Positions 1 to 64,000 of a DNA stretch of 64,000 nucleotides are shown here, piece by piece; positions within the stretch are counted from its first letter, which is position 1, and each line of letters begins with the position of its first letter. Both the position numbers and the translations under genes were made by a program. The DNA is from a bacterium SCSIO 12696 (GTDB taxonomy: Bacteria; Pseudomonadota; Gammaproteobacteria; Pseudomonadales; Porticoccaceae), in assembly GCA_024397955.1 (NCBI GenBank), contig CP073744.1, positions 868,001 through 932,000 on the forward strand, in the 5' to 3' direction. The notes under the pieces were generated by a model. It saw only the letters and a list, made by a program, of their open reading frames with translations, searched no databases and was not told the origin of the DNA.

Positions 1-226
1 AGAACTTGAAGCCATCTTTCAACAACATCATCGAGCCGCGCAGCATGCTGGCGACATCGGCCTTGGCGTCAATGCCGGGCACGATCTCAATCTGGACAAC
101 TTGGGCAAATATGCCACCATTCCCGACTTACTGGAGGTATCCATTGGCCACGCATTGACGGTAGACTCTCTGGCTATGGGGATGGCCAGTGCCGTAAAAG
201 CCTACCGCGAAGTGTTACAGCAATAG
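1..226 (+). CDS. pdxJ: Pyridoxine 5'-phosphate synthase, C-terminal part
   Basis: This is the 3' end of a gene that enters from the left edge; codons start at base 2 and the stop is TAG at 224-226. The readable part of about 74 residues contains GLGVNAGHDLN and later IGHALTVDSL, which match the phosphate-binding C-terminal strands of the PdxJ TIM barrel. PdxJ condenses 1-deoxyxylulose 5-phosphate with 3-amino-2-oxopropyl phosphate in cytoplasmic vitamin B6 synthesis. The N-terminal half lies outside the window. Confidence 0.85.
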   Translation, partial: ELEAIFQQHHRAAQHAGDIGLGVNAGHDLNLDNLGKYATIPDLLEVSIGHALTVDSLAMGMASAVKAYREVLQQ

Positions 227-284
227 GCGCTCGCCTGAAGTATGCTTTCACCATAAAAATCACTAACAAACAGAGGGTACAACC

Positions 285-704
285 ATGCAATCCCTGCGCG
301 TAAAAGATTATATGGAGATGGACAGCCACTCAATTCCCGCCACACTCAATGTGGCTGAAGCAGTGGACGTACTGATTAACGACCACCTCAGTGGGGCGCC
401 TGTGGTGGACAGCAATCACAAATTGGTGGGGTTTCTATCGGAAAAAGACTGTATCCGTCACCTGATTAACAGCTCTTATTACCGTGACGGCTCACCGTCT
501 GTACAGGAAATCATGGTGCACGACATTATCTCTGTAAGCCCCGATACCAGTATCCTGGAAATCGCCGAGGTCATGCTGGAGCACGCCCCTAAGATTTATC
601 CGGTGTGCGACAACGGCAAGTTGGTTGGCATTATCCAACGCCACCATGTATTAAAAGCGTTGCGCAAAGACGAAAATGGCTTGTCGCTGGATGCACAAAA
701 CTGA
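285..704 (+). CDS. CBS-domain pair protein
   Basis: A 139-residue soluble protein made almost entirely of two CBS motifs, at about residues 5-65 and 72-132. It contains the typical GAPVVDSNHKLVGFLSEKD and KLVGIIQRHHVLKAL segments. Stand-alone Bateman modules usually bind adenine nucleotides and report energy state to a partner; no partner can be named here. A GAGGG ribosome-binding site lies 7 bases before the ATG. The gene is on the same strand as pdxJ with a 58-base gap, so it may be transcribed on its own. Confidence 0.85.
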   Translation: MQSLRVKDYMEMDSHSIPATLNVAEAVDVLINDHLSGAPVVDSNHKLVGFLSEKDCIRHLINSSYYRDGSPSVQEIMVHDIISVSPDTSILEIAEVMLEHAPKIYPVCDNGKLVGIIQRHHVLKALRKDENGLSLDAQN

Positions 705-725
705 CAGTTGCATTAAGGCCTGACT

Positions 726-1523
726 TTGCACATCAAACGACTGCACCTGATCGAGATTGAAGATCAGCACTGGTGCCCAAAGCCCATACGCAATGGCATA
801 ACCGACATTCTGCGCTTTAACCTGAACACGGGGAAAATCTACCATCCGATTATTCCCCTGTTTTTGAAGGTTTTGGAAAAAACCGGGTCAACTCAAGTGA
901 TAGACCTGTGCTCTGGCGGCGGCGGCCCCTGGCCCAGCCTGTTAAAAGCACTGCCGGAAGAGCGCGACTTGCACCTACACTTTACCGACAAATACCCTAA
1001 CGTAGACACCCTGAACGATGTGAAGCGTCAGTTCAGTGAGCGGGTAACCGTTCATAGCACCAGCAACGATGCCACCGACTTGTCGCTGGAGCACAAAGGC
1101 CTGCGCACACTGTTCACCTCATTTCATCACTTCACGCCAGAGAGTGCTCGCCTTATTCTCAACGATGCTGTGAAGAAAAATCAGCCCATTGCTATTTTCG
1201 AATTTACCCACCGTAGCCCATTGGCTTTACTGCTGATGCTGTTCGCGTTTATCGCTGTGTTCTTTGTGGCCCCATTCGCCAAACCGTTTCGGTGGTCACG
1301 CTTGGTCTTTACCTATCTGATTCCACTGCTGCCGCTGATCGGCACGTTCGATGGCATCGTTTCCTGTCTGCGCACCTACACTCACGCAGAAATGAATGCA
1401 ATGATCGATTCACTGGGTGCAGACCATTACCACTGGGAAACCGGGGAACACAAGTCCGGCGGTCCGGTGCCCATCACCTATTTAATGGGTTATCCGAAAG
1501 ATCAAGCAGCAAGCCATGGCTAA
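726..1523 (+). CDS. Methyltransferase-like protein with membrane segments
   Basis: A 265-residue protein with a TTG start. The stretch VIDLCSGGGG (58-67) is a motif I loop of a class I S-adenosylmethionine-binding fold, followed by an acidic strand end at TDKYPN. Unusually, the C-terminal half has two hydrophobic segments, about 166-183 and 193-207, so the protein is probably membrane-anchored. The substrate is unknown. Its end overlaps the start of the next gene by 8 bases, which suggests translational coupling. The fold assignment is fairly safe; methyltransferase activity is inferred. Confidence 0.65.
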   Translation: MHIKRLHLIEIEDQHWCPKPIRNGITDILRFNLNTGKIYHPIIPLFLKVLEKTGSTQVIDLCSGGGGPWPSLLKALPEERDLHLHFTDKYPNVDTLNDVKRQFSERVTVHSTSNDATDLSLEHKGLRTLFTSFHHFTPESARLILNDAVKKNQPIAIFEFTHRSPLALLLMLFAFIAVFFVAPFAKPFRWSRLVFTYLIPLLPLIGTFDGIVSCLRTYTHAEMNAMIDSLGADHYHWETGEHKSGGPVPITYLMGYPKDQAASHG

Positions 1524-2421
1524 CCCCATCCCAACCATCAACATTATCGGCGCAGGCCGCCTGGGCAAAAGCCTGGCAAAGCTGTGGCACAGCAAAGGCC
1601 TGGTCAAAATTGCCAGAGTATGTAATCGCTCCCGAGAAAGCGCCCAGGAGGCAACCCACTTTATCGGCGCAGGAACAGCCGCCGATAACCTGGCCACTTT
1701 GCCACCAGCAACGCTGTGGCTAGTTGCAACTGCTGACGGCGAAATCGAAGCCGTCGCCAAACAGCTGGCAAGCCATAATATCGTGACCCGGGGCGACGTG
1801 GTGTTTCACTGCAGTGGTTCGCTGTCATCGGGTTGCCTTACCTCTTTAAGGAATCAAGGCGCACATACGGCAAGTGTTCACCCTATTCACAGCTTTGCCG
1901 ATCCGCAAACAACCCAGCAAACGTTTGCCGGCACACACTGTGCCTGCGAAGGCGATGAAGACGCGTTAAGGCGCATAACACCGCTGTTCGAGCGCATTGG
2001 TGGCAACACATTCACATTGGCCAGCAGCACTCGCAAAGCGCTTTACCACAGCGCTACAGTAATGGCCTGCAACTACCTGGTGACATTGCAAGAGTCGGCT
2101 TTGAGCATGCTGCAACAAGCAGGGATTGAGCGGAAAAAGGGGCTTGAATTATTGGCCCCCATTGTCCGCCAAACCGCAGACAATATAGCGACTAAGGGAA
2201 CCGTATCCGCCCTCACAGGCCCGTTGGCCCGGGGAGACAGCAACACTATTCGCCAGCACATCGCCGCCATGCAGCAATTTTCACCGGAACAGCTGGGCCT
2301 TTATCAACAGCTGGGCAAGCACACATTGTCACTGGCACAACAACAAGGCAGCGCCAGCATCGAACAATTGCAGATTATTGAGCAACTGCTGTCGGCCACT
2401 GCAGAGGTCGATCATGAGTGA
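1516..2421 (+). CDS. Rossmann-fold DUF2520 oxidoreductase-like protein
   Basis: A 301-residue protein with an N-terminal dinucleotide-binding fold (GAGRLG at 12-17), a central segment with SVHPIHSFADP and an all-helical C-terminal domain. This is the Rossmann plus DUF2520 architecture, related to ketopantoate/pyrroline reductases and F420-type NADP reductases. The true substrate of the family is not established. The gene overlaps both neighbours (8 bases at each end), so it belongs to a coupled unit with the methyltransferase-like gene and the RNA methylase. Confidence 0.75.
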   Translation: MANPIPTINIIGAGRLGKSLAKLWHSKGLVKIARVCNRSRESAQEATHFIGAGTAADNLATLPPATLWLVATADGEIEAVAKQLASHNIVTRGDVVFHCSGSLSSGCLTSLRNQGAHTASVHPIHSFADPQTTQQTFAGTHCACEGDEDALRRITPLFERIGGNTFTLASSTRKALYHSATVMACNYLVTLQESALSMLQQAGIERKKGLELLAPIVRQTADNIATKGTVSALTGPLARGDSNTIRQHIAAMQQFSPEQLGLYQQLGKHTLSLAQQQGSASIEQLQIIEQLLSATAEVDHE

Positions 2422-3175
2422 TCGCAATTACCAGCATCGCAAGCGCTTTTTCGACAACTTGCTAACCATTTATGGCCGCAAGCCAGTACTGGAAGCACTG
2501 CGTTCACCGGAGCTCACTATCTACCGGTTACACCTGGCAGACAGTAATCGCCAAGAGGGCACCCTCAAAGACATCATCCAGCTGGCACAGCGACGGGATG
2601 TTGAAGTGATCTATCACAGCCGCAAGGAGCTGGCCCGGATTTCGCGCAACGGCAAGCAAGATCAAGGGGTGGCAGCGGACTTACAGTGTCACAACTATCG
2701 GCATTATCGGGAGTTTTTGCAGCAACCATCGCAACATCCCTTCCGGCTGATCGCCTTGGACGGTATTACCAATCCCCAAAACCTGGGGATGATTATTCGT
2801 TCGGTGTGCGCCAGTGGCTGCGATGGCCTGCTGCTGCCGCAGAAGGGTTGTGCAAGCTTGTCACCACTGGTGATCAAAGCCAGTGTGGGCACTCTTTTTC
2901 AGTGCCCCATTTTGCGCTGTGAGCAGTTGACCGAAGCACTGGGTGAATTTCAGCAACAGGGAGCCGAAGTTTGTACTCTGTCATCTCACAGCGATCAGTC
3001 CTTACAGCAGTTTCAACCACAGGGCTCAGTAATCTATGTACTGGGCAACGAAACCGACGGCGTATCCAACGCTGTGATGGAGCGCAGTGACACCCAACTG
3101 TGCATTCCCATGCACAACGGCGTGGAATCTCTCAACGTAGCAGTAACCGCTGCACTGGTGGCATTTAAGCCCTGA
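2414..3175 (+). CDS. TrmH/SpoU family RNA 2'-O-methyltransferase
   Basis: A 253-residue SPOUT-class methyltransferase. It has an N-terminal substrate-binding domain (IYGRKPVLEAL), then the three SpoU motifs: the NLGMIIRSVCASG region, LGNETDGVS at about 210-218, and IPMHNGVESLNVAVTAALVAF at the end. These build the knotted AdoMet site. The target (rRNA or tRNA ribose) cannot be read from the sequence. The ATG at 2414 is preferred over an upstream in-frame start at 2378, because it gives a normal N-terminus and an 8-base coupled overlap with the preceding gene. Confidence 0.8.
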   Translation: MSDRNYQHRKRFFDNLLTIYGRKPVLEALRSPELTIYRLHLADSNRQEGTLKDIIQLAQRRDVEVIYHSRKELARISRNGKQDQGVAADLQCHNYRHYREFLQQPSQHPFRLIALDGITNPQNLGMIIRSVCASGCDGLLLPQKGCASLSPLVIKASVGTLFQCPILRCEQLTEALGEFQQQGAEVCTLSSHSDQSLQQFQPQGSVIYVLGNETDGVSNAVMERSDTQLCIPMHNGVESLNVAVTAALVAFKP

Positions 3176-3309
3176 CTGAGATGCTGAAAAATCACCGTTG
3201 TGTTGGCCTCTCTGTACTCGGACAACTGATAACACGACAAATTTTGCACACCCATTCAGCAATAATTTCCGCTACACTACCCGGCTTTACCAAATTGCGT
3301 TAAACAGCC

Positions 3310-4080
3310 ATGGCAATCTCCCTGAAAACCCCTGAACAAATTGAAAAAATGCGAGTCGCTGGCCGCTTGGCAGCTGAGGTGCTGGATATGATTGGGCCCC
3401 ATGTAGTGCCCGGCGTTAGCACTGAAGAGCTGGATCGTATTTGTCACGATTACATCGTCAACGAACAGCAGGCAATACCGGCACCGCTGAACTACAAGGG
3501 TTTTCCCAAGTCCATCTGTACGTCCATCAATCAGGTGGTCTGCCACGGCATTCCCAGCCCGGCGAAAAAGCTCAAAAGCGGCGATATCATCAATATCGAT
3601 ATCACCGTCATTAAAGACGGCTGGTACGGCGATACCAGCAAGATGTTCCTGGTGGGTAAAGTCGCAGAGCACGCCAGCCGCTTGGTTCAAGTGACTCAGG
3701 AGTGCCTTTACAAAGCCATTGATATCGTCAAGCCCGGCACCACTCTGGGAGATATTGGCCACGTTATCCAGCAACACGCAGAAAAGAACTACTACTCGGT
3801 GGTGCGGGATTTTTGCGGTCACGGTATTGGCGATCAATTTCACGAAGACCCCCAGGTTGTCCACTACGGCAAACCGGGCACTGGCCTGGTACTTCAGGAA
3901 GGCATGACCTTTACCATTGAGCCGATGATCAATGCCGGCAGCCACCACACCAAAATCAAGCCCGACGGCTGGACCGCAGTTACCCGGGACGGCCGCCTGT
4001 CTGCCCAGTGGGAACACACCATGGCAGTGACCGCCAGTGGCGTTGAAGTACTGACCGCCCGTGGAGAAGAATCCCTGTAA
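3310..4080 (+). CDS. map: Methionine aminopeptidase type I
   Basis: A 256-residue cytoplasmic metalloprotease that removes the initiator methionine. All five metal ligands of the family are visible: Asp97, Asp108, His171, Glu204 and Glu235, at the same numbering as in E. coli Map, along with the substrate-site CHGIPSP (His79). Length is standard. The stop codon overlaps the glnD start (TAATG), so the two are coupled. In many gammaproteobacteria map is found beside rpsB/glnD; here the glnD side is kept and rpsB is absent. Confidence 0.96.
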   Translation: MAISLKTPEQIEKMRVAGRLAAEVLDMIGPHVVPGVSTEELDRICHDYIVNEQQAIPAPLNYKGFPKSICTSINQVVCHGIPSPAKKLKSGDIINIDITVIKDGWYGDTSKMFLVGKVAEHASRLVQVTQECLYKAIDIVKPGTTLGDIGHVIQQHAEKNYYSVVRDFCGHGIGDQFHEDPQVVHYGKPGTGLVLQEGMTFTIEPMINAGSHHTKIKPDGWTAVTRDGRLSAQWEHTMAVTASGVEVLTARGEESL

Positions 4081-6719
4081 TGTCCGAGCGGCTATTGCAG
4101 CTTGAACCACCCTCCAAGTCGCTGACCAGTAGTGCACTGCTACCGCTGTTAAGCACCGAATTACAACGCTATCGGGTCCAGCAAGAACAACAGTTTCAAG
4201 AAGGCGCTGATATCCGCGCGCTAGTTAATGAGCGAGCGCAATTCTTTGACCAGTTGCTCACCCTGATCTGGCAACAAATCGGGTTTGATGAACAGTTTAG
4301 CCTGATTGCCATTGGGGGGTACGGCCGCGGCGAGTTACACCCCCACTCCGATATCGACCTGCTGATTCTTCACAACAACGACAGTGACAGCATCTACAAA
4401 GACGCCATTGAGACATTTCTGCAGTTGCTGTGGGATTTGCGCCTCAACGTAGGCCATAGCGTGCGCACACTGTCCCAGTGTGTCGAGGAAGCCCGCAAAG
4501 ACATTGCCGTCGCCACCAGCCTGATGGAAGTACGCACCATTGTCGGCGATGACCGAGATCGTCAAACCCTGTTGGAAGCGATTGCCCCGGACAAAATCTG
4601 GTCAGCTGCTGACTTTTTTATCGCCAAGCAAAATGAGCAAAGCGCACGCCACCAACGCCATGGCATCAACGAGTACGATCTGGAGCCCAACGTCAAAAAA
4701 TCCCCCGGTGGCCTCCGCGACATCCAGACATTGATGTGGGTTGCCAAGCGCTATTACAAAGTCGATAACCGCGACCAGTTGCGCAACAAAGCGCTGTTCA
4801 GTGACCGGGAGTTCAGCCAGCTTCAACAAGGAGAGGAGCTGTTATGGCGAGTGCGTTTCGGGCTACATACCCTGTCTGGTAGACCTCAGGAAGTACTGCA
4901 CTTTGACCTGCAACGACAATTGGCTGAACAGTTTGGTTATCAAGACAACGAACGCCTGGCGGTAGAACAGTTTATGCAGGATTACTACCGCACGGTTATG
5001 CAACTGCGATTGGTTAACGAAGTTGTTATGCGCCATTTGCAAGAAACCATTGTCGATGGTGAAGACCAAAAAACCATCACCCCCATCAATCAGCATTTTC
5101 AAATGCGGGGCAAACTGCTGGAGACCACTCACAAGCGGGTATTCAGCGAATACCCTTCCGGCTTGCTGGAAATTTTTCTCCACTGGATGGCAGGAGACGC
5201 CAAAGGCATTCGCCCCACCACCATTCGCCAGATCCAGGCTCACTGCCACCTGATTGACGACAACTTTCGCTGCCAGGAAAACAACCAACGCCTGTTCCTT
5301 GAGCTATTTCGCCAGCCGCACCGGCTCTCCACCGCCTTGCAGCGCATGACCCGCTATGGCGTGTTGGGCAACTACCTGCCGGAGTTCGGCCAGATTATCG
5401 GGCAGATGCAGCACGATCTTTTCCACATTTACCCTGTGGATGTGCACACACTGCAGGTGGTCAAAAACATTCGCCGCTTGGGGCGCAGCAAAGCCGCCAA
5501 ACTGTTTCCCTTGGCTGCGGAGTTGTATCAGCGTACGGAAGGCAAGGAGTGGCTTCTGATTACTGCCCTCTACCACGATATCGGCAAGGGCCGAGGCGGT
5601 AATCACTCCCTGCTTGGTGCGGTGGATATGCGTGAATTCGGGCTGCAGCACCGGTTGCCGGAGGATATCACCGAGATGATGGTGTGGCTGGTGGAGAATC
5701 ACCTGTTGATGTCACGCACCTCGCAGAAAGAAGACATTTCTGATCCCGAAGTCATTAACAAGTTTGCCAATCGTGTAAAAAACCAACGCTACCTGGATGC
5801 TCTCTATGTGCTCACCGTAGCTGACGTGAACGCCACCAACCCGGATTTGTGGAATAGCTGGAAGGCGAGCCTGATGAACCAGCTTTACCATGAGGCCAGC
5901 CAGGCGTTAGCCAGGGGCAGCGAAGACACACTGAACCAAAGCCAACGTATAGAAGACAACCGTCGCCTTGCCCTGCAAAAGCTCGACGGCAAAGTGGATA
6001 ACAAGCAGGTGCAAACACTGTGGGAAAATTTGGGGGACGACTACTTTCTCCGTGAAAACGCAGACGATATAGCCTGGCACACAGAAGCCATTGCCCAATA
6101 CGACAACCAGCAACCTATGGTGTTAATAAAATCTGTGGCCAGTACGGCTGCGGAAGGGGTTACGCAAATTTTCATTCGCCTCAAAGATCAAGATAACTCC
6201 TTTGCCGCCATGGCAGCGGCACTGGATCAACTGGGCCTGAACATTCAAGGGGCCCAGCTCTACAACTCAGCAGACGGCTATACCCTCGATACCTTTTACG
6301 TACTGGACAACAACGACCAGCCAATCACCACAGATCCCCAACACTACCGCACCATTCGCAACGCCATTGTTCACGAATTGCAATTGCTGGATCGCTATTC
6401 CGACATCGTCAGCCGTCGAACCTCTCGCCGCCTGAAACAGTTTCCGGTGGCCACCACTACCCAGCTGTCCCAGCACAGCAGTGGTGACTACAGTATTCTG
6501 GAGGTGACCACCGCAGACCGCTCCGGTCTACTGGCATTGATCGGCCGTATTTTTGTGGAATTTGGTATCCGTGTGCAAAATGCCAAAATCAGCACTCTAG
6601 GAGAGCGCGTAGAAGACCTTTTTTACATCAGTGACCGGGACAACCAGCCGATTACTGATCCAAAGTTGGGCGAAAACTTGCAGCAAGCTATTCGCCAACG
6701 CATTGACTCCCAAATTTAA
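4080..6719 (+). CDS. glnD: Bifunctional uridylyltransferase/uridylyl-removing enzyme
   Basis: An 879-residue nitrogen sensor that uridylylates PII (GlnB/GlnK) when glutamine is low and removes UMP when it is high. The order is an N-terminal nucleotidyltransferase domain (GGYGRGE at 79-85, metal-binding DID at 91-93), a linker, an HD hydrolase domain (YHDIGKG at about 497-503) and two C-terminal ACT domains that sense glutamine (from about residue 690 and 800). Length and motifs are those of a full active enzyme. Translation is coupled to map. Confidence 0.96.
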   Translation: MSERLLQLEPPSKSLTSSALLPLLSTELQRYRVQQEQQFQEGADIRALVNERAQFFDQLLTLIWQQIGFDEQFSLIAIGGYGRGELHPHSDIDLLILHNNDSDSIYKDAIETFLQLLWDLRLNVGHSVRTLSQCVEEARKDIAVATSLMEVRTIVGDDRDRQTLLEAIAPDKIWSAADFFIAKQNEQSARHQRHGINEYDLEPNVKKSPGGLRDIQTLMWVAKRYYKVDNRDQLRNKALFSDREFSQLQQGEELLWRVRFGLHTLSGRPQEVLHFDLQRQLAEQFGYQDNERLAVEQFMQDYYRTVMQLRLVNEVVMRHLQETIVDGEDQKTITPINQHFQMRGKLLETTHKRVFSEYPSGLLEIFLHWMAGDAKGIRPTTIRQIQAHCHLIDDNFRCQENNQRLFLELFRQPHRLSTALQRMTRYGVLGNYLPEFGQIIGQMQHDLFHIYPVDVHTLQVVKNIRRLGRSKAAKLFPLAAELYQRTEGKEWLLITALYHDIGKGRGGNHSLLGAVDMREFGLQHRLPEDITEMMVWLVENHLLMSRTSQKEDISDPEVINKFANRVKNQRYLDALYVLTVADVNATNPDLWNSWKASLMNQLYHEASQALARGSEDTLNQSQRIEDNRRLALQKLDGKVDNKQVQTLWENLGDDYFLRENADDIAWHTEAIAQYDNQQPMVLIKSVASTAAEGVTQIFIRLKDQDNSFAAMAAALDQLGLNIQGAQLYNSADGYTLDTFYVLDNNDQPITTDPQHYRTIRNAIVHELQLLDRYSDIVSRRTSRRLKQFPVATTTQLSQHSSGDYSILEVTTADRSGLLALIGRIFVEFGIRVQNAKISTLGERVEDLFYISDRDNQPITDPKLGENLQQAIRQRIDSQI

Positions 6720-6770
6720 CCGACAGCCACAGATTGGCCGCGGCGCAGTGCGTATTACAGGAACGTCTTT

Positions 6771-7985
6771 ATGAACCCGAATTTAAACCAGTTACAACCC
6801 TACCCTTTTGAGCGCTTGGCCGCACTCAAAGCAGGTGTGGAAGCACCAAAAGAGGCAACCCCTATTGCCCTGTCTATCGGCGAGCCCAAACACTCGGCGC
6901 CGGAATTGGCGGTGAATGCCCTCAAAAACTCACTGGCCGGGCTTGGCAATTACCCGGCAACCCGTGGCACTGCAGAGCTGAGAGGTGCTATAGGCCGGTG
7001 GCTGTGCACGCGCTTTGCGCTAAAAGGCATCAACCAAAATCAGATTTTGCCGGTTAATGGCACCCGCGAAGCCCTTTTCGCCTTTGCCCAAGCGGTGGTG
7101 GATCGACACCAGTCAGAACCGCTGGTGGTTATGCCTAACCCGTTTTACCAAATTTACGAGGGCGCTGCACTGCTGGCGGGAGCACAACCCTACTTCGTCA
7201 ATTGCGACCAGCAAAGCGGGTTTATTCCCGACTTTTCCCAAGTGGATGAATCCGTCTGGCAGCGCTGCCAATTACTCTACCTGTGCACCCCCGGCAACCC
7301 CACCGGAGCGGTGATGTCACTGCAACAACTGCAAGACCTGATTGCCCTCGCCGACCAATACGACTTTGTGATTGCCAGCGACGAATGTTATTCGGAAATC
7401 TACCTGGATGAGCAGCAACCGCCCGCAGGGATATTGCAGGCCTGTGCCGAGCTCGGACGCCACGACTACCATCGCTGCATAGCCTTTCAAAGTCTGTCCA
7501 AGCGCTCCAATCTACCGGGGCTGCGTTCTGGGTTTGTGGCCGGTGACCAAAATTTGATTGAGCGCTTTTTGCTGTACCGCACCTATCACGGCTGCGCCAT
7601 GTCGCTGCCGGTACAGCAAGCCAGCATTGCCGCCTGGAGTGATGAACAACACGTGATCGATAACCGGGCTCTCTATCGGGAGAAGTTTGATGCCGTACTG
7701 CCTTTGCTGGAAGACAGGCTAACCACTCGGCGCCCCCAAGGCGGCTTTTTTCTGTGGTCAAAAGTGCCAGCGACAACAGCTGGACTCGACGATCAGCAAT
7801 TTGCCCGGCAACTGTTTGAACACACCGGCATCACCGTGTTGCCCGGCTCCTTCCTGGCGCGGGATACGGTTGATGGCAACCCCGGGCGGGGCTGGCTGCG
7901 CATTGCGTTGGTGGCACCACTGCAAGAATGCTGTAGCGCCGCCAAACAAATTGCGGCTTTTGTCGACCACATTAAGGAAGGCTAA
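6771..7985 (+). CDS. dapC: N-succinyldiaminopimelate aminotransferase
   Basis: A 404-residue class I/II PLP aminotransferase. The Schiff-base lysine is Lys244 in SLSKRSNLPGLRSGF, and CTPGNPTG and the substrate-carboxylate region RGWLRIAL are present. The position after glnD and upstream of dapD identifies it as DapC of the succinylase route to diaminopimelate and lysine. Substrate specificity is inferred from synteny. Its stop overlaps the nth start (TAATG), so the last two genes of this strand run are coupled. Confidence 0.88.
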   Translation: MNPNLNQLQPYPFERLAALKAGVEAPKEATPIALSIGEPKHSAPELAVNALKNSLAGLGNYPATRGTAELRGAIGRWLCTRFALKGINQNQILPVNGTREALFAFAQAVVDRHQSEPLVVMPNPFYQIYEGAALLAGAQPYFVNCDQQSGFIPDFSQVDESVWQRCQLLYLCTPGNPTGAVMSLQQLQDLIALADQYDFVIASDECYSEIYLDEQQPPAGILQACAELGRHDYHRCIAFQSLSKRSNLPGLRSGFVAGDQNLIERFLLYRTYHGCAMSLPVQQASIAAWSDEQHVIDNRALYREKFDAVLPLLEDRLTTRRPQGGFFLWSKVPATTAGLDDQQFARQLFEHTGITVLPGSFLARDTVDGNPGRGWLRIALVAPLQECCSAAKQIAAFVDHIKEG

Positions 7986-8638
7986 TGCTCAAGCAACAGC
8001 GCGTTGACTACATTCTCGAAGAACTGGATCGCCTTTACCCGGAACAACCGGTGCCGCTGGATCACACCGACCCCTACACATTGCTGGTGGCGGTATTGCT
8101 GTCTGCCCAGTGTACTGATGAGCGGGTTAATCAGGTGACGCCAACTTTGTTTGCTCGAGCCGACAACCCGACAGATATGGCCAAAGTGCCGGTGGATGAT
8201 ATCTATCAGATTATTCGCCCCTGCGGTCTGGCACCGCAAAAATCCAAGGCCATCGCCAAACTGTCGCAAATTCTGCTGGATAAATACGACGGCGAAGTTC
8301 CCCAGGATATGGACGCTCTGGAATCCCTTCCCGGGGTTGGCCACAAGACCGCCAGCGTGGTGATGTCACAAGCGTTTGGGGTTCCCGCTTTTCCGGTAGA
8401 TACTCATATACATCGCCTGGCACAACGCTGGGGGCTGACCAATGGCAAAAGCGTGACACAAACAGAAAAGGACCTGAAACGCCTGTTTCCTAGAGAGCGT
8501 TGGAATGCCCTGCATTTGCAGATTATTTTCTACGGCCGCGAATACTGCACCGCACGGGGTTGTGACGGCACCGTGTGCCCTATGTGCCGCACTTGTTATC
8601 CGAACCGTAAAAGCCCAAAAAAAACCAAAAAGGCTTAG
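7985..8638 (+). CDS. nth: Endonuclease III, base-excision DNA glycosylase/AP lyase
   Basis: A 217-residue enzyme that removes oxidised pyrimidines. The helix-hairpin-helix LPGVGHKTA carries catalytic Lys121, Asp139 follows in FPVDTHIHR, and the C-terminal CTARGCDGTVCPMCRTC provides the [4Fe-4S] cluster cysteines. Residue numbers match E. coli Nth within one position. A basic KKTKKA tail follows the cluster. The gene overlaps dapC by one base, an unusual functional pairing with a lysine gene. Confidence 0.95.
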   Translation: MLKQQRVDYILEELDRLYPEQPVPLDHTDPYTLLVAVLLSAQCTDERVNQVTPTLFARADNPTDMAKVPVDDIYQIIRPCGLAPQKSKAIAKLSQILLDKYDGEVPQDMDALESLPGVGHKTASVVMSQAFGVPAFPVDTHIHRLAQRWGLTNGKSVTQTEKDLKRLFPRERWNALHLQIIFYGREYCTARGCDGTVCPMCRTCYPNRKSPKKTKKA

Positions 8639-8651
8639 CAGTGGCCTAAGC
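8623..8651 (-). terminator. Terminator for the sixA-like gene
   Basis: Read on the minus strand, GCTTAG and CTAAGC (8646-8651 and 8633-8638) form a 6-bp stem with a 7-base loop. It is followed by CTTTTT and a second T-rich run that copies the A-rich end of nth. The stem includes the stop codons of both convergent genes. Confidence 0.55.
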
Positions 8652-9152
8652 GGTCTCAGTCAAGTCCCGCTTGGGGTAATCAAACTCCAGCAGTTCAGCG
8701 CTGCCGGCACCAACATCTGCCCAACAGGCGTGTTCGATCTTGAGAATAGCCAAACCGGTGGTGGGGATATTGGCAATATGGCTGAGTGCCAAAAAGTTGG
8801 TTAAATCGGTAATCGCCGGATTGTGGCAAACCAGCATCGCCGATTGACAGTTATCGTCCAGGCTACGTACACAACCCAAAAGTTCTTCGTAATTGAACGT
8901 ATACAACGCCGGCAAAGATCGAATCTGTTCGCTGGGCACACCCAGCTCTGCTGTGATCATCTCGGCGGTGTGCATGGCGCGCACCGCAGGGCTGCTGTAA
9001 ACGCAGTCGACCTGTATACCTCGTTGCCGCAACCGGCTCCCCATCATTGGTCCATTGCGCAGGCCTCGCTTATTCAGCGGCCGCTCAATATCTCGTAACT
9101 GCTCATTGGCCCAGCTGGATTTGGCATGGCGAACCAGGATCAACTGTTTCAT
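8646..9152 (-). CDS. sixA: Histidine phosphatase family protein (SixA-like)
   Basis: A 168-residue protein with the phosphohistidine motif VRHAKSSW at residues 7-14 (Arg8, His9), SPAVRAMHTAEM as the second arginine site and VCHNPAI containing the second histidine. SixA removes phosphate from histidine phosphotransfer domains or from PtsN/NPr-type proteins; which of these applies here is not visible. The gene is convergent with nth and divergent from the next gene across a 436-base gap. Confidence 0.8.
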   Translation of the reverse strand: MKQLILVRHAKSSWANEQLRDIERPLNKRGLRNGPMMGSRLRQRGIQVDCVYSSPAVRAMHTAEMITAELGVPSEQIRSLPALYTFNYEELLGCVRSLDDNCQSAMLVCHNPAITDLTNFLALSHIANIPTTGLAILKIEHACWADVGAGSAELLEFDYPKRDLTETA

Positions 9153-9588
9153 AAACTCGACTTCCTAATAGGGATTTGACGTTATTTTGAACACAACTGT
9201 ATGACACTGAAGTGACGCCCCCTGTAGAGCGATGAATAAAGGCAAAAAGTTATCCACCATATCTGTGGATAACTCTGTGCACTACTTTCGAAAAACCCTG
9301 CCAAAGCCCCGCAATGATTGACAGTGTCACAAAATGGTCATTTTTTAGCCAAACAACTTATTCATTAAAAACAATAACTTACGACGTTAAAAACAGTAAA
9401 TCAATAACTTACACGTTTTTTAGATAAACCTCTTTAATATAGGCTCGCAATTGTGGAAAAAAGTCGTTTCCCGAATTTGTCAGGTACAGAATCCAACTCA
9501 AAAGCCAAACGGGGAATTGCCACAGGCGTCAATTTTGCTATGCTTCGCCACCTGCAAATTCCACCCAATTACCCGCTCGGAATCCCCT
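9153..9588. other. AT-rich intergenic region with a DnaA-box-like palindrome
   Basis: No gene is supported here. The region contains a perfect 9-bp palindrome GTTATCCAC/GTGGATAAC at 9249-9257 and 9265-9273, two close copies of CAATAACTTAC (9372-9382 and 9402-9412) and long A/T runs. The TGTGGATAACTCTGT sequence and the CAATAACTTAC motif occur again in the gap at 15305-15733. It also has to hold the promoters of the two divergent flanking genes. Confidence 0.5.
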
Positions 9589-9936
9589 GTGACCACACTC
9601 TACGGCATTAAAAACTGCGACACCGTAAAAAAGGCTCGCACCTGGCTCGACAACCGCAATATCTGCTATCAATTTCACGACGTTCGCGGCGATGGCTTAT
9701 CCAGGGAACAGGTACAGCAATGGACGCAACAACTTGGTTGGCAAACCCTGGTCAACAAACGCAGTACTACCTGGAAACAACTGGATCAGGGCCTTCGTGA
9801 CACCATGGACACCGACACTGCAATCGATGCCATGACCCAACATCCCACCTTGATTAAACGACCGGTGTTAGAACACAACCAGCAGCTGCATGTGGGCTTC
9901 AAAGCCGATCAATACCAACTTCTATTTACCGATTAA
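9589..9936 (+). CDS. ArsC/Spx-family reductase-like protein (YffB type)
   Basis: A 115-residue thioredoxin-fold protein beginning at GTG 9589 with VTTLYGIKNCDTVKKA; Cys10 is the single N-terminal cysteine of the ArsC/YffB family, and KRPVLE is the conserved proline loop. An in-frame extension upstream to 9451 would add 46 residues unlike any family member, so the GTG start is preferred. In pseudomonads a gene of this type sits immediately before dapD, as here (11-base gap). Its physiological substrate is not known. Confidence 0.8.
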   Translation: MTTLYGIKNCDTVKKARTWLDNRNICYQFHDVRGDGLSREQVQQWTQQLGWQTLVNKRSTTWKQLDQGLRDTMDTDTAIDAMTQHPTLIKRPVLEHNQQLHVGFKADQYQLLFTD

Positions 9937-9947
9937 GAGGCATTAAC

Positions 9948-10982
9948 GTGACAACACTCTACAGCTTTGGCCTGGGCGCCGGCACTCAAAACAGCAAAGG
10001 CGACTGGCTGGAAGTGTACTTCCAGCAACCCCTGCTAAACACCACTGAAACGATCGGCAATGCCATCACTGCGGCACTGGGTTACGACGGCGGCAACCAA
10101 ACCCTTGCTCTGGATAAACAGCAGCTGACTGTGTTGGCCACTGAGCTGCGCAACCACGGCGAAGCCAGCCAGGCAGATATTGCTGACGCCATTGCACACA
10201 GCGGCCGCCCAGCAGTAATGGTAGCCCTGGAAAACGATGCCGCCCCGCAAAGTGCTCCAGAGGGATATCTGAAGCTGCATCTGCTGTCACACCGGCTGGT
10301 AAAACCTCATGGCACAGACCTCAGCGGTATTTTTGGCTTGTTGGCCAATGTTGCCTGGACAGATCAGGGCGCTATCGACCTGGAAGATTTGCCAGCCCGG
10401 CAACTTCAAGCACGCCTCTCAGGCAAGCCCTTGAGCGTTAACTGCATCGACAAATTCCCGAAAATGACTGACTACGTTGTCCCCAGCGGCGTGCGTATCG
10501 CGGACACTTCACGGGTTCGCCTGGGCGCCTACATTGGCGAAGGCACAACCGTGATGCACGAAGGCTTTGTGAACTTTAATGCCGGTACCGAAGGCCCCAA
10601 CATGATTGAAGGCCGTGTCTCTGCTGGCGTATTTATCGGTGCTGGCTCTGACTTGGGTGGTGGCTGCTCCACCATGGGCACCCTCTCCGGTGGTGGCAAT
10701 ATCGTGATCGCAGTGGGCAAAGAGTGCCTGGTTGGCGCCAACGCCGGTATCGGCATTCCCCTCGGAGATCGCTGTACCGTAGAAGCAGGCCTTTATATCA
10801 CCGCTGGCACCAAAGTAGTGATTCTTGACGACAACCGCCAGCCTGCAGGGGAAACCAAAGCCCGAGAGCTGGCCGGCAAAACCGATTTACTGTTTCGCAG
10901 AAATTCCATTAGCGGCGCTATCGAATGCCTGACCAACCAATCCGCTATTGAGCTCAACGAAGCCCTGCACGCGCACAACTAA
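9948..10982 (+). CDS. dapD: Tetrahydrodipicolinate N-succinyltransferase (long form)
   Basis: A 344-residue enzyme starting at GTG. It transfers succinyl from succinyl-CoA to tetrahydrodipicolinate, the first step of the succinylase branch to diaminopimelate. The central part (about 175-290) is a left-handed beta helix with hexapeptide repeats such as IADTSRVRLGAYIGEGTTV and VFIGAGSDLGGGCSTMGTL. It belongs to the long class found in Pseudomonas and actinobacteria rather than the 274-residue E. coli class. It is followed by a terminator-like hairpin. Confidence 0.93.
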   Translation: MTTLYSFGLGAGTQNSKGDWLEVYFQQPLLNTTETIGNAITAALGYDGGNQTLALDKQQLTVLATELRNHGEASQADIADAIAHSGRPAVMVALENDAAPQSAPEGYLKLHLLSHRLVKPHGTDLSGIFGLLANVAWTDQGAIDLEDLPARQLQARLSGKPLSVNCIDKFPKMTDYVVPSGVRIADTSRVRLGAYIGEGTTVMHEGFVNFNAGTEGPNMIEGRVSAGVFIGAGSDLGGGCSTMGTLSGGGNIVIAVGKECLVGANAGIGIPLGDRCTVEAGLYITAGTKVVILDDNRQPAGETKARELAGKTDLLFRRNSISGAIECLTNQSAIELNEALHAHN

Positions 10983-10994
10983 GATTGCTATGAG

Positions 10995-11035
10995 TGGCTT
11001 GGGTATCGCTACGCGTTACCCAAGCCAACTATAGT
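10995..11035 (+). terminator. Terminator after dapD
   Basis: TGGCTTGGGTA at 10995-11005 pairs perfectly with TACCCAAGCCA at 11017-11027, giving an 11-bp stem with an 11-base loop, followed by ACTATAGTTTT. The T tract is short and not immediately adjacent, so termination may be partial. Confidence 0.55.
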
Positions 11036-11129
11036 TTTAAATTATCGATAAAATTCAAACAATAAATTTTAACAACATAAAAATTTAGTCCATAATTCCC
11101 CTCAATTCATCAATACAGCAGGGGAAACC

Positions 11130-11612
11130 ATGAACGCCACCAACCAACAACACGTTAATATCGGTATCGACGACAACGCTCGTCAACAAATTACCCATGC
11201 CGTCAGCCAAGTACTGGCAGACAGCTATACCCTTTATCTAATGACCCACAATTTTCACTGGAATGTAACCGGGCCACACTTTCGGGAATTGCACTTGCAA
11301 TTTGAAGAGCAGTACACCGAACTGGCTACTGCTGTGGACGAAATTGCAGAGCGCATTCGTACCTTGGGCTACCCTGCCCCTGGTACCTACAAGCAATTTG
11401 CCGAACTGAGTACCATCGACGAAGTGGAAACCATTCCAGAAGCTTTTGAGATGGTACGCATTCTCGCCGAGGCCAACGAAGCGGTAGTGCGCAGCTGCCG
11501 TCAGGGTTTGCCACTGGCACAGGACGCTGACGACGAATCCAGCGCCGCACTGTTGTCAGATCGGATGCGCCTCCACGAAAAAAATGCCTGGTTGTTACGC
11601 AGCTTGCTGTAA
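11130..11612 (+). CDS. dps: Dps-family ferritin-like protein
   Basis: A 160-residue member of the Dps/ferritin family, which forms 12-subunit shells that oxidise and store iron and shield DNA. The inter-subunit ferroxidase residues are visible: His43 in HWNVTGPHF, His55 in the ELHLQFEE helix, Asp70 and Glu74 in DEIAERI. There is no lysine-rich N-terminal tail, so direct DNA binding is doubtful. The leader at 11031-11045 contains ATAG-N7-TTAT, which resembles half of an OxyR site, but this is weak. Downstream lies a perfect 13-bp inverted repeat. Confidence 0.9.
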
Positions 11613-11620
11613 ACAAAGCC

Positions 11621-11665
11621 GACGTTGGGCGAACCGAATTTCCAGAGTCCGCTTCGCCCAACGTC
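11621..11665 (+). terminator. Long inverted repeat after dps
   Basis: GACGTTGGGCGAA (11621-11633) is the exact reverse complement of TTCGCCCAACGTC (11653-11665); the loop is 19 bases. A T6 tract appears about 17 bases later. It is probably a terminator or an RNA-stabilising hairpin between dps and dapE. Confidence 0.5.
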
Positions 11666-11676
11666 CAACACCATAA

Positions 11677-12888
<1,212 letters not shown>

Positions 12889-12897
12889 AGGACAACA

Positions 12898-13791
12898 TTG
12901 AACAACCTGTTTTTATACAGCGCCGTGGTACTGATCTGGGGTTCCACTTTCCTCGGCATTACTTTCCAACTCGGTGTGGTAGATCCGTTAATTTCTCTGA
13001 TCTACCGCTTTGCCCTGGCGGTATTGTTGTTATTGGGCTGGTGCCGGCTTAAAGGCCTGAACCTGCGTATTCCTCGTCACCATCACCCCTATCTGTTTTA
13101 TCAGGGCAGCTGTTTATTCGCGATCAATTACTGGTTTGTCTACCTCGCAGAGGAGCACATAACCAGCGGCATTGTGGCGCTGATTTTCACCACAATTATC
13201 TTTTTTAACATCGTTAACGGGCGTTTGTTTCTGAAACGCAAAGTAGAGCCTCAGGTCATCGGCGGCGCGCTGTTGGGCTTTATGGGCATCGCATTGGTTT
13301 ACTACCCGGAAGTAGGTCATTTAAGTTGGGAAAGCAATGCCATCGCCGGACTGCTGTTTGGTATTGGCGCCCCGATTGTGGCATCACTGGGCAATATTGC
13401 CGCTACCCGCAACGGTCAGCACAAGTTGCCAGTGGTTCAAACCAACACCTGGAGCATGGCCTACGGCACCCTGTTGATGTTGTTGATCGCCCTGCTGCTC
13501 GACAAGCCATTCACCATGGACTGGAGCGCTGCCTATGTAATCTCAATGGCGTTTCTGGTGGTATTCGGCACCGTTATCGCTTTTGGTTGCTATCTGCTGC
13601 TATTGCAGCGAATCGGCCCAGAGCGGGCTGCTTACAGCGCGCTGCTGATTCCTCTTGTGGCACTTGGCCTATCCACCTTGTTTGAAGGTTACCAGTGGAC
13701 ACTGTTTGGTTTGCTAGGCCTGATAATGATTTTGGGTGGCAATTATTTTGCGCTTAAAAAGCCTGAAGCCAAAAATAAAAGCGCGACTTAA
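12898..13791 (+). CDS. EamA/DMT-family transporter
   Basis: A 297-residue integral membrane protein with a TTG start and about ten hydrophobic segments arranged as two EamA repeats. The first begins at SAVVLIWGSTFLGITF and the second includes FGTVIAFGCYLLLLQRIGPERAAYSALLIPL. Family members export amino acids and other metabolites. Co-transcription with dapE hints at export of an amino-acid-like compound, but the substrate cannot be read. The 3' end overlaps convergent rsmJ by 4 bases. Confidence 0.85.
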   Translation: MNNLFLYSAVVLIWGSTFLGITFQLGVVDPLISLIYRFALAVLLLLGWCRLKGLNLRIPRHHHPYLFYQGSCLFAINYWFVYLAEEHITSGIVALIFTTIIFFNIVNGRLFLKRKVEPQVIGGALLGFMGIALVYYPEVGHLSWESNAIAGLLFGIGAPIVASLGNIAATRNGQHKLPVVQTNTWSMAYGTLLMLLIALLLDKPFTMDWSAAYVISMAFLVVFGTVIAFGCYLLLLQRIGPERAAYSALLIPLVALGLSTLFEGYQWTLFGLLGLIMILGGNYFALKKPEAKNKSAT

Positions 13792-14612
13792 ACCAGCTTC
13801 TGTTTGCTGTAAATATCGTAGCGGGTGGATTTGCCCACCAGGCTGTGGGCGGGCTTTCTGTTATCCAGGTAAGGCGCTTTAGCCGGGCGCTTGACCACAA
13901 CCCGATAACGAGCCAAGTCCAAGGCGTTGGTTAGCAACTGATCCGCATCAGCGTCATCCCCTACCAATACATGAAAAGCCTGCATGTCTTTTTTCACTTT
14001 GGCGGATTTTTGCCGCTCGGGGAACATCGGGTCCAGGTAGGCCACATCTGCCTCAGCCTGCAATGTTGACTGGGCTTCACAACCAAGCTGCAAGGCATCC
14101 CATGGCAGCAACTGCATGCGCCCGACAATGGTTTGTAAATCCGGTTCACCGGCGTCTGCAGCCCGTTGCAAACCGTCCGCCAGCAGTGCATGCACTACCG
14201 GGTTGCGCTCCAGCAATGTCACCCTTGCTCCCAGAGTGGCCAACACGAAGCCATCCCTGCCAAGGCCTGCTGTCATATCCACAACGCTTAGATCTGTGCG
14301 CTTATCGAGGCCAACAGCACGAGACAGATCCTGTTTTTTACCGCCTCCGTACTGACGCCGATGAGCCGCTGCGCCACTGGCGAAGTCGCAACGAACCGGA
14401 CCCGGCGCTTTTGGGCCAGTCAGCTGCAATTGAAGCCCCTGAGCATCGACTAATAATAAGCAAAAAAAAGCCGCTTTATCGCCAGGTTGGCAATAAAGCG
14501 GCTTATGAACGGGCCAGGGCAATTGCTTGAGCCCCAACTCACTGGCCAGTCGATCGGCCCTGGCAGCAAAGCCCGGGGCCGCGCTGAGCGCACAGAGTTG
14601 TCGTAAATTCAC
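13788..14612 (-). CDS. rsmJ: 16S rRNA m2G1516 methyltransferase
   Basis: A 274-residue class I methyltransferase with a GTG start. Motif I is DMTAGLGRDG at 112-121, and the catalytic DPMF of the N2-guanine methylases is at 194-197. Both are characteristic of RsmJ (YhiQ), which modifies G1516 in the small-subunit rRNA. A perfect 12-bp inverted repeat followed by a T run lies inside the early coding region (codons about 37-49) and would act as a terminator on this strand. That feature is listed separately. Confidence 0.93.
   Translation of the reverse strand: MNLRQLCALSAAPGFAARADRLASELGLKQLPWPVHKPLYCQPGDKAAFFCLLLVDAQGLQLQLTGPKAPGPVRCDFASGAAAHRRQYGGGKKQDLSRAVGLDKRTDLSVVDMTAGLGRDGFVLATLGARVTLLERNPVVHALLADGLQRAADAGEPDLQTIVGRMQLLPWDALQLGCEAQSTLQAEADVAYLDPMFPERQKSAKVKKDMQAFHVLVGDDADADQLLTNALDLARYRVVVKRPAKAPYLDNRKPAHSLVGKSTRYDIYSKQKLV
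14461..14504 (-). terminator. Terminator-like hairpin inside rsmJ coding sequence
   Basis: On the minus strand AAGCCGCTTTAT (14504-14493) pairs perfectly with ATAAAGCGGCTT (14479-14468), with a 13-base loop, and is followed by a run of T. The codons involved specify residues 37-49 of RsmJ. By sequence this is a good intrinsic terminator, but ribosomes translating rsmJ would normally prevent its folding. Confidence 0.5.
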
Positions 14613-14626
14613 GTGCCGACTATAAC

Positions 14627-15304
14627 TTACTGCTCAATGGGCTGAAGCTCCAGCTCCACACGACGGTTTAATTGGCGACCATCGGCAGTACCATTGCTGG
14701 CGACCGGGTATTTTTCGCCGTAACCAAAGGTGGAGATACGATTGCCAGCAACCCCCTGGGTCAGCAACAGTTGGCCGACACTTTGGGCTCTGCGCTCACT
14801 CAAAACCTGGTTGTGGGCATCTGAGCCAGTAGAGTCCGTGTGGCCATACACACGTACATTGGTTTGATCAAATTCATCAATGACCAACGCCACCGATTCC
14901 AGGGTTGGGTAGAACTCGGAACGCACATCGTGGCGATCCACACCAAACGTAATGTTGCTGGGCATAATCAGGCGAATATTGTCACCGTCCCGCTGAACCT
15001 GAACACCGGTACCCACCAGGCGATCACGCAGATGCTTTTCCTGCACGTCCATGTAGTAACCAATACCACCACCCAGCAGTGCACCGGCAGCAGCACCACG
15101 CAGTGCTCCCTTCTTGCGATCGCCATCATCGGCAATGGCGCCCACTACCGCACCGGCAATAGCACCAATACCTGCGCCACTGGCAGCCTTACTGGTTTGT
15201 TGCTCACCGGAATAAGGGTTCACCGTGGTACAAGCCGCAGCAACCCCGAGCAGGCAAACTGCTGCGGTCAACTTCAGCTGTGATTTTAATGGCAAATTGT
15301 TCAT
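14627..15304 (-). CDS. OmpA-family lipoprotein with glycine-zipper
   Basis: A 225-residue outer-membrane lipoprotein. The ATG at 15304 is preceded by AGGGAG, and the product starts with a lipobox ending VAAAC (Cys25). Residues of about 40-75 are Gly/Ala-rich (GAIAGAVVGAIADD), a glycine-zipper segment. The C-terminal half is an OmpA peptidoglycan-binding domain with VYGHTDSTGSDAHN and LSERRAQSV. It resembles YiaD/OmpA-like cell-wall anchors. A longer reading frame upstream to 15532 has no ribosome-binding site and would place the signal peptide internally. Confidence 0.87.
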   Translation of the reverse strand: MNNLPLKSQLKLTAAVCLLGVAAACTTVNPYSGEQQTSKAASGAGIGAIAGAVVGAIADDGDRKKGALRGAAAGALLGGGIGYYMDVQEKHLRDRLVGTGVQVQRDGDNIRLIMPSNITFGVDRHDVRSEFYPTLESVALVIDEFDQTNVRVYGHTDSTGSDAHNQVLSERRAQSVGQLLLTQGVAGNRISTFGYGEKYPVASNGTADGRQLNRRVELELQPIEQ

Positions 15305-15733
15305 GCAAAGCTCCCTAATCATGTCGTTGTAAAAAAGCGCTATTGTAGCGATTCGCCAACTGCCAACAAACGACTGTTTGGCAATATTGGCTGTTTGTTC
15401 CCGCCAATAACGCAGCCTTTGATTGGCTGTTGACAGGGTATTCTTACAGTTACTCACACATCCTGTGGATAACTCTGTTAACAACTTTTTTGTAACTGCC
15501 GCAAAAGCCCGTCGTAGCGCCACTGTTCTCAAATTGGCGACATTTTAAACAGGAGTATAAAAATCTTAAAATTCAAACACCTACAAGAATTTTATAGCCT
15601 TAAAAAGAAATTTTTAAAAAATATGTCAAAAAACAGTCACACAATATTGACTTGTGGACAACATCGAAAAAACAATAACTTACAAGCCCCTCTTAAATTG
15701 CTATTGCAAACATGCAAGGCAACTGACTCGACA
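15305..15733. other. AT-rich intergenic region with DnaA-box-like sequence
   Basis: No gene is supported. The stretch contains TGTGGATAACTCTGT at 15464-15478, also present at 9264-9278, and CAATAACTTAC at 15673-15683, also present at 9372 and 9402. Around 15540-15640 it is very A/T rich. It also has to hold the promoter of the OmpA-like lipoprotein gene and the end of the upstream bamC-MBL transcript. Confidence 0.5.
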
Positions 15734-16498
15734 CTATCCGTTTTCCACCAAGTGTAGCCAGCCAAACCCGTCATTTTGGCAAGCGTAGTGCACACGCCCT
15801 ACGCCTTCCAGGTGGGGCTCAACCGCTGCTTTAACCCGGTCGAGGTTATTGTTTTGCAAGCTGATATGCCCCAGCACCAGATGTTGCAGTCGAGCACAGT
15901 CAATCTGGCTCAGCAGCTCAGCGCTTTGGCCATTGTTTAGGTGCCCCCAGCGACCGCTCACACGTTGCTTCAAGCTGGGCGGATAAGGACCCGCCGCCAG
16001 CATCTGCAAGTCGTGATTGGCCTCGAGAAGCAAACCGTCGCAACCATCAAAGCACTTCACCACATAGGGAGTAATAGAACCAATATCGGTCAGCACCCCC
16101 AAACGAAATTGTTGGTATGAAAACAGAAACTGAACCGGCTCTCGGGCATCGTGGGGTACTGCGACCGGCAGCACACTGAGATCGCCAATAGACAGCGTTT
16201 GAGCGTCTTCAACGGTGTGCAACACCACGCCATTAGCCACGGCGGCTTTGGCAGTGCCGGCGGTTAGGTAAACAGGAAGTTGATACTTTCGCGCCAAAGG
16301 CATAACACCTTTGATGTGATCCCCGTGTTCATGGGTCACCAGAATGGCATTCAGCTGTTCTGGATGACGCTCTAACAGGGCAAGACGACGCACTGTTTCG
16401 CGCATGGAAAACCCGCAGTCGACTAATACGCAGGTGTTGCCAGCTTCAACCAAGGTCGCATTGCCCTGGCTACCGCTGCCAAGAGAAGCAAATTTCAC
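15734..16498 (-). CDS. MBL-fold metallo-hydrolase (YycJ/WalJ-like)
   Basis: A 254-residue metallo-beta-lactamase-fold protein starting at GTG. The metal motif HEHGDH is at 56-61, and LVDCGFSMRE plus a late VLGHISLQNN segment are present. The N-terminus MKFASLGSGSQGNATLVE is characteristic of the WalJ/YycJ group of single-domain nucleases or phosphodiesterases. It lies downstream of dapA-bamC on the same strand, a common gammaproteobacterial arrangement in which purC often follows; purC is absent here. Confidence 0.82.
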   Translation of the reverse strand: MKFASLGSGSQGNATLVEAGNTCVLVDCGFSMRETVRRLALLERHPEQLNAILVTHEHGDHIKGVMPLARKYQLPVYLTAGTAKAAVANGVVLHTVEDAQTLSIGDLSVLPVAVPHDAREPVQFLFSYQQFRLGVLTDIGSITPYVVKCFDGCDGLLLEANHDLQMLAAGPYPPSLKQRVSGRWGHLNNGQSAELLSQIDCARLQHLVLGHISLQNNNLDRVKAAVEPHLEGVGRVHYACQNDGFGWLHLVENG

Positions 16499-16515
16499 AG
16501 AGTAGTCCGTTGTGA

Positions 16516-16552
16516 GGGTGCCTCTAAAAATAGCGCATTTTTAGAGGTGCCC
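16516..16552. repeat. Intercistronic hairpin between bamC and the MBL gene
   Basis: A 16-bp stem with two G-T pairs (16516-16531 and 16537-16552) and a 5-base loop fills the gap and touches the bamC stop codon. There is no T tract, so it is more likely a message-stabilising or processing hairpin than a terminator. Confidence 0.5.
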
Positions 16553-17610
16553 TAAGACAGGTTGCCGCGAATCTCTTTCAACAAGCGAAGCGCATCATTG
16601 GGGTCCAGCAAAGAACCATCGGGGTTGGCAATACGCACTTGCACACCGGTATCTACTTGGGTGGCAGTAACATGGTAGTCAACTCGGCGGCTCTGTTTGT
16701 CGTCGTCAGAACTAAACCAACCGCTAAACCAGCCGCCCTTTTCATCCAGTTCTTTGTGGCGCACATAGAAAATGCCGGCGCTGCGATCCTGGTCAACAAT
16801 GGAGAACGCACCTGTGCCGTCGCGATCACCCAGCGAGTAGGCCACCGAACCCCAAGAACGGGGGTAGTCCAATTTAATCAATACATAGGGCTGCTCGTCG
16901 CTACCGCTTACCACTTCCACCTTGGCTTCACCACCAATGGTTTGAGCGAGCAGTGATACAGAGCTGTTGCCGATATCCCCCGCCAATGCTTCAGCGACCA
17001 GGCGCCTCAGCTCTCGCTCACGCTCTTTGTCGTTGGATTGCAGCGGCCAAGCTGTCTCCCGCTCGTCACCTTTAGTGGCATTGTTGTGCAACACACTCAC
17101 CTCGGTGGTGTTGAATTGCACACCGGGCTCTACTTTGAGGCGATAGCGGTGAGAATAGGTTTCGTCTTCTTTGTAATTCACCCAGATGGTTTCGATCAGG
17201 CCGTTTTTGGCATCCAGTGATTCCACAAAGATGCCGTTGCGAGTCAGCACATTGCGAATTTCCGGCCACACCCGATCCGGGCTGGCTTGCACCAACACCC
17301 AGCTCTTACCACCAAGAGACTGAATTTTGACCTGTTTTTCAAAAGCCGCCAGGGATGCACGTTGAGGACGAGGCACACTAAACTTACCGGGTACCAATGA
17401 ATCATCGGGAATAGCAGGTATGGGATACAGCTCAGCAATAGCACCGTCCGCTGTGGACTCCGGCAACTTCAGCTCCGGCGCCTCTTCAGCCAGCTGGTAA
17501 TCGTTATTGCGGTTGCGGAAGGTATCGCCAAACAGGCTGCACCCGGATAAAACAGACAGGCTGAGAGCCATAGCAAAGACGGTTTTAAAACCCAAAGTAC
17601 GCTTCTCCAC
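16552..17610 (-). CDS. bamC: Outer membrane protein assembly factor BamC
   Basis: A 352-residue lipoprotein of the BAM complex. The GTG start at 17610 overlaps the dapA TAG stop by one base. The signal peptide ends with VLSGC, making Cys24 the lipidated residue. Two helix-grip (BamC) domains follow, with the unstructured N-terminal region (YQLAEEAPELKLPES) that contacts BamD. An alternative start further upstream lies inside dapA and would bury the lipobox. The dapA-bamC (nlpB) pairing is classical. Confidence 0.92.
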   Translation of the reverse strand: MEKRTLGFKTVFAMALSLSVLSGCSLFGDTFRNRNNDYQLAEEAPELKLPESTADGAIAELYPIPAIPDDSLVPGKFSVPRPQRASLAAFEKQVKIQSLGGKSWVLVQASPDRVWPEIRNVLTRNGIFVESLDAKNGLIETIWVNYKEDETYSHRYRLKVEPGVQFNTTEVSVLHNNATKGDERETAWPLQSNDKERERELRRLVAEALAGDIGNSSVSLLAQTIGGEAKVEVVSGSDEQPYVLIKLDYPRSWGSVAYSLGDRDGTGAFSIVDQDRSAGIFYVRHKELDEKGGWFSGWFSSDDDKQSRRVDYHVTATQVDTGVQVRIANPDGSLLDPNDALRLLKEIRGNLS

Positions 17611-18488
17611 TACAGCAGCCCCACGCGTTGCAATTCCGCACGAACTACTGGCTGTTGTTGTTCGGACAAAAGAGTCAGGGGTAAACGCAGGCCACGAGGA
17701 ATACGGTTCATTTCCATCAGTGCCCACTTCACTGGAATTGGGTTCGACTCTACAAACAGGGCGTTGTGCAGAGCATCTAATTGGGCATTGATGGCTCTGG
17801 CTTCATCGCCGTTGCCGGCCAATGCCGCACTGCACATCTGCGCCATTAATTGCGGGGCAACATTGGCAGTGACCGAAATGTCACCGTGGCCACCCATCAA
17901 CATCAGTTCAGTGGCGGTCATATCATCGCCGGAGTAAATGGCAAAGTCCTTGGGGCAGCTGTCAATTAATTCGCGTGCCCGCTGCAAATCTCCAGTGGCC
18001 TCTTTAATACCGACGATATTGTCAATTTGCGCCAACCTCAATACGGTTTCCGGCAACAGATCACAAGCGGTGCGTCCGGGCACGTTATACAAAATCTGCG
18101 GGATATCGACACGCTCGGCAATAAATTTGTAGTGCTGGTACAGGCCCTCTTGGGTGGGCTTGTTGTAATAAGGCGTTACCAATAAACAGGCATCCGCCCC
18201 CACTTCATTGGCTTGCTCAGTTAACTCCAGCGCTTCTTTGGTTGAGTTAGCACCAGTACCGGCAATCACCGATATGCGGCCCGCAGCGTACTTGACGACT
18301 TCACCAACCGCCTTTTTGTGCTCATCCATACTCAGGGTGGATGCTTCACCGGTAGTGCCCACAGCAACGATAGCACTGGTACCTGTTTCCACGTGCCAAT
18401 CCACCAATCGTTTCAGCCCTTCCCAATCCACCTCGTTACTGCCGGGTAACATGGGGGTAACTAAAGCGACAATACTACCGGTAATCAT
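17610..18488 (-). CDS. dapA: 4-hydroxy-tetrahydrodipicolinate synthase
   Basis: A 292-residue class I aldolase that condenses pyruvate with aspartate semialdehyde, the committed step to lysine. The Schiff-base lysine is Lys162 in [10 protein letters not shown], Tyr134 is in ILYNVPGRT, and GTTGEASTL is the pyruvate-binding loop. Starting at ATG 18488 gives the normal N-terminus [13 protein letters not shown]; the longer frame to 18542 is unsupported. It is translationally coupled to bamC. Confidence 0.96.
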
Positions 18489-18575
18489 TGAAAATCCTGT
18501 TGAAATAAGCGTTGAACACGTGAATTGGCCGCAAGCGGACAAAGGGGGCTATGGTACTGGTCACCGAGCAGTCGC

Positions 18576-19505
18576 TCAAGGGGAATCGTAGAGAGACGCT
18601 TCTCCGTCGGGCCGGGTTTTAAAACGCCGGTGTACCCACAGGTATTGATCTGGGCACTGGCGAATATAGTCTTCCACCAAGCCGTTGATCCGGGTGACGT
18701 CCTGTAGATCGTCACCACTGGGAAATTGTTCCAGCGGTGGATAAATTCGCACAATATACCCCCTACCGTCTTCCCGGCGAAAATGGGTATAGGGCACCAC
18801 CGCCGCGCCACTTTTGCCCGCCAAGCGACCAGTGGCTACCACCGTTGCCGCCTGATGGCCAAACAAGGGGGCAAAAATACTCTGCTGGGGACCGTAGTCC
18901 TGATCTGGTGCGTACCAGAGTATGCGCCCTTCTTTTAATGCCCTGAGTACACCACGCACATCTTTGCGCGGGTAAACCCGGCCACCTTCCACCCGACGCT
19001 CGCGGCCACGGCGCTGCACATAGTCAAAAACCGGATTGTTATTGGGGCGGTACATACCGTCCATACAGACCCGGGTGGACATGGCCGAGGCCCCTATTTC
19101 CAGGTTGGTAAAGTGCAATGCCATTAACAGCGCGCCACGGCCATTCAGCTGTTCAATGTGCTCCAGCCCCTCGAACTGCAGTAACTTCTGAAAGCGCCAG
19201 TTGGGCCACCACCAGGCGATGCCAGTCTCGAAAGTCGCAATACCGACGCTTTGATAGTGCTTGTTCAGCAGTTCCTCGCGCTGTTCAGCGCTCAGTTCAG
19301 GGAAGCAAAGCTCCAGGTTGCGAGCAGCAATTTTGCGCCGACGGGGCACAGCCTTTGCCAACAGCCCACCGAGTGATCGCCCCAGCCACAGCTGTACCCG
19401 ATACGGCAACAGCAGCACTAACAAACGCCACAGAGTTAACCAAAGCCAGGTTAACCAGTAACGTGGGTGCAACAGCGACAGGGAAAAATGTGGGCGAGCT
19501 TCCAT
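18576..19505 (-). CDS. Lipid A biosynthesis acyltransferase (LpxL/HtrB family)
   Basis: A 309-residue inner-membrane acyltransferase. It has one N-terminal hydrophobic segment (about 17-34), the HX4E active site His131/Glu136 in ALHFTNLEIG, and the downstream arginine-rich FRREDG region. Family members add secondary lauroyl or myristoyl chains to Kdo2-lipid IVA. Which position is acylated cannot be told. It follows the cyclase and TPR lipoprotein genes on the same strand with a short gap, so they may form one unit. Confidence 0.85.
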   Translation of the reverse strand: MEARPHFSLSLLHPRYWLTWLWLTLWRLLVLLLPYRVQLWLGRSLGGLLAKAVPRRRKIAARNLELCFPELSAEQREELLNKHYQSVGIATFETGIAWWWPNWRFQKLLQFEGLEHIEQLNGRGALLMALHFTNLEIGASAMSTRVCMDGMYRPNNNPVFDYVQRRGRERRVEGGRVYPRKDVRGVLRALKEGRILWYAPDQDYGPQQSIFAPLFGHQAATVVATGRLAGKSGAAVVPYTHFRREDGRGYIVRIYPPLEQFPSGDDLQDVTRINGLVEDYIRQCPDQYLWVHRRFKTRPDGEASLYDSP

Positions 19506-19541
19506 AAGCAACTATCGTAAAAAAGCGCCCATTGTAGCGGC

Positions 19542-20579
19542 TCACTTCAGGGATTCGTAGTTTTCCAGAAATTTTTCCGCTCGGGTAATGTGTTGTAACA
19601 GTGCCGGATGCTGAGGGGAAAGCTCACTGGCAGTTCGCCAGATACGTAACGCCAGTTTCACATCACCATCGGAATAAGCCGCTTCTCCACGGGCAATGGC
19701 CTGCTCTATGGTCAGGTCAACAGCAGCATCCAATTGTTGCTGACGCTGCTGATTATTCGAGTCTTTGGGGTTGAGGCTTTTGAGTTCAGCCAACAGCTGT
19801 TGAGCCAGCGGAAACGCTTTGCTGTCGATGGCTTTTTGGTAACGGGCAACGACGGTGTTGTAAGCCTGCTCGCGCTTTTGCAGATGTTTGGTCCAGCGCT
19901 GGTCCAGTTCGCTGTTGATTTTGTCCAGAGCCAATTTGACATTGTCGTCCGGCTGCAATTGATAGGACAGTTTCAAGTACTTCTTGGCGTTGCCGTAATC
20001 AGTCTTTTCCAGAGCAACCAGCCCCTGGTTAGCCAGGTACTCCGCCACATCTTCCCGGCGCCCCTGGTATTTTTTCAGCGCCCAATTGGCTCCCCAGGAG
20101 CCGGGATCTGCTTGTTGAATATTGTGGCGATGGATTCCCTCCTCCACCATGCGTTCGCCCAACAACAAGTTGAGTTTGAGCTGCTCGTCACTGATGTAGC
20201 GGCTGCGTTTTTCCAGAAATTGTTGATAAGCCTCGTGACTGCGACTGTCTTTGGGCAACCGTGGCAGCGCCTCTTCAAAGCGGTTTTTGGCTTGTTGCCA
20301 TTGCAAAGCTTTTTGCAAAGCTGCGGTTTCTGCGACCACACCGCTGTCGTAGCTTTCCATATCTACCAGCACATCCTGGCGCAGGGTTTGCACTTGTTGA
20401 TACAACGGCGATTTGGGTTTGACGCTGTCGATAACCGCCAGAGTACGACGATATTGTTGATCGGCAATCAATTGTTCCAGGCGGGCGGGTATGTCCGCCT
20501 CATTGAGCAACAGTGGTGTACTGCATGCACTGAGCAGCAGAGCTGCCATCAACCACAGGGAATTGAACCAGCGAATCAC
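19542..20579 (-). CDS. TPR-type lipoprotein of unknown role
   Basis: A 345-residue lipoprotein with GTG start; the lipobox is LLSAC with Cys19. The mature part is almost all alpha-helical with tetratricopeptide-like units, clearest at about 195-230 (ALEKTDYGNAKKYLKLSYQLQPDD) and 300-340 (AYSDGDVKLALRIWRTASELSPQHP). The start overlaps the end of the cyclase gene (GTGA), so the two are coupled. A scaffold role for a signalling or envelope complex is inferred, not shown. Confidence 0.75.
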   Translation of the reverse strand: MIRWFNSLWLMAALLLSACSTPLLLNEADIPARLEQLIADQQYRRTLAVIDSVKPKSPLYQQVQTLRQDVLVDMESYDSGVVAETAALQKALQWQQAKNRFEEALPRLPKDSRSHEAYQQFLEKRSRYISDEQLKLNLLLGERMVEEGIHRHNIQQADPGSWGANWALKKYQGRREDVAEYLANQGLVALEKTDYGNAKKYLKLSYQLQPDDNVKLALDKINSELDQRWTKHLQKREQAYNTVVARYQKAIDSKAFPLAQQLLAELKSLNPKDSNNQQRQQQLDAAVDLTIEQAIARGEAAYSDGDVKLALRIWRTASELSPQHPALLQHITRAEKFLENYESLK

Positions 20580-22066
20580 AGGTGGGCCCCGTGACTCACC
20601 ATATCATCGAGCAGATCTTCCACAAATTGCCGCCGTTTAAAGTGAATACCGCGAACATTATAGATGTGTACAGGTTCACTTTTACCCCGCACGTTGATAA
20701 TTTTTTTCTCTTCCACCGTGAGACGGTGTTTTTCATTGAGGCTGTGATACAGGGATTCTTCCACGATAATCTGGCCGCCGTCCGCTTCTGCACACAGTCG
20801 TGAAGCCAGGTTCACTGCGTCCCCCACCACGGTGTATTCCATGCGCTCCGGGGACCCAATCATTCCCGCCACCATATCGCCGCTGTTGATGCCGATGCGC
20901 AAGTTGACCGGGAACTTCCCCTGTCGCTCCCGCTGCTTGTTCAGCTCAGCCAGAAAACGCTGCATCACCACAGCGCAGGCAATGGCGTTGTACTGCTGAT
21001 CCTCATCGGGCTCGTGGGCACCAAACAGCACCATAATGCAGTCGCCAATGTACTTGTCGATGGAGCCAAAAAAGAAACGACAACAGCGGTTCAGATAACC
21101 AAAGAATTCATTGAGAAATTCACTGACCTGCTGGGGAGTCAGCTTCTCGGAAATACTGGTAAACCCGACGATATCGGCAAACAGCACAGTGGCATTCACG
21201 TGTTCACCACCGATACTTACAGTATCCAGGTTGCTGATCACCTTGCGCGCCACCTGCTTTGACAGCAGCATTTCCAGGCGACTTTCCACCTCAGACTTAT
21301 GCAACAGGTGGCTGCCCATATTGTTAATGGCTTCGATCAATTCGCCAATTTCATCACTGCGCCGGTCGGCAATGCTGTAAACGCCACCGCTGCCAATGGC
21401 TTCTGTGGCTTCCACCAGGCGCTGAATCGGACGCGACATGCGCTTGCCCATAATCAAAGCCAGTGGAACAACGGTGCCGCACAGCAGCAAGGCGATAATC
21501 ACCACTGCTTGCACCGCTTGCTTGTAGGCCGCTTCCGTAGACGCCTCCGGCAGTGCCACCACCACATAGCCGCCGGTGGCTTCCCGGTATACCACCGGGC
21601 TCACCCGAATCAACGCGCGCTTGAAAATCATGGTGGGAAACGCTGCATTTTCGTCAAAGTCCGCCAACTGTAAACGCTGACCGGAGCTGGAAAAATCGAT
21701 CAAACTGAAACGGGGCAAAACCCCTGAGCTGGCTAACAGGGCAAATTGATGGTCGAAAATTGCCGCCCCCATAATGCGTTTATTCTGGGTGACGTTGTTA
21801 ATCAGCACCTCCAGCTCCAGTTGACCACCGGCAAACAGAGGTTCGGTAACACTGGCGGCCAGCTGTGCGGCAATCACATCGCCAAACTCTTCCGCCTGCT
21901 GAAAATTGGCGCGCTGCTGATAGGCCAACATGCCCCACGCCAACGCCGCCATACCCAATACCAACAACACACTGATACTGACCCCCATTTTCACCGCAAT
22001 AGGCAGCCGCCAGCGCTGTTTCTTTGCCGATGTATCTGCTTTGTTGTTGGGATTGGAAACGTCCAT
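20576..22066 (-). CDS. Membrane class III adenylate/guanylate cyclase with HAMP
   Basis: A 496-residue sensor enzyme with TM1 at about 25-48, a periplasmic sensor region at about 49-183, TM2 at about 184-206, HAMP at 208-260 and a class III cyclase domain from about 287 to 470. Metal-binding Asp298 (VLFADIVGFTS) and Asp342 (IDKYIGDCIMVLFG) are present, as is VVGDAVNLASRL. It should make cAMP (or cGMP) in response to a periplasmic signal. It is coupled to the TPR lipoprotein, which could be the signal input. Confidence 0.88.
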   Translation of the reverse strand: MDVSNPNNKADTSAKKQRWRLPIAVKMGVSISVLLVLGMAALAWGMLAYQQRANFQQAEEFGDVIAAQLAASVTEPLFAGGQLELEVLINNVTQNKRIMGAAIFDHQFALLASSGVLPRFSLIDFSSSGQRLQLADFDENAAFPTMIFKRALIRVSPVVYREATGGYVVVALPEASTEAAYKQAVQAVVIIALLLCGTVVPLALIMGKRMSRPIQRLVEATEAIGSGGVYSIADRRSDEIGELIEAINNMGSHLLHKSEVESRLEMLLSKQVARKVISNLDTVSIGGEHVNATVLFADIVGFTSISEKLTPQQVSEFLNEFFGYLNRCCRFFFGSIDKYIGDCIMVLFGAHEPDEDQQYNAIACAVVMQRFLAELNKQRERQGKFPVNLRIGINSGDMVAGMIGSPERMEYTVVGDAVNLASRLCAEADGGQIIVEESLYHSLNEKHRLTVEEKKIINVRGKSEPVHIYNVRGIHFKRRQFVEDLLDDMVSHGAHL

Positions 22067-22150
22067 ATAGCGGGAGAGTCCGGTTGATGTGAGTATGGGT
22101 AATTATAGCCGGGATTAGTTATTGCAGTATGCAACAAGACACTGGGGATC

Positions 22151-22227
22151 TTTGTCATTCCCGCGCAGGCGGAATCTAAAAGTCTTTAATAACCATAGGC
22201 TCCCGCATTCGCGGGAGCGACAAAAAT
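22151..22227. repeat. REP-like double-hairpin intergenic repeat
   Basis: The stretch starts with GTCATTCCCGCGCAGG (22154-22169), which recurs at 36765-36780, and continues with a second palindrome, CTCCCGCATTCGCGGGAG. The outer TTTGTC and GACAAA ends pair. This pattern is typical of dispersed palindromic elements in gammaproteobacterial intergenic DNA. It lies in the 193-base gap between the AgmX-like gene (its 3' side) and the cyclase gene. Confidence 0.6.
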
Positions 22228-22259
22228 CAGTAATCCGAGGACAATTCTCAAAATGGAAA

Positions 22260-23216
22260 TTAATAAGGCAGGAAGGCAAAAGTGTATTTTTTTTCGGTTC
22301 TCGCCAGAGAGGTGGCCGGAAATTGAATCATCCGGATTTTTGCCAGCAGCTTTCGCTCCAGGGCAGTGTTTTTTAACTCGCTGCTCACTAGCTCAACGTT
22401 GGAGATTCGACCGTCCGATTCAATAATCATCTTGAAGGTAAATTTACCCTCCAGCTCAGGGTGTTTTCTGAGCGCCCGGTTATACACCGAAAAAACGCCT
22501 GCCTTGTGACGATCCATCACCCGACGAATTTCCTGGTCACTGCGGCCAGCCACGCCACGGCTATTGCGAGGAGCGCTCTTGCCATTAGCAATGCCCTGCT
22601 GGATAGTGCTACTGACTTGTACATTCTCACGGCCAGACAGGGCAACACCACCCACATCGGTACTTAAATCAGCAGTATTGATGCCACCACTGGTACCAGC
22701 GGCACCCGAATTGATCACATCTCTTTTCACCTCGGCCGCTGTGTGAATACCACTGCTCAGGTTATTCTTTTCCAACTGCGCCATATCCATCACATCGCGC
22801 ATCGCCGCCAAATCGTCTTTAAATTGATTAATACCGCTCTGTGCCGCCACCTTGCGAGCGTCTTCCAAACGATTCACCGGTTCGGGTTTTGGTTTGGGTA
22901 CGGGTTTCGGTTCCGGTTTTTTCTGAACTTCTGGCTTCTTGGGTTTTGGCTTGGGCTTAGGTTTGGGAATTTCCTTTTTCGGTTCTGGGAGTTTTTGTTC
23001 TTCCAGCACCACCTGGGCCAATTGAGGGGGCAGAATTTCCTGTTCGGCGCGGGGGATTTCAGGCACAGGGATAAAGGGAACAGCAATCGCAACCAGCGCA
23101 AAAACGATCAGAAAAACCCTGAGAATCCGCTTGAAGTCGTAATCAATATCAAAGCACCCAGACCAGGCCAGCTGCAGATTGGGCGAGTGAGAATGTACGC
23201 TGACCGCTGCAGTCAC
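22260..23216 (-). CDS. AgmX/TonB-like energy-transducer protein
   Basis: A 318-residue protein, GTG start one base after the upstream ExbD stop. It has a cytoplasmic N-terminus, a single TM at about 31-49, a Pro/Lys-rich periplasmic spacer (about 75-115, repeated KPKP units) and a TonB/AgmX-type C-terminal domain (about 230-318) with YNRALRKHPELEGKFTFKM. Proteins of this type carry force from an ExbB-ExbD motor to the outer membrane; the C-terminal type is that of AgmX/GltJ rather than classical TonB. It is the last gene of a nine-gene operon. Confidence 0.83.
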   Translation of the reverse strand: MTAAVSVHSHSPNLQLAWSGCFDIDYDFKRILRVFLIVFALVAIAVPFIPVPEIPRAEQEILPPQLAQVVLEEQKLPEPKKEIPKPKPKPKPKKPEVQKKPEPKPVPKPKPEPVNRLEDARKVAAQSGINQFKDDLAAMRDVMDMAQLEKNNLSSGIHTAAEVKRDVINSGAAGTSGGINTADLSTDVGGVALSGRENVQVSSTIQQGIANGKSAPRNSRGVAGRSDQEIRRVMDRHKAGVFSVYNRALRKHPELEGKFTFKMIIESDGRISNVELVSSELKNTALERKLLAKIRMIQFPATSLARTEKKYTFAFLPY

Positions 23217-23217
23217 G

Positions 23218-23838
23218 TTATTGCCCCCTCTCTGTTACGGAAGGCAAACCAGTGGTTGGGAACGCAGCCGCCAGAGAATCAGACACAACACCCTCCCTTT
23301 CACCACTGCCGGGCTGCGCTTCTAAGCCGGAATCCACGGGCACCTGACTGACCGCCAGGGAAATATGGCGATATTCGTTAGCGGCACAGGTTTTCATAAC
23401 TTTCTTCAGCAGCATATAAGGGACTGCCTGGTCGCCCATAATGGTCACCGCGCGACCACGTTTTTTCTCGAGTTCCGTCAATTGTGGACGACGCTCTATT
23501 TGGTACTTGAGTTCATCCCGCAATACCGCAATCTGACCATCCTCTTCTGCAGTTGCATTGAGAATGTCTTCAATTTTTGCCAATGGTCTGCCGGAAACCA
23601 TTAAATCCGTATTATTCACCATCACCACCAGATTCAACTCTGGCTTCTGCTCGGCAACAGATTCTGGCAGTTTGATTTCTTTGTTGTTTTGCAACACTTC
23701 TACGTCAGAAGAGTTGACCAACAGGAAGAACACCAAAATGGTAAAAATATCCATCAGCGATACCAGGTTGAGCTTTGAAGTTTTGCTCATCCGTTTGTGG
23801 TGCCTGGAAAGCCGTTTGGCGCGCATGGACTGTTTCAT
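23218..23838 (-). CDS. ExbD/TolR-family motor protein, Asp-containing
   Basis: A 206-residue ExbD/TolR protein with one N-terminal TM at about 26-43. The proton-carrying aspartate is present as Asp30 in LMDIFTILVFFLL. The periplasmic domain is longer than usual and ends with a low-complexity Ser/Gly/Glu-rich tail (about 170-206). Its ATG overlaps the stop of the other ExbD gene (ATGA). With ExbB and the second ExbD it should form a proton-driven stator. Confidence 0.87.
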   Translation of the reverse strand: MKQSMRAKRLSRHHKRMSKTSKLNLVSLMDIFTILVFFLLVNSSDVEVLQNNKEIKLPESVAEQKPELNLVVMVNNTDLMVSGRPLAKIEDILNATAEEDGQIAVLRDELKYQIERRPQLTELEKKRGRAVTIMGDQAVPYMLLKKVMKTCAANEYRHISLAVSQVPVDSGLEAQPGSGEREGVVSDSLAAAFPTTGLPSVTERGQ

Positions 23839-24389
23839 TGGCCAACCCCCAAAGCAGCGACGGTTTTGGCGGCGTTGGGTAGTTGAGGAGCATCGCCCAG
23901 GGAAATTTCAGGAAACAATTCAGCCTGAACCACCGAAGCGGCCACCACTGTGGAAAATGAACGTGCCGTGTCCATGGTGCGGACAATGGTTTGGTAACTG
24001 GTATCCGGTTCAGAAAGAATCAGAACGTCACGCTTTTCAATATCCTTCTCACGAAGCTGGCGCTTCACCTCTTGAAGCACACTGGAAAGCAACACAAAAT
24101 CGTGGCCATCTTCAGAAACTTCAATACGCTTTAAGCGCTGCCCACGGGGATAGGTGACATCGATATAATCGGCTCGTACCACTATTTCGAGCTGTTGTTT
24201 CTCTTCGTTATCTTTGGAGCCGGGTTGAGCCAAATCAGGTAGTTTCAAATCCAGTACAGTGATATGAGAGAACACCATGCTCATCAGCAACACTGGAACC
24301 AGAATAATCATCAGGTTCATAAAGGATGTGATATCCAGCTCGGCTTCCTGAAAACCGCGGCGCTCGCTGTGGCGTCTACCTCGCAACAT
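23835..24389 (-). CDS. ExbD/TolR-family motor protein with Asn in place of Asp
   Basis: A 184-residue ExbD/TolR protein starting at ATG 24389 (a TTG three bases upstream is less likely). The single TM is at about 22-41. Aligned on the motif (D/N)-(V/I)-T-x-x-x-D, the TM residue that should be aspartate is Asn25 in FMNLMIILVPVLL. The rest of the periplasmic domain is normal. It is therefore expected to be a non-protonating partner of the Asp30 subunit encoded next to it. Confidence 0.86.
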   Translation of the reverse strand: MLRGRRHSERRGFQEAELDITSFMNLMIILVPVLLMSMVFSHITVLDLKLPDLAQPGSKDNEEKQQLEIVVRADYIDVTYPRGQRLKRIEVSEDGHDFVLLSSVLQEVKRQLREKDIEKRDVLILSEPDTSYQTIVRTMDTARSFSTVVAASVVQAELFPEISLGDAPQLPNAAKTVAALGVGQ

Positions 24390-24423
24390 CAATAATTCCC
24401 CTTAGTGGCTCTGCTCAAAATGC

Positions 24424-25116
24424 TCAGGCGGTAGCTGGTGTTGCGTTGGGTGCTGGGTCATTACTGCGGCTGCGAGCCTGGGCTTTGCTCTCACCGGTCA
24501 GCAGGTTCAGGCACTTGACTGTGGCCATATCCAGGCTGTCGATAATCTCGGTGGTTTTGGTTTGCAACATAGAGTGAGCCAGCAACAGAGGGATAGCGGT
24601 CATCAATCCGAATGCGGTGGTATTCATTGCCACAGAGATACTTTGCGACAGCAAGGTTGCTTTTTCAGTGGGGTCTGCATTGGCCACTGCGGTAAAGGCG
24701 GCAATCAGGCCAATAATGGTACCGAGCAGACCCAGCAGAGTGGCAATATTGGCCAGGGTGGCCAAGTATTGGGTGCGTTTTTCCAGGCGTGGCAGGGTTT
24801 CCATCATGCCCTCTTCCATGGCTGCCTCAATTTCGTTGCGACGCGGAGTCTGGGACATACGAGAAATGCCAGAGGCCACAATTCGGCAAATAGGCACCTT
24901 GTTGTTAGCGACCTGCTGTTGGGCACCGAGGAAATCCTTTTTGCGCAGCATCGGCAACATGCGCTCAAAAGCCCGGCGATTGGCCACTGTGGTGCGGCTG
25001 AGAAACAACCAGCGTTCCAGCACAATGGCCAAGCCAAACACCAGGGCAATGGCAATGGGGTACATAAAGTGGCCGCCCTGCTGGAAAAAGCGCAGCATCG
25101 TATTCAGGAATTCCAT
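24424..25116 (-). CDS. MotA/TolQ/ExbB proton-channel protein
   Basis: A 230-residue inner-membrane protein with three hydrophobic segments, at about 17-38, 115-142 and 158-182. The family signature LLGLLGTIIGLIAAF lies in the second segment and AMNTTAFGLMTAIPLLLAHS in the third. It should form the pentameric channel of an ExbB-ExbD-type motor. It is separated from the upstream gene of the operon by 153 bases that hold a hairpin, and from the ExbD genes by only 34. Confidence 0.9.
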   Translation of the reverse strand: MEFLNTMLRFFQQGGHFMYPIAIALVFGLAIVLERWLFLSRTTVANRRAFERMLPMLRKKDFLGAQQQVANNKVPICRIVASGISRMSQTPRRNEIEAAMEEGMMETLPRLEKRTQYLATLANIATLLGLLGTIIGLIAAFTAVANADPTEKATLLSQSISVAMNTTAFGLMTAIPLLLAHSMLQTKTTEIIDSLDMATVKCLNLLTGESKAQARSRSNDPAPNATPATA

Positions 25117-25236
25117 AGGTTCACCCTTCGAAATTTAACCGTGTGTTTTTGCAGTAGGTTTTCATGCCGGTATTTATTATCGGTTTTACCGGCTTCGTAG
25201 GCTCAACAATGCCTATTTGAGGCGCAAATAACCGTG

Positions 25237-25262
25237 AACTGCCTAACAGTTTTGAGGCAGTT
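25237..25262. repeat. Hairpin inside the motor operon
   Basis: AACTGCCT (25237-25244) and AGGCAGTT (25255-25262) form an 8-bp stem with a 10-base loop. It sits just after the stop of the small secreted protein gene and before the ExbB gene, so it could be a partial terminator or a processing site that sets different levels of the motor and TPR parts. Confidence 0.45.
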
Positions 25263-25269
25263 GGTTCAG

Positions 25270-25635
25270 CTATTTTTGGTTTTGTGGAGTGGTGCTCGAA
25301 AGGGGTACGGAACGGTGTTTTAACTGGCGCAGAAACTCCGCTCGCTCCACCGGCTGAAACAGCTCATCGAGGTCGCTTTGAAAACCCTGGCGCAGTGACT
25401 CTGGGCCATCCGGTGCCTGCCAGGGCACAATGTACAAAACTTTAGGCTGTTCACGGTTGCCGGTAATGGTGGATTGCAAAGTAAGGATAGTGGAACCCGT
25501 TTGCGGCTTTTTCGGCTCGGGCTTTTGTGCCTCGGATTGTTCCGCAACAGCGGAGCCACAAATGACCAAAAAAGCAACTGTGACCAATAACCGGGTTGCC
25601 GCCTTCGCTGCAATGACACTGGTTTTTTTTATCAT
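25270..25635 (-). CDS. Small exported protein of the motor operon
   Basis: A 121-residue protein with an N-terminal signal peptide that probably ends at GSAVAEQ (about residue 32), then a Pro/Lys/Glu-rich stretch, a hydrophobic beta-like segment STILTLQSTITG and KVLYIVPWQAPDG, and a charged helix. I do not recognise a domain. It overlaps the upstream TPR lipoprotein gene (ATGA), so it is translated with it. A periplasmic adaptor for the motor is inferred from position only. Confidence 0.7.
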   Translation of the reverse strand: MIKKTSVIAAKAATRLLVTVAFLVICGSAVAEQSEAQKPEPKKPQTGSTILTLQSTITGNREQPKVLYIVPWQAPDGPESLRQGFQSDLDELFQPVERAEFLRQLKHRSVPLSSTTPQNQK

Positions 25636-26327
25636 GGTGTCGCTCCGTTATCTGCCAGGGCATTGATGCGACGTTGCAGATCCTTGATCCAGGCGGCAAT
25701 GCGCTTATCCGGCTCTGTCAGCAGTTTCTGGTGCTGAGAAAAATGGTGCCGAGCTTGTTCAAGGTTGCCCATATAAAGCTCGCTGAGCACCGCCAGGTTG
25801 TAATGGCTTTCCGGATGATCGGGCCAAACGGCCAACGCCTGTTGGTACAGGTTTTCCGCCGCTTTAAAATCGCCGCCTTCCCGCTTTGTCAGCGCCAGCC
25901 AATTGTACGCATCCAGATTGTTGGCGTTGGCGCGAATGCTTTCCATAAAATAATCTTCCGCCAACTTCGGCTTACCCATATGGCGATAGCAGATTCCCAA
26001 GTTCAGGTAAGCACCAGAAAGCTTGGGGTAATCAATAGTGATTTGCAGCAGTGGCTCTTCTGCCTGTTGCCATTGGCCATTATCCATGGCCGCAAGTGCT
26101 TGCGCAAAACGCTTCTGCGCCGCTGCCGGAATTGATTTTCGGTTTTCAAGATAGGGATTTATCGATGCCTGACTTTGCTCATCAGCAACTGCTTGTTTGC
26201 TTTCTTCTGGCTCGTTTTCTACCACTGTTTCGGCTTGATCGCCGCCACTTAATAACGGCAGTGAGCCGCAACCGGTTAACAGCAGAGCAGCGGCAAACAA
26301 AGCCAGAATTTTTTTAGTAAATATCAC
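25632..26327 (-). CDS. TPR lipoprotein (GltE/AglT-like)
   Basis: A 231-residue lipoprotein, GTG start; lipobox LLTGC. After an acidic linker come several tetratricopeptide repeats: ALAAMDNGQWQQAEEPLLQI, LNLGICYRHMGKPKLAEDYF, YNWLALTKREGGDFKAAENL and YNLAVLSELYMGNLEQARHHF. It overlaps the upstream 955-residue gene by 14 bases. Size, lipidation and repeats resemble the GltE/AglT lipoprotein of Glt-type systems; the identification is by architecture and context. Confidence 0.8.
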   Translation of the reverse strand: MIFTKKILALFAAALLLTGCGSLPLLSGGDQAETVVENEPEESKQAVADEQSQASINPYLENRKSIPAAAQKRFAQALAAMDNGQWQQAEEPLLQITIDYPKLSGAYLNLGICYRHMGKPKLAEDYFMESIRANANNLDAYNWLALTKREGGDFKAAENLYQQALAVWPDHPESHYNLAVLSELYMGNLEQARHHFSQHQKLLTEPDKRIAAWIKDLQRRINALADNGATP

Positions 26328-29181
26328 GGCTAACCTCTACCATTTTTTCCGGCTTTTGATAGCGCCCTGGCATCAATTCCGCCAGCGCTGTAAAACTCTG
26401 TTTTACCCATTGATCGTAGATACCCTGCCAGCTGCGCTGGGCATTGCGCTGGTGAATATCAATGGCGGTTTCCTCAAAGGGATAGGCCTGTTCCTCAAGC
26501 AGCAGGTCGTACTGCTCCAGTTCCAACTCGCTCAACTTGGGGCGCTGGGAGTTCATTAAATCGTTGCTCAACTGCGCGTAAACATCCCCCAGGCGGAAGC
26601 TCGCCTGGGTGGTGAATTCCTGTACGCTGTAGTCCAGAACCCCCTGATAAGCGGCAATGGTTTTTTCCATCGCGGCACGCTTTTTCTTGAGGCTTTTTTT
26701 CAGGGGCAGTTTTAAGGCGATGCGCTTAAATTTGTCGTATTCGTCACCGGCCAGCACGTTGGCAGAAAATGCCGCCAGATATTGAGAGCGCTGGTTGTCT
26801 TTACCTGCCTGTTTATGGCCTTCAATCAACTTGCGCAACCAGTAACGGCGTTTCTGTGGCTCATCTGTGGTCACGTAAAATTGGCTCATTTTGTAACGCG
26901 CCTCGGTCACCACCGCAAATGGCTCTGGGTAGCTGTGGGCGTAATCGCGAAAATGCTCAATGGCTTGCGGCCAGTTTTTGGCTTTTTCGTACATCTCAGC
27001 TGCCAGGTACAAGGACTCCCTTTTTAATTCCGGGTCGTCACTGGCAGCGGTCATCTGCAGCAACGATTCTGCGGCGGGCTCCCATTTTTCCTGTTCCTGG
27101 TACACCTTGGTCAACTTGGCTGGAACCGTCGCCGTTAAAGGGTGCCTGCTGTAACTGCGACGAAACGCCACTAACACCGCTTCAGCCTGCTGCCACTGAG
27201 CCAGTTCCATTAAGTAAGCCGCGGCATCGTACTGACCTTTGATCGCAATTTCCGAGCCTGGTGAGATTGACTGAATGCGCAGCAGCTGCTCAACCGCTGC
27301 AGCTTTATTATCCGCCACGAGCAATTGTTCACCGCGCTTGAACACCGTTGCCGCCAATCGCTCGGTGGTTTGCTCCCTACTCTGCTGGTGCTTTTTGCCC
27401 ACCATCAGTTGCAGAGCACCGCGATAGGCGTTTTCAGCCAACTCGAATTGCTGTTGTTCAAATTGGCTGTGCCCTTGCACCAACCAGGCGGTACGACGTA
27501 ACTCTTCCGCTGGTTGCGGCTGCCAGGCACTGACCTGCTCGGCGGCGGCAATGGCGCGAGGGTAATCTTTTAACAGCAGCAACTGCTCGGCAGACTTGGT
27601 CAATACCGGCACGGCGCGTTTGTCATTGCCGTAGTTATCCGCAAAGCGCTGGGCACTGTCGATTTTTCGGTACTGCCATTGTTGCTGTTGATCTGCGGTC
27701 AGTTGGTTTTTTTCAACAGACAAATGCTGATCGTAGGTCAGAATTGCCGAATAGCCGGCCTCCGCACCGTTGTCTTGGCTGCGGTACTCATAAGCCACTT
27801 GTTCGTAAGCATCGATGGCGGCGGGTAAATCTTTACCTTCGTACAGGCTCTCAGCCATTAAAAAGACAGTATTGGGCGTTGCCTTGTCATCAGGAAAGGT
27901 GGCAACAAATTCCCGGTAGTAGCCAGCGGCCGCCAGAAAAGTTTTTTGGACTTGCTGCGCGGTAATTTTGGTTTTTGAGGTTTTCCTAGACAATGAGTTA
28001 TCCGCCAGCTGGCGCTGTTGCACCTGGGCTTCAGCGTGTTCGTATTTAGCCAACTCACTCAAGTAGCTGTGCAGATGCGGGCGCAACGTATCGCGAACCG
28101 TTTCGTCTTTGCGCTGCCAGAAATTACTGGCAATGCCATAGTTGCTCACGAAATTACGCTTGGCGTCCAACACCAATAAGGGGAAGCTACCCTTGCCATA
28201 AACCTCAATGGTTTTTACGTTAAACAGCGGTGCGCGATCGTGGCCGGGATAGGCTTTTACAAAAGCGAGGAAGGTATCGGCGCTGTCCTGGTAGCGCTCT
28301 TTGTCTAAATACAGATCGCCCAACTGTTGATACAACAAATGCTGGTAGTGACGCTCGCCCTGCTCTGCCGCCATTTGTGCAATGGTCTTAGCACCATCCA
28401 GGTAGGAGAAAACCAAACTCATCACCCGCAAGCTATCGTCAGCGATATCTCGCTGGGACCGAGGTAATTTCTCCAGGCTATCTGCTTCAGGGAGCAGTTT
28501 ATCCAGCACCAGGGCAAAGGAATCCAGAGAGTCCAGGTAGCGATTGCGCTTGAACTGAGACCAGCCGTGCATATACAGCGCATTGCGATAAAACGCGCTG
28601 TCGCTGGCTTGTTGGTGATCGATTACCGCAGCGTAGGCTTCCCCAGCACGGCGGTAATCGCCCTGGCTAAACAGCAATTCCGCACGGCGAAATTGGGCTT
28701 CGCCGTAATAATCGGATTGGGGGTATTCACCGACCAATCGATTCAGCTGCACCATGGCCTGATCCAATTTGCCATCCAGCTCGTAGGCTTTCGCCAATTG
28801 GTACAGCAAACGGTCGTTGCCGGAATGGTTGGGGTGGTTTTTCAGCAGCCCTTGATACAGATCCACAGCCCCCTGGTAATAGGGTCCGGTGTCGCCACTG
28901 TCCAGCTGACGCTGCTCACTTTGCAGCATTTCCAGGCCAGCCAAACGGCGTTCAATTTTGCGGCGAATTTCCGGGTCTTCAGCAATTTCCAGAGCAGATT
29001 GGTAATGGCCCACAATATCACCCAATGTGGGTTTAGGTGGTTGGCGATCCACTGCGGGCAACTCCACCGGCTGCAATTCTGCCAAGGTGGGTGGTGGTGG
29101 CGCTTTCTTATCGCCAAGCCCTATCCAACTGCAAGCGGTTAAAAACAGCAATGCAAAAGCCATTGAAGTGAGGCGCATCAT
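26314..29181 (-). CDS. Large TPR lipoprotein (GltD/AgmU-like)
   Basis: A 955-residue lipoprotein with signal peptide and lipobox FLTAC (Cys17). Nearly the whole length is helical with many degenerate TPR units, for example QLAKAYELDGKLDQAMVQLN, AYAAVIDHQQASDSAFY and YEKAKNWPQAIEHFRDY. It overlaps its upstream and downstream genes, so it is coupled within the operon. A protein of this size and design fits the large periplasmic TPR scaffold (AgmU/GltD) of the Myxococcus machine; the match is architectural. Confidence 0.8.
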   Translation of the reverse strand: MMRLTSMAFALLFLTACSWIGLGDKKAPPPPTLAELQPVELPAVDRQPPKPTLGDIVGHYQSALEIAEDPEIRRKIERRLAGLEMLQSEQRQLDSGDTGPYYQGAVDLYQGLLKNHPNHSGNDRLLYQLAKAYELDGKLDQAMVQLNRLVGEYPQSDYYGEAQFRRAELLFSQGDYRRAGEAYAAVIDHQQASDSAFYRNALYMHGWSQFKRNRYLDSLDSFALVLDKLLPEADSLEKLPRSQRDIADDSLRVMSLVFSYLDGAKTIAQMAAEQGERHYQHLLYQQLGDLYLDKERYQDSADTFLAFVKAYPGHDRAPLFNVKTIEVYGKGSFPLLVLDAKRNFVSNYGIASNFWQRKDETVRDTLRPHLHSYLSELAKYEHAEAQVQQRQLADNSLSRKTSKTKITAQQVQKTFLAAAGYYREFVATFPDDKATPNTVFLMAESLYEGKDLPAAIDAYEQVAYEYRSQDNGAEAGYSAILTYDQHLSVEKNQLTADQQQQWQYRKIDSAQRFADNYGNDKRAVPVLTKSAEQLLLLKDYPRAIAAAEQVSAWQPQPAEELRRTAWLVQGHSQFEQQQFELAENAYRGALQLMVGKKHQQSREQTTERLAATVFKRGEQLLVADNKAAAVEQLLRIQSISPGSEIAIKGQYDAAAYLMELAQWQQAEAVLVAFRRSYSRHPLTATVPAKLTKVYQEQEKWEPAAESLLQMTAASDDPELKRESLYLAAEMYEKAKNWPQAIEHFRDYAHSYPEPFAVVTEARYKMSQFYVTTDEPQKRRYWLRKLIEGHKQAGKDNQRSQYLAAFSANVLAGDEYDKFKRIALKLPLKKSLKKKRAAMEKTIAAYQGVLDYSVQEFTTQASFRLGDVYAQLSNDLMNSQRPKLSELELEQYDLLLEEQAYPFEETAIDIHQRNAQRSWQGIYDQWVKQSFTALAELMPGRYQKPEKMVEVSRDIY

Positions 29182-31064
29182 GGGTTCACCTCCTCACCGG
29201 TTTCCTCTGCGTAACCACCGCTGTCGTACAAACGAGCCAACGCCAAACGGGCTTGGGATTGGTAATAACGCAACCGCTGGCGCTGGCGCTGCAATTCCGC
29301 CACAACCACGGCACGAAATTCACCTTCCGCCTTATCAAGAGCACCGGCAACGGCCTGTTCTCGGCCAAGTAGACGCTGTTGTAAAGCATCCAGGCGAGCC
29401 TGGTAAGGCGCAATATCCGGTGCTTGTTCAATCACGTCCTGCAAATGACGATAATTCTCCACCGCTTCCAGCAGCTGGGTTTGAAACTGTTTTAATGACT
29501 TTTGCTGTTGCCACAGGTTATCGGGAAACTGCTCACTGGCCTGCCAATACAACAGCCCACGGCTGCGCCGCAACATTTCCTGATATTCAGTTTGCTCGAC
29601 ATCTGACAGTTCACCAGCGGCCTTGAGTCGCGCCAAGTGACGCTCAGCACGCACCACTCGCTGCCACAAGTCGGCGGTGTCGCCATCCACCAACGCCATT
29701 GGGTCGCGACTGTCGATAATGCGCTGCAGATCCGCGGTACGCTGATCCCCCTGCGCCATCATTTGTTCCAGCTGCGCTGCAAACTGGCGCTGCTCAATGG
29801 ATTGCAACTTGTCACCTCGCGCCTGCTGCCGCTGTTCCAGCAAGTGCTGGAAAATATCCAGCTTTTGCTGCCACTGTTGCAGCTGTTCCCGCATTCCCAG
29901 CAACCGTTGTAGGTCACCGGCACGATTTTGCAGGGGTTGGAGGCTGAGAAAATCCGCCAGGCGATCCAGGTTATTGGTGCTGGCCAATTCATCGTCATCA
30001 CTGGCCGACAATTCCAATGCAGCCAGCAAGTCTTCGCGAGTCAGGCTGACCGCCATTTGCTCCACCTCGGCCAGTTGATCGGTGTAGCTGTTTTCCGCGT
30101 CCAGATAGGCTTCCAAAGCCTGACCCGGTGATTCCAGTTTTTCGTAAACGTGAGGAATCGCCAACAGCGCTTCCTGAACACTGGCATCGAAACTGGAGTG
30201 CTCCCCCAGCTTTTGCCAGGCGGACAGCGCCATCGGGTACTGTTGCAACTCCATGGCCGACCAGCCATAACCCAACAGTGCGCGTTGAATCAAAGGGCTG
30301 TGCAGGCGCACCTGAATAAATCGGTTCATGGCACCCTGGTAATCTTCCGCCAACATCAGGGTGTAGCCGGAAGCAGCCAGCGCTTTGTCTTTTAACGCCC
30401 GGTGTTCTTCCTCTTCCAGCTCCAGGCCAGTCAGAGCATCCAGGTAACCCACACCCAGTTCGCGGTTACCATCGCGAATATGGGCGGTGCCCAGATTGTA
30501 GTAAATGTAGGGTAACCAAGGGGTTAATTCCGTCTGTTGGCCAAACATCTGTTCGGCCTGCACATAGTTCTGTTGTTTGAGAGCGATATTGATGGCGAGA
30601 GACTGCAATTCATCGGCCATGGCTTTGGGCAGATCACCCTGTACCCGTTGAAGGCTGCTGTCCGCACCCTGCCAGTGGCCCTGTTGATAGCGCAGTTTTC
30701 CCAGGTAAAACCAGGCGGCATTGCGCACTGATTCCGGGGTATCACTGCTAATCAGGCGCTCAAACACCTCGGTGGCCTGGGGCTCCATATCCAGTGCCAG
30801 ATTGAGACCACCGCGCATCAGTTCACCGGCATCCCCATGGTTTTGAATGCCACCGCGCTCCTCGGCAATCAGCAACTCGGTTAAAGCCGCCTGGTAGTTG
30901 TTTTGAAAATACTGGTAGAGCGCAGTTCCGTAGCGTAAATCTTGAACGGTGGATGGTTTTTCGGTTTTCGCGGCCGTGGCTGGCAGCGCAACCATCAACA
31001 CACAGGCAGCGATCGGGCGAATCAGGTTGTGCAGTGTCGGCAATGTGAAACAACAGCGGCTCAT
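29178..31064 (-). CDS. Large exported TPR/coiled-coil protein
   Basis: A 628-residue exported protein. The ATG at 31064 gives a signal peptide (CVLMVALPATAAK); a TTG 27 bases upstream is less likely. The N-terminal half has TPR-like repeats (YQYFQNNYQAALTELLIAEE, AWFYLGKLRYQQGHWQGA), and the C-terminal 250 residues are Gln/Arg/Leu-rich and probably coiled-coil. It begins 7 bases after the previous gene and ends in an ATGA overlap with the next. Likely a periplasmic scaffold of the motor system. Confidence 0.77.
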   Translation of the reverse strand: MSRCCFTLPTLHNLIRPIAACVLMVALPATAAKTEKPSTVQDLRYGTALYQYFQNNYQAALTELLIAEERGGIQNHGDAGELMRGGLNLALDMEPQATEVFERLISSDTPESVRNAAWFYLGKLRYQQGHWQGADSSLQRVQGDLPKAMADELQSLAINIALKQQNYVQAEQMFGQQTELTPWLPYIYYNLGTAHIRDGNRELGVGYLDALTGLELEEEEHRALKDKALAASGYTLMLAEDYQGAMNRFIQVRLHSPLIQRALLGYGWSAMELQQYPMALSAWQKLGEHSSFDASVQEALLAIPHVYEKLESPGQALEAYLDAENSYTDQLAEVEQMAVSLTREDLLAALELSASDDDELASTNNLDRLADFLSLQPLQNRAGDLQRLLGMREQLQQWQQKLDIFQHLLEQRQQARGDKLQSIEQRQFAAQLEQMMAQGDQRTADLQRIIDSRDPMALVDGDTADLWQRVVRAERHLARLKAAGELSDVEQTEYQEMLRRSRGLLYWQASEQFPDNLWQQQKSLKQFQTQLLEAVENYRHLQDVIEQAPDIAPYQARLDALQQRLLGREQAVAGALDKAEGEFRAVVVAELQRQRQRLRYYQSQARLALARLYDSGGYAEETGEEVNP

Positions 31065-31071
31065 TGCAAAA

Positions 31072-31605
31072 TCACCATTCGCGAATTTCAAATTCCGGTT
31101 GCTGCTTGGCGCTGGAATCGGTAATTTTCAATTCCAGCTGCACTGCTTCGGTGCCTTTATTCAGGGTCGCGGTTGCACCCCGTTTGTAAGCGCGGCCATT
31201 GGGGCCCTCACCGGTAAAAAATGCACTGACTTCGTGGGCGCCGGATTTGATATTCCCCAGGTATAAGCGCTGCACACCGCCTTGATAAAGCGCCTGGGTT
31301 TGCTGATCGGTGTACAGATAGCTGGCGACCATATCGTCGTCAATTTTGAGTTTTACCGAATCGAGCCGGAAATAGTGGCCCACATCCATAGACACAAACA
31401 CCGCCACCTGGGTATGAGTGGGAAACAACAGCTCTTCCTCAAGAATCAGCAAATCCCGGTTCAGCTCCTGAACACTCTGGGTCAGATCGGCAACGGTTTC
31501 AGGGTCAGTTGGCAGCGACGGCTCCTCTGTCGGCGCAGTTTCCGCCAACACAGACAAATGCAGACCCGCCAGTGCGGCAATCAAAAATTTTTGGATATTG
31601 GTCAT
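31072..31605 (-). CDS. Exported protein heading the motor operon
   Basis: A 177-residue protein with a signal peptide (ALAGLHLSVLAETA). Residues of about 38-60 form a short acidic coiled coil (VQELNRDLLILEEELLF), followed by a beta-rich domain (VAVFVSMDVGHYFRLDSVKL, GEGPNGRAYKRG). No named family is recognised. It is the first gene of the operon, with the 442-base hairpin-rich gap upstream. Confidence 0.72.
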   Translation of the reverse strand: MTNIQKFLIAALAGLHLSVLAETAPTEEPSLPTDPETVADLTQSVQELNRDLLILEEELLFPTHTQVAVFVSMDVGHYFRLDSVKLKIDDDMVASYLYTDQQTQALYQGGVQRLYLGNIKSGAHEVSAFFTGEGPNGRAYKRGATATLNKGTEAVQLELKITDSSAKQQPEFEIREW

Positions 31606-32047
31606 AGCTAACGCTCGGTGGCCCCGGGGTTGTTCACATTAATTATTATTCGTCAGAAAACCGAGGCCAGATAGCAACAGGCACTTACATCAACAGATGG
31701 CAACGAGAACTGCGTCTCAAAAACCCTGTTACAGGGCGGTTTTCCAACCTATAGAGCGAGTCTAGCGGGGATACTGGGGAAACTTTGTGCTGTGGAGCAC
31801 AAGTTGGGGAAGAGCTTCAGTAGCCTGTATTTAGCAAGGCTACTGAATCACACAGGGTGATCTATTAACACAGCAACAAAATAAATGAAGAGTTAATAGT
31901 TCGGCACATGGATGTGCCGACGCCGACACAGTCGGCGCGAGCTCAATAAAATCCAGACCTTCTTATCTAAGTAAGTGCGCAACATCGCCAGATTTTATTG
32001 AGCGACTATTATTTATGTGAGGGATCACATAAATAATTGCCAGGTTA
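31606..32047. other. Intergenic region with a cluster of palindromes
   Basis: No gene is seen. It must contain the promoter of the motor operon (minus strand) near 31606-31750 and the terminator of the carbonic anhydrase gene. From about 31815 onward it is crowded with inverted repeats: CAGTAGCC/GGCTACTG, and the set from 31901 to 32037 described as a separate repeat feature. Confidence 0.6.
31901..32037. repeat. Nested palindrome cluster downstream of the carbonic anhydrase gene
   Basis: Four perfect inverted repeats follow one another: TCGGCACAT/ATGTGCCGA (31901-31920, 2-base loop), CGCCGAC/GTCGGCG (31921-31937, 3-base loop), GCTCAATAAAATC/GATTTTATTGAGC (31941-31953 with 31991-32003) and ATTATTTATGTGA/TCACATAAATAAT (32008-32037, 4-base loop). 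The last ends only 10 bases before the carbonic anhydrase stop. As RNA they could fold into one multi-stem structure. Confidence 0.75.
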
Positions 32048-32911
32048 CTAAGGAGCGATTTCAGACAGCAAATCCGGGTTAGTCACCAGATTTCTAACAC
32101 CATGGGCGTGATCTTCGTTAAACACATTGCCTTTGCACCATTGGCCAACAGACTCAATAGACACTTTGGCAACCTTGGGGCGAACACTCCAGGACACCTG
32201 GAACGGAGAGCCCTTTTCGTTATAACTCGGCCCCGTAGTGGACCCCTCGTACTCAACGGGGGTGCCGGTATTGGTGGGGATGTTCAATGCCTGGTGATAG
32301 CCATCACGGACACCGTGTTCTGTGAGCTGACCAAAATCCAACGCATTTTTATCGTTCACCAATACGAACACCTGGCCTTCCACTCGCAGCTGTGGGTTGC
32401 CTATGGATTCACTCAAACAAGCGCCCAGCGTTGGACCCGGTTGAACCTGGGCAGTGGAGTGCACGTAGTGAAGTTCAATGGTATCGCCAGATTGCAAACT
32501 GCTGTATTTGCCGGAGCAAACCGCTGCTTTCAACGGCTTTTTCTCAGCGCTACTGAGGTGACCCGAATACTGATAGCCGCTGCCGTAGCCTTTGCCATCA
32601 CCATTACCCGCATAATGGGTAAATTCACCGCCTTTGTGCTCGGCATTTTTGTGAAAGTGGATATTGCACAGGTTCATTTTTGAAGACGCAGGAGCGGTAT
32701 TGAAACTGCGCTGATTAACACCGGCCGAGGAGTCGATATCACGGGGCGACTGCGGCCCAAATCCAGCCCCTTGAGTGCTGTTTGCAAGTGCCGTTCGCTG
32801 CTTTGCAATTACCGAATCGGATACCGATTTATGCGACGCGGAACCGGCGAGTGCACCACCTGCGGCTACGCTCAATAGCGCAACTCCTGCAACAACAGAA
32901 TAATATGTCAT
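32048..32911 (-). CDS. Delta-class carbonic anhydrase
   Basis: A 287-residue exported protein. The signal peptide spans about residues 1-23 (VALLSVAAGGALAG). The motif NLCNIHFHKNAEHKGGEF carries the histidines expected to bind zinc, and a second conserved block GNGDGKGYGSGYQY follows. This is the delta-class signature, first known from diatoms and dinoflagellates. It converts CO2 and bicarbonate; export suggests a periplasmic role in carbon or pH handling. It stands alone, flanked by palindromes on one side and ilvA on the other. Confidence 0.85.
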   Translation of the reverse strand: MTYYSVVAGVALLSVAAGGALAGSASHKSVSDSVIAKQRTALANSTQGAGFGPQSPRDIDSSAGVNQRSFNTAPASSKMNLCNIHFHKNAEHKGGEFTHYAGNGDGKGYGSGYQYSGHLSSAEKKPLKAAVCSGKYSSLQSGDTIELHYVHSTAQVQPGPTLGACLSESIGNPQLRVEGQVFVLVNDKNALDFGQLTEHGVRDGYHQALNIPTNTGTPVEYEGSTTGPSYNEKGSPFQVSWSVRPKVAKVSIESVGQWCKGNVFNEDHAHGVRNLVTNPDLLSEIAP

Positions 32912-33015
32912 CACTACCCTCTACTCTTGATTATTGGAAAGTCTTAGCTGTTGAAAATCCAAGTATAGACCTTGGGCACTAGTGATGGTTCTGCCAGAGG
33001 GATAGCGAATGATAT

Positions 33016-34593
33016 TTAGCTCCGGCTGGCCAAAAACATCTGGTAAGCCGGATTGCTGCTCTCATCGGTATACAGGTAGCCCAAGCGATCTAAGTGCTCG
33101 ATAAACTCGGCCATTTCTGCATCGGGCACTTCAATACCCGCCAAGGCCTGCCCCACCGAAGCGCCGTGATTGCGAAAGTGAAACAAAGAAATATTCCACT
33201 TGTCACCCAGTACCTCCAGAAACCGCATCAAGGAGCCAGGAGTCTCGGGGATTTCAAAGTTGAACAGGCGTTCGTTTTGCAGCCCTCTTGGAGACCCACC
33301 CATCATATAGCGCACATGGAGCTTGGCCAGCTCGTTGTCAGAGTAATCATCCACCCAATACCCTTTCGCCACCAATGTCTCTTTAAGAGCTGGCAACTCC
33401 CGGTCGGCGTCTTGCATCTGCACGCCGACAAAAATATGGGCTTCGGCATCCGCCACATAGCGGTAGTTAAACTCAGTAACCGGGCGCCCTTCCATAGCGG
33501 CACAAAAGCGCCGAAAACTGCCTTTGCATTCAGGAATTTTCACCGCCAGCAGCGCTTCGCGACGCTCACCCAATTCGCAGCGCTCTGAGATATAACGCAG
33601 AGTGTGAAAGTTGAGGTTGGAACCACTGAGAATTGCCGCCAGGTTGCGATCATTGTAGCCGTGCATTTGCTGGTGCTTCTTCAACCCGGCCAGAGCCACT
33701 GCTCCGGCGGGCTCGGCCACAGCGCGGGTATCTTCAAAAATATCTTTGATGGCGGCACAGATCTGATCCACATCCACTTGCACCACTTCGTCTGTGTACT
33801 CTTTGGCAAGGCGATAGGTTTCTTCGCCCATGCGCTTGACCGCGACACCGTCGGCAAACACGCCGACGTGCTCCAAATCGACCAATTTACCTGCTTCCAG
33901 GGCGGCGGCAAAGCAGGCAGAGCCATCTGACTCCACACCGACAATGCGAACATCCGGACGCATCTGTTTCAGATAAACCGCAACACCAGCCAACAGACCA
34001 CCGCCACCTACTGGTACAAAGACGGTATCCAGCTCCGGGTTCTGCTGTAATAGCTCTTTGGCCAGCGTACCCTGGCCTGCAATCACATGGGGGTCGTCAA
34101 ACGGGGGAATCATCGTCCAACCCTTTTCTGCTGAAAGCCGTTTGGCCTCAGCACCGGCATCATCAAACGCGGCACCGTGCAAAACCACATTGCCACCCAG
34201 AGCACGTACCGCATCCACTTTAATATCCGGAGTGGTTTTGGGCATCACAATGGTGGCTTTAATGCCCAAACGACTGGCGGAGTAAACCACCCCTTGCGCG
34301 TGGTTACCCGCCGAAGCCGCCACAACCCCCGCGGCTTTTTGCTCCGCGCTCAAGTTCACCAGTTTGTTGTAAGCGCCACGCAGCTTGTAGGAATGCACCG
34401 GTTGCCGGTCTTCTCGCTTCAAAGAGACTTTGTTTTGCAAACGCTCAGACAAACGAGGCATATCCGACAACGGAGTCACCACTGCCACCTCTCCCACCGG
34501 GGCCAGTAAGATCTGGCGCAAATATTCCGCAGCACTGGGTTGATCCGGCTGAGCATCCAGCATTTTTTCTGTGTCATTGGCGCTGTTATTCAT
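33016..34593 (-). CDS. ilvA: Threonine ammonia-lyase, biosynthetic
   Basis: A 525-residue PLP enzyme that starts isoleucine synthesis by making 2-oxobutanoate from threonine. The PLP lysine is in HSYKLRGAYNK, the phosphate loop is VPVGGGGLLAG, and SAGNHAQGV is present. The C-terminal 180 residues are two ACT-like regulatory domains, as in the isoleucine-inhibited biosynthetic type. AGGAAA precedes the ATG by 7 bases. A T-tailed hairpin and a candidate leader peptide lie upstream, which points to attenuation control. Confidence 0.95.
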   Translation of the reverse strand: MNNSANDTEKMLDAQPDQPSAAEYLRQILLAPVGEVAVVTPLSDMPRLSERLQNKVSLKREDRQPVHSYKLRGAYNKLVNLSAEQKAAGVVAASAGNHAQGVVYSASRLGIKATIVMPKTTPDIKVDAVRALGGNVVLHGAAFDDAGAEAKRLSAEKGWTMIPPFDDPHVIAGQGTLAKELLQQNPELDTVFVPVGGGGLLAGVAVYLKQMRPDVRIVGVESDGSACFAAALEAGKLVDLEHVGVFADGVAVKRMGEETYRLAKEYTDEVVQVDVDQICAAIKDIFEDTRAVAEPAGAVALAGLKKHQQMHGYNDRNLAAILSGSNLNFHTLRYISERCELGERREALLAVKIPECKGSFRRFCAAMEGRPVTEFNYRYVADAEAHIFVGVQMQDADRELPALKETLVAKGYWVDDYSDNELAKLHVRYMMGGSPRGLQNERLFNFEIPETPGSLMRFLEVLGDKWNISLFHFRNHGASVGQALAGIEVPDAEMAEFIEHLDRLGYLYTDESSNPAYQMFLASRS

Positions 34594-34630
34594 GCTGCAT
34601 TTCCTGAGCAGTTGAGCATTCTGCGAACAT

Positions 34631-34658
34631 AAAAAAACCCCGCTTGATCAAAGCGGGG
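34631..34658 (-). terminator. Attenuator-type terminator upstream of ilvA
   Basis: On the minus strand CCCCGCTT and AAGCGGGG (34658-34651 and 34645-34638) form an 8-bp stem with a 5-base loop, followed by seven T. It lies 38 bases before the ilvA start and after the short leader frame, so it would cut transcription before ilvA. Confidence 0.75.
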
Positions 34659-34684
34659 CTTTACTGTTCGGTGGCTGGTGAGCC

Positions 34685-34771
34685 TTATTCGAACCGTAAA
34701 CCTTCCCGCCGGAATCCGGTAATGATCCCGGCGAAAATTTTGTTAAAGCTGTTGTATGCGATGTTGTTCAT
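34685..34771 (-). CDS. Candidate ilvA leader peptide
   Basis: A 28-codon frame with an ATG preceded by AAGG at about 9 bases. The product starts MNNIAYNSF and has isoleucines at positions 4, 12, 16 and 17, including an Ile-Ile pair in IFAGIITG. It ends 27 bases before the terminator stem. The position and the Ile-Ile pair are consistent with ribosome-stalling attenuation, but the isoleucine content is modest. Confidence 0.5.
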   Translation of the reverse strand: MNNIAYNSFNKIFAGIITGFRREGLRFE

Positions 34772-34807
34772 CGATTGGGGCCTTGGTAAGCCTTGACAAC
34801 GAGCCAC

Positions 34808-34836
34808 ATATTATTGACATTTTTATCCAAAGTAAA
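34808..34836 (-). promoter_or_regulatory. Candidate promoter of the ilvA leader
   Basis: TTTACT (34836-34831) and TAATAT (34813-34808) are spaced by 17 bases on the minus strand, about 37 bases before the leader ATG. Each box matches the sigma-70 consensus only partly. Confidence 0.3.
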
Positions 34837-34882
34837 TGACATTTTTTGCCAATTCAGCTTAATAAACCTTGAAGTAGCAAAA

Positions 34883-36730
34883 CTACTCCTCAAAAAGGCC
34901 CAAATCCCGAACTGCACCACGATCCGCACTGGTGGCGTGCATGGCGTAGCTCTTCAAGGCTACCGACACTTCACGCTGGCGATCTACTGGTTTCCAAGCT
35001 TTTTTGCCTTTGGCTTCCATAGCTTCGCGGCGCTGGGCCAGTTCGTCATCGGAGACTTTCAGTTCGATGCGGCGAGCGGGGATATCGATATCGATGATAT
35101 CGCCCTCTTCCACCAGGCCGATGGTGCCGCCAGAAGCCGCTTCCGGGGAGACGTGGCCAATGGACAGGCCAGAGGTACCACCAGAGAAACGGCCGTCGGT
35201 AATCAGTGCACACTTGGTCCCCAAACCTTTGGATTTCAGGTACGTGGTCGGGTACAGCATTTCCTGCATACCGGGGCCGCCTTTGGGACCTTCATAGCGA
35301 ATCAGCACAATATCGCCAGCCACTACCTGATCGCCCAAAATCGCGTCTACCGCCGAATCCTGGCTTTCAAAAATACGGGCGCGACCGGTGAACTGGTAAC
35401 ACTCTTTTTCCACACCAGCGGTTTTTACGATGCAGCCGTCTTTGGCGATATTGCCGAACAGTACTGCCAGGCCACCTTCCGGGCTGTAGGCGTTGTCGAT
35501 GGAGCGAATGCAGCCGTTTTCACGGTCGTCGTCCAGAGTTTCCCAACGGGTGCTTTGGCTAAACGCCTGGGTGGTGCGAATACCGGCGGGGCCAGCGCGG
35601 AAGAATTCTTTGGTTTCTTCCGGGCAATTGGGGCTTTTGATATCCCAGCGGTTGATTACATCTGCCAGGTTTTCACCGGATACATGACCGACACTGGTGT
35701 CGATCAAACCGGCGCGATCCAGTTCACCCATCAGCGCCATAATGCCACCGGCACGGTGCACGTCTTCCATATGGTAGAGCGGCGTGGCCGGGGATACTTT
35801 GCTGAGGTGCGGCACCTTGCGCGACAACGCATCGATATCCGCCATGGTGAAATCCACTTCCGCTTCCTGAGCCGCCGCCAGCAGGTGCAATACGGTGTTG
35901 GAGGAACCGCCCATGGCAATATCCAGCACCATGGCGTTGTTGAACGCGGTTTTGGTGGCGATATTGCGGGGCAATACGGAATCGTCATCGTCGCGATAAT
36001 ACTGTTTGCACAGGTCAACAATGCGGCGGCCGGCGCTGCGGAATAACTTTTCACGATCGGCGTGAGTGGCCAACATAGAGCCATTACCTGGCTGCGAAAG
36101 CCCCAGCGCTTCTGTCAAACAGTTCATGGAGTTGGCGGTAAACATGCCGGAGCAGGAACCACAGGTTGGGCAGGCACTGCGCTCGATGGCCTCGCTTTCT
36201 TCGTCGCTTACATCGTCCTGTGCACCCGCCACCATGGCGTCCACCAAGTCGATTTTTTGTGGCGCTAATTTGGTTTTGCCCGCTTCCATGGGTCCGCCGG
36301 AAACAAAGATCGCTGGAATATTTAGGCGCATGGCGGCCATCAGCATTCCCGGAGTGATCTTGTCGCAGTTGGATATACACACAATGGCATCGGCGCAGTG
36401 GGCGTTGACCATGTATTCGGCGGAATCCGCAATCAAGTCGCGGGACGGCAAGCTGTAGAGCATCCCGCCATGGCCCATGGCGATACCGTCGTCCACAGCG
36501 ATGGTGTTGAACTCTTTGGCAACACCACCAGCGGCGCGAATTTCCTCGGCCACCAATTGCCCAAGGTCCTTGAGGTGAACGTGGCCAGGCACAAACTGGG
36601 TAAAGGAGTTACAGACCGCGATAATGGGTTTGCCGAAGTCGTCTTCACCCATGCCGGTTGCGCGCCACAGGGCACGGGCACCGGCCATATTGCGGCCTTC
36701 GGTGGTGGTGGCAGATCGTAATTTGGGCAT
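34883..36730 (-). CDS. ilvD: Dihydroxy-acid dehydratase
   Basis: A 615-residue iron-sulfur dehydratase for valine, isoleucine and pantothenate synthesis. The ATG at 36730 gives [20 protein letters not shown], the standard family N-terminus. Cluster cysteines are in [12 protein letters not shown] and in [16 protein letters not shown]; the C-terminal [20 protein letters not shown] is intact. Length matches E. coli IlvD (616). An in-frame extension to 36769 is unlikely. It follows ilvC on the same strand after a terminator and a short repeat. Confidence 0.96.
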
Positions 36731-36764
36731 TTTGGTACTCCAGTTGTGGGGGGCTGCTAACTGC

Positions 36765-36790
36765 GTCATTCCCGCGCAGGTGGGGATGAC
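36765..36790. repeat. Copy of the GTCATTCCCGCGCAGG dispersed repeat
   Basis: The 16 bases at 36765-36780 are identical to 22154-22169; here they pair with GGGGATGAC to form a small hairpin. It sits between ilvD and the ilvC terminator. Confidence 0.6.
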
Positions 36791-36804
36791 AAACTCTCTA
36801 AAAC

Positions 36805-36840
36805 AAAACAGGCTTGATGCATCGCACCAAGCCTGTTTTT
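36805..36840. terminator. Bidirectional terminator after ilvC
   Basis: AACAGGCTTG (36807-36816) and CAAGCCTGTT (36828-36837) form a 10-bp stem with an 11-base loop and T-rich tails on both strands. For the minus strand it would end the ilvC message before ilvD, giving ilvD separate expression. Confidence 0.75.
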
Positions 36841-36892
36841 AGCGTGCGACGTCTGCTTTCTGTGTAAACGTAAGGCGACGTGCGATCGTGGA

Positions 36893-38633
<1,741 letters not shown>

Positions 38634-38637
38634 CTTC

Positions 38638-39519
38638 ATGGATACCCGCACACTAAAACACTTTCTCTCATTGGCGGACTGCCTTCATTTTGGCCGCGCC
38701 AGTGAAAGCTGCCACATCAGTCCATCGGCGTTGTCGCGAAGTATCAAGCAGTTGGAAGAAGCATTGGGAGTCGCATTATTTACCCGAGACAACCGCACCG
38801 TGGAGTTGACAGCAGAAGGGGAAAAATTTTTAAGTTATGCTCGGGAAACCGTATCCCAGTGGGAGCTGATTCGTAACGACCTTTTGGAAGGCAGCGATAC
38901 TCTGACCGGCGAGCTGAGCATGTACTGTTCGGTCACCGCCAGCTACAGCGTGCTCTACGATCTGTTAGCTAACTTTCGCCAGCGCTATCCGCTGGTGGAT
39001 TTTAAATTGCATACCGGCGATCCCGACAAAGCCATCAAGCGCATTGTTGCCAGCGACGAAGACATTACCATTGCCGCCCGCCCAGATCGTTTGCAACGGG
39101 GGTTGGTTTTTAAAACCATCACCACCACACCACTTCGCTTTATCGCCCCGGCCCACGGCCGCCTTGGTGGAGACAAACTACAAGGCAAAACCTGCGCAGA
39201 AAACTGGCAAAGCACGCCGGTTATTCTGGCGGAAAGCGGTGTCGCCAGAAAACGTATCGACCGCTGGTTTCACGATCTCGGGGTAAAGCCGAAAATATAC
39301 GCTCAGGTCACCGGTAACGAGGCCATTGTCAGCATGGTGGGCCTGGGGTTGGGCGTCGGCATAGTTCCACAAATTGTTCTCGACCACAGCCCCATTGCCG
39401 ACCGTGTACAAGCCCTTGATATCAAACCAGAGCTTGAGCCCTATGACGTTGGCCTTTGTGTACTGGAAAAGAAATTAAAGAATCCGCTGGTGGCAGCATT
39501 TTGGGAGTGTGTGGAGTGA
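38638..39519 (+). CDS. ilvY: LysR-type regulator IlvY
   Basis: A 293-residue LysR regulator with an N-terminal winged helix (LKHFLSLADCLHFGRASESC, SALSRSIKQLEEALG) and a C-terminal effector-binding domain ending in the GLGLGVGIVPQIVL block. The sequence and the closeness to ilvC identify it as IlvY, which activates ilvC when acetolactate or acetohydroxybutyrate is present. Here it is second in a two-gene unit behind a redoxin gene instead of directly divergent from ilvC. Confidence 0.88.
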   Translation: MDTRTLKHFLSLADCLHFGRASESCHISPSALSRSIKQLEEALGVALFTRDNRTVELTAEGEKFLSYARETVSQWELIRNDLLEGSDTLTGELSMYCSVTASYSVLYDLLANFRQRYPLVDFKLHTGDPDKAIKRIVASDEDITIAARPDRLQRGLVFKTITTTPLRFIAPAHGRLGGDKLQGKTCAENWQSTPVILAESGVARKRIDRWFHDLGVKPKIYAQVTGNEAIVSMVGLGLGVGIVPQIVLDHSPIADRVQALDIKPELEPYDVGLCVLEKKLKNPLVAAFWECVE

Positions 39520-39573
39520 TTTATAAAACTTAAAAGCCTCACCCCTCCCTAACTAGGGCTTGATTCAAAATAA

Positions 39574-40044
39574 TCAGACTGGATTCCATATCCCTGTCAG
39601 CATCAAAACTACTAAGGGCCCCATAAGAACAATCATTGAACCAAGCAAGCATAACAAACCTAAACCCAGCACTTTCCAATTTGAATGAAAATCGTGGGAC
39701 TCAGAATCCATGATCGCTTGTTTCGTCATCTGGTGCTTGTCGGCAACCTGATAAGCAATAATTATGTATGCAATAGTAAACGGTGTACTGGGCACATCAT
39801 CAGGCAAAAAAGGCAGCATAATTATCAACACAACAATTAAACTGATGCCTAACCAAAGCGTTTTTTTCCGTAAATCTTCCCGCCCCATCGCCTTAAAGTT
39901 AGCTGCCAAGAAGTAAATCAATCCAACCGGGCCACCTATCGTTCCACACGCAACTTGTTTGGGGGAGTACATGAGTACTGAAGGCACGGTTTTGGAGCTT
40001 GAGGAAATATCAGATTTTGGGGTTGCGTATAAGTTGTTTTCCAT
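39574..40044 (-). CDS. Small multi-pass membrane protein, unknown
   Basis: A 156-residue protein from ATG 40044 (an alternative ATG at 40062 lacks a ribosome-binding site). A short soluble N-terminus with YATPKSDISSSSK is followed by about four hydrophobic segments, near 32-48, 65-83, 85-98 and 125-152. No family is recognised. Its codons look more AT-rich than the ilv genes around it. Confidence 0.6.
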   Translation of the reverse strand: MENNLYATPKSDISSSSKTVPSVLMYSPKQVACGTIGGPVGLIYFLAANFKAMGREDLRKKTLWLGISLIVVLIIMLPFLPDDVPSTPFTIAYIIIAYQVADKHQMTKQAIMDSESHDFHSNWKVLGLGLLCLLGSMIVLMGPLVVLMLTGIWNPV

Positions 40045-40177
40045 TTTCTTTTTTAGCTCCATTTATCAACGCATTGTGAAGTAATGTGGCATTAAAACAT
40101 AACTGATTTAAAACGAAATGCGTTTTGTCACGAAAATTATATGTTCTGCGGAAGCCAAATTAAAATTCATCAGCAAC

Positions 40178-40411
40178 TTACCCCCCAACTGAAATATCGA
40201 GGCTATCAGCCCCCGCAAAGTACAACACAACTATACCAGCGATCATAACAATCAACGGCATTCTCATGGGCTGTTCATACACAGAGTAAATAATTTGAGA
40301 CAAAGGCGGAAAAACAAAGTTGAGAATAGCGCAAAGTATCGACACTTGAACGCCGCCAATCACCGACCAGAGCCAGCCGCCAAGCATGAGCACAGTCCCT
40401 AAAACGTCCAT
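40178..40411 (-). CDS. Small membrane protein, unknown
   Basis: A 77-residue protein with two hydrophobic segments (about 3-35 and 51-68) and an AGGGAG ribosome-binding site 5 bases before ATG. No domain is recognised. It lies between a bidirectional terminator and the other small membrane gene, so the two may form a separate unit. Confidence 0.55.
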   Translation of the reverse strand: MDVLGTVLMLGGWLWSVIGGVQVSILCAILNFVFPPLSQIIYSVYEQPMRMPLIVMIAGIVVLYFAGADSLDISVGG

Positions 40412-40469
40412 ATTATCTCCCTAACCTAAAGGTAATAATTCCTAAAAAAATGGTATTACAATGACAAAT

Positions 40470-40505
40470 AAAAAGACCTCGCATAATGTAGCACGAGGTC
40501 TTTTT
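40470..40505. terminator. Bidirectional terminator after ilvH
   Basis: AAAAAGACCTCG (40470-40481) is the exact reverse complement of CGAGGTCTTTTT (40494-40505), with a 12-base loop and T runs at both ends. It ends the ilvIH message 31 bases after the ilvH stop. Confidence 0.85.
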
Positions 40506-40535
40506 ATGGCATTCGGCGATTAAACGCCGACAAAA

Positions 40536-41009
40536 TCAATCCCGCTGCATTCCCACCACACCAGAGCGGGTTACTTCAACAATACCAATATCTTTCATGG
40601 CGGCGATAAAAGCTTCGATTTTGCTAGTATCGCCAGACACCTGAACGATGTAGGCATTGGCGGTAACACTGACGATCAAGCCACGGAAGATATCCACGCA
40701 ACGTTTGACTTCCTCGCGCTTGCTGCCGGTGGCATTCACCTTTATCAGCATCACTTCCCGCTCGATATGCTCGCGTTCGGTGAGGTCCACTACTTTAAAC
40801 ACATCCACCAGTTTGTTGAGCTGTTTGGTGATTTGCTCAATGACTTTTTCATCGCCACTGGTGGTAATGGTGAGCTTGGACAATGCCGGATCGTCGGTAG
40901 CGGCCACGGTCATGCTGTCGATGTTGTACCAGCGCTGAGAGAACAACCCCACAATCCGTGACAAGGCGCCGGGTTCATTTTCCATGGTCAGTGAAAGAAT
41001 ACGGCGCAT
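40536..41009 (-). CDS. ilvH: Acetolactate synthase small (regulatory) subunit
   Basis: A 157-residue regulatory subunit with an N-terminal ACT domain (LTMENEPGALSRIVGLFSQRWYNIDS) that binds valine and a C-terminal dimerisation domain. Its ATG overlaps the ilvI stop (ATGA), giving coupled 1:1 synthesis with the catalytic subunit. The length and sequence fit the IlvH/IlvN type III form. Confidence 0.95.
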   Translation of the reverse strand: MRRILSLTMENEPGALSRIVGLFSQRWYNIDSMTVAATDDPALSKLTITTSGDEKVIEQITKQLNKLVDVFKVVDLTEREHIEREVMLIKVNATGSKREEVKRCVDIFRGLIVSVTANAYIVQVSGDTSKIEAFIAAMKDIGIVEVTRSGVVGMQRD

Positions 41010-42772
41010 CAGATGGTCTCCGTCTTGCTGATTAACATATCGCGCATGGATTGCCCCTGAATCTGCATTGGGTACACATGCTCACTTTGATCCACCTGTA
41101 TATCCAAAAATACCGTGCGATCTTTCATGGCAAAAGCTTTTTCCAAAGCCGGCTCCAGGTCTTCCAGGCGGGTGACTCTTATGCCCACATGGCCATAGGC
41201 TTCCGCCAGCTTGCAGAAGTCTGGCAGAGAATTTTCGTAGGTACTGGATGAGTGACGACCCGCATATTGCATGTCTTGCCACTGACGTACCATGCCCAGC
41301 GCCCGGTTATTGAGGTTGACGATTTTTATCGGCAGATTGTATTGGGTGCAGGTGGCCAGCTCCTGAATACACATCTGGATGCTGCCCTCCCCGGTAACCA
41401 CCGCCACATCCGCATCCGGATGCGCCATTTTCACGCCCATAGCAGACGGTAAGCCGAAACCCATGGTGCCCAGGCCGCCGGAGTTGATCCAACGGCGCGG
41501 CTGGTTGAACAGATAGTACTGGGCAGTAAACATCTGGTGCTGACCGACGTCAGAGCACACGTAAGCATCGCCATTGGTGGCTTTACTCAGGGCCTTAATA
41601 ACGTCCTGAGGCTTAATGTTGTCAGAGGTGCTTTGCTGGTAGCGCTGCTCGCGATAAATGCCGTACTGGTCGCGCCATTCGTTGATTTGCGACCACCAGG
41701 CAGCAATGGCATCGTCGTCCAGGGTGCGTTTGCGGTCATCGGTGTTGTTTTCGTCCAGATCAATTTTCACCCGGCGGACGATTTCGGTCAGCACCAGTTT
41801 ACAGTCACCCACAATGGGTACGTCCGCATTGATGGTTTTGGAAATGGACGTCGGGTCGATATCGATATGAATAATGCGCGCATTGGGGCAGAACTGATCG
41901 CAGGCGTTGGTCACCCGATCATCAAAGCGCGCACCCACCGCCAGAATCAGGTCGGCCTCGTGCATGGCCAGGTTGGCCTCTACGGTACCGTGCATGCCCA
42001 GCATGCCGAGGAACTGTGGGTCGCTGCCAGGAAAAGCACCCAGCCCCATCAGGGTCAAAGTTACCGGACACTGAACCAGGTGGGCCAATTCGATCAACTC
42101 ATGCTCGGCCTCACTGAGGATCACACCACCACCGGCGTAGATAATGGGGCGCTTGGCAGAGGCGATCAGCGCCATGGCCTTTTGAATCTGGCGCGGGTGG
42201 CCCTTGCTGCGGGGCTGGTAAGAACGAATGTCCACCTGCCCCGGGTAGTTATAGGAAATCTTGTAGCCGGGGTGAGTCACATCTTTGGGGATATCCACGA
42301 CCACTGGGCCGGGGCGACCAGTTTTGGCAATGTGGTAAGCCTTGGCGATAGTGGCGGCCAGATCTTCCGGCTTTTTCACCAAAAAGCTGTGTTTCACTAC
42401 CGGCCGGGAAACGCCGATCATATCGGTTTCCTGGAACGCATCTTCACCGATTTTTTCTTGCACCACCTGGGCAGAAATAATCACTAGGGGGATGGAATCC
42501 ATGTAAGCAGTGGCAATACCGGTAATGGTATTGGTGGCACCGGGGCCAGAGGTCACCAGTACAGTGCCCACATCCCCCGTGGCACGGGCGTAGCCGTCAG
42601 CGGCATGCACCGCTGCCTGTTCGTGGCGTACCAGAATGTGTTCAATCTGCTCCTGCTGGAACATGGCATCGTAAATATGTAGTGCGGCACCACCGGGGTA
42701 GCCCCACACCTGCTTTACGCCACTGTCGTGCAGCGCCCTGATTACTATTTCACCACCGGATAACAGATCCAC
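41009..42772 (-). CDS. ilvI: Acetolactate synthase large (catalytic) subunit
   Basis: A 587-residue ThDP- and FAD-dependent enzyme making acetolactate and acetohydroxybutyrate. Catalytic Glu51 is in [18 protein letters not shown], and the C-terminal ThDP motif begins at [15 protein letters not shown]. The GTG start gives the usual [11 protein letters not shown]. The leader region upstream has a leucine-rich short peptide and a strong terminator, indicating attenuation. Confidence 0.95.
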
Positions 42773-42801
42773 TGTATTGACCCTCTATCAATTAAAACTG
42801 C

Positions 42802-42829
42802 AAAAAAAACCCCGCATGGGTGTGCGGGG
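42802..42829 (-). terminator. Attenuator terminator upstream of ilvI
   Basis: On the minus strand CCCCGCA (42829-42823) and TGCGGGG (42816-42810) form a 7-bp GC-rich stem with a 6-base loop, followed by eight T. It lies 29 bases before the ilvI start and about 70 bases after the leader peptide stop, the usual place for an attenuator. Confidence 0.8.
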
Positions 42830-42897
42830 TTTTCGAATTCTGTTTATCGCTGCTTCAGATAAACCATCGCTCCCGCGGCTGCTGAATAAGCACCACG

Positions 42898-43014
42898 CTA
42901 AGAAGAACGACGAGCAGACGAACTGGTTTTATCACTAACCGAACCTTTGATTTCAACCTGTAGCCGCAGACACTCAGCAGCTAACTCAAGCAAGAGCAGA
43001 CAATGTACGTACAT
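42898..43014 (-). CDS. ilvI leader peptide
   Basis: A 38-codon frame starting at ATG 43014. The product begins MYVHCLLLLELAAECLRLQV: four leucines in a row, then further Leu, Val and Ile. This is the composition expected of a branched-chain attenuator peptide, where stalling at leucine or valine codons would prevent the downstream terminator from forming. The C-terminal half is Ser/Arg-rich and not informative. Confidence 0.72.
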   Translation of the reverse strand: MYVHCLLLLELAAECLRLQVEIKGSVSDKTSSSARRSS

Positions 43015-43121
43015 CCCTGTTGCGATGTCAACCGCAGAGCTGATAAAACAGGCTGAAATATGTGGTCAAAACCTCGATGCCTGCAATGCGGCGCCCTCTA
43101 CTAATGGCAAAGAATGATAAG

Positions 43122-43149
43122 TTGACTGGCAATAAAAGTAACGTATTTT
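43122..43149 (+). promoter_or_regulatory. Candidate promoter for the M16 peptidase gene
   Basis: TTGACT (43122-43127) and TATTTT (43144-43149) are separated by 16 bases, about 128 bases before the ATG. The -35 box matches the sigma-70 consensus in 5 of 6 positions. The rest of the gap 43015-43276 shows nothing else definite. Confidence 0.35.
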
Positions 43150-43276
43150 TTGGACATTTTTCAGGCCATATCGGCCAACACAGCCAATACGCATTTCCCT
43201 GAGTCCAAGGAGCGCAGATCGGTTAGAATAGCCGCTTTTGCAACCTATTACCCGCCCAGAATCAGGACTGTAGTAC

Positions 43277-46189
43277 ATGAGCCACCCCAAATGTGACCCC
43301 GCTTTTGAATTCCTGCGCAGCGAAACCGTCGACTCCCTCAACCTCACCATCGAAGAATACCGCCACAGTAAAACCGGCGCCCAGCACATTCACCTGGCCA
43401 GCGACAATAGCGAAAACGTATTTCTGGTGGCCCTGAGGACAGTGCCTGAAGACTCCACCGGAGTCGCACATATCCTCGAACATACCGCCCTGTGCGGCAG
43501 CGAAAAGTACCCGGTTCGCGACCCGTTCTTTATGATGATTCGGCGCTCCCTGAACACCTTTATGAACGCCTTTACGAGCTCCGACTGGACCGCCTACCCT
43601 TTCGCCAGCCAGAACCGTAAAGACTTCAACAATCTGCTGGATGTGTATCTGGATGCGGTGTTTTTCTCCCGCCTGGACGAACTGGACTTTGCCCAGGAAG
43701 GCCACCGGGTTGAGTTTGCCGAAGCCGATAACCCAAACTCCCCGCTGGTGTTCAAAGGCGTGGTATTTAATGAAATGAAAGGGGCCATGAGCTCCGTGCC
43801 CTCCACCCTGTGGCACACTCTGTGTAAATACCTGTACCCCACCACCACCTACCATCACAACAGTGGCGGCGAACCAGAGCACATCCCCGATCTCAGCTAC
43901 CAACAGCTGAAAGAGTTCTACCAAACTCACTACCACCCATCCAACGCCATTTTTATGACCTTTGGTGATATCCCGGCGGTAGAGCACCAGCAAAAATTCC
44001 AGCAGCAGGCACTCAGCCGCTTTGAGCGACTGGATAAAGAAATTTCCGTACCCGACGAGAAGCGTTACCTGGCACCAGTGCGCGTGGAAGAAGCTTATCC
44101 ACTGACAGAAGAAGGCAGCACCGACAACAAAAGCCACGTGGTATTGGGCTGGCTGCTGGGCAAGGCCACCGATTTGCAAAGCAGCATGGAAGCCAATTTG
44201 CTGTGCAGTGTATTGCTGGATAACAGCGCATCACCACTGCAAAAAGCCCTGGAAACCACCGACCTGGGCAGTGCACCCTCCCCGCTTTGTGGCCTGGATG
44301 ATTCCCAGCGAGAGCTGTGCTTTGTGTGTGGTCTGGAAGGCAGCGAAACCGACAGCGCCGCAGCGGTTGAACAAATGATTCTGGATGTATTGCAAGAGGT
44401 TGCCGATAACGGAGTTCCCCACGAGCAAGTGGCCGCGTCACTGCACCAGCTGGAATTGCAGCAACGGGAAATTGGCGGTGACAGCTACCCCTACGGCTTG
44501 CAGCTCATTCTCACCTCCCTCACCAGTGCCACTCATCGCGGCGACCCCATCGCCCTGCTGAACCTGGACCCGGTGCTCAATTACCTGCGCGACGCCATTG
44601 AAGACCCGGAATTTATCAAAGGCCTGGCCCGCAATCTGTTGCTGGAAAACCAACACCGGGTACGCCTGACCCTGCGCCCGGATCAGCACATGGCCGAGCG
44701 CAAAGAAGCCGCCGAAGCCGCGCGCCTGGCAATCATCAAAGCGGGTATGAGCGACGCCGACAAGCAGCAGGTGGTAGAGCGGGCCGCTGCCCTGATCAAG
44801 CGCCAACAACAGAAAGACGACGCCTCCATTTTGCCCAAGGTGGGTCGGGAAGACATTCCGCAGCAGATGGGCTACGTAGCCCACCACACTCAGGACAGCA
44901 ACACCACCAGTTACGCCGCAGGCACCAATGGCCTGGTGTATCAACAGATTGTGATGCCGCTGCCGGAGTTAACCGACGAGCAACTGGACCTGCTGCCTAT
45001 TTACACCACCTGCCTGACTGAACTGGGCTGTGGCGAGCGGGACTACCTGCAAACCCAACTGCATCAGTCCCAGGTATGCGGTTCCATCAGCGCCTATGTA
45101 ACCGCTCGAGGCACACCCGATAACGTGCAGCAACTCAGTGGTTACCTTACCCTCAGTGCCAAAGGGCTCGGCAGCAATCAGGCCGCGATGACCGAATTGA
45201 TGAACAGCACCCTCACCCAGGTGCGCTTCGACGAGCTGCCACGGATTCGCGAGCTGGTTGCCCAAAGCCGCGCCCGCCGGGAAATGGGGGTGACCGGCAG
45301 CGGCCATCAATTGGCCATGACCGCCGCCTCCGGAGGCATCAGCCCAGGGGCGCTGCTTGCCCACCGCTGGGGTGGCTTGCAGGGCATCCAAACCATCAAG
45401 GCACTGGACAGCCAGCTGGACGACACAACACAACTACAGGCACTGGCGGATAAGTTGCACGCGATTCACCAGCTGGTGCTGACCTGTGAACGCAAACTGC
45501 TGGTGGTGGCCGAAGAAGAAAAGCTGGCGGACTACCAAACACTGTTTGGCAATCAATCCTCGATGAGCGGAAAAAGCGACTTTACGCCTTTTGCACAACA
45601 ATCGATCTGCGAACCGCGCCACCAATGCTGGACCACCAGCACTCAGGTTAACTTCTGCGCCAAAGCCTACCCCACCGTGGCCATGGATCACCCAGACGCC
45701 GCGCCACTCACCATACTGGGCGGCTTTTTGCGCAATGGCTACCTGCACCGCACCATCCGCGAACAGGGCGGCGCCTACGGCGGCGGAGCTGGCCAAGACA
45801 ACCACATTGGCGCTTTCCGGTTTTTCTCCTACCGCGATCCACGCATGGAAGAAACCTTAGCGGACTTCGACGGCGCACTGCAGTGGCTACACAGCGAAGG
45901 CCACGATGAGCAACAGCTGGAAGAGGCAATCCTTGGGGTCATCTCGGCCATCGACAAGCCCGGCTCCCCCGCTGGTGAGGCCAAACAGACCTACCACGCA
46001 GAACTCTACGGTCGCAGTCGCGACAAGCGAGAGCAATTTCGCAACCGTATACTGCAAGTCACCATCGATGACCTAAAGCGAGTTGCAGCGACCTATCTGG
46101 TAGAAGACAACGCCAGCGTTGCTGTCATCACCAGTCCCGATAAAGCCGAGCAGTTGAGCGGGCTGAACCTGGAGCAAATTGCGTTATAG
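43277..46189 (+). CDS. M16 zinc metallopeptidase (presequence-protease-like)
   Basis: A 970-residue protein with four M16 core domains in one chain. The inverted zinc motif HILEH is at residues 65-69 (His65, Glu68, His69), followed by CGSEKYPVRDPFF and MNAFTSSDWTAYPF. The C-terminal half holds the inactive domains and the arginine-tyrosine region GGAYGGGAG. The long form matches the M16C group of presequence proteases, which degrade peptides in an enclosed chamber. There is no signal peptide, so it acts in the cytoplasm. Confidence 0.9.
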   Translation: MSHPKCDPAFEFLRSETVDSLNLTIEEYRHSKTGAQHIHLASDNSENVFLVALRTVPEDSTGVAHILEHTALCGSEKYPVRDPFFMMIRRSLNTFMNAFTSSDWTAYPFASQNRKDFNNLLDVYLDAVFFSRLDELDFAQEGHRVEFAEADNPNSPLVFKGVVFNEMKGAMSSVPSTLWHTLCKYLYPTTTYHHNSGGEPEHIPDLSYQQLKEFYQTHYHPSNAIFMTFGDIPAVEHQQKFQQQALSRFERLDKEISVPDEKRYLAPVRVEEAYPLTEEGSTDNKSHVVLGWLLGKATDLQSSMEANLLCSVLLDNSASPLQKALETTDLGSAPSPLCGLDDSQRELCFVCGLEGSETDSAAAVEQMILDVLQEVADNGVPHEQVAASLHQLELQQREIGGDSYPYGLQLILTSLTSATHRGDPIALLNLDPVLNYLRDAIEDPEFIKGLARNLLLENQHRVRLTLRPDQHMAERKEAAEAARLAIIKAGMSDADKQQVVERAAALIKRQQQKDDASILPKVGREDIPQQMGYVAHHTQDSNTTSYAAGTNGLVYQQIVMPLPELTDEQLDLLPIYTTCLTELGCGERDYLQTQLHQSQVCGSISAYVTARGTPDNVQQLSGYLTLSAKGLGSNQAAMTELMNSTLTQVRFDELPRIRELVAQSRARREMGVTGSGHQLAMTAASGGISPGALLAHRWGGLQGIQTIKALDSQLDDTTQLQALADKLHAIHQLVLTCERKLLVVAEEEKLADYQTLFGNQSSMSGKSDFTPFAQQSICEPRHQCWTTSTQVNFCAKAYPTVAMDHPDAAPLTILGGFLRNGYLHRTIREQGGAYGGGAGQDNHIGAFRFFSYRDPRMEETLADFDGALQWLHSEGHDEQQLEEAILGVISAIDKPGSPAGEAKQTYHAELYGRSRDKREQFRNRILQVTIDDLKRVAATYLVEDNASVAVITSPDKAEQLSGLNLEQIAL

Positions 46190-46239
46190 GTTATCGCCGC
46201 AAGCACCGGGCCACGCGCTTCGAGCCATCGCAAACTCGG

Positions 46240-46304
46240 TAAATGACCGAAGTAAGTCATTGCGATCCGCGAAGCGGCGTGACGATACGGTGACTTAAAT
46301 CCAA
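46240..46304. repeat. Palindromic intergenic repeat
   Basis: The segment with GTCATTGCGATCCGCGAAGC and CGTGACGATACGG resembles the widespread GTCATTGCGAGC-type REP sequences of proteobacteria. It fills most of the gap between the peptidase and thioesterase genes. Only this one copy is seen in the window. Confidence 0.4.
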
Positions 46305-46320
46305 TTTTTGGGCCTTTTAT

Positions 46321-46728
46321 ATGGATACAACCACCATCACCCCGCGCTTTTCGGAAACCGACATGCTCGGCCATATCAGCAACACCACGTTGCCGATCTG
46401 GTTTGAAGGCGCCAGAGAAGGTTTTTTCCGCCGCATCCACCCAGCCATGACCGTACACGACTGGCCGCTGATTCTGGCCCGCATCGAGTTGGACTTTAAG
46501 GCACAGATTCACATCGGCGACGACGTTACCCTGAAAACCGGTGTGGAAAAAATTGGCGCCAAGTCCATGACCGTTTATCAGGAAGCCTGGCAAAAAGACA
46601 CATTGGTGGCCGCAGGGCGTACGGTGATGGTGTACTTCGACTACAGCCAGCAGTGCTCAAAAGTCATACCGGATAATGTACGAGAGCAGTTGGCGGATTT
46701 GGTGATTGACCAATCCGGCACCACATAG
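46321..46728 (+). CDS. Acyl-CoA thioesterase, hot-dog fold
   Basis: A 135-residue 4-hydroxybenzoyl-CoA thioesterase-type protein. The catalytic-region motif FSETDMLGHISNTTLPIWFE has the Asp-x-x-x-His pattern of the YbgC/FadM group. Its substrate (a short- or medium-chain acyl-CoA) is not readable. It ends 9 bases before cmoA and may be co-transcribed with it. Confidence 0.85.
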   Translation: MDTTTITPRFSETDMLGHISNTTLPIWFEGAREGFFRRIHPAMTVHDWPLILARIELDFKAQIHIGDDVTLKTGVEKIGAKSMTVYQEAWQKDTLVAAGRTVMVYFDYSQQCSKVIPDNVREQLADLVIDQSGTT

Positions 46729-46737
46729 CCGTTAACA

Positions 46738-47472
46738 ATGCCTCACTCAAAAACAGACAAGGTCTTCGCCAGCCCTTTGGCGGAAATAGCCGGCTTCAAA
46801 TTCGACGCACGGGTCGCCAGCGTTTTTCCCGATATGATCAAACGCTCTGTGCCAGGGTACGAGTCCATTATCGGCATGATCGGCACCTTGGCCGAACGCT
46901 ACGTGCAAGCAGACAGCCGTTGCTACGACCTGGGTTGCTCCCTTGGCGCCGCTACCCTGTCCATGCGCCACCATATACGCCAACCCAACTGCGAAATTAT
47001 CGCTGTCGATAATTCACAAGCCATGCTCGACCGCTGCCGCAACGTCATTGATAGTGACAGCAGCGAAGTGCCTGTCAGTCTTCAGCTGGGCAATATTCAG
47101 GAAGTGGCCATTAACAACGCCTCCATGGCAGTACTAAACTTTACCCTGCAATTTATTCCACTGGCTGATCGCCAGAACATGCTGCAAACCATTTTCGATG
47201 GGCTGAAGCCCGGCGGCATTTTAGTGCTGTCGGAAAAAGTGGTATTTAGCGACCAGGCCCACGACCAACTGATGATTGAATTGCACCACAACTTTAAAAA
47301 AGCCAATGGCTACAGCGATCTGGAAGTCAGCCAAAAACGCACCGCATTGGAAAACGTACTGGTGCCGGAAACCTTGCAGACCCATCGCGACCGCTTAAAA
47401 AATATCGGTTTTTCCAGTGTTGATGTGTGGTTTCAGTGTTTTAATTTTGCGTCGATAATAGCCATCAAATAA
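46738..47472 (+). CDS. cmoA: Carboxy-S-adenosylmethionine synthase
   Basis: A 244-residue enzyme that makes carboxy-SAM from SAM and prephenate. The AdoMet loop is [13 protein letters not shown], and the N-terminal [16 protein letters not shown] is typical. It supplies the cofactor for CmoB, encoded 61 bases downstream, in the modification of U34 in tRNA to 5-oxyacetyluridine. Confidence 0.95.
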
Positions 47473-47485
47473 CTCAAGCCATCTC

Positions 47486-47519
47486 GTAGTGTGGACTAGC
47501 ACCGTGTAACCCACACTAC
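47486..47519. repeat. Hairpin between cmoA and cmoB
   Basis: GTAGTGTGG (47486-47494) pairs perfectly with CCACACTAC (47511-47519) across a 16-base loop. It ends 15 bases before the cmoB ATG, so it may affect cmoB translation or message stability. Confidence 0.5.
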
Positions 47520-47533
47520 CGTACAAACGAACC

Positions 47534-48520
47534 ATGATTAACTACTCCGCTCTCCTCGACTTTCTCTCTGCCGGTAAATTGCAACGCTGGGCACAACAGC
47601 TGCCACAACAGATCGAACAAGGCCTTAGTGAAGCCCGCTGGGGCGACCTGCCCCAATGGCGCGCGGTGCTAGAGCAACTGCCGGACCTGACACCGGACTC
47701 ATACGACTTAACAGATAGCGTCACCATCGGCAGCGAACAAGCTTGCGACTCAACGACCAGAGCAGAACTGCGCGACACCCTGATGGCCTTACACCCCTGG
47801 CGCAAAGGGCCGTTTCACCTGTTCGGAGTGCATATCGATACCGAATGGCGCAGTGATTGGAAGTGGGATCGGGTTTTGCCGCACATATCGCCACTACAAA
47901 ACCGCCTGGTGCTGGATGTTGGCTGTGGCAATGGCTACCACTGCCTGCGTATGCTTGGCCAAGGTACGCACCGGGTTATCGGCATCGATCCATCACCGCG
48001 TTTTGTGTTGCAGTTTTATGCGCTAAAAAAATACCTGAATCAGACAGCAGCCAAAGAATTGCCGGTGGACGTACTGCCGGTAGGTATTCAGCAAGTACCC
48101 GCCAACCTGCGCACCTTTGATACTGTGTTCTCTATGGGGGTTTTCTACCACCGCCGCTCACCCATGGATCATCTTCGAGAGCTAAAGGACTGCCTGCGCC
48201 CCGGCGGTGAATTGGTACTGGAAACCCTGGTTGTTGACGGCCCAGAAGGCCACGTTTTAGTGCCCCACGGCCGCTACGCCAAAATGCCCAACGTTTGGTT
48301 TTTACCGTCCCCAGCGACCATGCTGGCCTGGCTAAAAAAATGTGGATTTAAAAACCCACGAATCGTGGATCAGTGCAAAACAACGGTAGAGGAACAGAGG
48401 GCAACAGAATGGATGACCTACGAATCACTGACAGATTTTCTTGATCCGGAAGATAACCAAAAGACTATTGAGGGGCACCCGGGGCCTTTACGAGCAACAT
48501 TTGTTGCGGAGGCGAGCTGA
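47534..48520 (+). CDS. cmoB: tRNA U34 carboxymethyltransferase
   Basis: A 328-residue enzyme that transfers carboxymethyl from carboxy-SAM to 5-hydroxyuridine 34. The AdoMet motif VLDVGCGNGYHCLRM is in the middle, with the tetramer N-terminal extension (RWGDLPQWRAVLEQLP) and a late WYLPS-like block (VWFLPSPATML). Length and order after cmoA match the standard gene pair. Confidence 0.95.
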   Translation: MINYSALLDFLSAGKLQRWAQQLPQQIEQGLSEARWGDLPQWRAVLEQLPDLTPDSYDLTDSVTIGSEQACDSTTRAELRDTLMALHPWRKGPFHLFGVHIDTEWRSDWKWDRVLPHISPLQNRLVLDVGCGNGYHCLRMLGQGTHRVIGIDPSPRFVLQFYALKKYLNQTAAKELPVDVLPVGIQQVPANLRTFDTVFSMGVFYHRRSPMDHLRELKDCLRPGGELVLETLVVDGPEGHVLVPHGRYAKMPNVWFLPSPATMLAWLKKCGFKNPRIVDQCKTTVEEQRATEWMTYESLTDFLDPEDNQKTIEGHPGPLRATFVAEAS

Positions 48521-48543
48521 GTTTTAAGGCAAACAATCAGCTC

Positions 48544-49002
48544 TCAGTTATTTTTTTGGTTACGTTGGTGAATAGTATCGAACTTAAAACGAGCGGCCCA
48601 TATACCCAAAACTATACCTAAGAGATAAGGCAAACCAAAGCTGAAAACACTGAGCATTACCAACCATCCGAAGATCATAATTGGCACTTCGATAGCTGAA
48701 AAAGCGCTACCGAAAATTGAAATAAAGGTTAAAACCAAGCTCGCCGATAGTACCGTCAACCCAACAACACTCAAGCCAAAGCCAACACCTCTTCTTTCAA
48801 GCTTGTCGACTTTAGCCAAGTTTTCAAAATCGAACTTCTTTATCAAATAACGGGCCCAGGCAAACGCGACCAATGACGACGGCACACCAATCGTCAAAGC
48901 CAAGGACATTGCATTGATAATCAGCCCAGCTCCGAACGAAACTAACAGACCACCCAAACCAAAAACCATAGCGACGGTATTTTCAAGGCCTAATTTTTTC
49001 AT
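48544..49002 (-). CDS. Multi-pass membrane protein, unknown
   Basis: A 152-residue protein with four hydrophobic segments, at about 12-32, 34-47, 75-97 and 104-135, and short charged loops (KKFDFENLAKVDKLERR). No family is recognised. It is the leftmost gene of the AT-richer minus-strand group and has no attC-like site next to it, so membership in the cassette array is not supported. Confidence 0.6.
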   Translation of the reverse strand: MKKLGLENTVAMVFGLGGLLVSFGAGLIINAMSLALTIGVPSSLVAFAWARYLIKKFDFENLAKVDKLERRGVGFGLSVVGLTVLSASLVLTFISIFGSAFSAIEVPIMIFGWLVMLSVFSFGLPYLLGIVLGIWAARFKFDTIHQRNQKNN

Positions 49003-49056
49003 AGCACCGAAATCAGCCGAGCAATAAAAGCAACATTCGCTATCATCCGGTCAGCC

Positions 49057-49848
49057 TCAGACATTGATAAAGCCTTCAAGGTAATGAACGGCCTTACCTG
49101 AAATAAACACTCTATCTCCTGCCAAACGACACAACAGAACACCACCGCGTTTTGATGCTTGATAGGCAAGAAGCTGCTTTTTAGCCAATCGCTCAGACCA
49201 ATACGGTGTAAGCCCGGTATGGATTGACCCTGTCACTGGATCTTCATCACCACCGTTCGCGGGCCAGAAATATCTTGAGACGAAGTCGTATTCCTTTCCC
49301 GGAGCCGTCACGACCACATCGTATGGCGCAAGTTTTTTAAGATATTCCTTATTTTGGACGACGCTCAAAACATCGTGTTCATTCTCATAGACTGCGAAGT
49401 ACGCTTGATTATTGAACAGTACTTTTGAAGGTTCAATCGACAGCCCCTGTAACAGCTCCTCTGGAAAACAATCTGGAATATGTGGCTTTCTACACGGGAA
49501 ATCCATCTGAATATAGCCATCATCGGTTTTCGTGATGACCATTCGCCCGACGGCTTCAGCTGAAAACACTAACTCAGACACTTCCGAGTTGTCGTTAAAA
49601 ATAACGGAAGCCGACGCCAGTGTTGCATGGCCGCAAAACGCAATCTCAGTGATTGGAGAAAACCAGCGTATTGCATAGGTCTCATCACTAGACCTAACCA
49701 AATAAGCTGTCTCGGATAGGTTATTTTCTGTAGCAATGGACTGCATTAATTCATCTGACAACCATTCTTCAGTGATTACGACAGCCGCCGAATTACCTTT
49801 GAATCTTTCTTCGGTAAAGGCATCAACAATATTTACTCTTAATTTCAC
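49057..49848 (-). CDS. PhzF-family isomerase-like protein
   Basis: A 263-residue protein with a GTG start. It has the PhzF fold markers: N-terminal VDAFTEERFKGNSAAV, the catalytic glutamate in NNLSETAYLV, ISEIAFCGHATLA-type block (TEIAFCGHATLASA) and DPVTGSIHTGL. Family members isomerise or epimerise hydrophobic metabolites; the substrate is unknown. It lies 15 bases upstream of a GFA-like gene's stop, suggesting co-transcription. Confidence 0.82.
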   Translation of the reverse strand: MKLRVNIVDAFTEERFKGNSAAVVITEEWLSDELMQSIATENNLSETAYLVRSSDETYAIRWFSPITEIAFCGHATLASASVIFNDNSEVSELVFSAEAVGRMVITKTDDGYIQMDFPCRKPHIPDCFPEELLQGLSIEPSKVLFNNQAYFAVYENEHDVLSVVQNKEYLKKLAPYDVVVTAPGKEYDFVSRYFWPANGGDEDPVTGSIHTGLTPYWSERLAKKQLLAYQASKRGGVLLCRLAGDRVFISGKAVHYLEGFINV

Positions 49849-49863
49849 CGTCTTACTCAGCTT

Positions 49864-50265
49864 TTAAATTACCGTTGACCAAACCGTAGGCCAACGCTCA
49901 GACTTATCCTCAGGAGAAAGCTTTTTAGGGCTAACACCAATAGATGGCTTTAGTGAAAAACCCCTTTCAAACAACGCTTTTGACACAGCTCCTCTTGTTT
50001 CTCCATCTTTTGAATGTGTCACAGCGATCACTTGCTTACAGTGGCTGCACTGCCAGAAGGTAGCCTGCTGAGAACCTTGCTTAAGTTGATTCAATTGATT
50101 TTTAGGCGAAAAGGAAATAGTGCCGTTTACATCTGACAAATAGGCAAGCCCATGGGCCACACAAAAGTCGCAGTCGCACTCTCGCGCTTGATTTTCTTCA
50201 ATGGGAAGAGGAAATGATGCTAAAACCTTCACTTTCCCGCATTTGCACTCAGATGAATATTCCAT
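49864..50265 (-). CDS. GFA/aldehyde-activating-like zinc protein
   Basis: A 133-residue protein with the cysteine pattern of the GFA family: CKCGKVKV near the N-terminus, CDCDFCVAHG at about 28-37 and CSHCKQV at about 72-78. These cysteines should bind zinc. Glutathione-dependent aldehyde handling is the family name, but most members have no proven reaction. It precedes the PhzF-like gene. Confidence 0.72.
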   Translation of the reverse strand: MEYSSECKCGKVKVLASFPLPIEENQARECDCDFCVAHGLAYLSDVNGTISFSPKNQLNQLKQGSQQATFWQCSHCKQVIAVTHSKDGETRGAVSKALFERGFSLKPSIGVSPKKLSPEDKSERWPTVWSTVI

Positions 50266-50383
50266 TTAATTTTCTATTTTTATCGCTTAAATATGGCATT
50301 TATTTTTGGAGCACGTTGAGCAATACAAAATTCATTTCAGCCATGAGAGTCGACCGGCATACACCTGTTATGATTTGAGTTAT

Positions 50384-50746
50384 TTAAGTACACACAACTT
50401 CATCTTTGTCTTGCAGCTTCGGGGGCGTACCCTCTGTGCCTTCATCTATCAGGTATCGAGTTACAAAACAGCCTTTATGATAACTTTTATGATCACGCCA
50501 AGTACCCATCAGAAAACAAGCCATTACTTGATTTCGCTCATTTTTGTACCAAAATAGTAATCTATTCGCATCATAGGAATTATCTGAATTAGCAATCAAA
50601 GATAAATGCTTCATTTTTTCAGCATTATCTGGATAAATCTGAAACCAGACTCCAGGAAAATCACTTTGCCCGCAGTCGAATTGACTATCTTCAATCGAAG
50701 TGCAAGCAGATAGTACTGATAATGAGCCTAAGATAACTTTATTCAT
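50384..50746 (-). CDS. Small lipoprotein, unknown
   Basis: A 120-residue protein from ATG 50746. The signal peptide MNKVILGSLSVLSACTS carries the lipobox LSAC. The mature part has four further cysteines and aromatic residues (GVWFQIYPDNAEK, RLLFWYKNERNQVMAC). No domain is recognised. It lies at the left edge of the probable cassette array. Confidence 0.6.
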   Translation of the reverse strand: MNKVILGSLSVLSACTSIEDSQFDCGQSDFPGVWFQIYPDNAEKMKHLSLIANSDNSYDANRLLFWYKNERNQVMACFLMGTWRDHKSYHKGCFVTRYLIDEGTEGTPPKLQDKDEVVCT

Positions 50747-50765
50747 AAAGAGCAATGGAATTTTG

Positions 50766-50818
50766 TGCAGCACCTAAAGAACGAATTGAACCTTGCTACC
50801 ATGTCAGGTGCTACTTTT
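50766..50818. repeat. Inverted repeat with TGCAGCACCT, possible degenerate recombination site
   Basis: GCAGCACCT (50767-50775) pairs with AGGTGCTAC-type sequence near 50806-50814. TGCAGCACCT and a later CTACTT recur at 51366 in the next intergenic gap, which suggests a shared mobile or recombination-site origin. Confidence 0.4.
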
Positions 50819-51311
50819 CCTGCAGCCACTCTTGAAATTCCGCCACAGTAGCTGGGGTGAATTCCAGTATCGCCTCAGCTAATTCTGCGTTACCAAAATG
50901 CACCGCTGTCACTGCAGCCAGAACGGAAACCATTTTTTCATCCGGTGATTTTATTTCACTAGCAAGCTTAGCCATTGTTTGAATAGCACTAGTATAAGCA
51001 AACTCTAAGCATGGCCCAATTTTTGGTCCACAACCTTTTAACCGAGCTATTTCAATACATACCGGCAGCAAAAAATAGTTGTAATCAACTATTTCTGGTG
51101 CCTTTTCAATTAAAGAAACAATCACTGGAACAGCCGCATACGATGCAGAATAGACGTTTCCCTGATGGCACAAACTACTCCACAGTGTATAGAAGGGCTC
51201 TTCTCCATAGCTTTCACATGACGGGTAGACCTCTAGCTCTTTCAGTAACTGAGGAATGTCAGATGCCTGCCCATAAGCATGCTCCAGTTCATCCCATTCA
51301 ATTGACTCCAT
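50811..51311 (-). CDS. HEAT-like helical protein, unknown
   Basis: A 166-residue cytoplasmic protein starting at ATG 51311. It is almost all helical, with the segment FYTLWSSLCHQGNVYSASYA followed by VPVIVSLIEKAPE. The pattern looks like a HEAT-repeat protein of the sort also found as immunity or accessory proteins, but no function can be assigned. A longer frame to 51401 reads through the intergenic repeat and is not supported. Confidence 0.6.
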   Translation of the reverse strand: MESIEWDELEHAYGQASDIPQLLKELEVYPSCESYGEEPFYTLWSSLCHQGNVYSASYAAVPVIVSLIEKAPEIVDYNYFLLPVCIEIARLKGCGPKIGPCLEFAYTSAIQTMAKLASEIKSPDEKMVSVLAAVTAVHFGNAELAEAILEFTPATVAEFQEWLQEK

Positions 51312-51359
51312 TTTTGATCTCTTTTTCCACTTAGCACCATGCACAATGACCGAGGAGGC

Positions 51360-51410
51360 AATACTTGCAGCACCTGAGCGATGAAACTTTATTGCCTGCA
51401 CCTACTTATG
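51360..51410. repeat. Second TGCAGCACCT repeat
   Basis: It contains TGCAGCACCT at 51366-51375 and a GGCAATA/TATTGCC pair around it, ending CTACTT. It resembles the site at 50766 and occupies the gap between the HEAT-like and zinc-ribbon genes. Confidence 0.4.
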
Positions 51411-51435
51411 TGGCTCTACACAACACGCAACTACA

Positions 51436-51714
51436 CTAGAACCACACCCTTTTCATACTCGCAAGAAATTTTCTTGTAATGGGAAATCCGGATGCAGAGC
51501 CTATTACTGAGTCAATACCACAGTACGGGCACAATGCAGTATGGCCATATTCTTCTTCGCCAATAGCATCTCTGTGAACATCACACCATTTATCAATTTT
51601 CTTAGGAGAAAACCTTTCAAGACAATAAAAGCAGCCACATAAATCAGACTTCAATATTTCTGCTCGGTGATTTGCTGATTTTGAATGCGCCCCTTTCGCA
51701 TTATCATTCTCCAT
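51436..51714 (-). CDS. Small zinc-ribbon protein
   Basis: A 92-residue cytoplasmic protein with two cysteine pairs: CGCFYC at about 27-32 and CPYCGIDSVIG at about 62-72, with HTALCPYCG as the core. This matches a small conserved family usually called a cytoplasmic protein; its function is not known. It starts 30 bases from an attC-like site, as expected for a cassette gene. Confidence 0.68.
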   Translation of the reverse strand: MENDNAKGAHSKSANHRAEILKSDLCGCFYCLERFSPKKIDKWCDVHRDAIGEEEYGHTALCPYCGIDSVIGSASGFPITRKFLASMKRVWF

Positions 51715-51743
51715 CAACGACCTACCTTTAACTCTTTAGAATC

Positions 51744-51820
51744 ACATAACGCCTTGCCCAAAAGCACAGCGACAACCAAGTTCAACACGGCTTTGTCACC
51801 TTTTGGAGCAAATTGTAAGC
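51744..51820 (-). repeat. attC-like site
   Basis: On the plus strand the site starts ACATAAC and ends TTGTAAG. The inner arms CCTTGCCCAAAAG and CTTTTGGAGCAAA pair, and so do ACAGCGACAA and TTGTC sequences nearer the centre. The 77-bp length and imperfect pairing fit an integron attC, with a degenerate outer end. Confidence 0.6.
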
Positions 51821-51829
51821 ATACTGAGG

Positions 51830-52213
51830 CTACCCACTAACATCCAGATCGAAATATCTCCACTGCATAAGGCCATGACCAAAATCATTTTCCTCCTTTA
51901 GCTCTCTAAGAGTTACATCATCACCAAACTTGGGAGAACCTAGCTTTTTATAATATTGCTTTGTAATTAATATTTCCTCAGTTTTACCTAAACGGTCCCC
52001 ACAAAATACAAAATCCTGGCTTGGCAGCATAGTTCCCTTGAACAAAAATATAAATTCATCATCCGCGGTTTCCTTAGGCTCAGAAACAACCTGACCTATA
52101 ATTTCACACTGCGAGACAATTCCAGCAGATATAGAGCAAGAAAATGTCGAAACAATTAAAGTCCATATATGCTTAAACTTGATATTTTTCGCTCCTTGAG
52201 CAATAAACTGCAT
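51830..52213 (-). CDS. Exported protein, unknown
   Basis: A 127-residue protein. A hydrophobic segment at about 16-30 (IWTLIVSTFSCSISAGIV) is probably a signal peptide preceded by a long N-region, so the real start could be a little downstream. The mature part has two cysteines and is otherwise unremarkable. GGCGG precedes the ATG. No family is recognised. Confidence 0.55.
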   Translation of the reverse strand: MQFIAQGAKNIKFKHIWTLIVSTFSCSISAGIVSQCEIIGQVVSEPKETADDEFIFLFKGTMLPSQDFVFCGDRLGKTEEILITKQYYKKLGSPKFGDDVTLRELKEENDFGHGLMQWRYFDLDVSG

Positions 52214-52239
52214 TCCGCCGCCTAAAATTTTTAACAGTT

Positions 52240-52644
52240 TTATATCGCATATTGACTCATATGCCCCATGATATTTTTAGGGATGCTGGGCCAACTATAA
52301 CCACCATTTTCATCCCATGACTTAGAGCCTGACATAAGCCCCATTTTTAGTAGTTCTTCTTGTAGTTGATCATGCGGGTAGATATACCATTGCCCACTTT
52401 GGCTAAAAGCCACATAAATTTCTTTGCCGTTGTATTTTTTATCGAGGGTTAAACGCCCCTTTAATTGGACTTTTATGAAAGTTCTGCCATCAATGTGGCA
52501 AGCGATAAAATCAGCACCCTGCCAGTCATCGTTGAGCCACATGCAGTTAAACCCATAATCAGATAGTTCCGCCGCGACCTTTTGAAAGTTGAAATTTTCT
52601 TTTTGTCTGGAGTTTAAATTTCCATACTCAATGCGATTAAACAT
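52240..52644 (-). CDS. Possible PD-(D/E)XK-fold protein
   Basis: A 134-residue cytoplasmic protein with an AGGA ribosome-binding site. The stretch DDWQGADFIACHIDGRTFIKVQLKGR has the Asp...(Q/E)-x-K spacing of the PD-(D/E)XK nuclease fold, with Gln in the usual Glu position. It could be a small endonuclease or an inactive relative. It starts 14 bases from an attC-like site. Confidence 0.58.
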   Translation of the reverse strand: MFNRIEYGNLNSRQKENFNFQKVAAELSDYGFNCMWLNDDWQGADFIACHIDGRTFIKVQLKGRLTLDKKYNGKEIYVAFSQSGQWYIYPHDQLQEELLKMGLMSGSKSWDENGGYSWPSIPKNIMGHMSQYAI

Positions 52645-52657
52645 GATTTTCCTGTAT

Positions 52658-52739
52658 TGTTAACGACTCAATAATCGGCAACTAAAATAGAGCGAAGCGG
52701 ATTTTTGGCTGTCCAGCGCCTTTAGGCGCGCAGTTAATT
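52658..52739 (-). repeat. attC-like site
   Basis: Plus-strand ends are TGTTAAC and GTTAATT; CGGCAACTAAAAT and ATTTTTGGCTGTC pair imperfectly inside. The match to the attC core motifs is weaker than for the neighbouring sites, but position (just before the 52644 start) fits. Confidence 0.5.
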
Positions 52740-52753
52740 GACTTGCTAGCACT

Positions 52754-53239
52754 TTAGTTTACGGCCTCTTGCTCTAGAAAGATGGGCAAACTGGAAAATC
52801 TTGAATTTAAAACTTCGGTTTGACCCAGAAAATAGAGCTGGAATGCTTCTTCCACCCATTCCGGCTGCTCTAGAACATAGGCAGTAACCCATTGAACTTC
52901 TTTTTCCTTTCCGAAGCCAAACATAGTTTTTATTTTCTTTGGCTGAACGATACCCACAAGATATGCGAACTCTTCCGAGCTTCCTACTACAGAAACCCAG
53001 AGATCAATTTTTGTTTCTGAATTTTTAACTGAAATAGTTGGCTCGCTACCACCTTTGTTATTTCCGACCTGCTCTTTCCAAGGAAAGGCCCTAAATTCCT
53101 TCTTAAAAATTTCAAATGTAGCACTTCCCTTCAGGTCATATTGGTCAAACCTATAGCCCGCCTGCTGAATATCATACGTGAATGAATCTGCCATAGCCGG
53201 CCCTGAAAAGAAAACAATAATGGTTAGTAGTACTTTCAT
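52754..53239 (-). CDS. Exported protein, unknown
   Basis: A 161-residue protein from ATG 53239, with signal peptide MKVLLTIIVFFSGPAMADSF. The mature part is rich in aromatic residues (YDIQQAGYRFDQYDLKGSAT) and has no cysteines. A longer frame to 53287 only reads through the attC-like site. No domain is recognised. Confidence 0.6.
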   Translation of the reverse strand: MKVLLTIIVFFSGPAMADSFTYDIQQAGYRFDQYDLKGSATFEIFKKEFRAFPWKEQVGNNKGGSEPTISVKNSETKIDLWVSVVGSSEEFAYLVGIVQPKKIKTMFGFGKEKEVQWVTAYVLEQPEWVEEAFQLYFLGQTEVLNSRFSSLPIFLEQEAVN

Positions 53240-53245
53240 ATTAAG

Positions 53246-53310
53246 TGCTAACGTCGAAACAGCGGAGAGACACACGTAGTGTGGCAATCCGCCACCTTGC
53301 CTGGTTATGG
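53246..53310 (-). repeat. attC-like site
   Basis: Plus-strand ends TGCTAAC and GTTATGG flank AGCGGAGAGACACAC and GTGTGGCAATCCGC arms. The 65-bp length and central ACGT fit an attC. The next gene starts 7 bases outside it. Confidence 0.65.
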
Positions 53311-53311
53311 C

Positions 53312-53653
53312 TTAGTACTGAAACCACTCTATCTTATCCACCTCAAAGGTAACCATGTTGACATACATCGCCCCCTCACCATCATTAATAACATGATTAG
53401 AATTTCTTGGTTTCGGAGCCAAAAACATCCAACAACCTTCCTTATTTTTGAAAAGTTTACCTTGCTCACGCAATAATTTTGATAACTCATAAGTCACACT
53501 CTTATCGGACAGATGCTCAATAGCTTTTTCAATATTTTGTAAAACAAAATTTTTACTTTTATCGGGAATTTGGCAATACTCAGGCTCCCTCACCCATGCG
53601 CACCCCGCCAAAATAACCAAGATAATAATTCCTGAAAATTTATACATAGTCAT
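53312..53653 (-). CDS. Small lipoprotein, unknown
   Basis: A protein of 113 residues from ATG 53653 (or 111 from 53647), with signal peptide FSGIIILVILAGCAW and lipobox LAGC. The mature part includes LSDKSVTYELSKLLREQG and a tryptophan-rich end. Extension upstream to 53707 reads only attC sequence. No family is recognised. Confidence 0.6.
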   Translation of the reverse strand: MTMYKFSGIIILVILAGCAWVREPEYCQIPDKSKNFVLQNIEKAIEHLSDKSVTYELSKLLREQGKLFKNKEGCWMFLAPKPRNSNHVINDGEGAMYVNMVTFEVDKIEWFQY

Positions 53654-53728
53654 AACGCCTTTGGCACAGGCGGCTACGCAGTAGCCGTCCAGCTCGCTTG
53701 CGGGCAACTGTGTCCAAACTTGTTAAAA
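53650..53728 (-). repeat. attC-like site
   Basis: Plus-strand ends TCATAAC and GTTAAAA; arms GCCTTTGGCACAG and CTGTGTCCAAACTT pair well, and GGCTAC/GTAGCC forms an inner stem. The stop codon of the following gene lies in the outer end, typical of a cassette. Confidence 0.72.
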
Positions 53729-54391
53729 ATTTTTACCCCGTAGCTTACTGAGCGGGATGCCTTTTTTATAGATAACTTCATAAACTTTGATTATGTTGCG
53801 TTTTTCACAGCCTGAAAAGCAGTTTTCGTTTAAGTCTATTTCTTTAGCTTGATACTCAAGAACACCAAGAGAGGCAAGGTATTCAAGCTCATCTGCCCCT
53901 TGGTCACTGCCTTGATAGCGGACGATTGGCTCTTTAAGGGGGACTAGGAAGCTATCTTGGTTTTTTTGGTCGTGTATAGATAAAACTCTAAGTACTTGCG
54001 GAATGGTGTCGACAACTTGATACCCTTCAGACGTTTTAGTTAGGCGGGCCACTCCTCGATATATTGAAAATTTAGGCCAAACAGAAACCATTGCTATGGA
54101 TGGTGAAACGGGCATACCGTCCCAGCTGGACCCGCAATCATAGGAGGCTATGACGCGATTTAGCTTACGTAGTTTTTCTCCTTCACCTGTCAGGTATTCA
54201 TCAACCCTAAATGTTACAACTTCGCTCCCACATGAATGATCTAAGAGACCTTCCTCAGCTTTAGCTTCTTTAGGTTTTTGAGCTGTAATCGTAACCTCTT
54301 CGACTTCTCCCATCATAAGATCAAGACGAAAATCATCTGCTTCTGAATAAGTAGAAAATAACAGAATTAGTACTAGCGGCACAAATTTCAT
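53723..54391 (-). CDS. Exported protein, unknown
   Basis: A 222-residue protein from ATG 54391 with signal peptide MKFVPLVLILLFSTYSEADD. The mature part is acidic at first (LMGEVEEVTITAQKPKE), then holds a domain with DYLTGEGEKLRKLNRVIASY and a pair of late cysteines (ENCFSGCEKRN). The EEVTITAQKP segment resembles a plug-type or secreted-domain start, but no function is assigned. Confidence 0.6.
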   Translation of the reverse strand: MKFVPLVLILLFSTYSEADDFRLDLMMGEVEEVTITAQKPKEAKAEEGLLDHSCGSEVVTFRVDEYLTGEGEKLRKLNRVIASYDCGSSWDGMPVSPSIAMVSVWPKFSIYRGVARLTKTSEGYQVVDTIPQVLRVLSIHDQKNQDSFLVPLKEPIVRYQGSDQGADELEYLASLGVLEYQAKEIDLNENCFSGCEKRNIIKVYEVIYKKGIPLSKLRGKNF

Positions 54392-54396
54392 AAGAT

Positions 54397-54489
54397 TTTT
54401 AACGTTCCAGTAAGGGGCAGACAAACCAACTGTTTGGATGTCCCGTGAAACCCCGCAGGAGCGGAGTGAACTTGACCGGCTTGTTCGGC
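54397..54489 (-). repeat. attC-like site
   Basis: Plus-strand ends TTTTAAC and GTTCGGC, 93 bp. GGGG and CCCC blocks and a CCGCAGGAGCGG palindrome are inside. The core motifs are less good than in the sites to the right, but the flanking genes fit tightly. Confidence 0.52.
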
Positions 54490-54493
54490 ATTA

Positions 54494-54841
54494 TTAGGAG
54501 CAAATTACCAGAACTCCTAGGTATTCTTTATGGCCTTTGGGTACGCCATAAAAATTAGGATGGACTATAAGATCAGGGGCTTGCTTAGCCCTTTGCTTTT
54601 CAGTGTTTTCTTTTTCAATTTTTACCTGAGCTTCGTATAGCTGCTTTGAAAAAATTAAACCGTCAAATTCATATGGAACCTCTTTTTCCAGTTCTGAGAC
54701 TCTCTCCGAAAGTCTTGGAGCAATACTAAATAGGGTAAATGCCTCAATCACCTGACAGTTCTCAGGAAGTACTTTGAACACCTCCGCACTTAAAACGAAA
54801 GACGACCAAGATATAAGTGCAATAGCTTGTAGCAACTTCAT
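54494..54841 (-). CDS. Exported protein, unknown
   Basis: A 115-residue protein with signal peptide MKLLQAIALISWSSFVLSAE. The mature part has FEGLIF-like (YEFDGLIFSKQLYEAQVKIE) helical segments and PNFYGVPKGHKEYLGVLVIC at the end. No family is recognised. It begins 6 bases from an attC-like site and ends 5 bases from another. Confidence 0.6.
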   Translation of the reverse strand: MKLLQAIALISWSSFVLSAEVFKVLPENCQVIEAFTLFSIAPRLSERVSELEKEVPYEFDGLIFSKQLYEAQVKIEKENTEKQRAKQAPDLIVHPNFYGVPKGHKEYLGVLVICS

Positions 54842-54846
54842 ATTAT

Positions 54847-54906
54847 GCCTAACGCCGCAAACATGTGCGACGCGGAGCGGCGCCCATGTGCTTTGGCTGG
54901 TTATGA
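54847..54906 (-). repeat. attC site
   Basis: A classical 60-bp form: plus-strand GCCTAAC at 54847-54853 matches RYYYAAC exactly, and GTTATGA closes it. CCGCAAACATGTGCG pairs with CGCCCATGTGCTTTGGC with the extra unpaired base expected of attC. The minus-strand gene to its right ends inside it. Confidence 0.8.
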
Positions 54907-55211
54907 GTATTTATGAACTTACCGCCCAGCATAAAAGCAATACATACATATGCCAATGACATTAGCCAAAAGAAAGCCTGCTTTAAGAAAAAACCCAAAC
55001 CTATTCTTTTGTGATTGAACCATTGGACATAGCACAAAGGAAGAAAAGAGAAGGGAATGGCAAGTGCCGAAACCACTAAACAAATAGCTTGCCAACTATA
55101 AATACTTACTGAATCCAACGTTCTTAATGACAAAAAACAAGTAAACATTAACAAACATGAGATTAACAATGTTACGACAAAATAACCTTTATTTCGTTGA
55201 ATGAAATCCAT
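54849..55211 (-). CDS. Small membrane protein, unknown
   Basis: A 120-residue protein with three hydrophobic segments, at about 11-30, 38-62 and 73-96. The last 15 residues are coded by the attC site itself, and the stop lies in its outer end. No domain is recognised. Confidence 0.6.
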   Translation of the reverse strand: MDFIQRNKGYFVVTLLISCLLMFTCFLSLRTLDSVSIYSWQAICLVVSALAIPFSFLPLCYVQWFNHKRIGLGFFLKQAFFWLMSLAYVCIAFMLGGKFINTHNQPKHMGAAPRRTCLRR

Positions 55212-55220
55212 TCTTACTAC

Positions 55221-55292
55221 TCATAACGCCGCGCTCTGCGGCGAATTTGGAGCGTAGCAGAAAATTTGTCCGACAGCAGTGTCTTGTTAGGT
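55221..55292 (-). repeat. attC site
   Basis: Plus-strand ends TCATAAC and GTTAGGT (the latter an exact GTTRRRY) enclose CTGCGGCGAATTT and AAATTTGTCCGACAG arms that pair with bulges. The stop of the nuclease gene (TAA) is within the outer end and the next gene starts 10 bases away. Confidence 0.8.
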
Positions 55293-56051
55293 TTCTTCAA
55301 ATATATTTCTACCAAAAATACCATGAAACTGCTCCTCGACCCTTTGTAACATTTCGCAAAATTCGTCCAGCAAACCTCTGTATGTATTGGATTCAAATGA
55401 GAATTCACTTCCCATTGTTTCTACAAACTTAGCCTTGTAATCTTCGATACATACCGGACCATCAACGGCATATTGTGGAGCAATTCGCCCCATATCCATT
55501 AGCCACATTAGCATCCCAAAAGCGGCATAACGATTCTGCAACTCGTAGAAATACTCAAGTTGATCATGTGTGAGTTTTTCCAAGTGTCGACTGCGCCTGC
55601 TGTTTATAGGTTCGACGTACTGATTTACGCAGTCAGCTGCCTCTGCAACTGTGGGGCAGAAATGCTTTTGCCACCAAGAATTGAAGTAACGTTGTTGCAA
55701 CTCTAAATAAGTTAAGCCTGTAATATTTGTATTTTGCGTATATCGCACAGCGCCTTCCTGAAGGCCCTTTTTCGAAACAATGAAACCTATATTTGCCCCA
55801 GCTTCTTGCATGACGGTTGTGAATGAGTGAACGACTGTTTGCGGTATTGAGTTAGACCAGTTTTTGCACTCCACCAGATATTGAATTTGATCGACACTGT
55901 GCTCGTCGATTGCAAAGACATCAACTTCAACCGTACCCCTCGGAGTTTGTAGAATCTTTTCTGTCTCTGCTAATAACCCGATATCACTAAATAGTCTACA
56001 AACTCCATTCTGTAGGTCTTTCCAATTCTGAGGCAAGGGATCGTCGATCAT
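55287..56051 (-). CDS. Mrr-like PD-(D/E)XK restriction endonuclease domain protein
   Basis: A 254-residue cytoplasmic protein. The N-terminal 130 residues form a PD-(D/E)XK domain: GTVEVDVFAIDEH followed by YLVECKNWSNSIPQ gives the Asp...Glu-x-Lys active site, and SFTTVMQEAGANIGFIVSKKG is the Mrr-type strand-helix block. The C-terminal half is helical and of unknown role. It is the first cassette on the right of the array, and a DNA-defence or mobile-element role is plausible but unproven. Confidence 0.72.
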   Translation of the reverse strand: MIDDPLPQNWKDLQNGVCRLFSDIGLLAETEKILQTPRGTVEVDVFAIDEHSVDQIQYLVECKNWSNSIPQTVVHSFTTVMQEAGANIGFIVSKKGLQEGAVRYTQNTNITGLTYLELQQRYFNSWWQKHFCPTVAEAADCVNQYVEPINSRRSRHLEKLTHDQLEYFYELQNRYAAFGMLMWLMDMGRIAPQYAVDGPVCIEDYKAKFVETMGSEFSFESNTYRGLLDEFCEMLQRVEEQFHGIFGRNIFEET

Positions 56052-56434
56052 CTTTAAAACCTAACAGCTCGTTTAACGGGCCTTCGGCCCGATAACAATT
56101 ATTATCGGGATTCCCAGTTAATATACTATCGGGCAGCCCACCAAAACCTCAACAATTTGATTTAAAAGAAAAACCCTCATATCAAATATGTTTGATTCTG
56201 TTATCGAGCCTCAATTTACCCTACCGGTGACTTAAAATTAAAGGCAGAAGTACACCTGCTTAACACCTCTCCTGTTACACGTTATTTGCCACATAACCTT
56301 TTCAAACCACCATATCAACCAAGCATCTCGCCATATTGCTTCTTTTAAGCATCAATATGCCTATTTCGCCAATTCATTGTGCTACCCCTGGCCACTAGAA
56401 TAAAAGTTAACGCAGCATATAGCCGGGATACACC
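56052..56434. other. Intergenic region with an attC right half and palindromes
   Basis: Next to the nuclease start, minus-strand CCCGTTAAACGAGCTGTTAGGT (22 bases at 56059-56080, here named by its end GTTAGGT) agrees with the typical right half of an attC. The other half is not clear: a GGGCC/GGCCC hairpin and a CCCGATAA/TTATCGGG pair lie beside it, ending near GTTAATA (56117-56123). From 56124 to 56434 I see only AT-rich DNA and the promoter region of the aminotransferase gene; no integrase or attI is evident. Confidence 0.5.
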
Positions 56435-57937
56435 ATGACCATGATTCAGCCAATCTCTGCGACTGACCGCCTCGCCCCATTACGTCGTTTCGCCGGGCAG
56501 CCAATGACCACAGGGTTAGGTGACCCACTGATTAACCAGTTTGCCAGTAGTGATTCCTGCTTACTCCGCGCCATTGATCATGCGGTGGACTACGCCAATC
56601 ATATGGCTTCGCGGTACCCATCGCTTATGGATTTGGACGAGCAACAGCAGATTGAACAAATCCAGCAAGGTTTTTTGAATTTCTACCAAAGTGACGCAGT
56701 AACCCCTTACGTTGCAGCCGGAGCTGCTGGCCCCTGGATTATCACCTTGAAAGGTGCGGTTTTATACGACACTGGTGGCTACGGCATGCTGGGGTTGGGC
56801 CACGCTCCTGAGACCATTTTACAGGCCATAAACGCGCCTCATGTAATGGCCAATATCATGACTCCCAACCTCAGCCAGATGGCACTGATAGACGCACTTC
56901 GCCAGGAAGTGGGCCATAACCGCGAGCAGGGCTGCCCCTACCACAGTTTTCTGTGCATGAATTCAGGCAGTGAATCGGTTTCGGTAGCAGCACGGATTTC
57001 CGATGTGAACGCCAAGCAAATGACCGACAAGGGCGCCAGACACGCAGGCAAGCCCATTATGCGGGTTGCCTTGAAGGGCGCCTTCCATGGGCGAACAGAT
57101 CGCCCGGCGCAGTATTCCGATTCCAGTATGGCAACCTACAAGAAATATCTGGCCAGCTTCCAAGGTGAACCACGTTTGATTACGGTAGAAGCCAACAACT
57201 GCGAGCAGTTGAAAGTGGTTTTTGAAGCGGCAAATGCAGAAAACTGGTTTATCGAATCCATGTTTTTTGAGCCGGTGATGGGAGAAGGTAACCCAGGCCT
57301 GGCTATTACACCGGCGTTTTACGCACTGGCGCGCCAGCTGACCGAAGAACACGGGGCTCTGTTATTAGCGGATTCCATTCAGGCCGGGCTACGCACCACC
57401 GGCAATTTGTCTATTACCGACTACCCCGGTTTTGAAAAGCTGCCGGCACCGGATATGGAAACCTACTCCAAAGCCCTTAATGGCGGCCAATACCCGTTGT
57501 CGGTTTTGGCCCTGTCCAGCAAGGCACACAAGCTGTATCAAAAGGGTTTGTATGGAAATACCATGACCACCAACCCCCGGGCCATGGATGTGGCTGTGGC
57601 AGTGCTGGACGCCATCACCCCGAACCTGCGTAAAAACATTGTGGCAACTGGCAATGCACTGGTGGAAAAATTTTCAGCCCTTATGAACGAGCTGGGCGGG
57701 GCTATTACCAAGGTACAGGGCACTGGCCTGCTGGTGAGCATTGAGCTCAGTGAGAGCTACAAGTGTTTTGGCGCCAACAGCATCGAGAACTACCTGCGTA
57801 CCCAGGGTATTAATGTGATTCACGGCGGCACTAACTCCCTGCGATTTACTCCCTGGTTTAACATCAGCGACAACGAAATCGACTTACTGGTCAATGCCAC
57901 CAAGGACGCTCTGTTAAACGGCCCCAGAAAAACTTAA
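56435..57937 (+). CDS. Class III PLP aminotransferase (possible lysine 6-aminotransferase)
   Basis: A 500-residue fold-type I aminotransferase. The PLP lysine is Lys346 in YSKALNGGQYPLSV, ALLLADSIQAGL carries the PLP-nitrogen aspartate, and GAFHGRTDRPAQYS and NSGSESV are present. It is longer than acetylornithine transaminases and resembles lysine-epsilon or similar diamine transaminases; the substrate is uncertain. It is monocistronic or coupled to rsmE 43 bases downstream. Confidence 0.78.
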   Translation: MTMIQPISATDRLAPLRRFAGQPMTTGLGDPLINQFASSDSCLLRAIDHAVDYANHMASRYPSLMDLDEQQQIEQIQQGFLNFYQSDAVTPYVAAGAAGPWIITLKGAVLYDTGGYGMLGLGHAPETILQAINAPHVMANIMTPNLSQMALIDALRQEVGHNREQGCPYHSFLCMNSGSESVSVAARISDVNAKQMTDKGARHAGKPIMRVALKGAFHGRTDRPAQYSDSSMATYKKYLASFQGEPRLITVEANNCEQLKVVFEAANAENWFIESMFFEPVMGEGNPGLAITPAFYALARQLTEEHGALLLADSIQAGLRTTGNLSITDYPGFEKLPAPDMETYSKALNGGQYPLSVLALSSKAHKLYQKGLYGNTMTTNPRAMDVAVAVLDAITPNLRKNIVATGNALVEKFSALMNELGGAITKVQGTGLLVSIELSESYKCFGANSIENYLRTQGINVIHGGTNSLRFTPWFNISDNEIDLLVNATKDALLNGPRKT

Positions 57938-57980
57938 CCGCTCTACCTCAAGGGCGGATCAACCCCTATAATCCGCAGCC

Positions 57981-58694
57981 ATGAACCTGCTGCTGATTGA
58001 ACAACAAGACCTCTGTGCACCCAACCGGGCCATTATCTCTGGCCGACGGCTGGATCATATGCAGCAAGTGCACAGGGTCAATATCGGTGACACGTTAAAA
58101 GCTGGCATGATCGACGGTGATATGGGCAGTGCTGTTGTCGATTCTTTATCGGGCCAGCAGGCAGAGTTGACACTGCAATTTGACCAGCCACCACCAGCAC
58201 CGCTGCCCATTACCCTACTGCTTGCCCTGCCCCGCCCGAAAATGCTGCGCCGCATTTTTCAAACCATTGCCACCATGGGCGTTAAGCACGTTTTTTTAAT
58301 CAACAGTTATCGGGTGGAAAAAAGTTTTTGGCAAAGCCCATTTTTACAGCTGCAGGCGATTCGAGAGCAATTGATACTTGGGCTAGAGCAAGGCTGCGAT
58401 ACAGTATTGCCCCAGGTGCATTTACGCCAACGTTTTAAACCGTTTGTGGAAGATGAACTTCCCGGCATTTGCGCTGATTCCCAATGCCTAGTAGCCCACC
58501 CCAAAAACAGCACTTCTTGCCCTATCAATATCCGTGAAACCAGCACGCTGGCCATCGGACCTGAAGGTGGGTTTATCGATTACGAAATTGCCAAACTGGT
58601 GGAGTGCGGTTTTGCCCCGGTTTCCCTGGGGCAACGTATTCTGCGGGTCGAAACCGCCATACCGACGCTGTTAAGCCGGCTTTATCCCGGTTGA
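57981..58694 (+). CDS. rsmE: 16S rRNA m3U1498 methyltransferase
   Basis: A 237-residue SPOUT methyltransferase with an N-terminal PUA-like domain (HRVNIGDTLKAG) and the C-terminal knot motifs AIGPEGGFIDYEI and VSLGQRILRVETA. These are diagnostic for RsmE. Its 3' end overlaps the convergent AraC regulator by 13 bases. Confidence 0.9.
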   Translation: MNLLLIEQQDLCAPNRAIISGRRLDHMQQVHRVNIGDTLKAGMIDGDMGSAVVDSLSGQQAELTLQFDQPPPAPLPITLLLALPRPKMLRRIFQTIATMGVKHVFLINSYRVEKSFWQSPFLQLQAIREQLILGLEQGCDTVLPQVHLRQRFKPFVEDELPGICADSQCLVAHPKNSTSCPINIRETSTLAIGPEGGFIDYEIAKLVECGFAPVSLGQRILRVETAIPTLLSRLYPG

Positions 58695-59509
58695 TCTGCC
58701 ACACTCCACTGCTTGGGCGACTGCCCAAGGTGAGCTTTAAACGCACGGGATAACGCACTGGCATTGGCGTAACCAACCCGGTCTGCGATAAAACTCATAC
58801 TTTTGCCCTCTCTGAGCAAGGATTGGGCAATACTCAGGCGCCATTCGCTCAGATAGGCAACCGGCGTGGTTCCGACAACCTCTTTAAAACGCACCGCAAA
58901 GCGGGCTCGCGACATACCGGCAACGTCAGACAAACTGGCCAGTGACCAGTGCCGGGCTGGATCGCTGTGCATGGCATTGATGGCTTTAACCAACTTGGCA
59001 TCGGACAAACCCGCCAGCACACCTATCTGCAAACGCTGTTGATCCATCAGTTCTCTGAGCACTTGTATAAATACCACTTCCATCAAACGATCCAAAATTC
59101 CCTGGCGGCCACAATGGTGCTCCATGGCTTCTGCAAACATCAGCTCCAGCGTCGGGGCCAGACAGCCGGATTGTGCCAGCGGCAACACCACCATATCTGG
59201 CAGCGCCCGAAATACGGGTATGGATAAACCCACGCCAAACTTAAAAGAAGCGCAAACAATTTCGACTTTTTCACAATCCGGAGCAAGCAGATGAAATTGA
59301 GGGTTGGCGCAAAAGAACAGGCTGGGTTTATCCACTGTAATGACTTTTTGCCCAGGCAATTCAACACGCACCCTGCCCTGTTTCAGCACATGGATATAGC
59401 CCACCCCTGTACTTAATTCATAGCGCCCGGAGTGGCACAGGGGGCCCGCCTGAAACACACTGGCGCGCAGTTCAAAGTGGGTTAAAAACTGGGCCAACCG
59501 ATCTTCCAT
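58682..59509 (-). CDS. AraC-family transcriptional regulator
   Basis: A 275-residue regulator from ATG 59509. The N-terminal cupin-like domain (GYIHVLKQGRVRVELPGQ) is the AraC_binding type, and the C-terminal double helix-turn-helix spans about 175-275 (SLASLSDVAGMSRARFAVRF, ADRVGYANASALSRAFKAHL). It is divergent from the cytochrome P460 gene and may control it. The 174-base gap between them is the likely operator region. Confidence 0.85.
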   Translation of the reverse strand: MEDRLAQFLTHFELRASVFQAGPLCHSGRYELSTGVGYIHVLKQGRVRVELPGQKVITVDKPSLFFCANPQFHLLAPDCEKVEIVCASFKFGVGLSIPVFRALPDMVVLPLAQSGCLAPTLELMFAEAMEHHCGRQGILDRLMEVVFIQVLRELMDQQRLQIGVLAGLSDAKLVKAINAMHSDPARHWSLASLSDVAGMSRARFAVRFKEVVGTTPVAYLSEWRLSIAQSLLREGKSMSFIADRVGYANASALSRAFKAHLGQSPKQWSVADQPG

Positions 59510-59682
59510 AACAATACTCAAAGTATGAATTTTGAGATTATTAGATACCAAAAATCTTAAAAAATCCCCAACATAACCACAGCCTTACTAGGGTTTTTAT
59601 TTGCCAGCCTGGGAACAATCACTCTATGGGGCAGCAGTCCTCAAATAGCATTCCCCCAATCGCGTATTTCAGGAGCAACACT

Positions 59683-60270
59683 ATGAAAACCACAGCAAAA
59701 CTCATTGCTTGTTCTGCGCTTATCGTGGGGGCCTCTGCGTTGATGGCCTCCGTATACGCAGGCGAGGCCAAGAGCTCTATTGGTGCCGCCGTGTTTGACA
59801 AAAAGAACCAGTTGCTATTGCCGGAAGGTTATCGCACCTGGGTTTTTGTCGGCGCGCCGCTTACGCCACACGGGCTCAACAACAACGCTGCGGGCTTCCC
59901 GGAGTTTCACCACGTGTACATCAACCCGGATGCCTACGCCATTTACCAAAAGACCGGCAGTTTTCCCGAAGGAACGGTTATCGCTAAAGAATTGGTATTG
60001 CTGCAAAAAGGCGATCACAAAGACGGCTCCAAAAACGAAGTTTCTGGCCGTGGTTATTTCGCCGGTGAATTCAATGGTATGGATGTGATGGTGAAAGACA
60101 GCAAGCGCTTTCGCAAAACCAAGGGATGGGGCTTTTTTAACTTTGGCCACCATGCACCCCCCTACGCGGAAGCAGCACCCGCGGCCCCCAAAGCCAGTTG
60201 CGCCGGTTGCCACGAAGCCAGCGCCGACAAAGATATGGTGTTTACCCGCATGTATCCATCATTGCGCTAG
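59683..60270 (+). CDS. Cytochrome P460-family periplasmic protein
   Basis: A 195-residue exported c-type haem protein. The signal peptide is about residues 1-26 (ending SVYAGEA), the haem motif CAGCH is at 173-177, and GFPEFHHVYINPDAY plus FNGMDVMVKDSKRF belong to the P460 fold. AGGAGC precedes the ATG. P460 proteins oxidise hydroxylamine or act in NO detoxification; a lysine that crosslinks the haem is not certain here. A strong terminator follows. Confidence 0.85.
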   Translation: MKTTAKLIACSALIVGASALMASVYAGEAKSSIGAAVFDKKNQLLLPEGYRTWVFVGAPLTPHGLNNNAAGFPEFHHVYINPDAYAIYQKTGSFPEGTVIAKELVLLQKGDHKDGSKNEVSGRGYFAGEFNGMDVMVKDSKRFRKTKGWGFFNFGHHAPPYAEAAPAAPKASCAGCHEASADKDMVFTRMYPSLR

Positions 60271-60318
60271 CAAAACCAACCCGTTTAGCCATGAAGTAGT
60301 ATTGTCGTAAAAACGACA

Positions 60319-60345
60319 CGGGCACCTAAAGGTGCCCGCTTTTTT
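60319..60345 (+). terminator. Terminator after the cytochrome P460 gene
   Basis: CGGGCACC (60319-60326) and GGTGCCCG (60331-60338) pair perfectly with a TAAA loop, followed by CTTTTTT. A textbook intrinsic terminator that also serves the convergent DUF2721 gene in part. Confidence 0.9.
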
Positions 60346-60365
60346 ACCAAGCAACTTTATTCTAA

Positions 60366-60818
60366 TCAGTCGTCCAGAATAAATTCCTTGGCAATTTTCA
60401 GCGTGTAACTGCCTAGATAGACTTCCCGCAAAAAACAAATCAGTGCCGCAATAAGCAGCAGTATCGACAGCACGAAAAACAGCTTTATCAACGCACTGAT
60501 TTCCAGCTCCAGAGCCACCGCAGAAAACAGGCAAACGATCACAACACAGACCATTAATGCCGAGGTAACACACAGGGCGATAGAGCGATTAATCCAGTTT
60601 ATACGCACACTCAAAACGTTCAGTTCTTTACAGGAAGAGGCAATCTTTTCTTTGTCTTTAAGCGCAACCAAACGGCGATCGACAACTCGCGAGCGATCAA
60701 TAATTCGCCCCAGGCGACTGGAGATAACGCTGAGAAAACCGGCGATGCCGGCCAATAAAAATACTGGCGCTACTGCCAGTTGAATAATATGGGCAAGGCT
60801 TGATGTGGACTCAAACAC
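60366..60818 (-). CDS. DUF2721 membrane protein
   Basis: A 150-residue protein, GTG start, with hydrophobic segments at about 12-30, 70-92 and 100-123. IIQLAVAPVFLLAGIAGFLSV and RLGRIIDRSRVVDRRL are the DUF2721 signature. Function unknown. It lies just downstream of fliG on the same strand (18-base gap) and may be transcribed with the switch genes. Confidence 0.82.
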   Translation of the reverse strand: MFESTSSLAHIIQLAVAPVFLLAGIAGFLSVISSRLGRIIDRSRVVDRRLVALKDKEKIASSCKELNVLSVRINWINRSIALCVTSALMVCVVIVCLFSAVALELEISALIKLFFVLSILLLIAALICFLREVYLGSYTLKIAKEFILDD

Positions 60819-60836
60819 GATACAGAAGCTCCTGCG

Positions 60837-61838
60837 TCAACCCACCATATCGCCGCCGCCAGCAATGGAGATCTTGCCTTCGTCCAGCAGGCGTTTTGCA
60901 GTCACCATAATCTCTCGCTGTGCCTCTTCCACTTCGCTGACCCGCACTGGGCCACCGGCTTCCATGTCTTCGCGCAACATTTCGGCGGCGCGTTTGGACA
61001 TATTGCGGAACACTTTGTCTTTGACTTCCTGATCCGCTCCCTTGAGGGCGATGACCAGTTGATCCATTTGGATTTCTTGCACCAGCGCCTGGAATTCCCG
61101 GTCGGGCACACCCACCAGGTCATCGAATACAAACATCAGTTGCTGGATATTCACCGCCATTTCCGCATCCATTTCGTTTAGCTTTTCCATGAGCTCTTCT
61201 TCCTGGGCGGTATCCAGGCTGTTCACAATAGCTGCGACGGTTTTCAAACCACCCAAGGTGCTTTCCCCTGTGGTCGGGGAGCTGCTGTCCAGCTGCTTAT
61301 CGAGCACTTCGCTGAGCTCTTTCATGGCATCCGGATGTAAAGGCTGCAAATTCACCACCCGCATGACGATATCCAGGCGAGTTTGTGAATCCAGGAATGC
61401 CAGCACTTCAGCGCCTTTTTCCGGTTCCAGATAGGAAACAACGGTGGCCTGTATCTGCGGATGCTCCCCTTTGATCAAATCGGCAATCGCACGGGGCGGC
61501 ATCAGTTTAAGGGCATCCAGGCCAGTGGCATCATCATTGAGAAAGATACGGCTGGTAATTCGCTTGGCTTCCACTTCGCCGACGGCTTTGGTCAGTGTGT
61601 CGCGAATGTAATCTTCCGTACCCACCTCGAAGCCTATTGAACTGGTGGTTTCTTGCAAAAACTCCCCAATGGCGCCTTTGATCTCCTCCAGGTCCACCCG
61701 TTTGAGCTGTTTCATGGCCTGGCCAATTTTCTGCACATCGGATTGGTGCAGATAACGGAACACACCGGCGGCGTATTCTTCCCCCACCACCGCCAACAAC
61801 AGCGCCGCTTTATCCAGCTTGCTCAAATCCGCTGACAT
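60837..61838 (-). CDS. fliG: Flagellar motor switch protein FliG
   Basis: A 333-residue rotor protein. The N-terminal domain binds FliF (LDKAALLLAVVGEEYAAGVF), the middle has the EHPQIQATVVSYLEPEKG block, and the C-terminal torque domain has AEMLREDMEAGGPVRVSEVE, including the charged residues that face the stator. The length is standard. fliF is not in the window, so this copy lies outside a fliEFGHIJ operon. Confidence 0.92.
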   Translation of the reverse strand: MSADLSKLDKAALLLAVVGEEYAAGVFRYLHQSDVQKIGQAMKQLKRVDLEEIKGAIGEFLQETTSSIGFEVGTEDYIRDTLTKAVGEVEAKRITSRIFLNDDATGLDALKLMPPRAIADLIKGEHPQIQATVVSYLEPEKGAEVLAFLDSQTRLDIVMRVVNLQPLHPDAMKELSEVLDKQLDSSSPTTGESTLGGLKTVAAIVNSLDTAQEEELMEKLNEMDAEMAVNIQQLMFVFDDLVGVPDREFQALVQEIQMDQLVIALKGADQEVKDKVFRNMSKRAAEMLREDMEAGGPVRVSEVEEAQREIMVTAKRLLDEGKISIAGGGDMVG

Positions 61839-61871
61839 AATTCCCCTTAGTTGGCTGCTATAAGCCCGTGT

Positions 61872-62483
61872 TTAAGAACTGCTTTTATGGTCGTTAATTT
61901 GTTTGCGGATGGCTGTTGCCACCTCCGCCAATGGCACCACGTCAATGGCCGCATTTACACGTACCGCTTCCCCTGGCATTCCCCATACCACACTGCTTGC
62001 TTCATCCTGAGCCAACGTATAAGCCCCTTGTTGGCGCAAAGTGAGCAACCCTTGCGCACCATCACGTCCCATACCGGTGAGCAATACCGCGACAATATGG
62101 GCTGCAGAACCCTCTGCCAGGGATTCAAACATCACATCCACCGACGGTCTGCATTTATTGCGTGGCGGCTCAGCGCTTAAGTGGCAGCAATAACCCATTT
62201 GGTCAGCACTTAACACCAAGTGCCTGTCACCCGGCGCCAGATAAACATGCCCAGCTTGCAAGCGCTTGCCTTCCTCTGCCAGTGATACCGACAACGCTGT
62301 CGATTTGTTCAGGCTGGCTGCCAACGCCTTGGCAAACCCCGGGTCAATATGCTGTGTCACCACTATTGGCGGCAGTGGCGCCGCCTGCAAATCGGGCAGC
62401 TGTTTGAGCAATAACCGTATTGCTTCTGTACCCCCTGTGGAGGCACCAATGGCGATTACGGTTTGACTGTGCTGCACCGCCAA
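61872..62483 (-). CDS. CheB-type methylesterase domain without receiver
   Basis: A 203-residue protein with a TTG start. It consists only of the CheB catalytic domain. Ser15 is in IGASTGGTEAIR, the histidine in VTQHIDPGFAKA and the aspartate in LLTGMGRDGAQGLL. The regulatory receiver domain normally in front is missing, so activity is not controlled by phosphorylation on the same chain. It could demethylate or deamidate a chemoreceptor. It sits between fliN and fliG. Confidence 0.85.
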   Translation of the reverse strand: MAVQHSQTVIAIGASTGGTEAIRLLLKQLPDLQAAPLPPIVVTQHIDPGFAKALAASLNKSTALSVSLAEEGKRLQAGHVYLAPGDRHLVLSADQMGYCCHLSAEPPRNKCRPSVDVMFESLAEGSAAHIVAVLLTGMGRDGAQGLLTLRQQGAYTLAQDEASSVVWGMPGEAVRVNAAIDVVPLAEVATAIRKQINDHKSSS

Positions 62484-62494
62484 AACTGCCGCCT

Positions 62495-62764
62495 TTAACC
62501 CAGGGACTTAATGCGCTCTTTGGCACTGACCACGGACACGATGCGAGCTCCGTAACGATCGCCAATCTCCACCGCTTCCGCCGTTGCCATGGGGATGTCG
62601 TTGACACAAACTTCCAGTGGGTCATCGGTGTAACTGTCGAGCTCAATCACTGACTCCGGCCCCCAGGCCAGCACATCGCGAATACTCATCTGTGTAGCGC
62701 CAACAACGGCGGATATTCCCACGGGAATATCAAGAATCATGTCCAGATCACTGTTTTCTGTCAT
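62495..62764 (-). CDS. fliN: Flagellar motor switch protein FliN, short form
   Basis: An 89-residue protein that is essentially a bare SpoA domain: DIPVGISAVVGATQMSIRDV, then DPLEVCVNDIPMATAEAVEI and DRYGARIVSVVS. E. coli FliN has 137 residues with an N-terminal extension that is absent here. It should form the lower C-ring with FliM. It is 25 bases after fliM. Confidence 0.87.
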   Translation of the reverse strand: MTENSDLDMILDIPVGISAVVGATQMSIRDVLAWGPESVIELDSYTDDPLEVCVNDIPMATAEAVEIGDRYGARIVSVVSAKERIKSLG

Positions 62765-62789
62765 TGCGTTTCCTCAGAGCCTGTTAGGG

Positions 62790-63776
62790 CTAGTTGTTTG
62801 CCGGGCCCATAATTCTCAGCGCCACTTTGCCGTTGGAGCTGCCTATACGAGTACTGTATACCGCTGAGCCATTGGCGCATAAGGTGGCCGGATCATTCAT
62901 GGTGATAGGGATAACATCCCCCACCTTGAGGCTCTTAATATCGCCAATGGTCAGCTGGGACTCGGCCATGGCACAACTAAGCTCCACTTGTACCGAGGTC
63001 ATGTGCTGCAATAACGGCTCTGCCCAGCAATGGTCTTCTTCCACAGGGGTTGAGGACTCACCTTCATCCGCAGTATCCAGTACCGGCTCTAATGTGCTGT
63101 AAGGGATGGCGAGATCAATTTCACCACTGACATTGTCCAGTTCCAGTTGGAAAGTGCTGACCACCCAAGGCTCATCTGGGCTGTGAGCGGCGGCCATCAT
63201 CGGGTTCATCTCGCTGGCCAGGTGATCGATGTTGAGCGCCAGGGTGTCTTCCCAGGCAGCGCGAACGTCTTCCAGAGTTCGCCCCAGCAGCTTGCCAATA
63301 ATGCGGTTTTCAATGCTGGTAAATTCCCGCCCATCGATACTGATCTGACGGCCCGCGCCACCAAAAAACAGATCCACCAAACCAAACACCAGACGAGCGT
63401 CAAACACCACCATGGCAATGCCGGGCAAAGGGTTCAGGCGCACCACATTGAGGCTGGTGGGCGTGTCCATGCGCTGCAGGTATTCAGAAAAACGTAGAAT
63501 CTCCACGCCTTTGGTGCCGATTTCAGCTTTGCGCTGCAATAAGCTGAACACCGTCATTCGCAGTTGCCGCACATAGCGGGCATTAATGACATTCAGGGGA
63601 GCAAGGCGGCCGTGAATCAGGCTGGCCTTATCGGTGAGATCACAGAGTTTGGCGGCCCCGGAATAGCCGCTCTCTTTGGCGGCTGCTTTTTGCTCCGTCT
63701 CTACATCACCGGACTCCACCCCATCCAATAAGGCATCCAGTTCGTCTTGGGACAGTATTTCTTCTTGTTCGGCCAA
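62790..63776 (-). CDS. fliM: Flagellar motor switch protein FliM
   Basis: A 328-residue switch protein with a TTG start. The N-terminal LSQDELDALLDG is the CheY-P-binding motif, the middle CheC-like domain includes FGGAGRQISIDGREFTSIE, and the C-terminal SpoA domain (about 255-325) includes TIGDIKSLKVGDVIPI. Conservation of the CheY motif suggests that the switch still receives chemotaxis signals. It leads the fliM-fliN-cheB-fliG unit. Confidence 0.93.
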   Translation of the reverse strand: MAEQEEILSQDELDALLDGVESGDVETEQKAAAKESGYSGAAKLCDLTDKASLIHGRLAPLNVINARYVRQLRMTVFSLLQRKAEIGTKGVEILRFSEYLQRMDTPTSLNVVRLNPLPGIAMVVFDARLVFGLVDLFFGGAGRQISIDGREFTSIENRIIGKLLGRTLEDVRAAWEDTLALNIDHLASEMNPMMAAAHSPDEPWVVSTFQLELDNVSGEIDLAIPYSTLEPVLDTADEGESSTPVEEDHCWAEPLLQHMTSVQVELSCAMAESQLTIGDIKSLKVGDVIPITMNDPATLCANGSAVYSTRIGSSNGKVALRIMGPANN

Positions 63777-64000
63777 GTGTTGTTCTCTTTGTGTTATTTA
63801 AGAGTTATTCAGATTTTTCTCTAAGCCTAGAAGCCCCTCGGCACGCGCAGTACAGCGCCAGAAACTCGCCACTTATTAGCAGATACAAACCCACTATTAC
63901 CCTTTAAGCAAAGGCTGTGCCATTGCAAGCAACACCCTCACCCGCTTAGGAGAGCTGAGCAATAGGCTCTTGAGGCATTCACCTTAATGGGAGAGCTCAC
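63777..64000. other. Upstream region of fliM, nothing certain
   Basis: No reading frame, RNA gene or clear repeat is seen in these 224 bases. They should include the fliM promoter; GGCGCTGTACTGCGCG-like sequence near 63850 was considered for a sigma-54 site but the spacing is wrong. Confidence 0.4.

What the first reader, a model, noticed from the sequence alone, without database searches (positions are those of the whole stretch)
50384..56123. Integron cassette array without an integrase (CALIN)
Between about 51.7 and 56.1 kb, short minus-strand genes alternate with 60-93 bp imperfect palindromes whose ends approach RYYYAAC and GTTRRRY. Genes start within tens of bases of one site and end in the next, and stop codons fall inside the sites, as in integron cassettes. 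All face the same way. No tyrosine recombinase or attI is present in the window. The genes look more AT-rich than their neighbours.
Basis: partly seen in the sequence, partly recalled or inferred. Interest (0 to 1): 0.75.

Follow-up and report, generated by a model that had tools for sequence, protein, structure and literature searches.

The report
Integrase-less cassette array with orphan attI
A block of about eleven small genes sits in a genuine integron docking site that has lost its own integrase gene, and related bacteria have swapped cassettes at such abandoned docking sites, so one integrase elsewhere in the genome may serve several platforms.

Summary
The array is real. A covariance model built from 29 attC sites of the genome's distant integron finds five sites in the 64 kb window, all in the block; two weaker ones appear without filters. 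Each cassette start matches its own end: the true order is the best of 5040 permutations.

Window 56060-56215 is an attI: 85% identical to the sequence beside an intact intI in a same-genus genome, and the first cassette begins at its crossover. So this is an integron platform without intI, not a bare attC cluster.

Such attI-headed arrays are dispersed: 78 hits in 26 of 112 family genomes; 8 of 78 lie beside near full-length intI, 54 of 78 precede attC sites. At six orthologous platforms without intact intI, similarity between species stops within 14 bp of the crossover in 29 of 30 pairs; one pair differs by exactly one 385-bp cassette. An integrase acting in trans is the best explanation, though only 3 of those 10 genomes hold one over the cut-off today. 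For this array itself trans supply is inferred, not shown.

The parts
56060..56215 (-). attI (type A) at the head of the array; crossover at 56065 (G) | 56064 (TT); cassettes run to lower coordinates
   Evidence: 85% identity over 150 bp to the stretch beside intact intI in G002; R2 hit 91.8 bits (the window was one of 17 training copies); the first cassette's two ends match 9 of 9 at this junction
56077..56091 (-). hairpin inside attI, six base pairs
   Evidence: compensatory changes in 4 of 6 pairs over 17 copies and 6 of 6 over 87 model matches (that alignment was fitted to the structure)
55287..56051 (-). cassette gene 1, Mrr-type restriction endonuclease-like protein, 254 aa
   Evidence: Pfam PF04471 Mrr_cat 42 bits, cut-off 21
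55219..55294 (-). attC 1
   Evidence: R1 48.8 bits, E 7.2e-11
54849..55211 (-). cassette gene 2, 120 aa, no family
   Evidence: ORF; no Pfam match
54845..54908 (-). attC 2; 90% identical over 62 bp to a site of the home array
   Evidence: R1 40.9 bits; blastn to L007 10957-11018
54494..54841 (-). cassette gene 3, 115 aa, no family
54395..54491 (-). attC 3
   Evidence: R1 24.8 bits
53723..54391 (-). cassette gene 4, 222 aa from its ATG, no family
   Evidence: ORF taken from a later ATG
53648..53730 (-). attC 4
   Evidence: R1 43.9 bits; bottom strand folds with z -3.55
53312..53653 (-). cassette gene 5, 113 aa from its ATG, no family
   Evidence: ORF taken from a later ATG
53244..53312 (-). attC 5, weak for the model
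   Evidence: R1 filters off 11.3 bits, E 0.31; both boxes match their cassettes 8 of 9
52754..53239 (-). cassette gene 6, 161 aa from its ATG, no family
   Evidence: ORF taken from a later ATG
52656..52753 (-). attC 6
   Evidence: R1 33.3 bits
52240..52644 (-). cassette gene 7, 134 aa, no family
52215..52240 (-). truncated attC 7 (an R''-like box and a GGCGGCG end left)
   Evidence: read from the sequence; box matches cassette 7 start 7 of 9 with the 9-mer set by hand; no model hit
51830..52213 (-). cassette gene 8, 127 aa, no family
51742..51823 (-). attC 8, decayed
   Evidence: R1 filters off 14.4 bits, E 0.042
51436..51714 (-). cassette gene 9, 92 aa, no family
51340..51410 (-). probable degenerate attC 9
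   Evidence: read from the sequence only; no model hit
50811..51311 (-). probable cassette gene 10, 166 aa
   Evidence: ORF taken from a later ATG; only a Pfam match below its cut-off
50384..50743 (-). probable cassette gene 11, 119 aa; R''-like box at 50365-50378
   Evidence: no Pfam match; array end read by eye

Best explanation
The block is a sedentary integron platform that has lost its integrase gene but kept its attI. Cassettes were inserted one after another at the G|TT crossover of attI (56065/56064), each new one next to attI, and read away from it. Shown: attI homology, attC sites, self-consistent cassettes, no intI in the window. Inferred: after the local intI was lost, cassettes at such orphan attI sites are supplied and removed by an integrase encoded elsewhere in the genome, as precise cassette turnover at orthologous orphan attI loci in related species indicates. 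In this genome the only integron integrase over the cut-off (61 kb) is of another type with another attI, so this array may now be poorly served; its far attC sites are decaying.
For: attC: model from 29 sites outside the window, five hits in the window and all in the block, seven with E < 1 without filters. Cassettes: true order best of 5040 permutations. attI: 85% identity to the stretch between intI and the array in G002; 7 further R2 hits that were not used to build R2 lie 140-159 bp from near full-length intI, divergently. In 78 attI loci 130 of 132 attC hits are downstream on the same strand, 2 upstream on the same strand (an attI copy inside an array), 0 on the other strand. Trans supply: in six orthologous locus groups without intact intI, 29 of 30 pairs lose similarity within 14 bp of the crossover (27 within 7), and similarity of 100 bp or more resumes further down in 22 of 30. 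G071 and G120 differ by exactly one 385-bp cassette at the crossover.
Against: Turnover is not shown at the window itself: in G002 the interval between the same two neighbours holds two other genes and no attC. G000's integrase is 49% identical to the one whose attI this resembles. Of the 10 genomes in the six locus groups only G016, G045 and G051 have an integrase over the cut-off today, and in only 2 of 30 pairs do both genomes; the clean G071/G120 pair has none in either (assemblies 86% and 78% complete), so an integrase must have been lost later or be missing from assemblies. In 8 of 30 pairs (those of L206 with the five others of its group, and of L208 with the three others of its group) no downstream similarity of 100 bp is seen within the 5 kb fetched. 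24 of 78 attI-like loci show no attC in the stretch fetched, some of them at contig ends. Only one of seven attC sites folds clearly better than shuffles. 18 of the 48 flank-similar pairs were not examined.
Confidence: 0.7

Rival explanations
1. A plain decayed integron: intI was lost, the array has been frozen since, and attI is only a leftover with no further use.
For: Type-A intI is absent from G000; the lowest attC scores lie among the sites far from attI; 16 of 78 attI loci keep only parts of intI; 15 of the 26 genomes with type-A attI have no integrase over the cut-off; [quoted passage not shown]
Against: At related orphan attI sites cassettes differ between species that share the absence of a local intI.
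Confidence: 0.23
2. Cassettes were inserted into an ordinary genomic site (attG) by the integrase acting off target.
For: Known route (recalled; mentioned in the passages); arrays at 1151 and 2783 kb of this genome have no recognised attI.
Against: The junction is an attI homologous to intI-adjacent sites, with 150 bp of leader.
Confidence: 0.04
3. The array was cut off the 61-kb integron by a chromosomal rearrangement.
For: Two attC sites are 82% and 90% identical to home-array sites.
Against: The window's attI is not that of the 61-kb integron (R2 gives no hit in L006/L007); that integron is at the same place as in G002; apart from attC-derived ends no cassette gene of the block matches the stretches compared.
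Confidence: 0.02
4. A fixed operon with chance palindromes.
For: One direction, tight spacing.
Against: Model hits with E down to 7e-11, permutation test, absent from the same interval in G002.
Confidence: 0.01

Closest known systems
CALIN (cluster of attC sites lacking an integron integrase)
   Same: Two or more attC sites, no neighbouring intI, cassettes all one way
   Different: It has an attI at its head; IntegronFinder 2.0 does not detect attI outside class 1 (PMC9024848, passages)
Sedentary chromosomal integron with inactivated intI, e.g. Xanthomonas ilvD locus (PMC12444791, passages)
   Same: Platform kept, integrase lost
   Different: Here several attI platforms lie in one chromosome, and orthologous platforms without intI show precise cassette differences between species
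attG insertions of cassettes (the paper I recalled for it is not held; attG is mentioned in the passages)
   Same: Cassettes at dispersed chromosomal sites, integrase in trans
   Different: The receiving site is a true attI with leader, not an unrelated genomic site
Delta-attI-type cassettes of mobile integrons (PMC12901181, passages)
   Same: attI sequence found away from intI; a 47-bp attI copy lies inside an array in G110
   Different: The window's attI is at the array head with about 150 bp of leader

Membership tests
[quoted passage not shown]
   five hits with E <= 4e-4 in 64 kb
CALIN | no integron integrase nearby | tested here: met
   TIGR02249 over its cut-off only at C1:61139-62077 in this genome; none of its 5 matches lies in the window
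Integron cassette | R' at cassette start complements R'' at its end | tested here: met
   33 of 35 variable positions over 7 cassettes, 1 of 5040 permutations
Integron cassette | attC bottom strand folds as a stable single-strand hairpin | tested here: inconclusive
   1 of 7 sites clearly better than shuffles
Complete integron | intI next to attI | tested here: not met
attI site | lies beside intI in relatives | tested here: met
   G002 and 7 further hits at 140-159 bp from near full-length intI
attI site | cassettes enter at its G|TT | tested here: met
   at the window: first cassette's ends match 9 of 9 at this point; in related loci 29 of 30 ortholog pairs diverge within 14 bp, one clean 385-bp cassette difference
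attI site | recombines with attC under IntI | not testable with these tools
   needs an assay
attG insertion | receiving site is not an attI or attC site | tested here: not met

The most novel reading that the evidence does not exclude
A distributed integron: in this bacterial family one integrase serves several chromosomal attI platforms, which are inherited as stable loci after losing their own intI. Two attI types coexist; at the same home locus one sister species carries integrase B and the other integrase A, each keeping orphan attI copies of the other type. attI contains a conserved hairpin next to the crossover.
Probability: 0.5. Interest if true: 0.85.

Novelty: new variant of a known kind. 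Interest (0 to 1): 0.7.

Why it matters
The origin of CALINs is open, with three proposed routes (off-target insertion, loss of intI, rearrangement; PMC8618304, passages). An attI model helps to tell them apart, because IntegronFinder reports no attI outside class 1 (PMC9024848, passages). Orthologous platforms without intI whose cassettes still differ at the exact crossover suggest that losing intI need not end a platform's life, and give natural experiments for trans activity of integrases and for attI specificity.

Tried and rejected
Motif-only scans for RYYYAAC/GTTRRRY pairs were swamped by chance hits. Rfam at gathering threshold found nothing in the window. A clean empty site for the window block was sought in the two same-genus genomes held: G002 has other genes in the interval and its flank similarity ends at 56331, G001 has the aminotransferase in another context, so no junction can be read. 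One genome-contig scan with the aminotransferase kept the best 80 of 571 relatives, with 57-62% identity in the best segment, and no nearer named genome. Scan of 55900-56460: no sigma-70-like match (shuffles 1.7), so no cassette promoter is claimed; one terminator-like match at 56259-56244 (shuffles 0.3), not followed. PADLOC on ten cassette proteins: one weak match, for protein 1. Nearest-neighbour test of attI cores (three short copies of 78 left out): same genome in 30 of 67 testable copies, shuffled mean 17.2, 1 of 2000 shuffles as high; as there is also clear orthology in genus g4, both vertical inheritance and copying within lineages seem to occur. How an attI platform first comes to a new place was not solved.
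Full report
OBSERVATION. The minus strand from 56.06 to about 50.38 kb holds some eleven short genes with imperfect palindromes between them. To avoid circular reasoning I took attC sites from elsewhere. The window lies at C1:868001-932000 of a one-contig 2.93 Mb genome, G000, whose only integron integrase over the curated cut-off is at C1:61139-62077 (402 bits). It heads an array from which I picked 29 sites by eye and script; the model later found at least one more there (C1:73575-73662). Model R1 from the 29 finds five sites in the window, all in the block and on the minus strand; two more with E < 1 appear with filters off. Cassettes are consistent within themselves: true order best of 5040 permutations; the home array gives 117 of 140 against at most 82 in 20000 shuffles. 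The block is poor in G+C. Of ten cassette proteins scanned against Pfam one has a family above its cut-off, Mrr_cat; the eleventh has none.

blastn of the block against other stretches showed the 160 bp at its head once more, at the head of another array at 1931 kb of the same genome (84%). In the family search the best match outside this genome is in same-genus G002, at C12:84526-84675, next to intact intI at C12:83479-84426 (85%). So the head is an attI. The 1931-kb copy still carries about 72 bp of the 5' end of intI; the window copy has none.

FAMILY-WIDE. Model R2, built from 17 copies, found 78 hits in 26 of 112 genomes, up to 8 in one genome. Four of the genomes with hits, G000, G001, G038 and G042, are single contigs with 3, 4, 4 and 1 hits, so multiplicity is not only an assembly effect. 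I fetched all 78 and searched them with R1 and R2. Near full-length intI lies 140-159 bp away, divergently, in 8 of 78 (7 of these not in the R2 training set); partial intI in 16; none detected in 54. At least one attC follows in 54 of 78; of 132 attC hits 130 are downstream on the same strand and none is on the other strand (two pairs of loci overlap, L172/L216 and L183/L228, so a few hits count twice). Of the 26 genomes, 11 have an integrase over the cut-off: G000, G002 and 9 of the 24.

TURNOVER WITHOUT A LOCAL INTEGRASE. Flank proteins group attI loci of different species into orthologous platforms (one search lists 48 flank-similar pairs; I examined the 30 pairs within six groups, 10 genomes in all). 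In none of the six groups is an intact intI found; group beta keeps 5' remnants. In group alpha all six pairs match without a break from about -1540 to the crossover; in the others the flank is homologous up to attI with indels in some pairs, so I infer that the absence of intI is shared by descent, most firmly for alpha. In 29 of 30 pairs nucleotide similarity stops within 14 bp of the crossover, in 27 within 7; the thirtieth pair (G116, G038) shares its first cassette. Further down, similarity of 100 bp or more resumes in 22 of 30 pairs; I did not annotate whether this is chromosome or later cassettes. Between G071 and G120 the difference is one complete cassette of 385 bp with its own attC, exactly at G|TT. 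Near-identical downstream ORFs (98-99%) lie at platform beta in G016 and at platform gamma in G071. In G020 a protein of about 83 aa like that of the beta flank (80-86%) lies in the locus that has near full-length intI, so beta is probably an integron that lost intI in place. Against this reading: of the 10 genomes only G016, G045 and G051 hold an integrase over the cut-off today, and both genomes do in only 2 of 30 pairs; some assemblies are incomplete.

TWO TYPES. The 61-kb integron of G000 and the C12 integron of G002 lie at the same place (the three longest shared flank ORFs are 94.7-96.1% identical), but their integrases are 49% identical and R2 does not match the G000 site. The G000 attI, type B, is itself dispersed: matches in 20 of 112 genomes, in many of them only to its last 36 bp, with further copies in G000 at 1534, 2145 and 652 kb and in G002 at C14 and C53 (the G002 copies were not fetched). 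The 1534-kb copy lies at the head of the two-site array at 1533 kb. So each sister species keeps attI copies of the other's type away from its integrase.

MECHANISM. Most likely: an ancestral integron copy with attI-A came to stand between the cmoB-like gene and the aminotransferase gene (the names cmoA, cmoB, rsmE and purL are my recognition from the sequences and were not tested; the aminotransferase is Pfam PF00202), was filled by successive insertion at attI, lost intI, and stayed open to an integrase in trans while one that accepts attI-A was present. How platforms reach new places is unknown: between the non-home type-A loci of G000, G001 and G002 one search lists no shared flank ORF (at least 90 aa and 50% identity) in the stretches fetched.

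NOVELTY. Papers were seen only as passages (PMC12444791, PMC9024848, PMC12901181, PMC8618304) or search listings. Among the papers listed by these six searches of the open-licence library I saw no report of several orphan attI platforms in one chromosome; subscription papers are not covered, and the phrase search was swamped by unrelated words. The attG work is known to me by recall and through the passages only (its paper is not held).

Noticed in passing
window 56077-56091; alignments A3, A4: attI contains a six-pair hairpin just upstream of the crossover with strong covariation: 68 cells changed on both sides against 11.9 in shuffles, 96.4% paired. The 87-match alignment was fitted to the structure and holds a few weak or reverse-strand matches.
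   Followed up: partly
G000 C1:61 kb (L248, L007) and G002 C12:84 kb (L237, L137): Same chromosomal place, different integrase and attI type: an integrase swap between sister species.
   Followed up: partly
G000 C1:1534233-1534372 with attC at 1533290-1533943 (L108): A two-site array headed by a type-B attI copy; its attC sites score highest of the dispersed ones (75.8 and 70.5 bits), so perhaps recent.
   Followed up: partly
L172 5677-5723 (G110): A 47-bp attI copy stands inside a cassette array, like the Delta-attI cassettes of mobile integrons.
   Followed up: partly
G000 C1:1151-1154, 2783 and 680 kb (L107, L110, L111): Further attC clusters in the same genome, and a single weak site at 680 kb (25.2 bits), with no type-A attI and no type-B match.
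   Followed up: partly
window 48521-50359: PhzF-like gene, a GFA-like gene (below the Pfam cut-off) and a small protein without family, also low in G+C (43.3%) and in the array's direction, but no attC with E < 1; perhaps an older insertion beside the array.
   Followed up: no
L103 7850-9253 (G002): The same cmoB-aminotransferase interval in G002 holds two other genes (208 aa, and 196 aa that looks NUDIX-like by eye): a variable spot.
   Followed up: partly
G001, one-contig genome: Four type-A attI copies and ten attC hits although no integron-integrase match reaches E 1e-30.
   Followed up: partly
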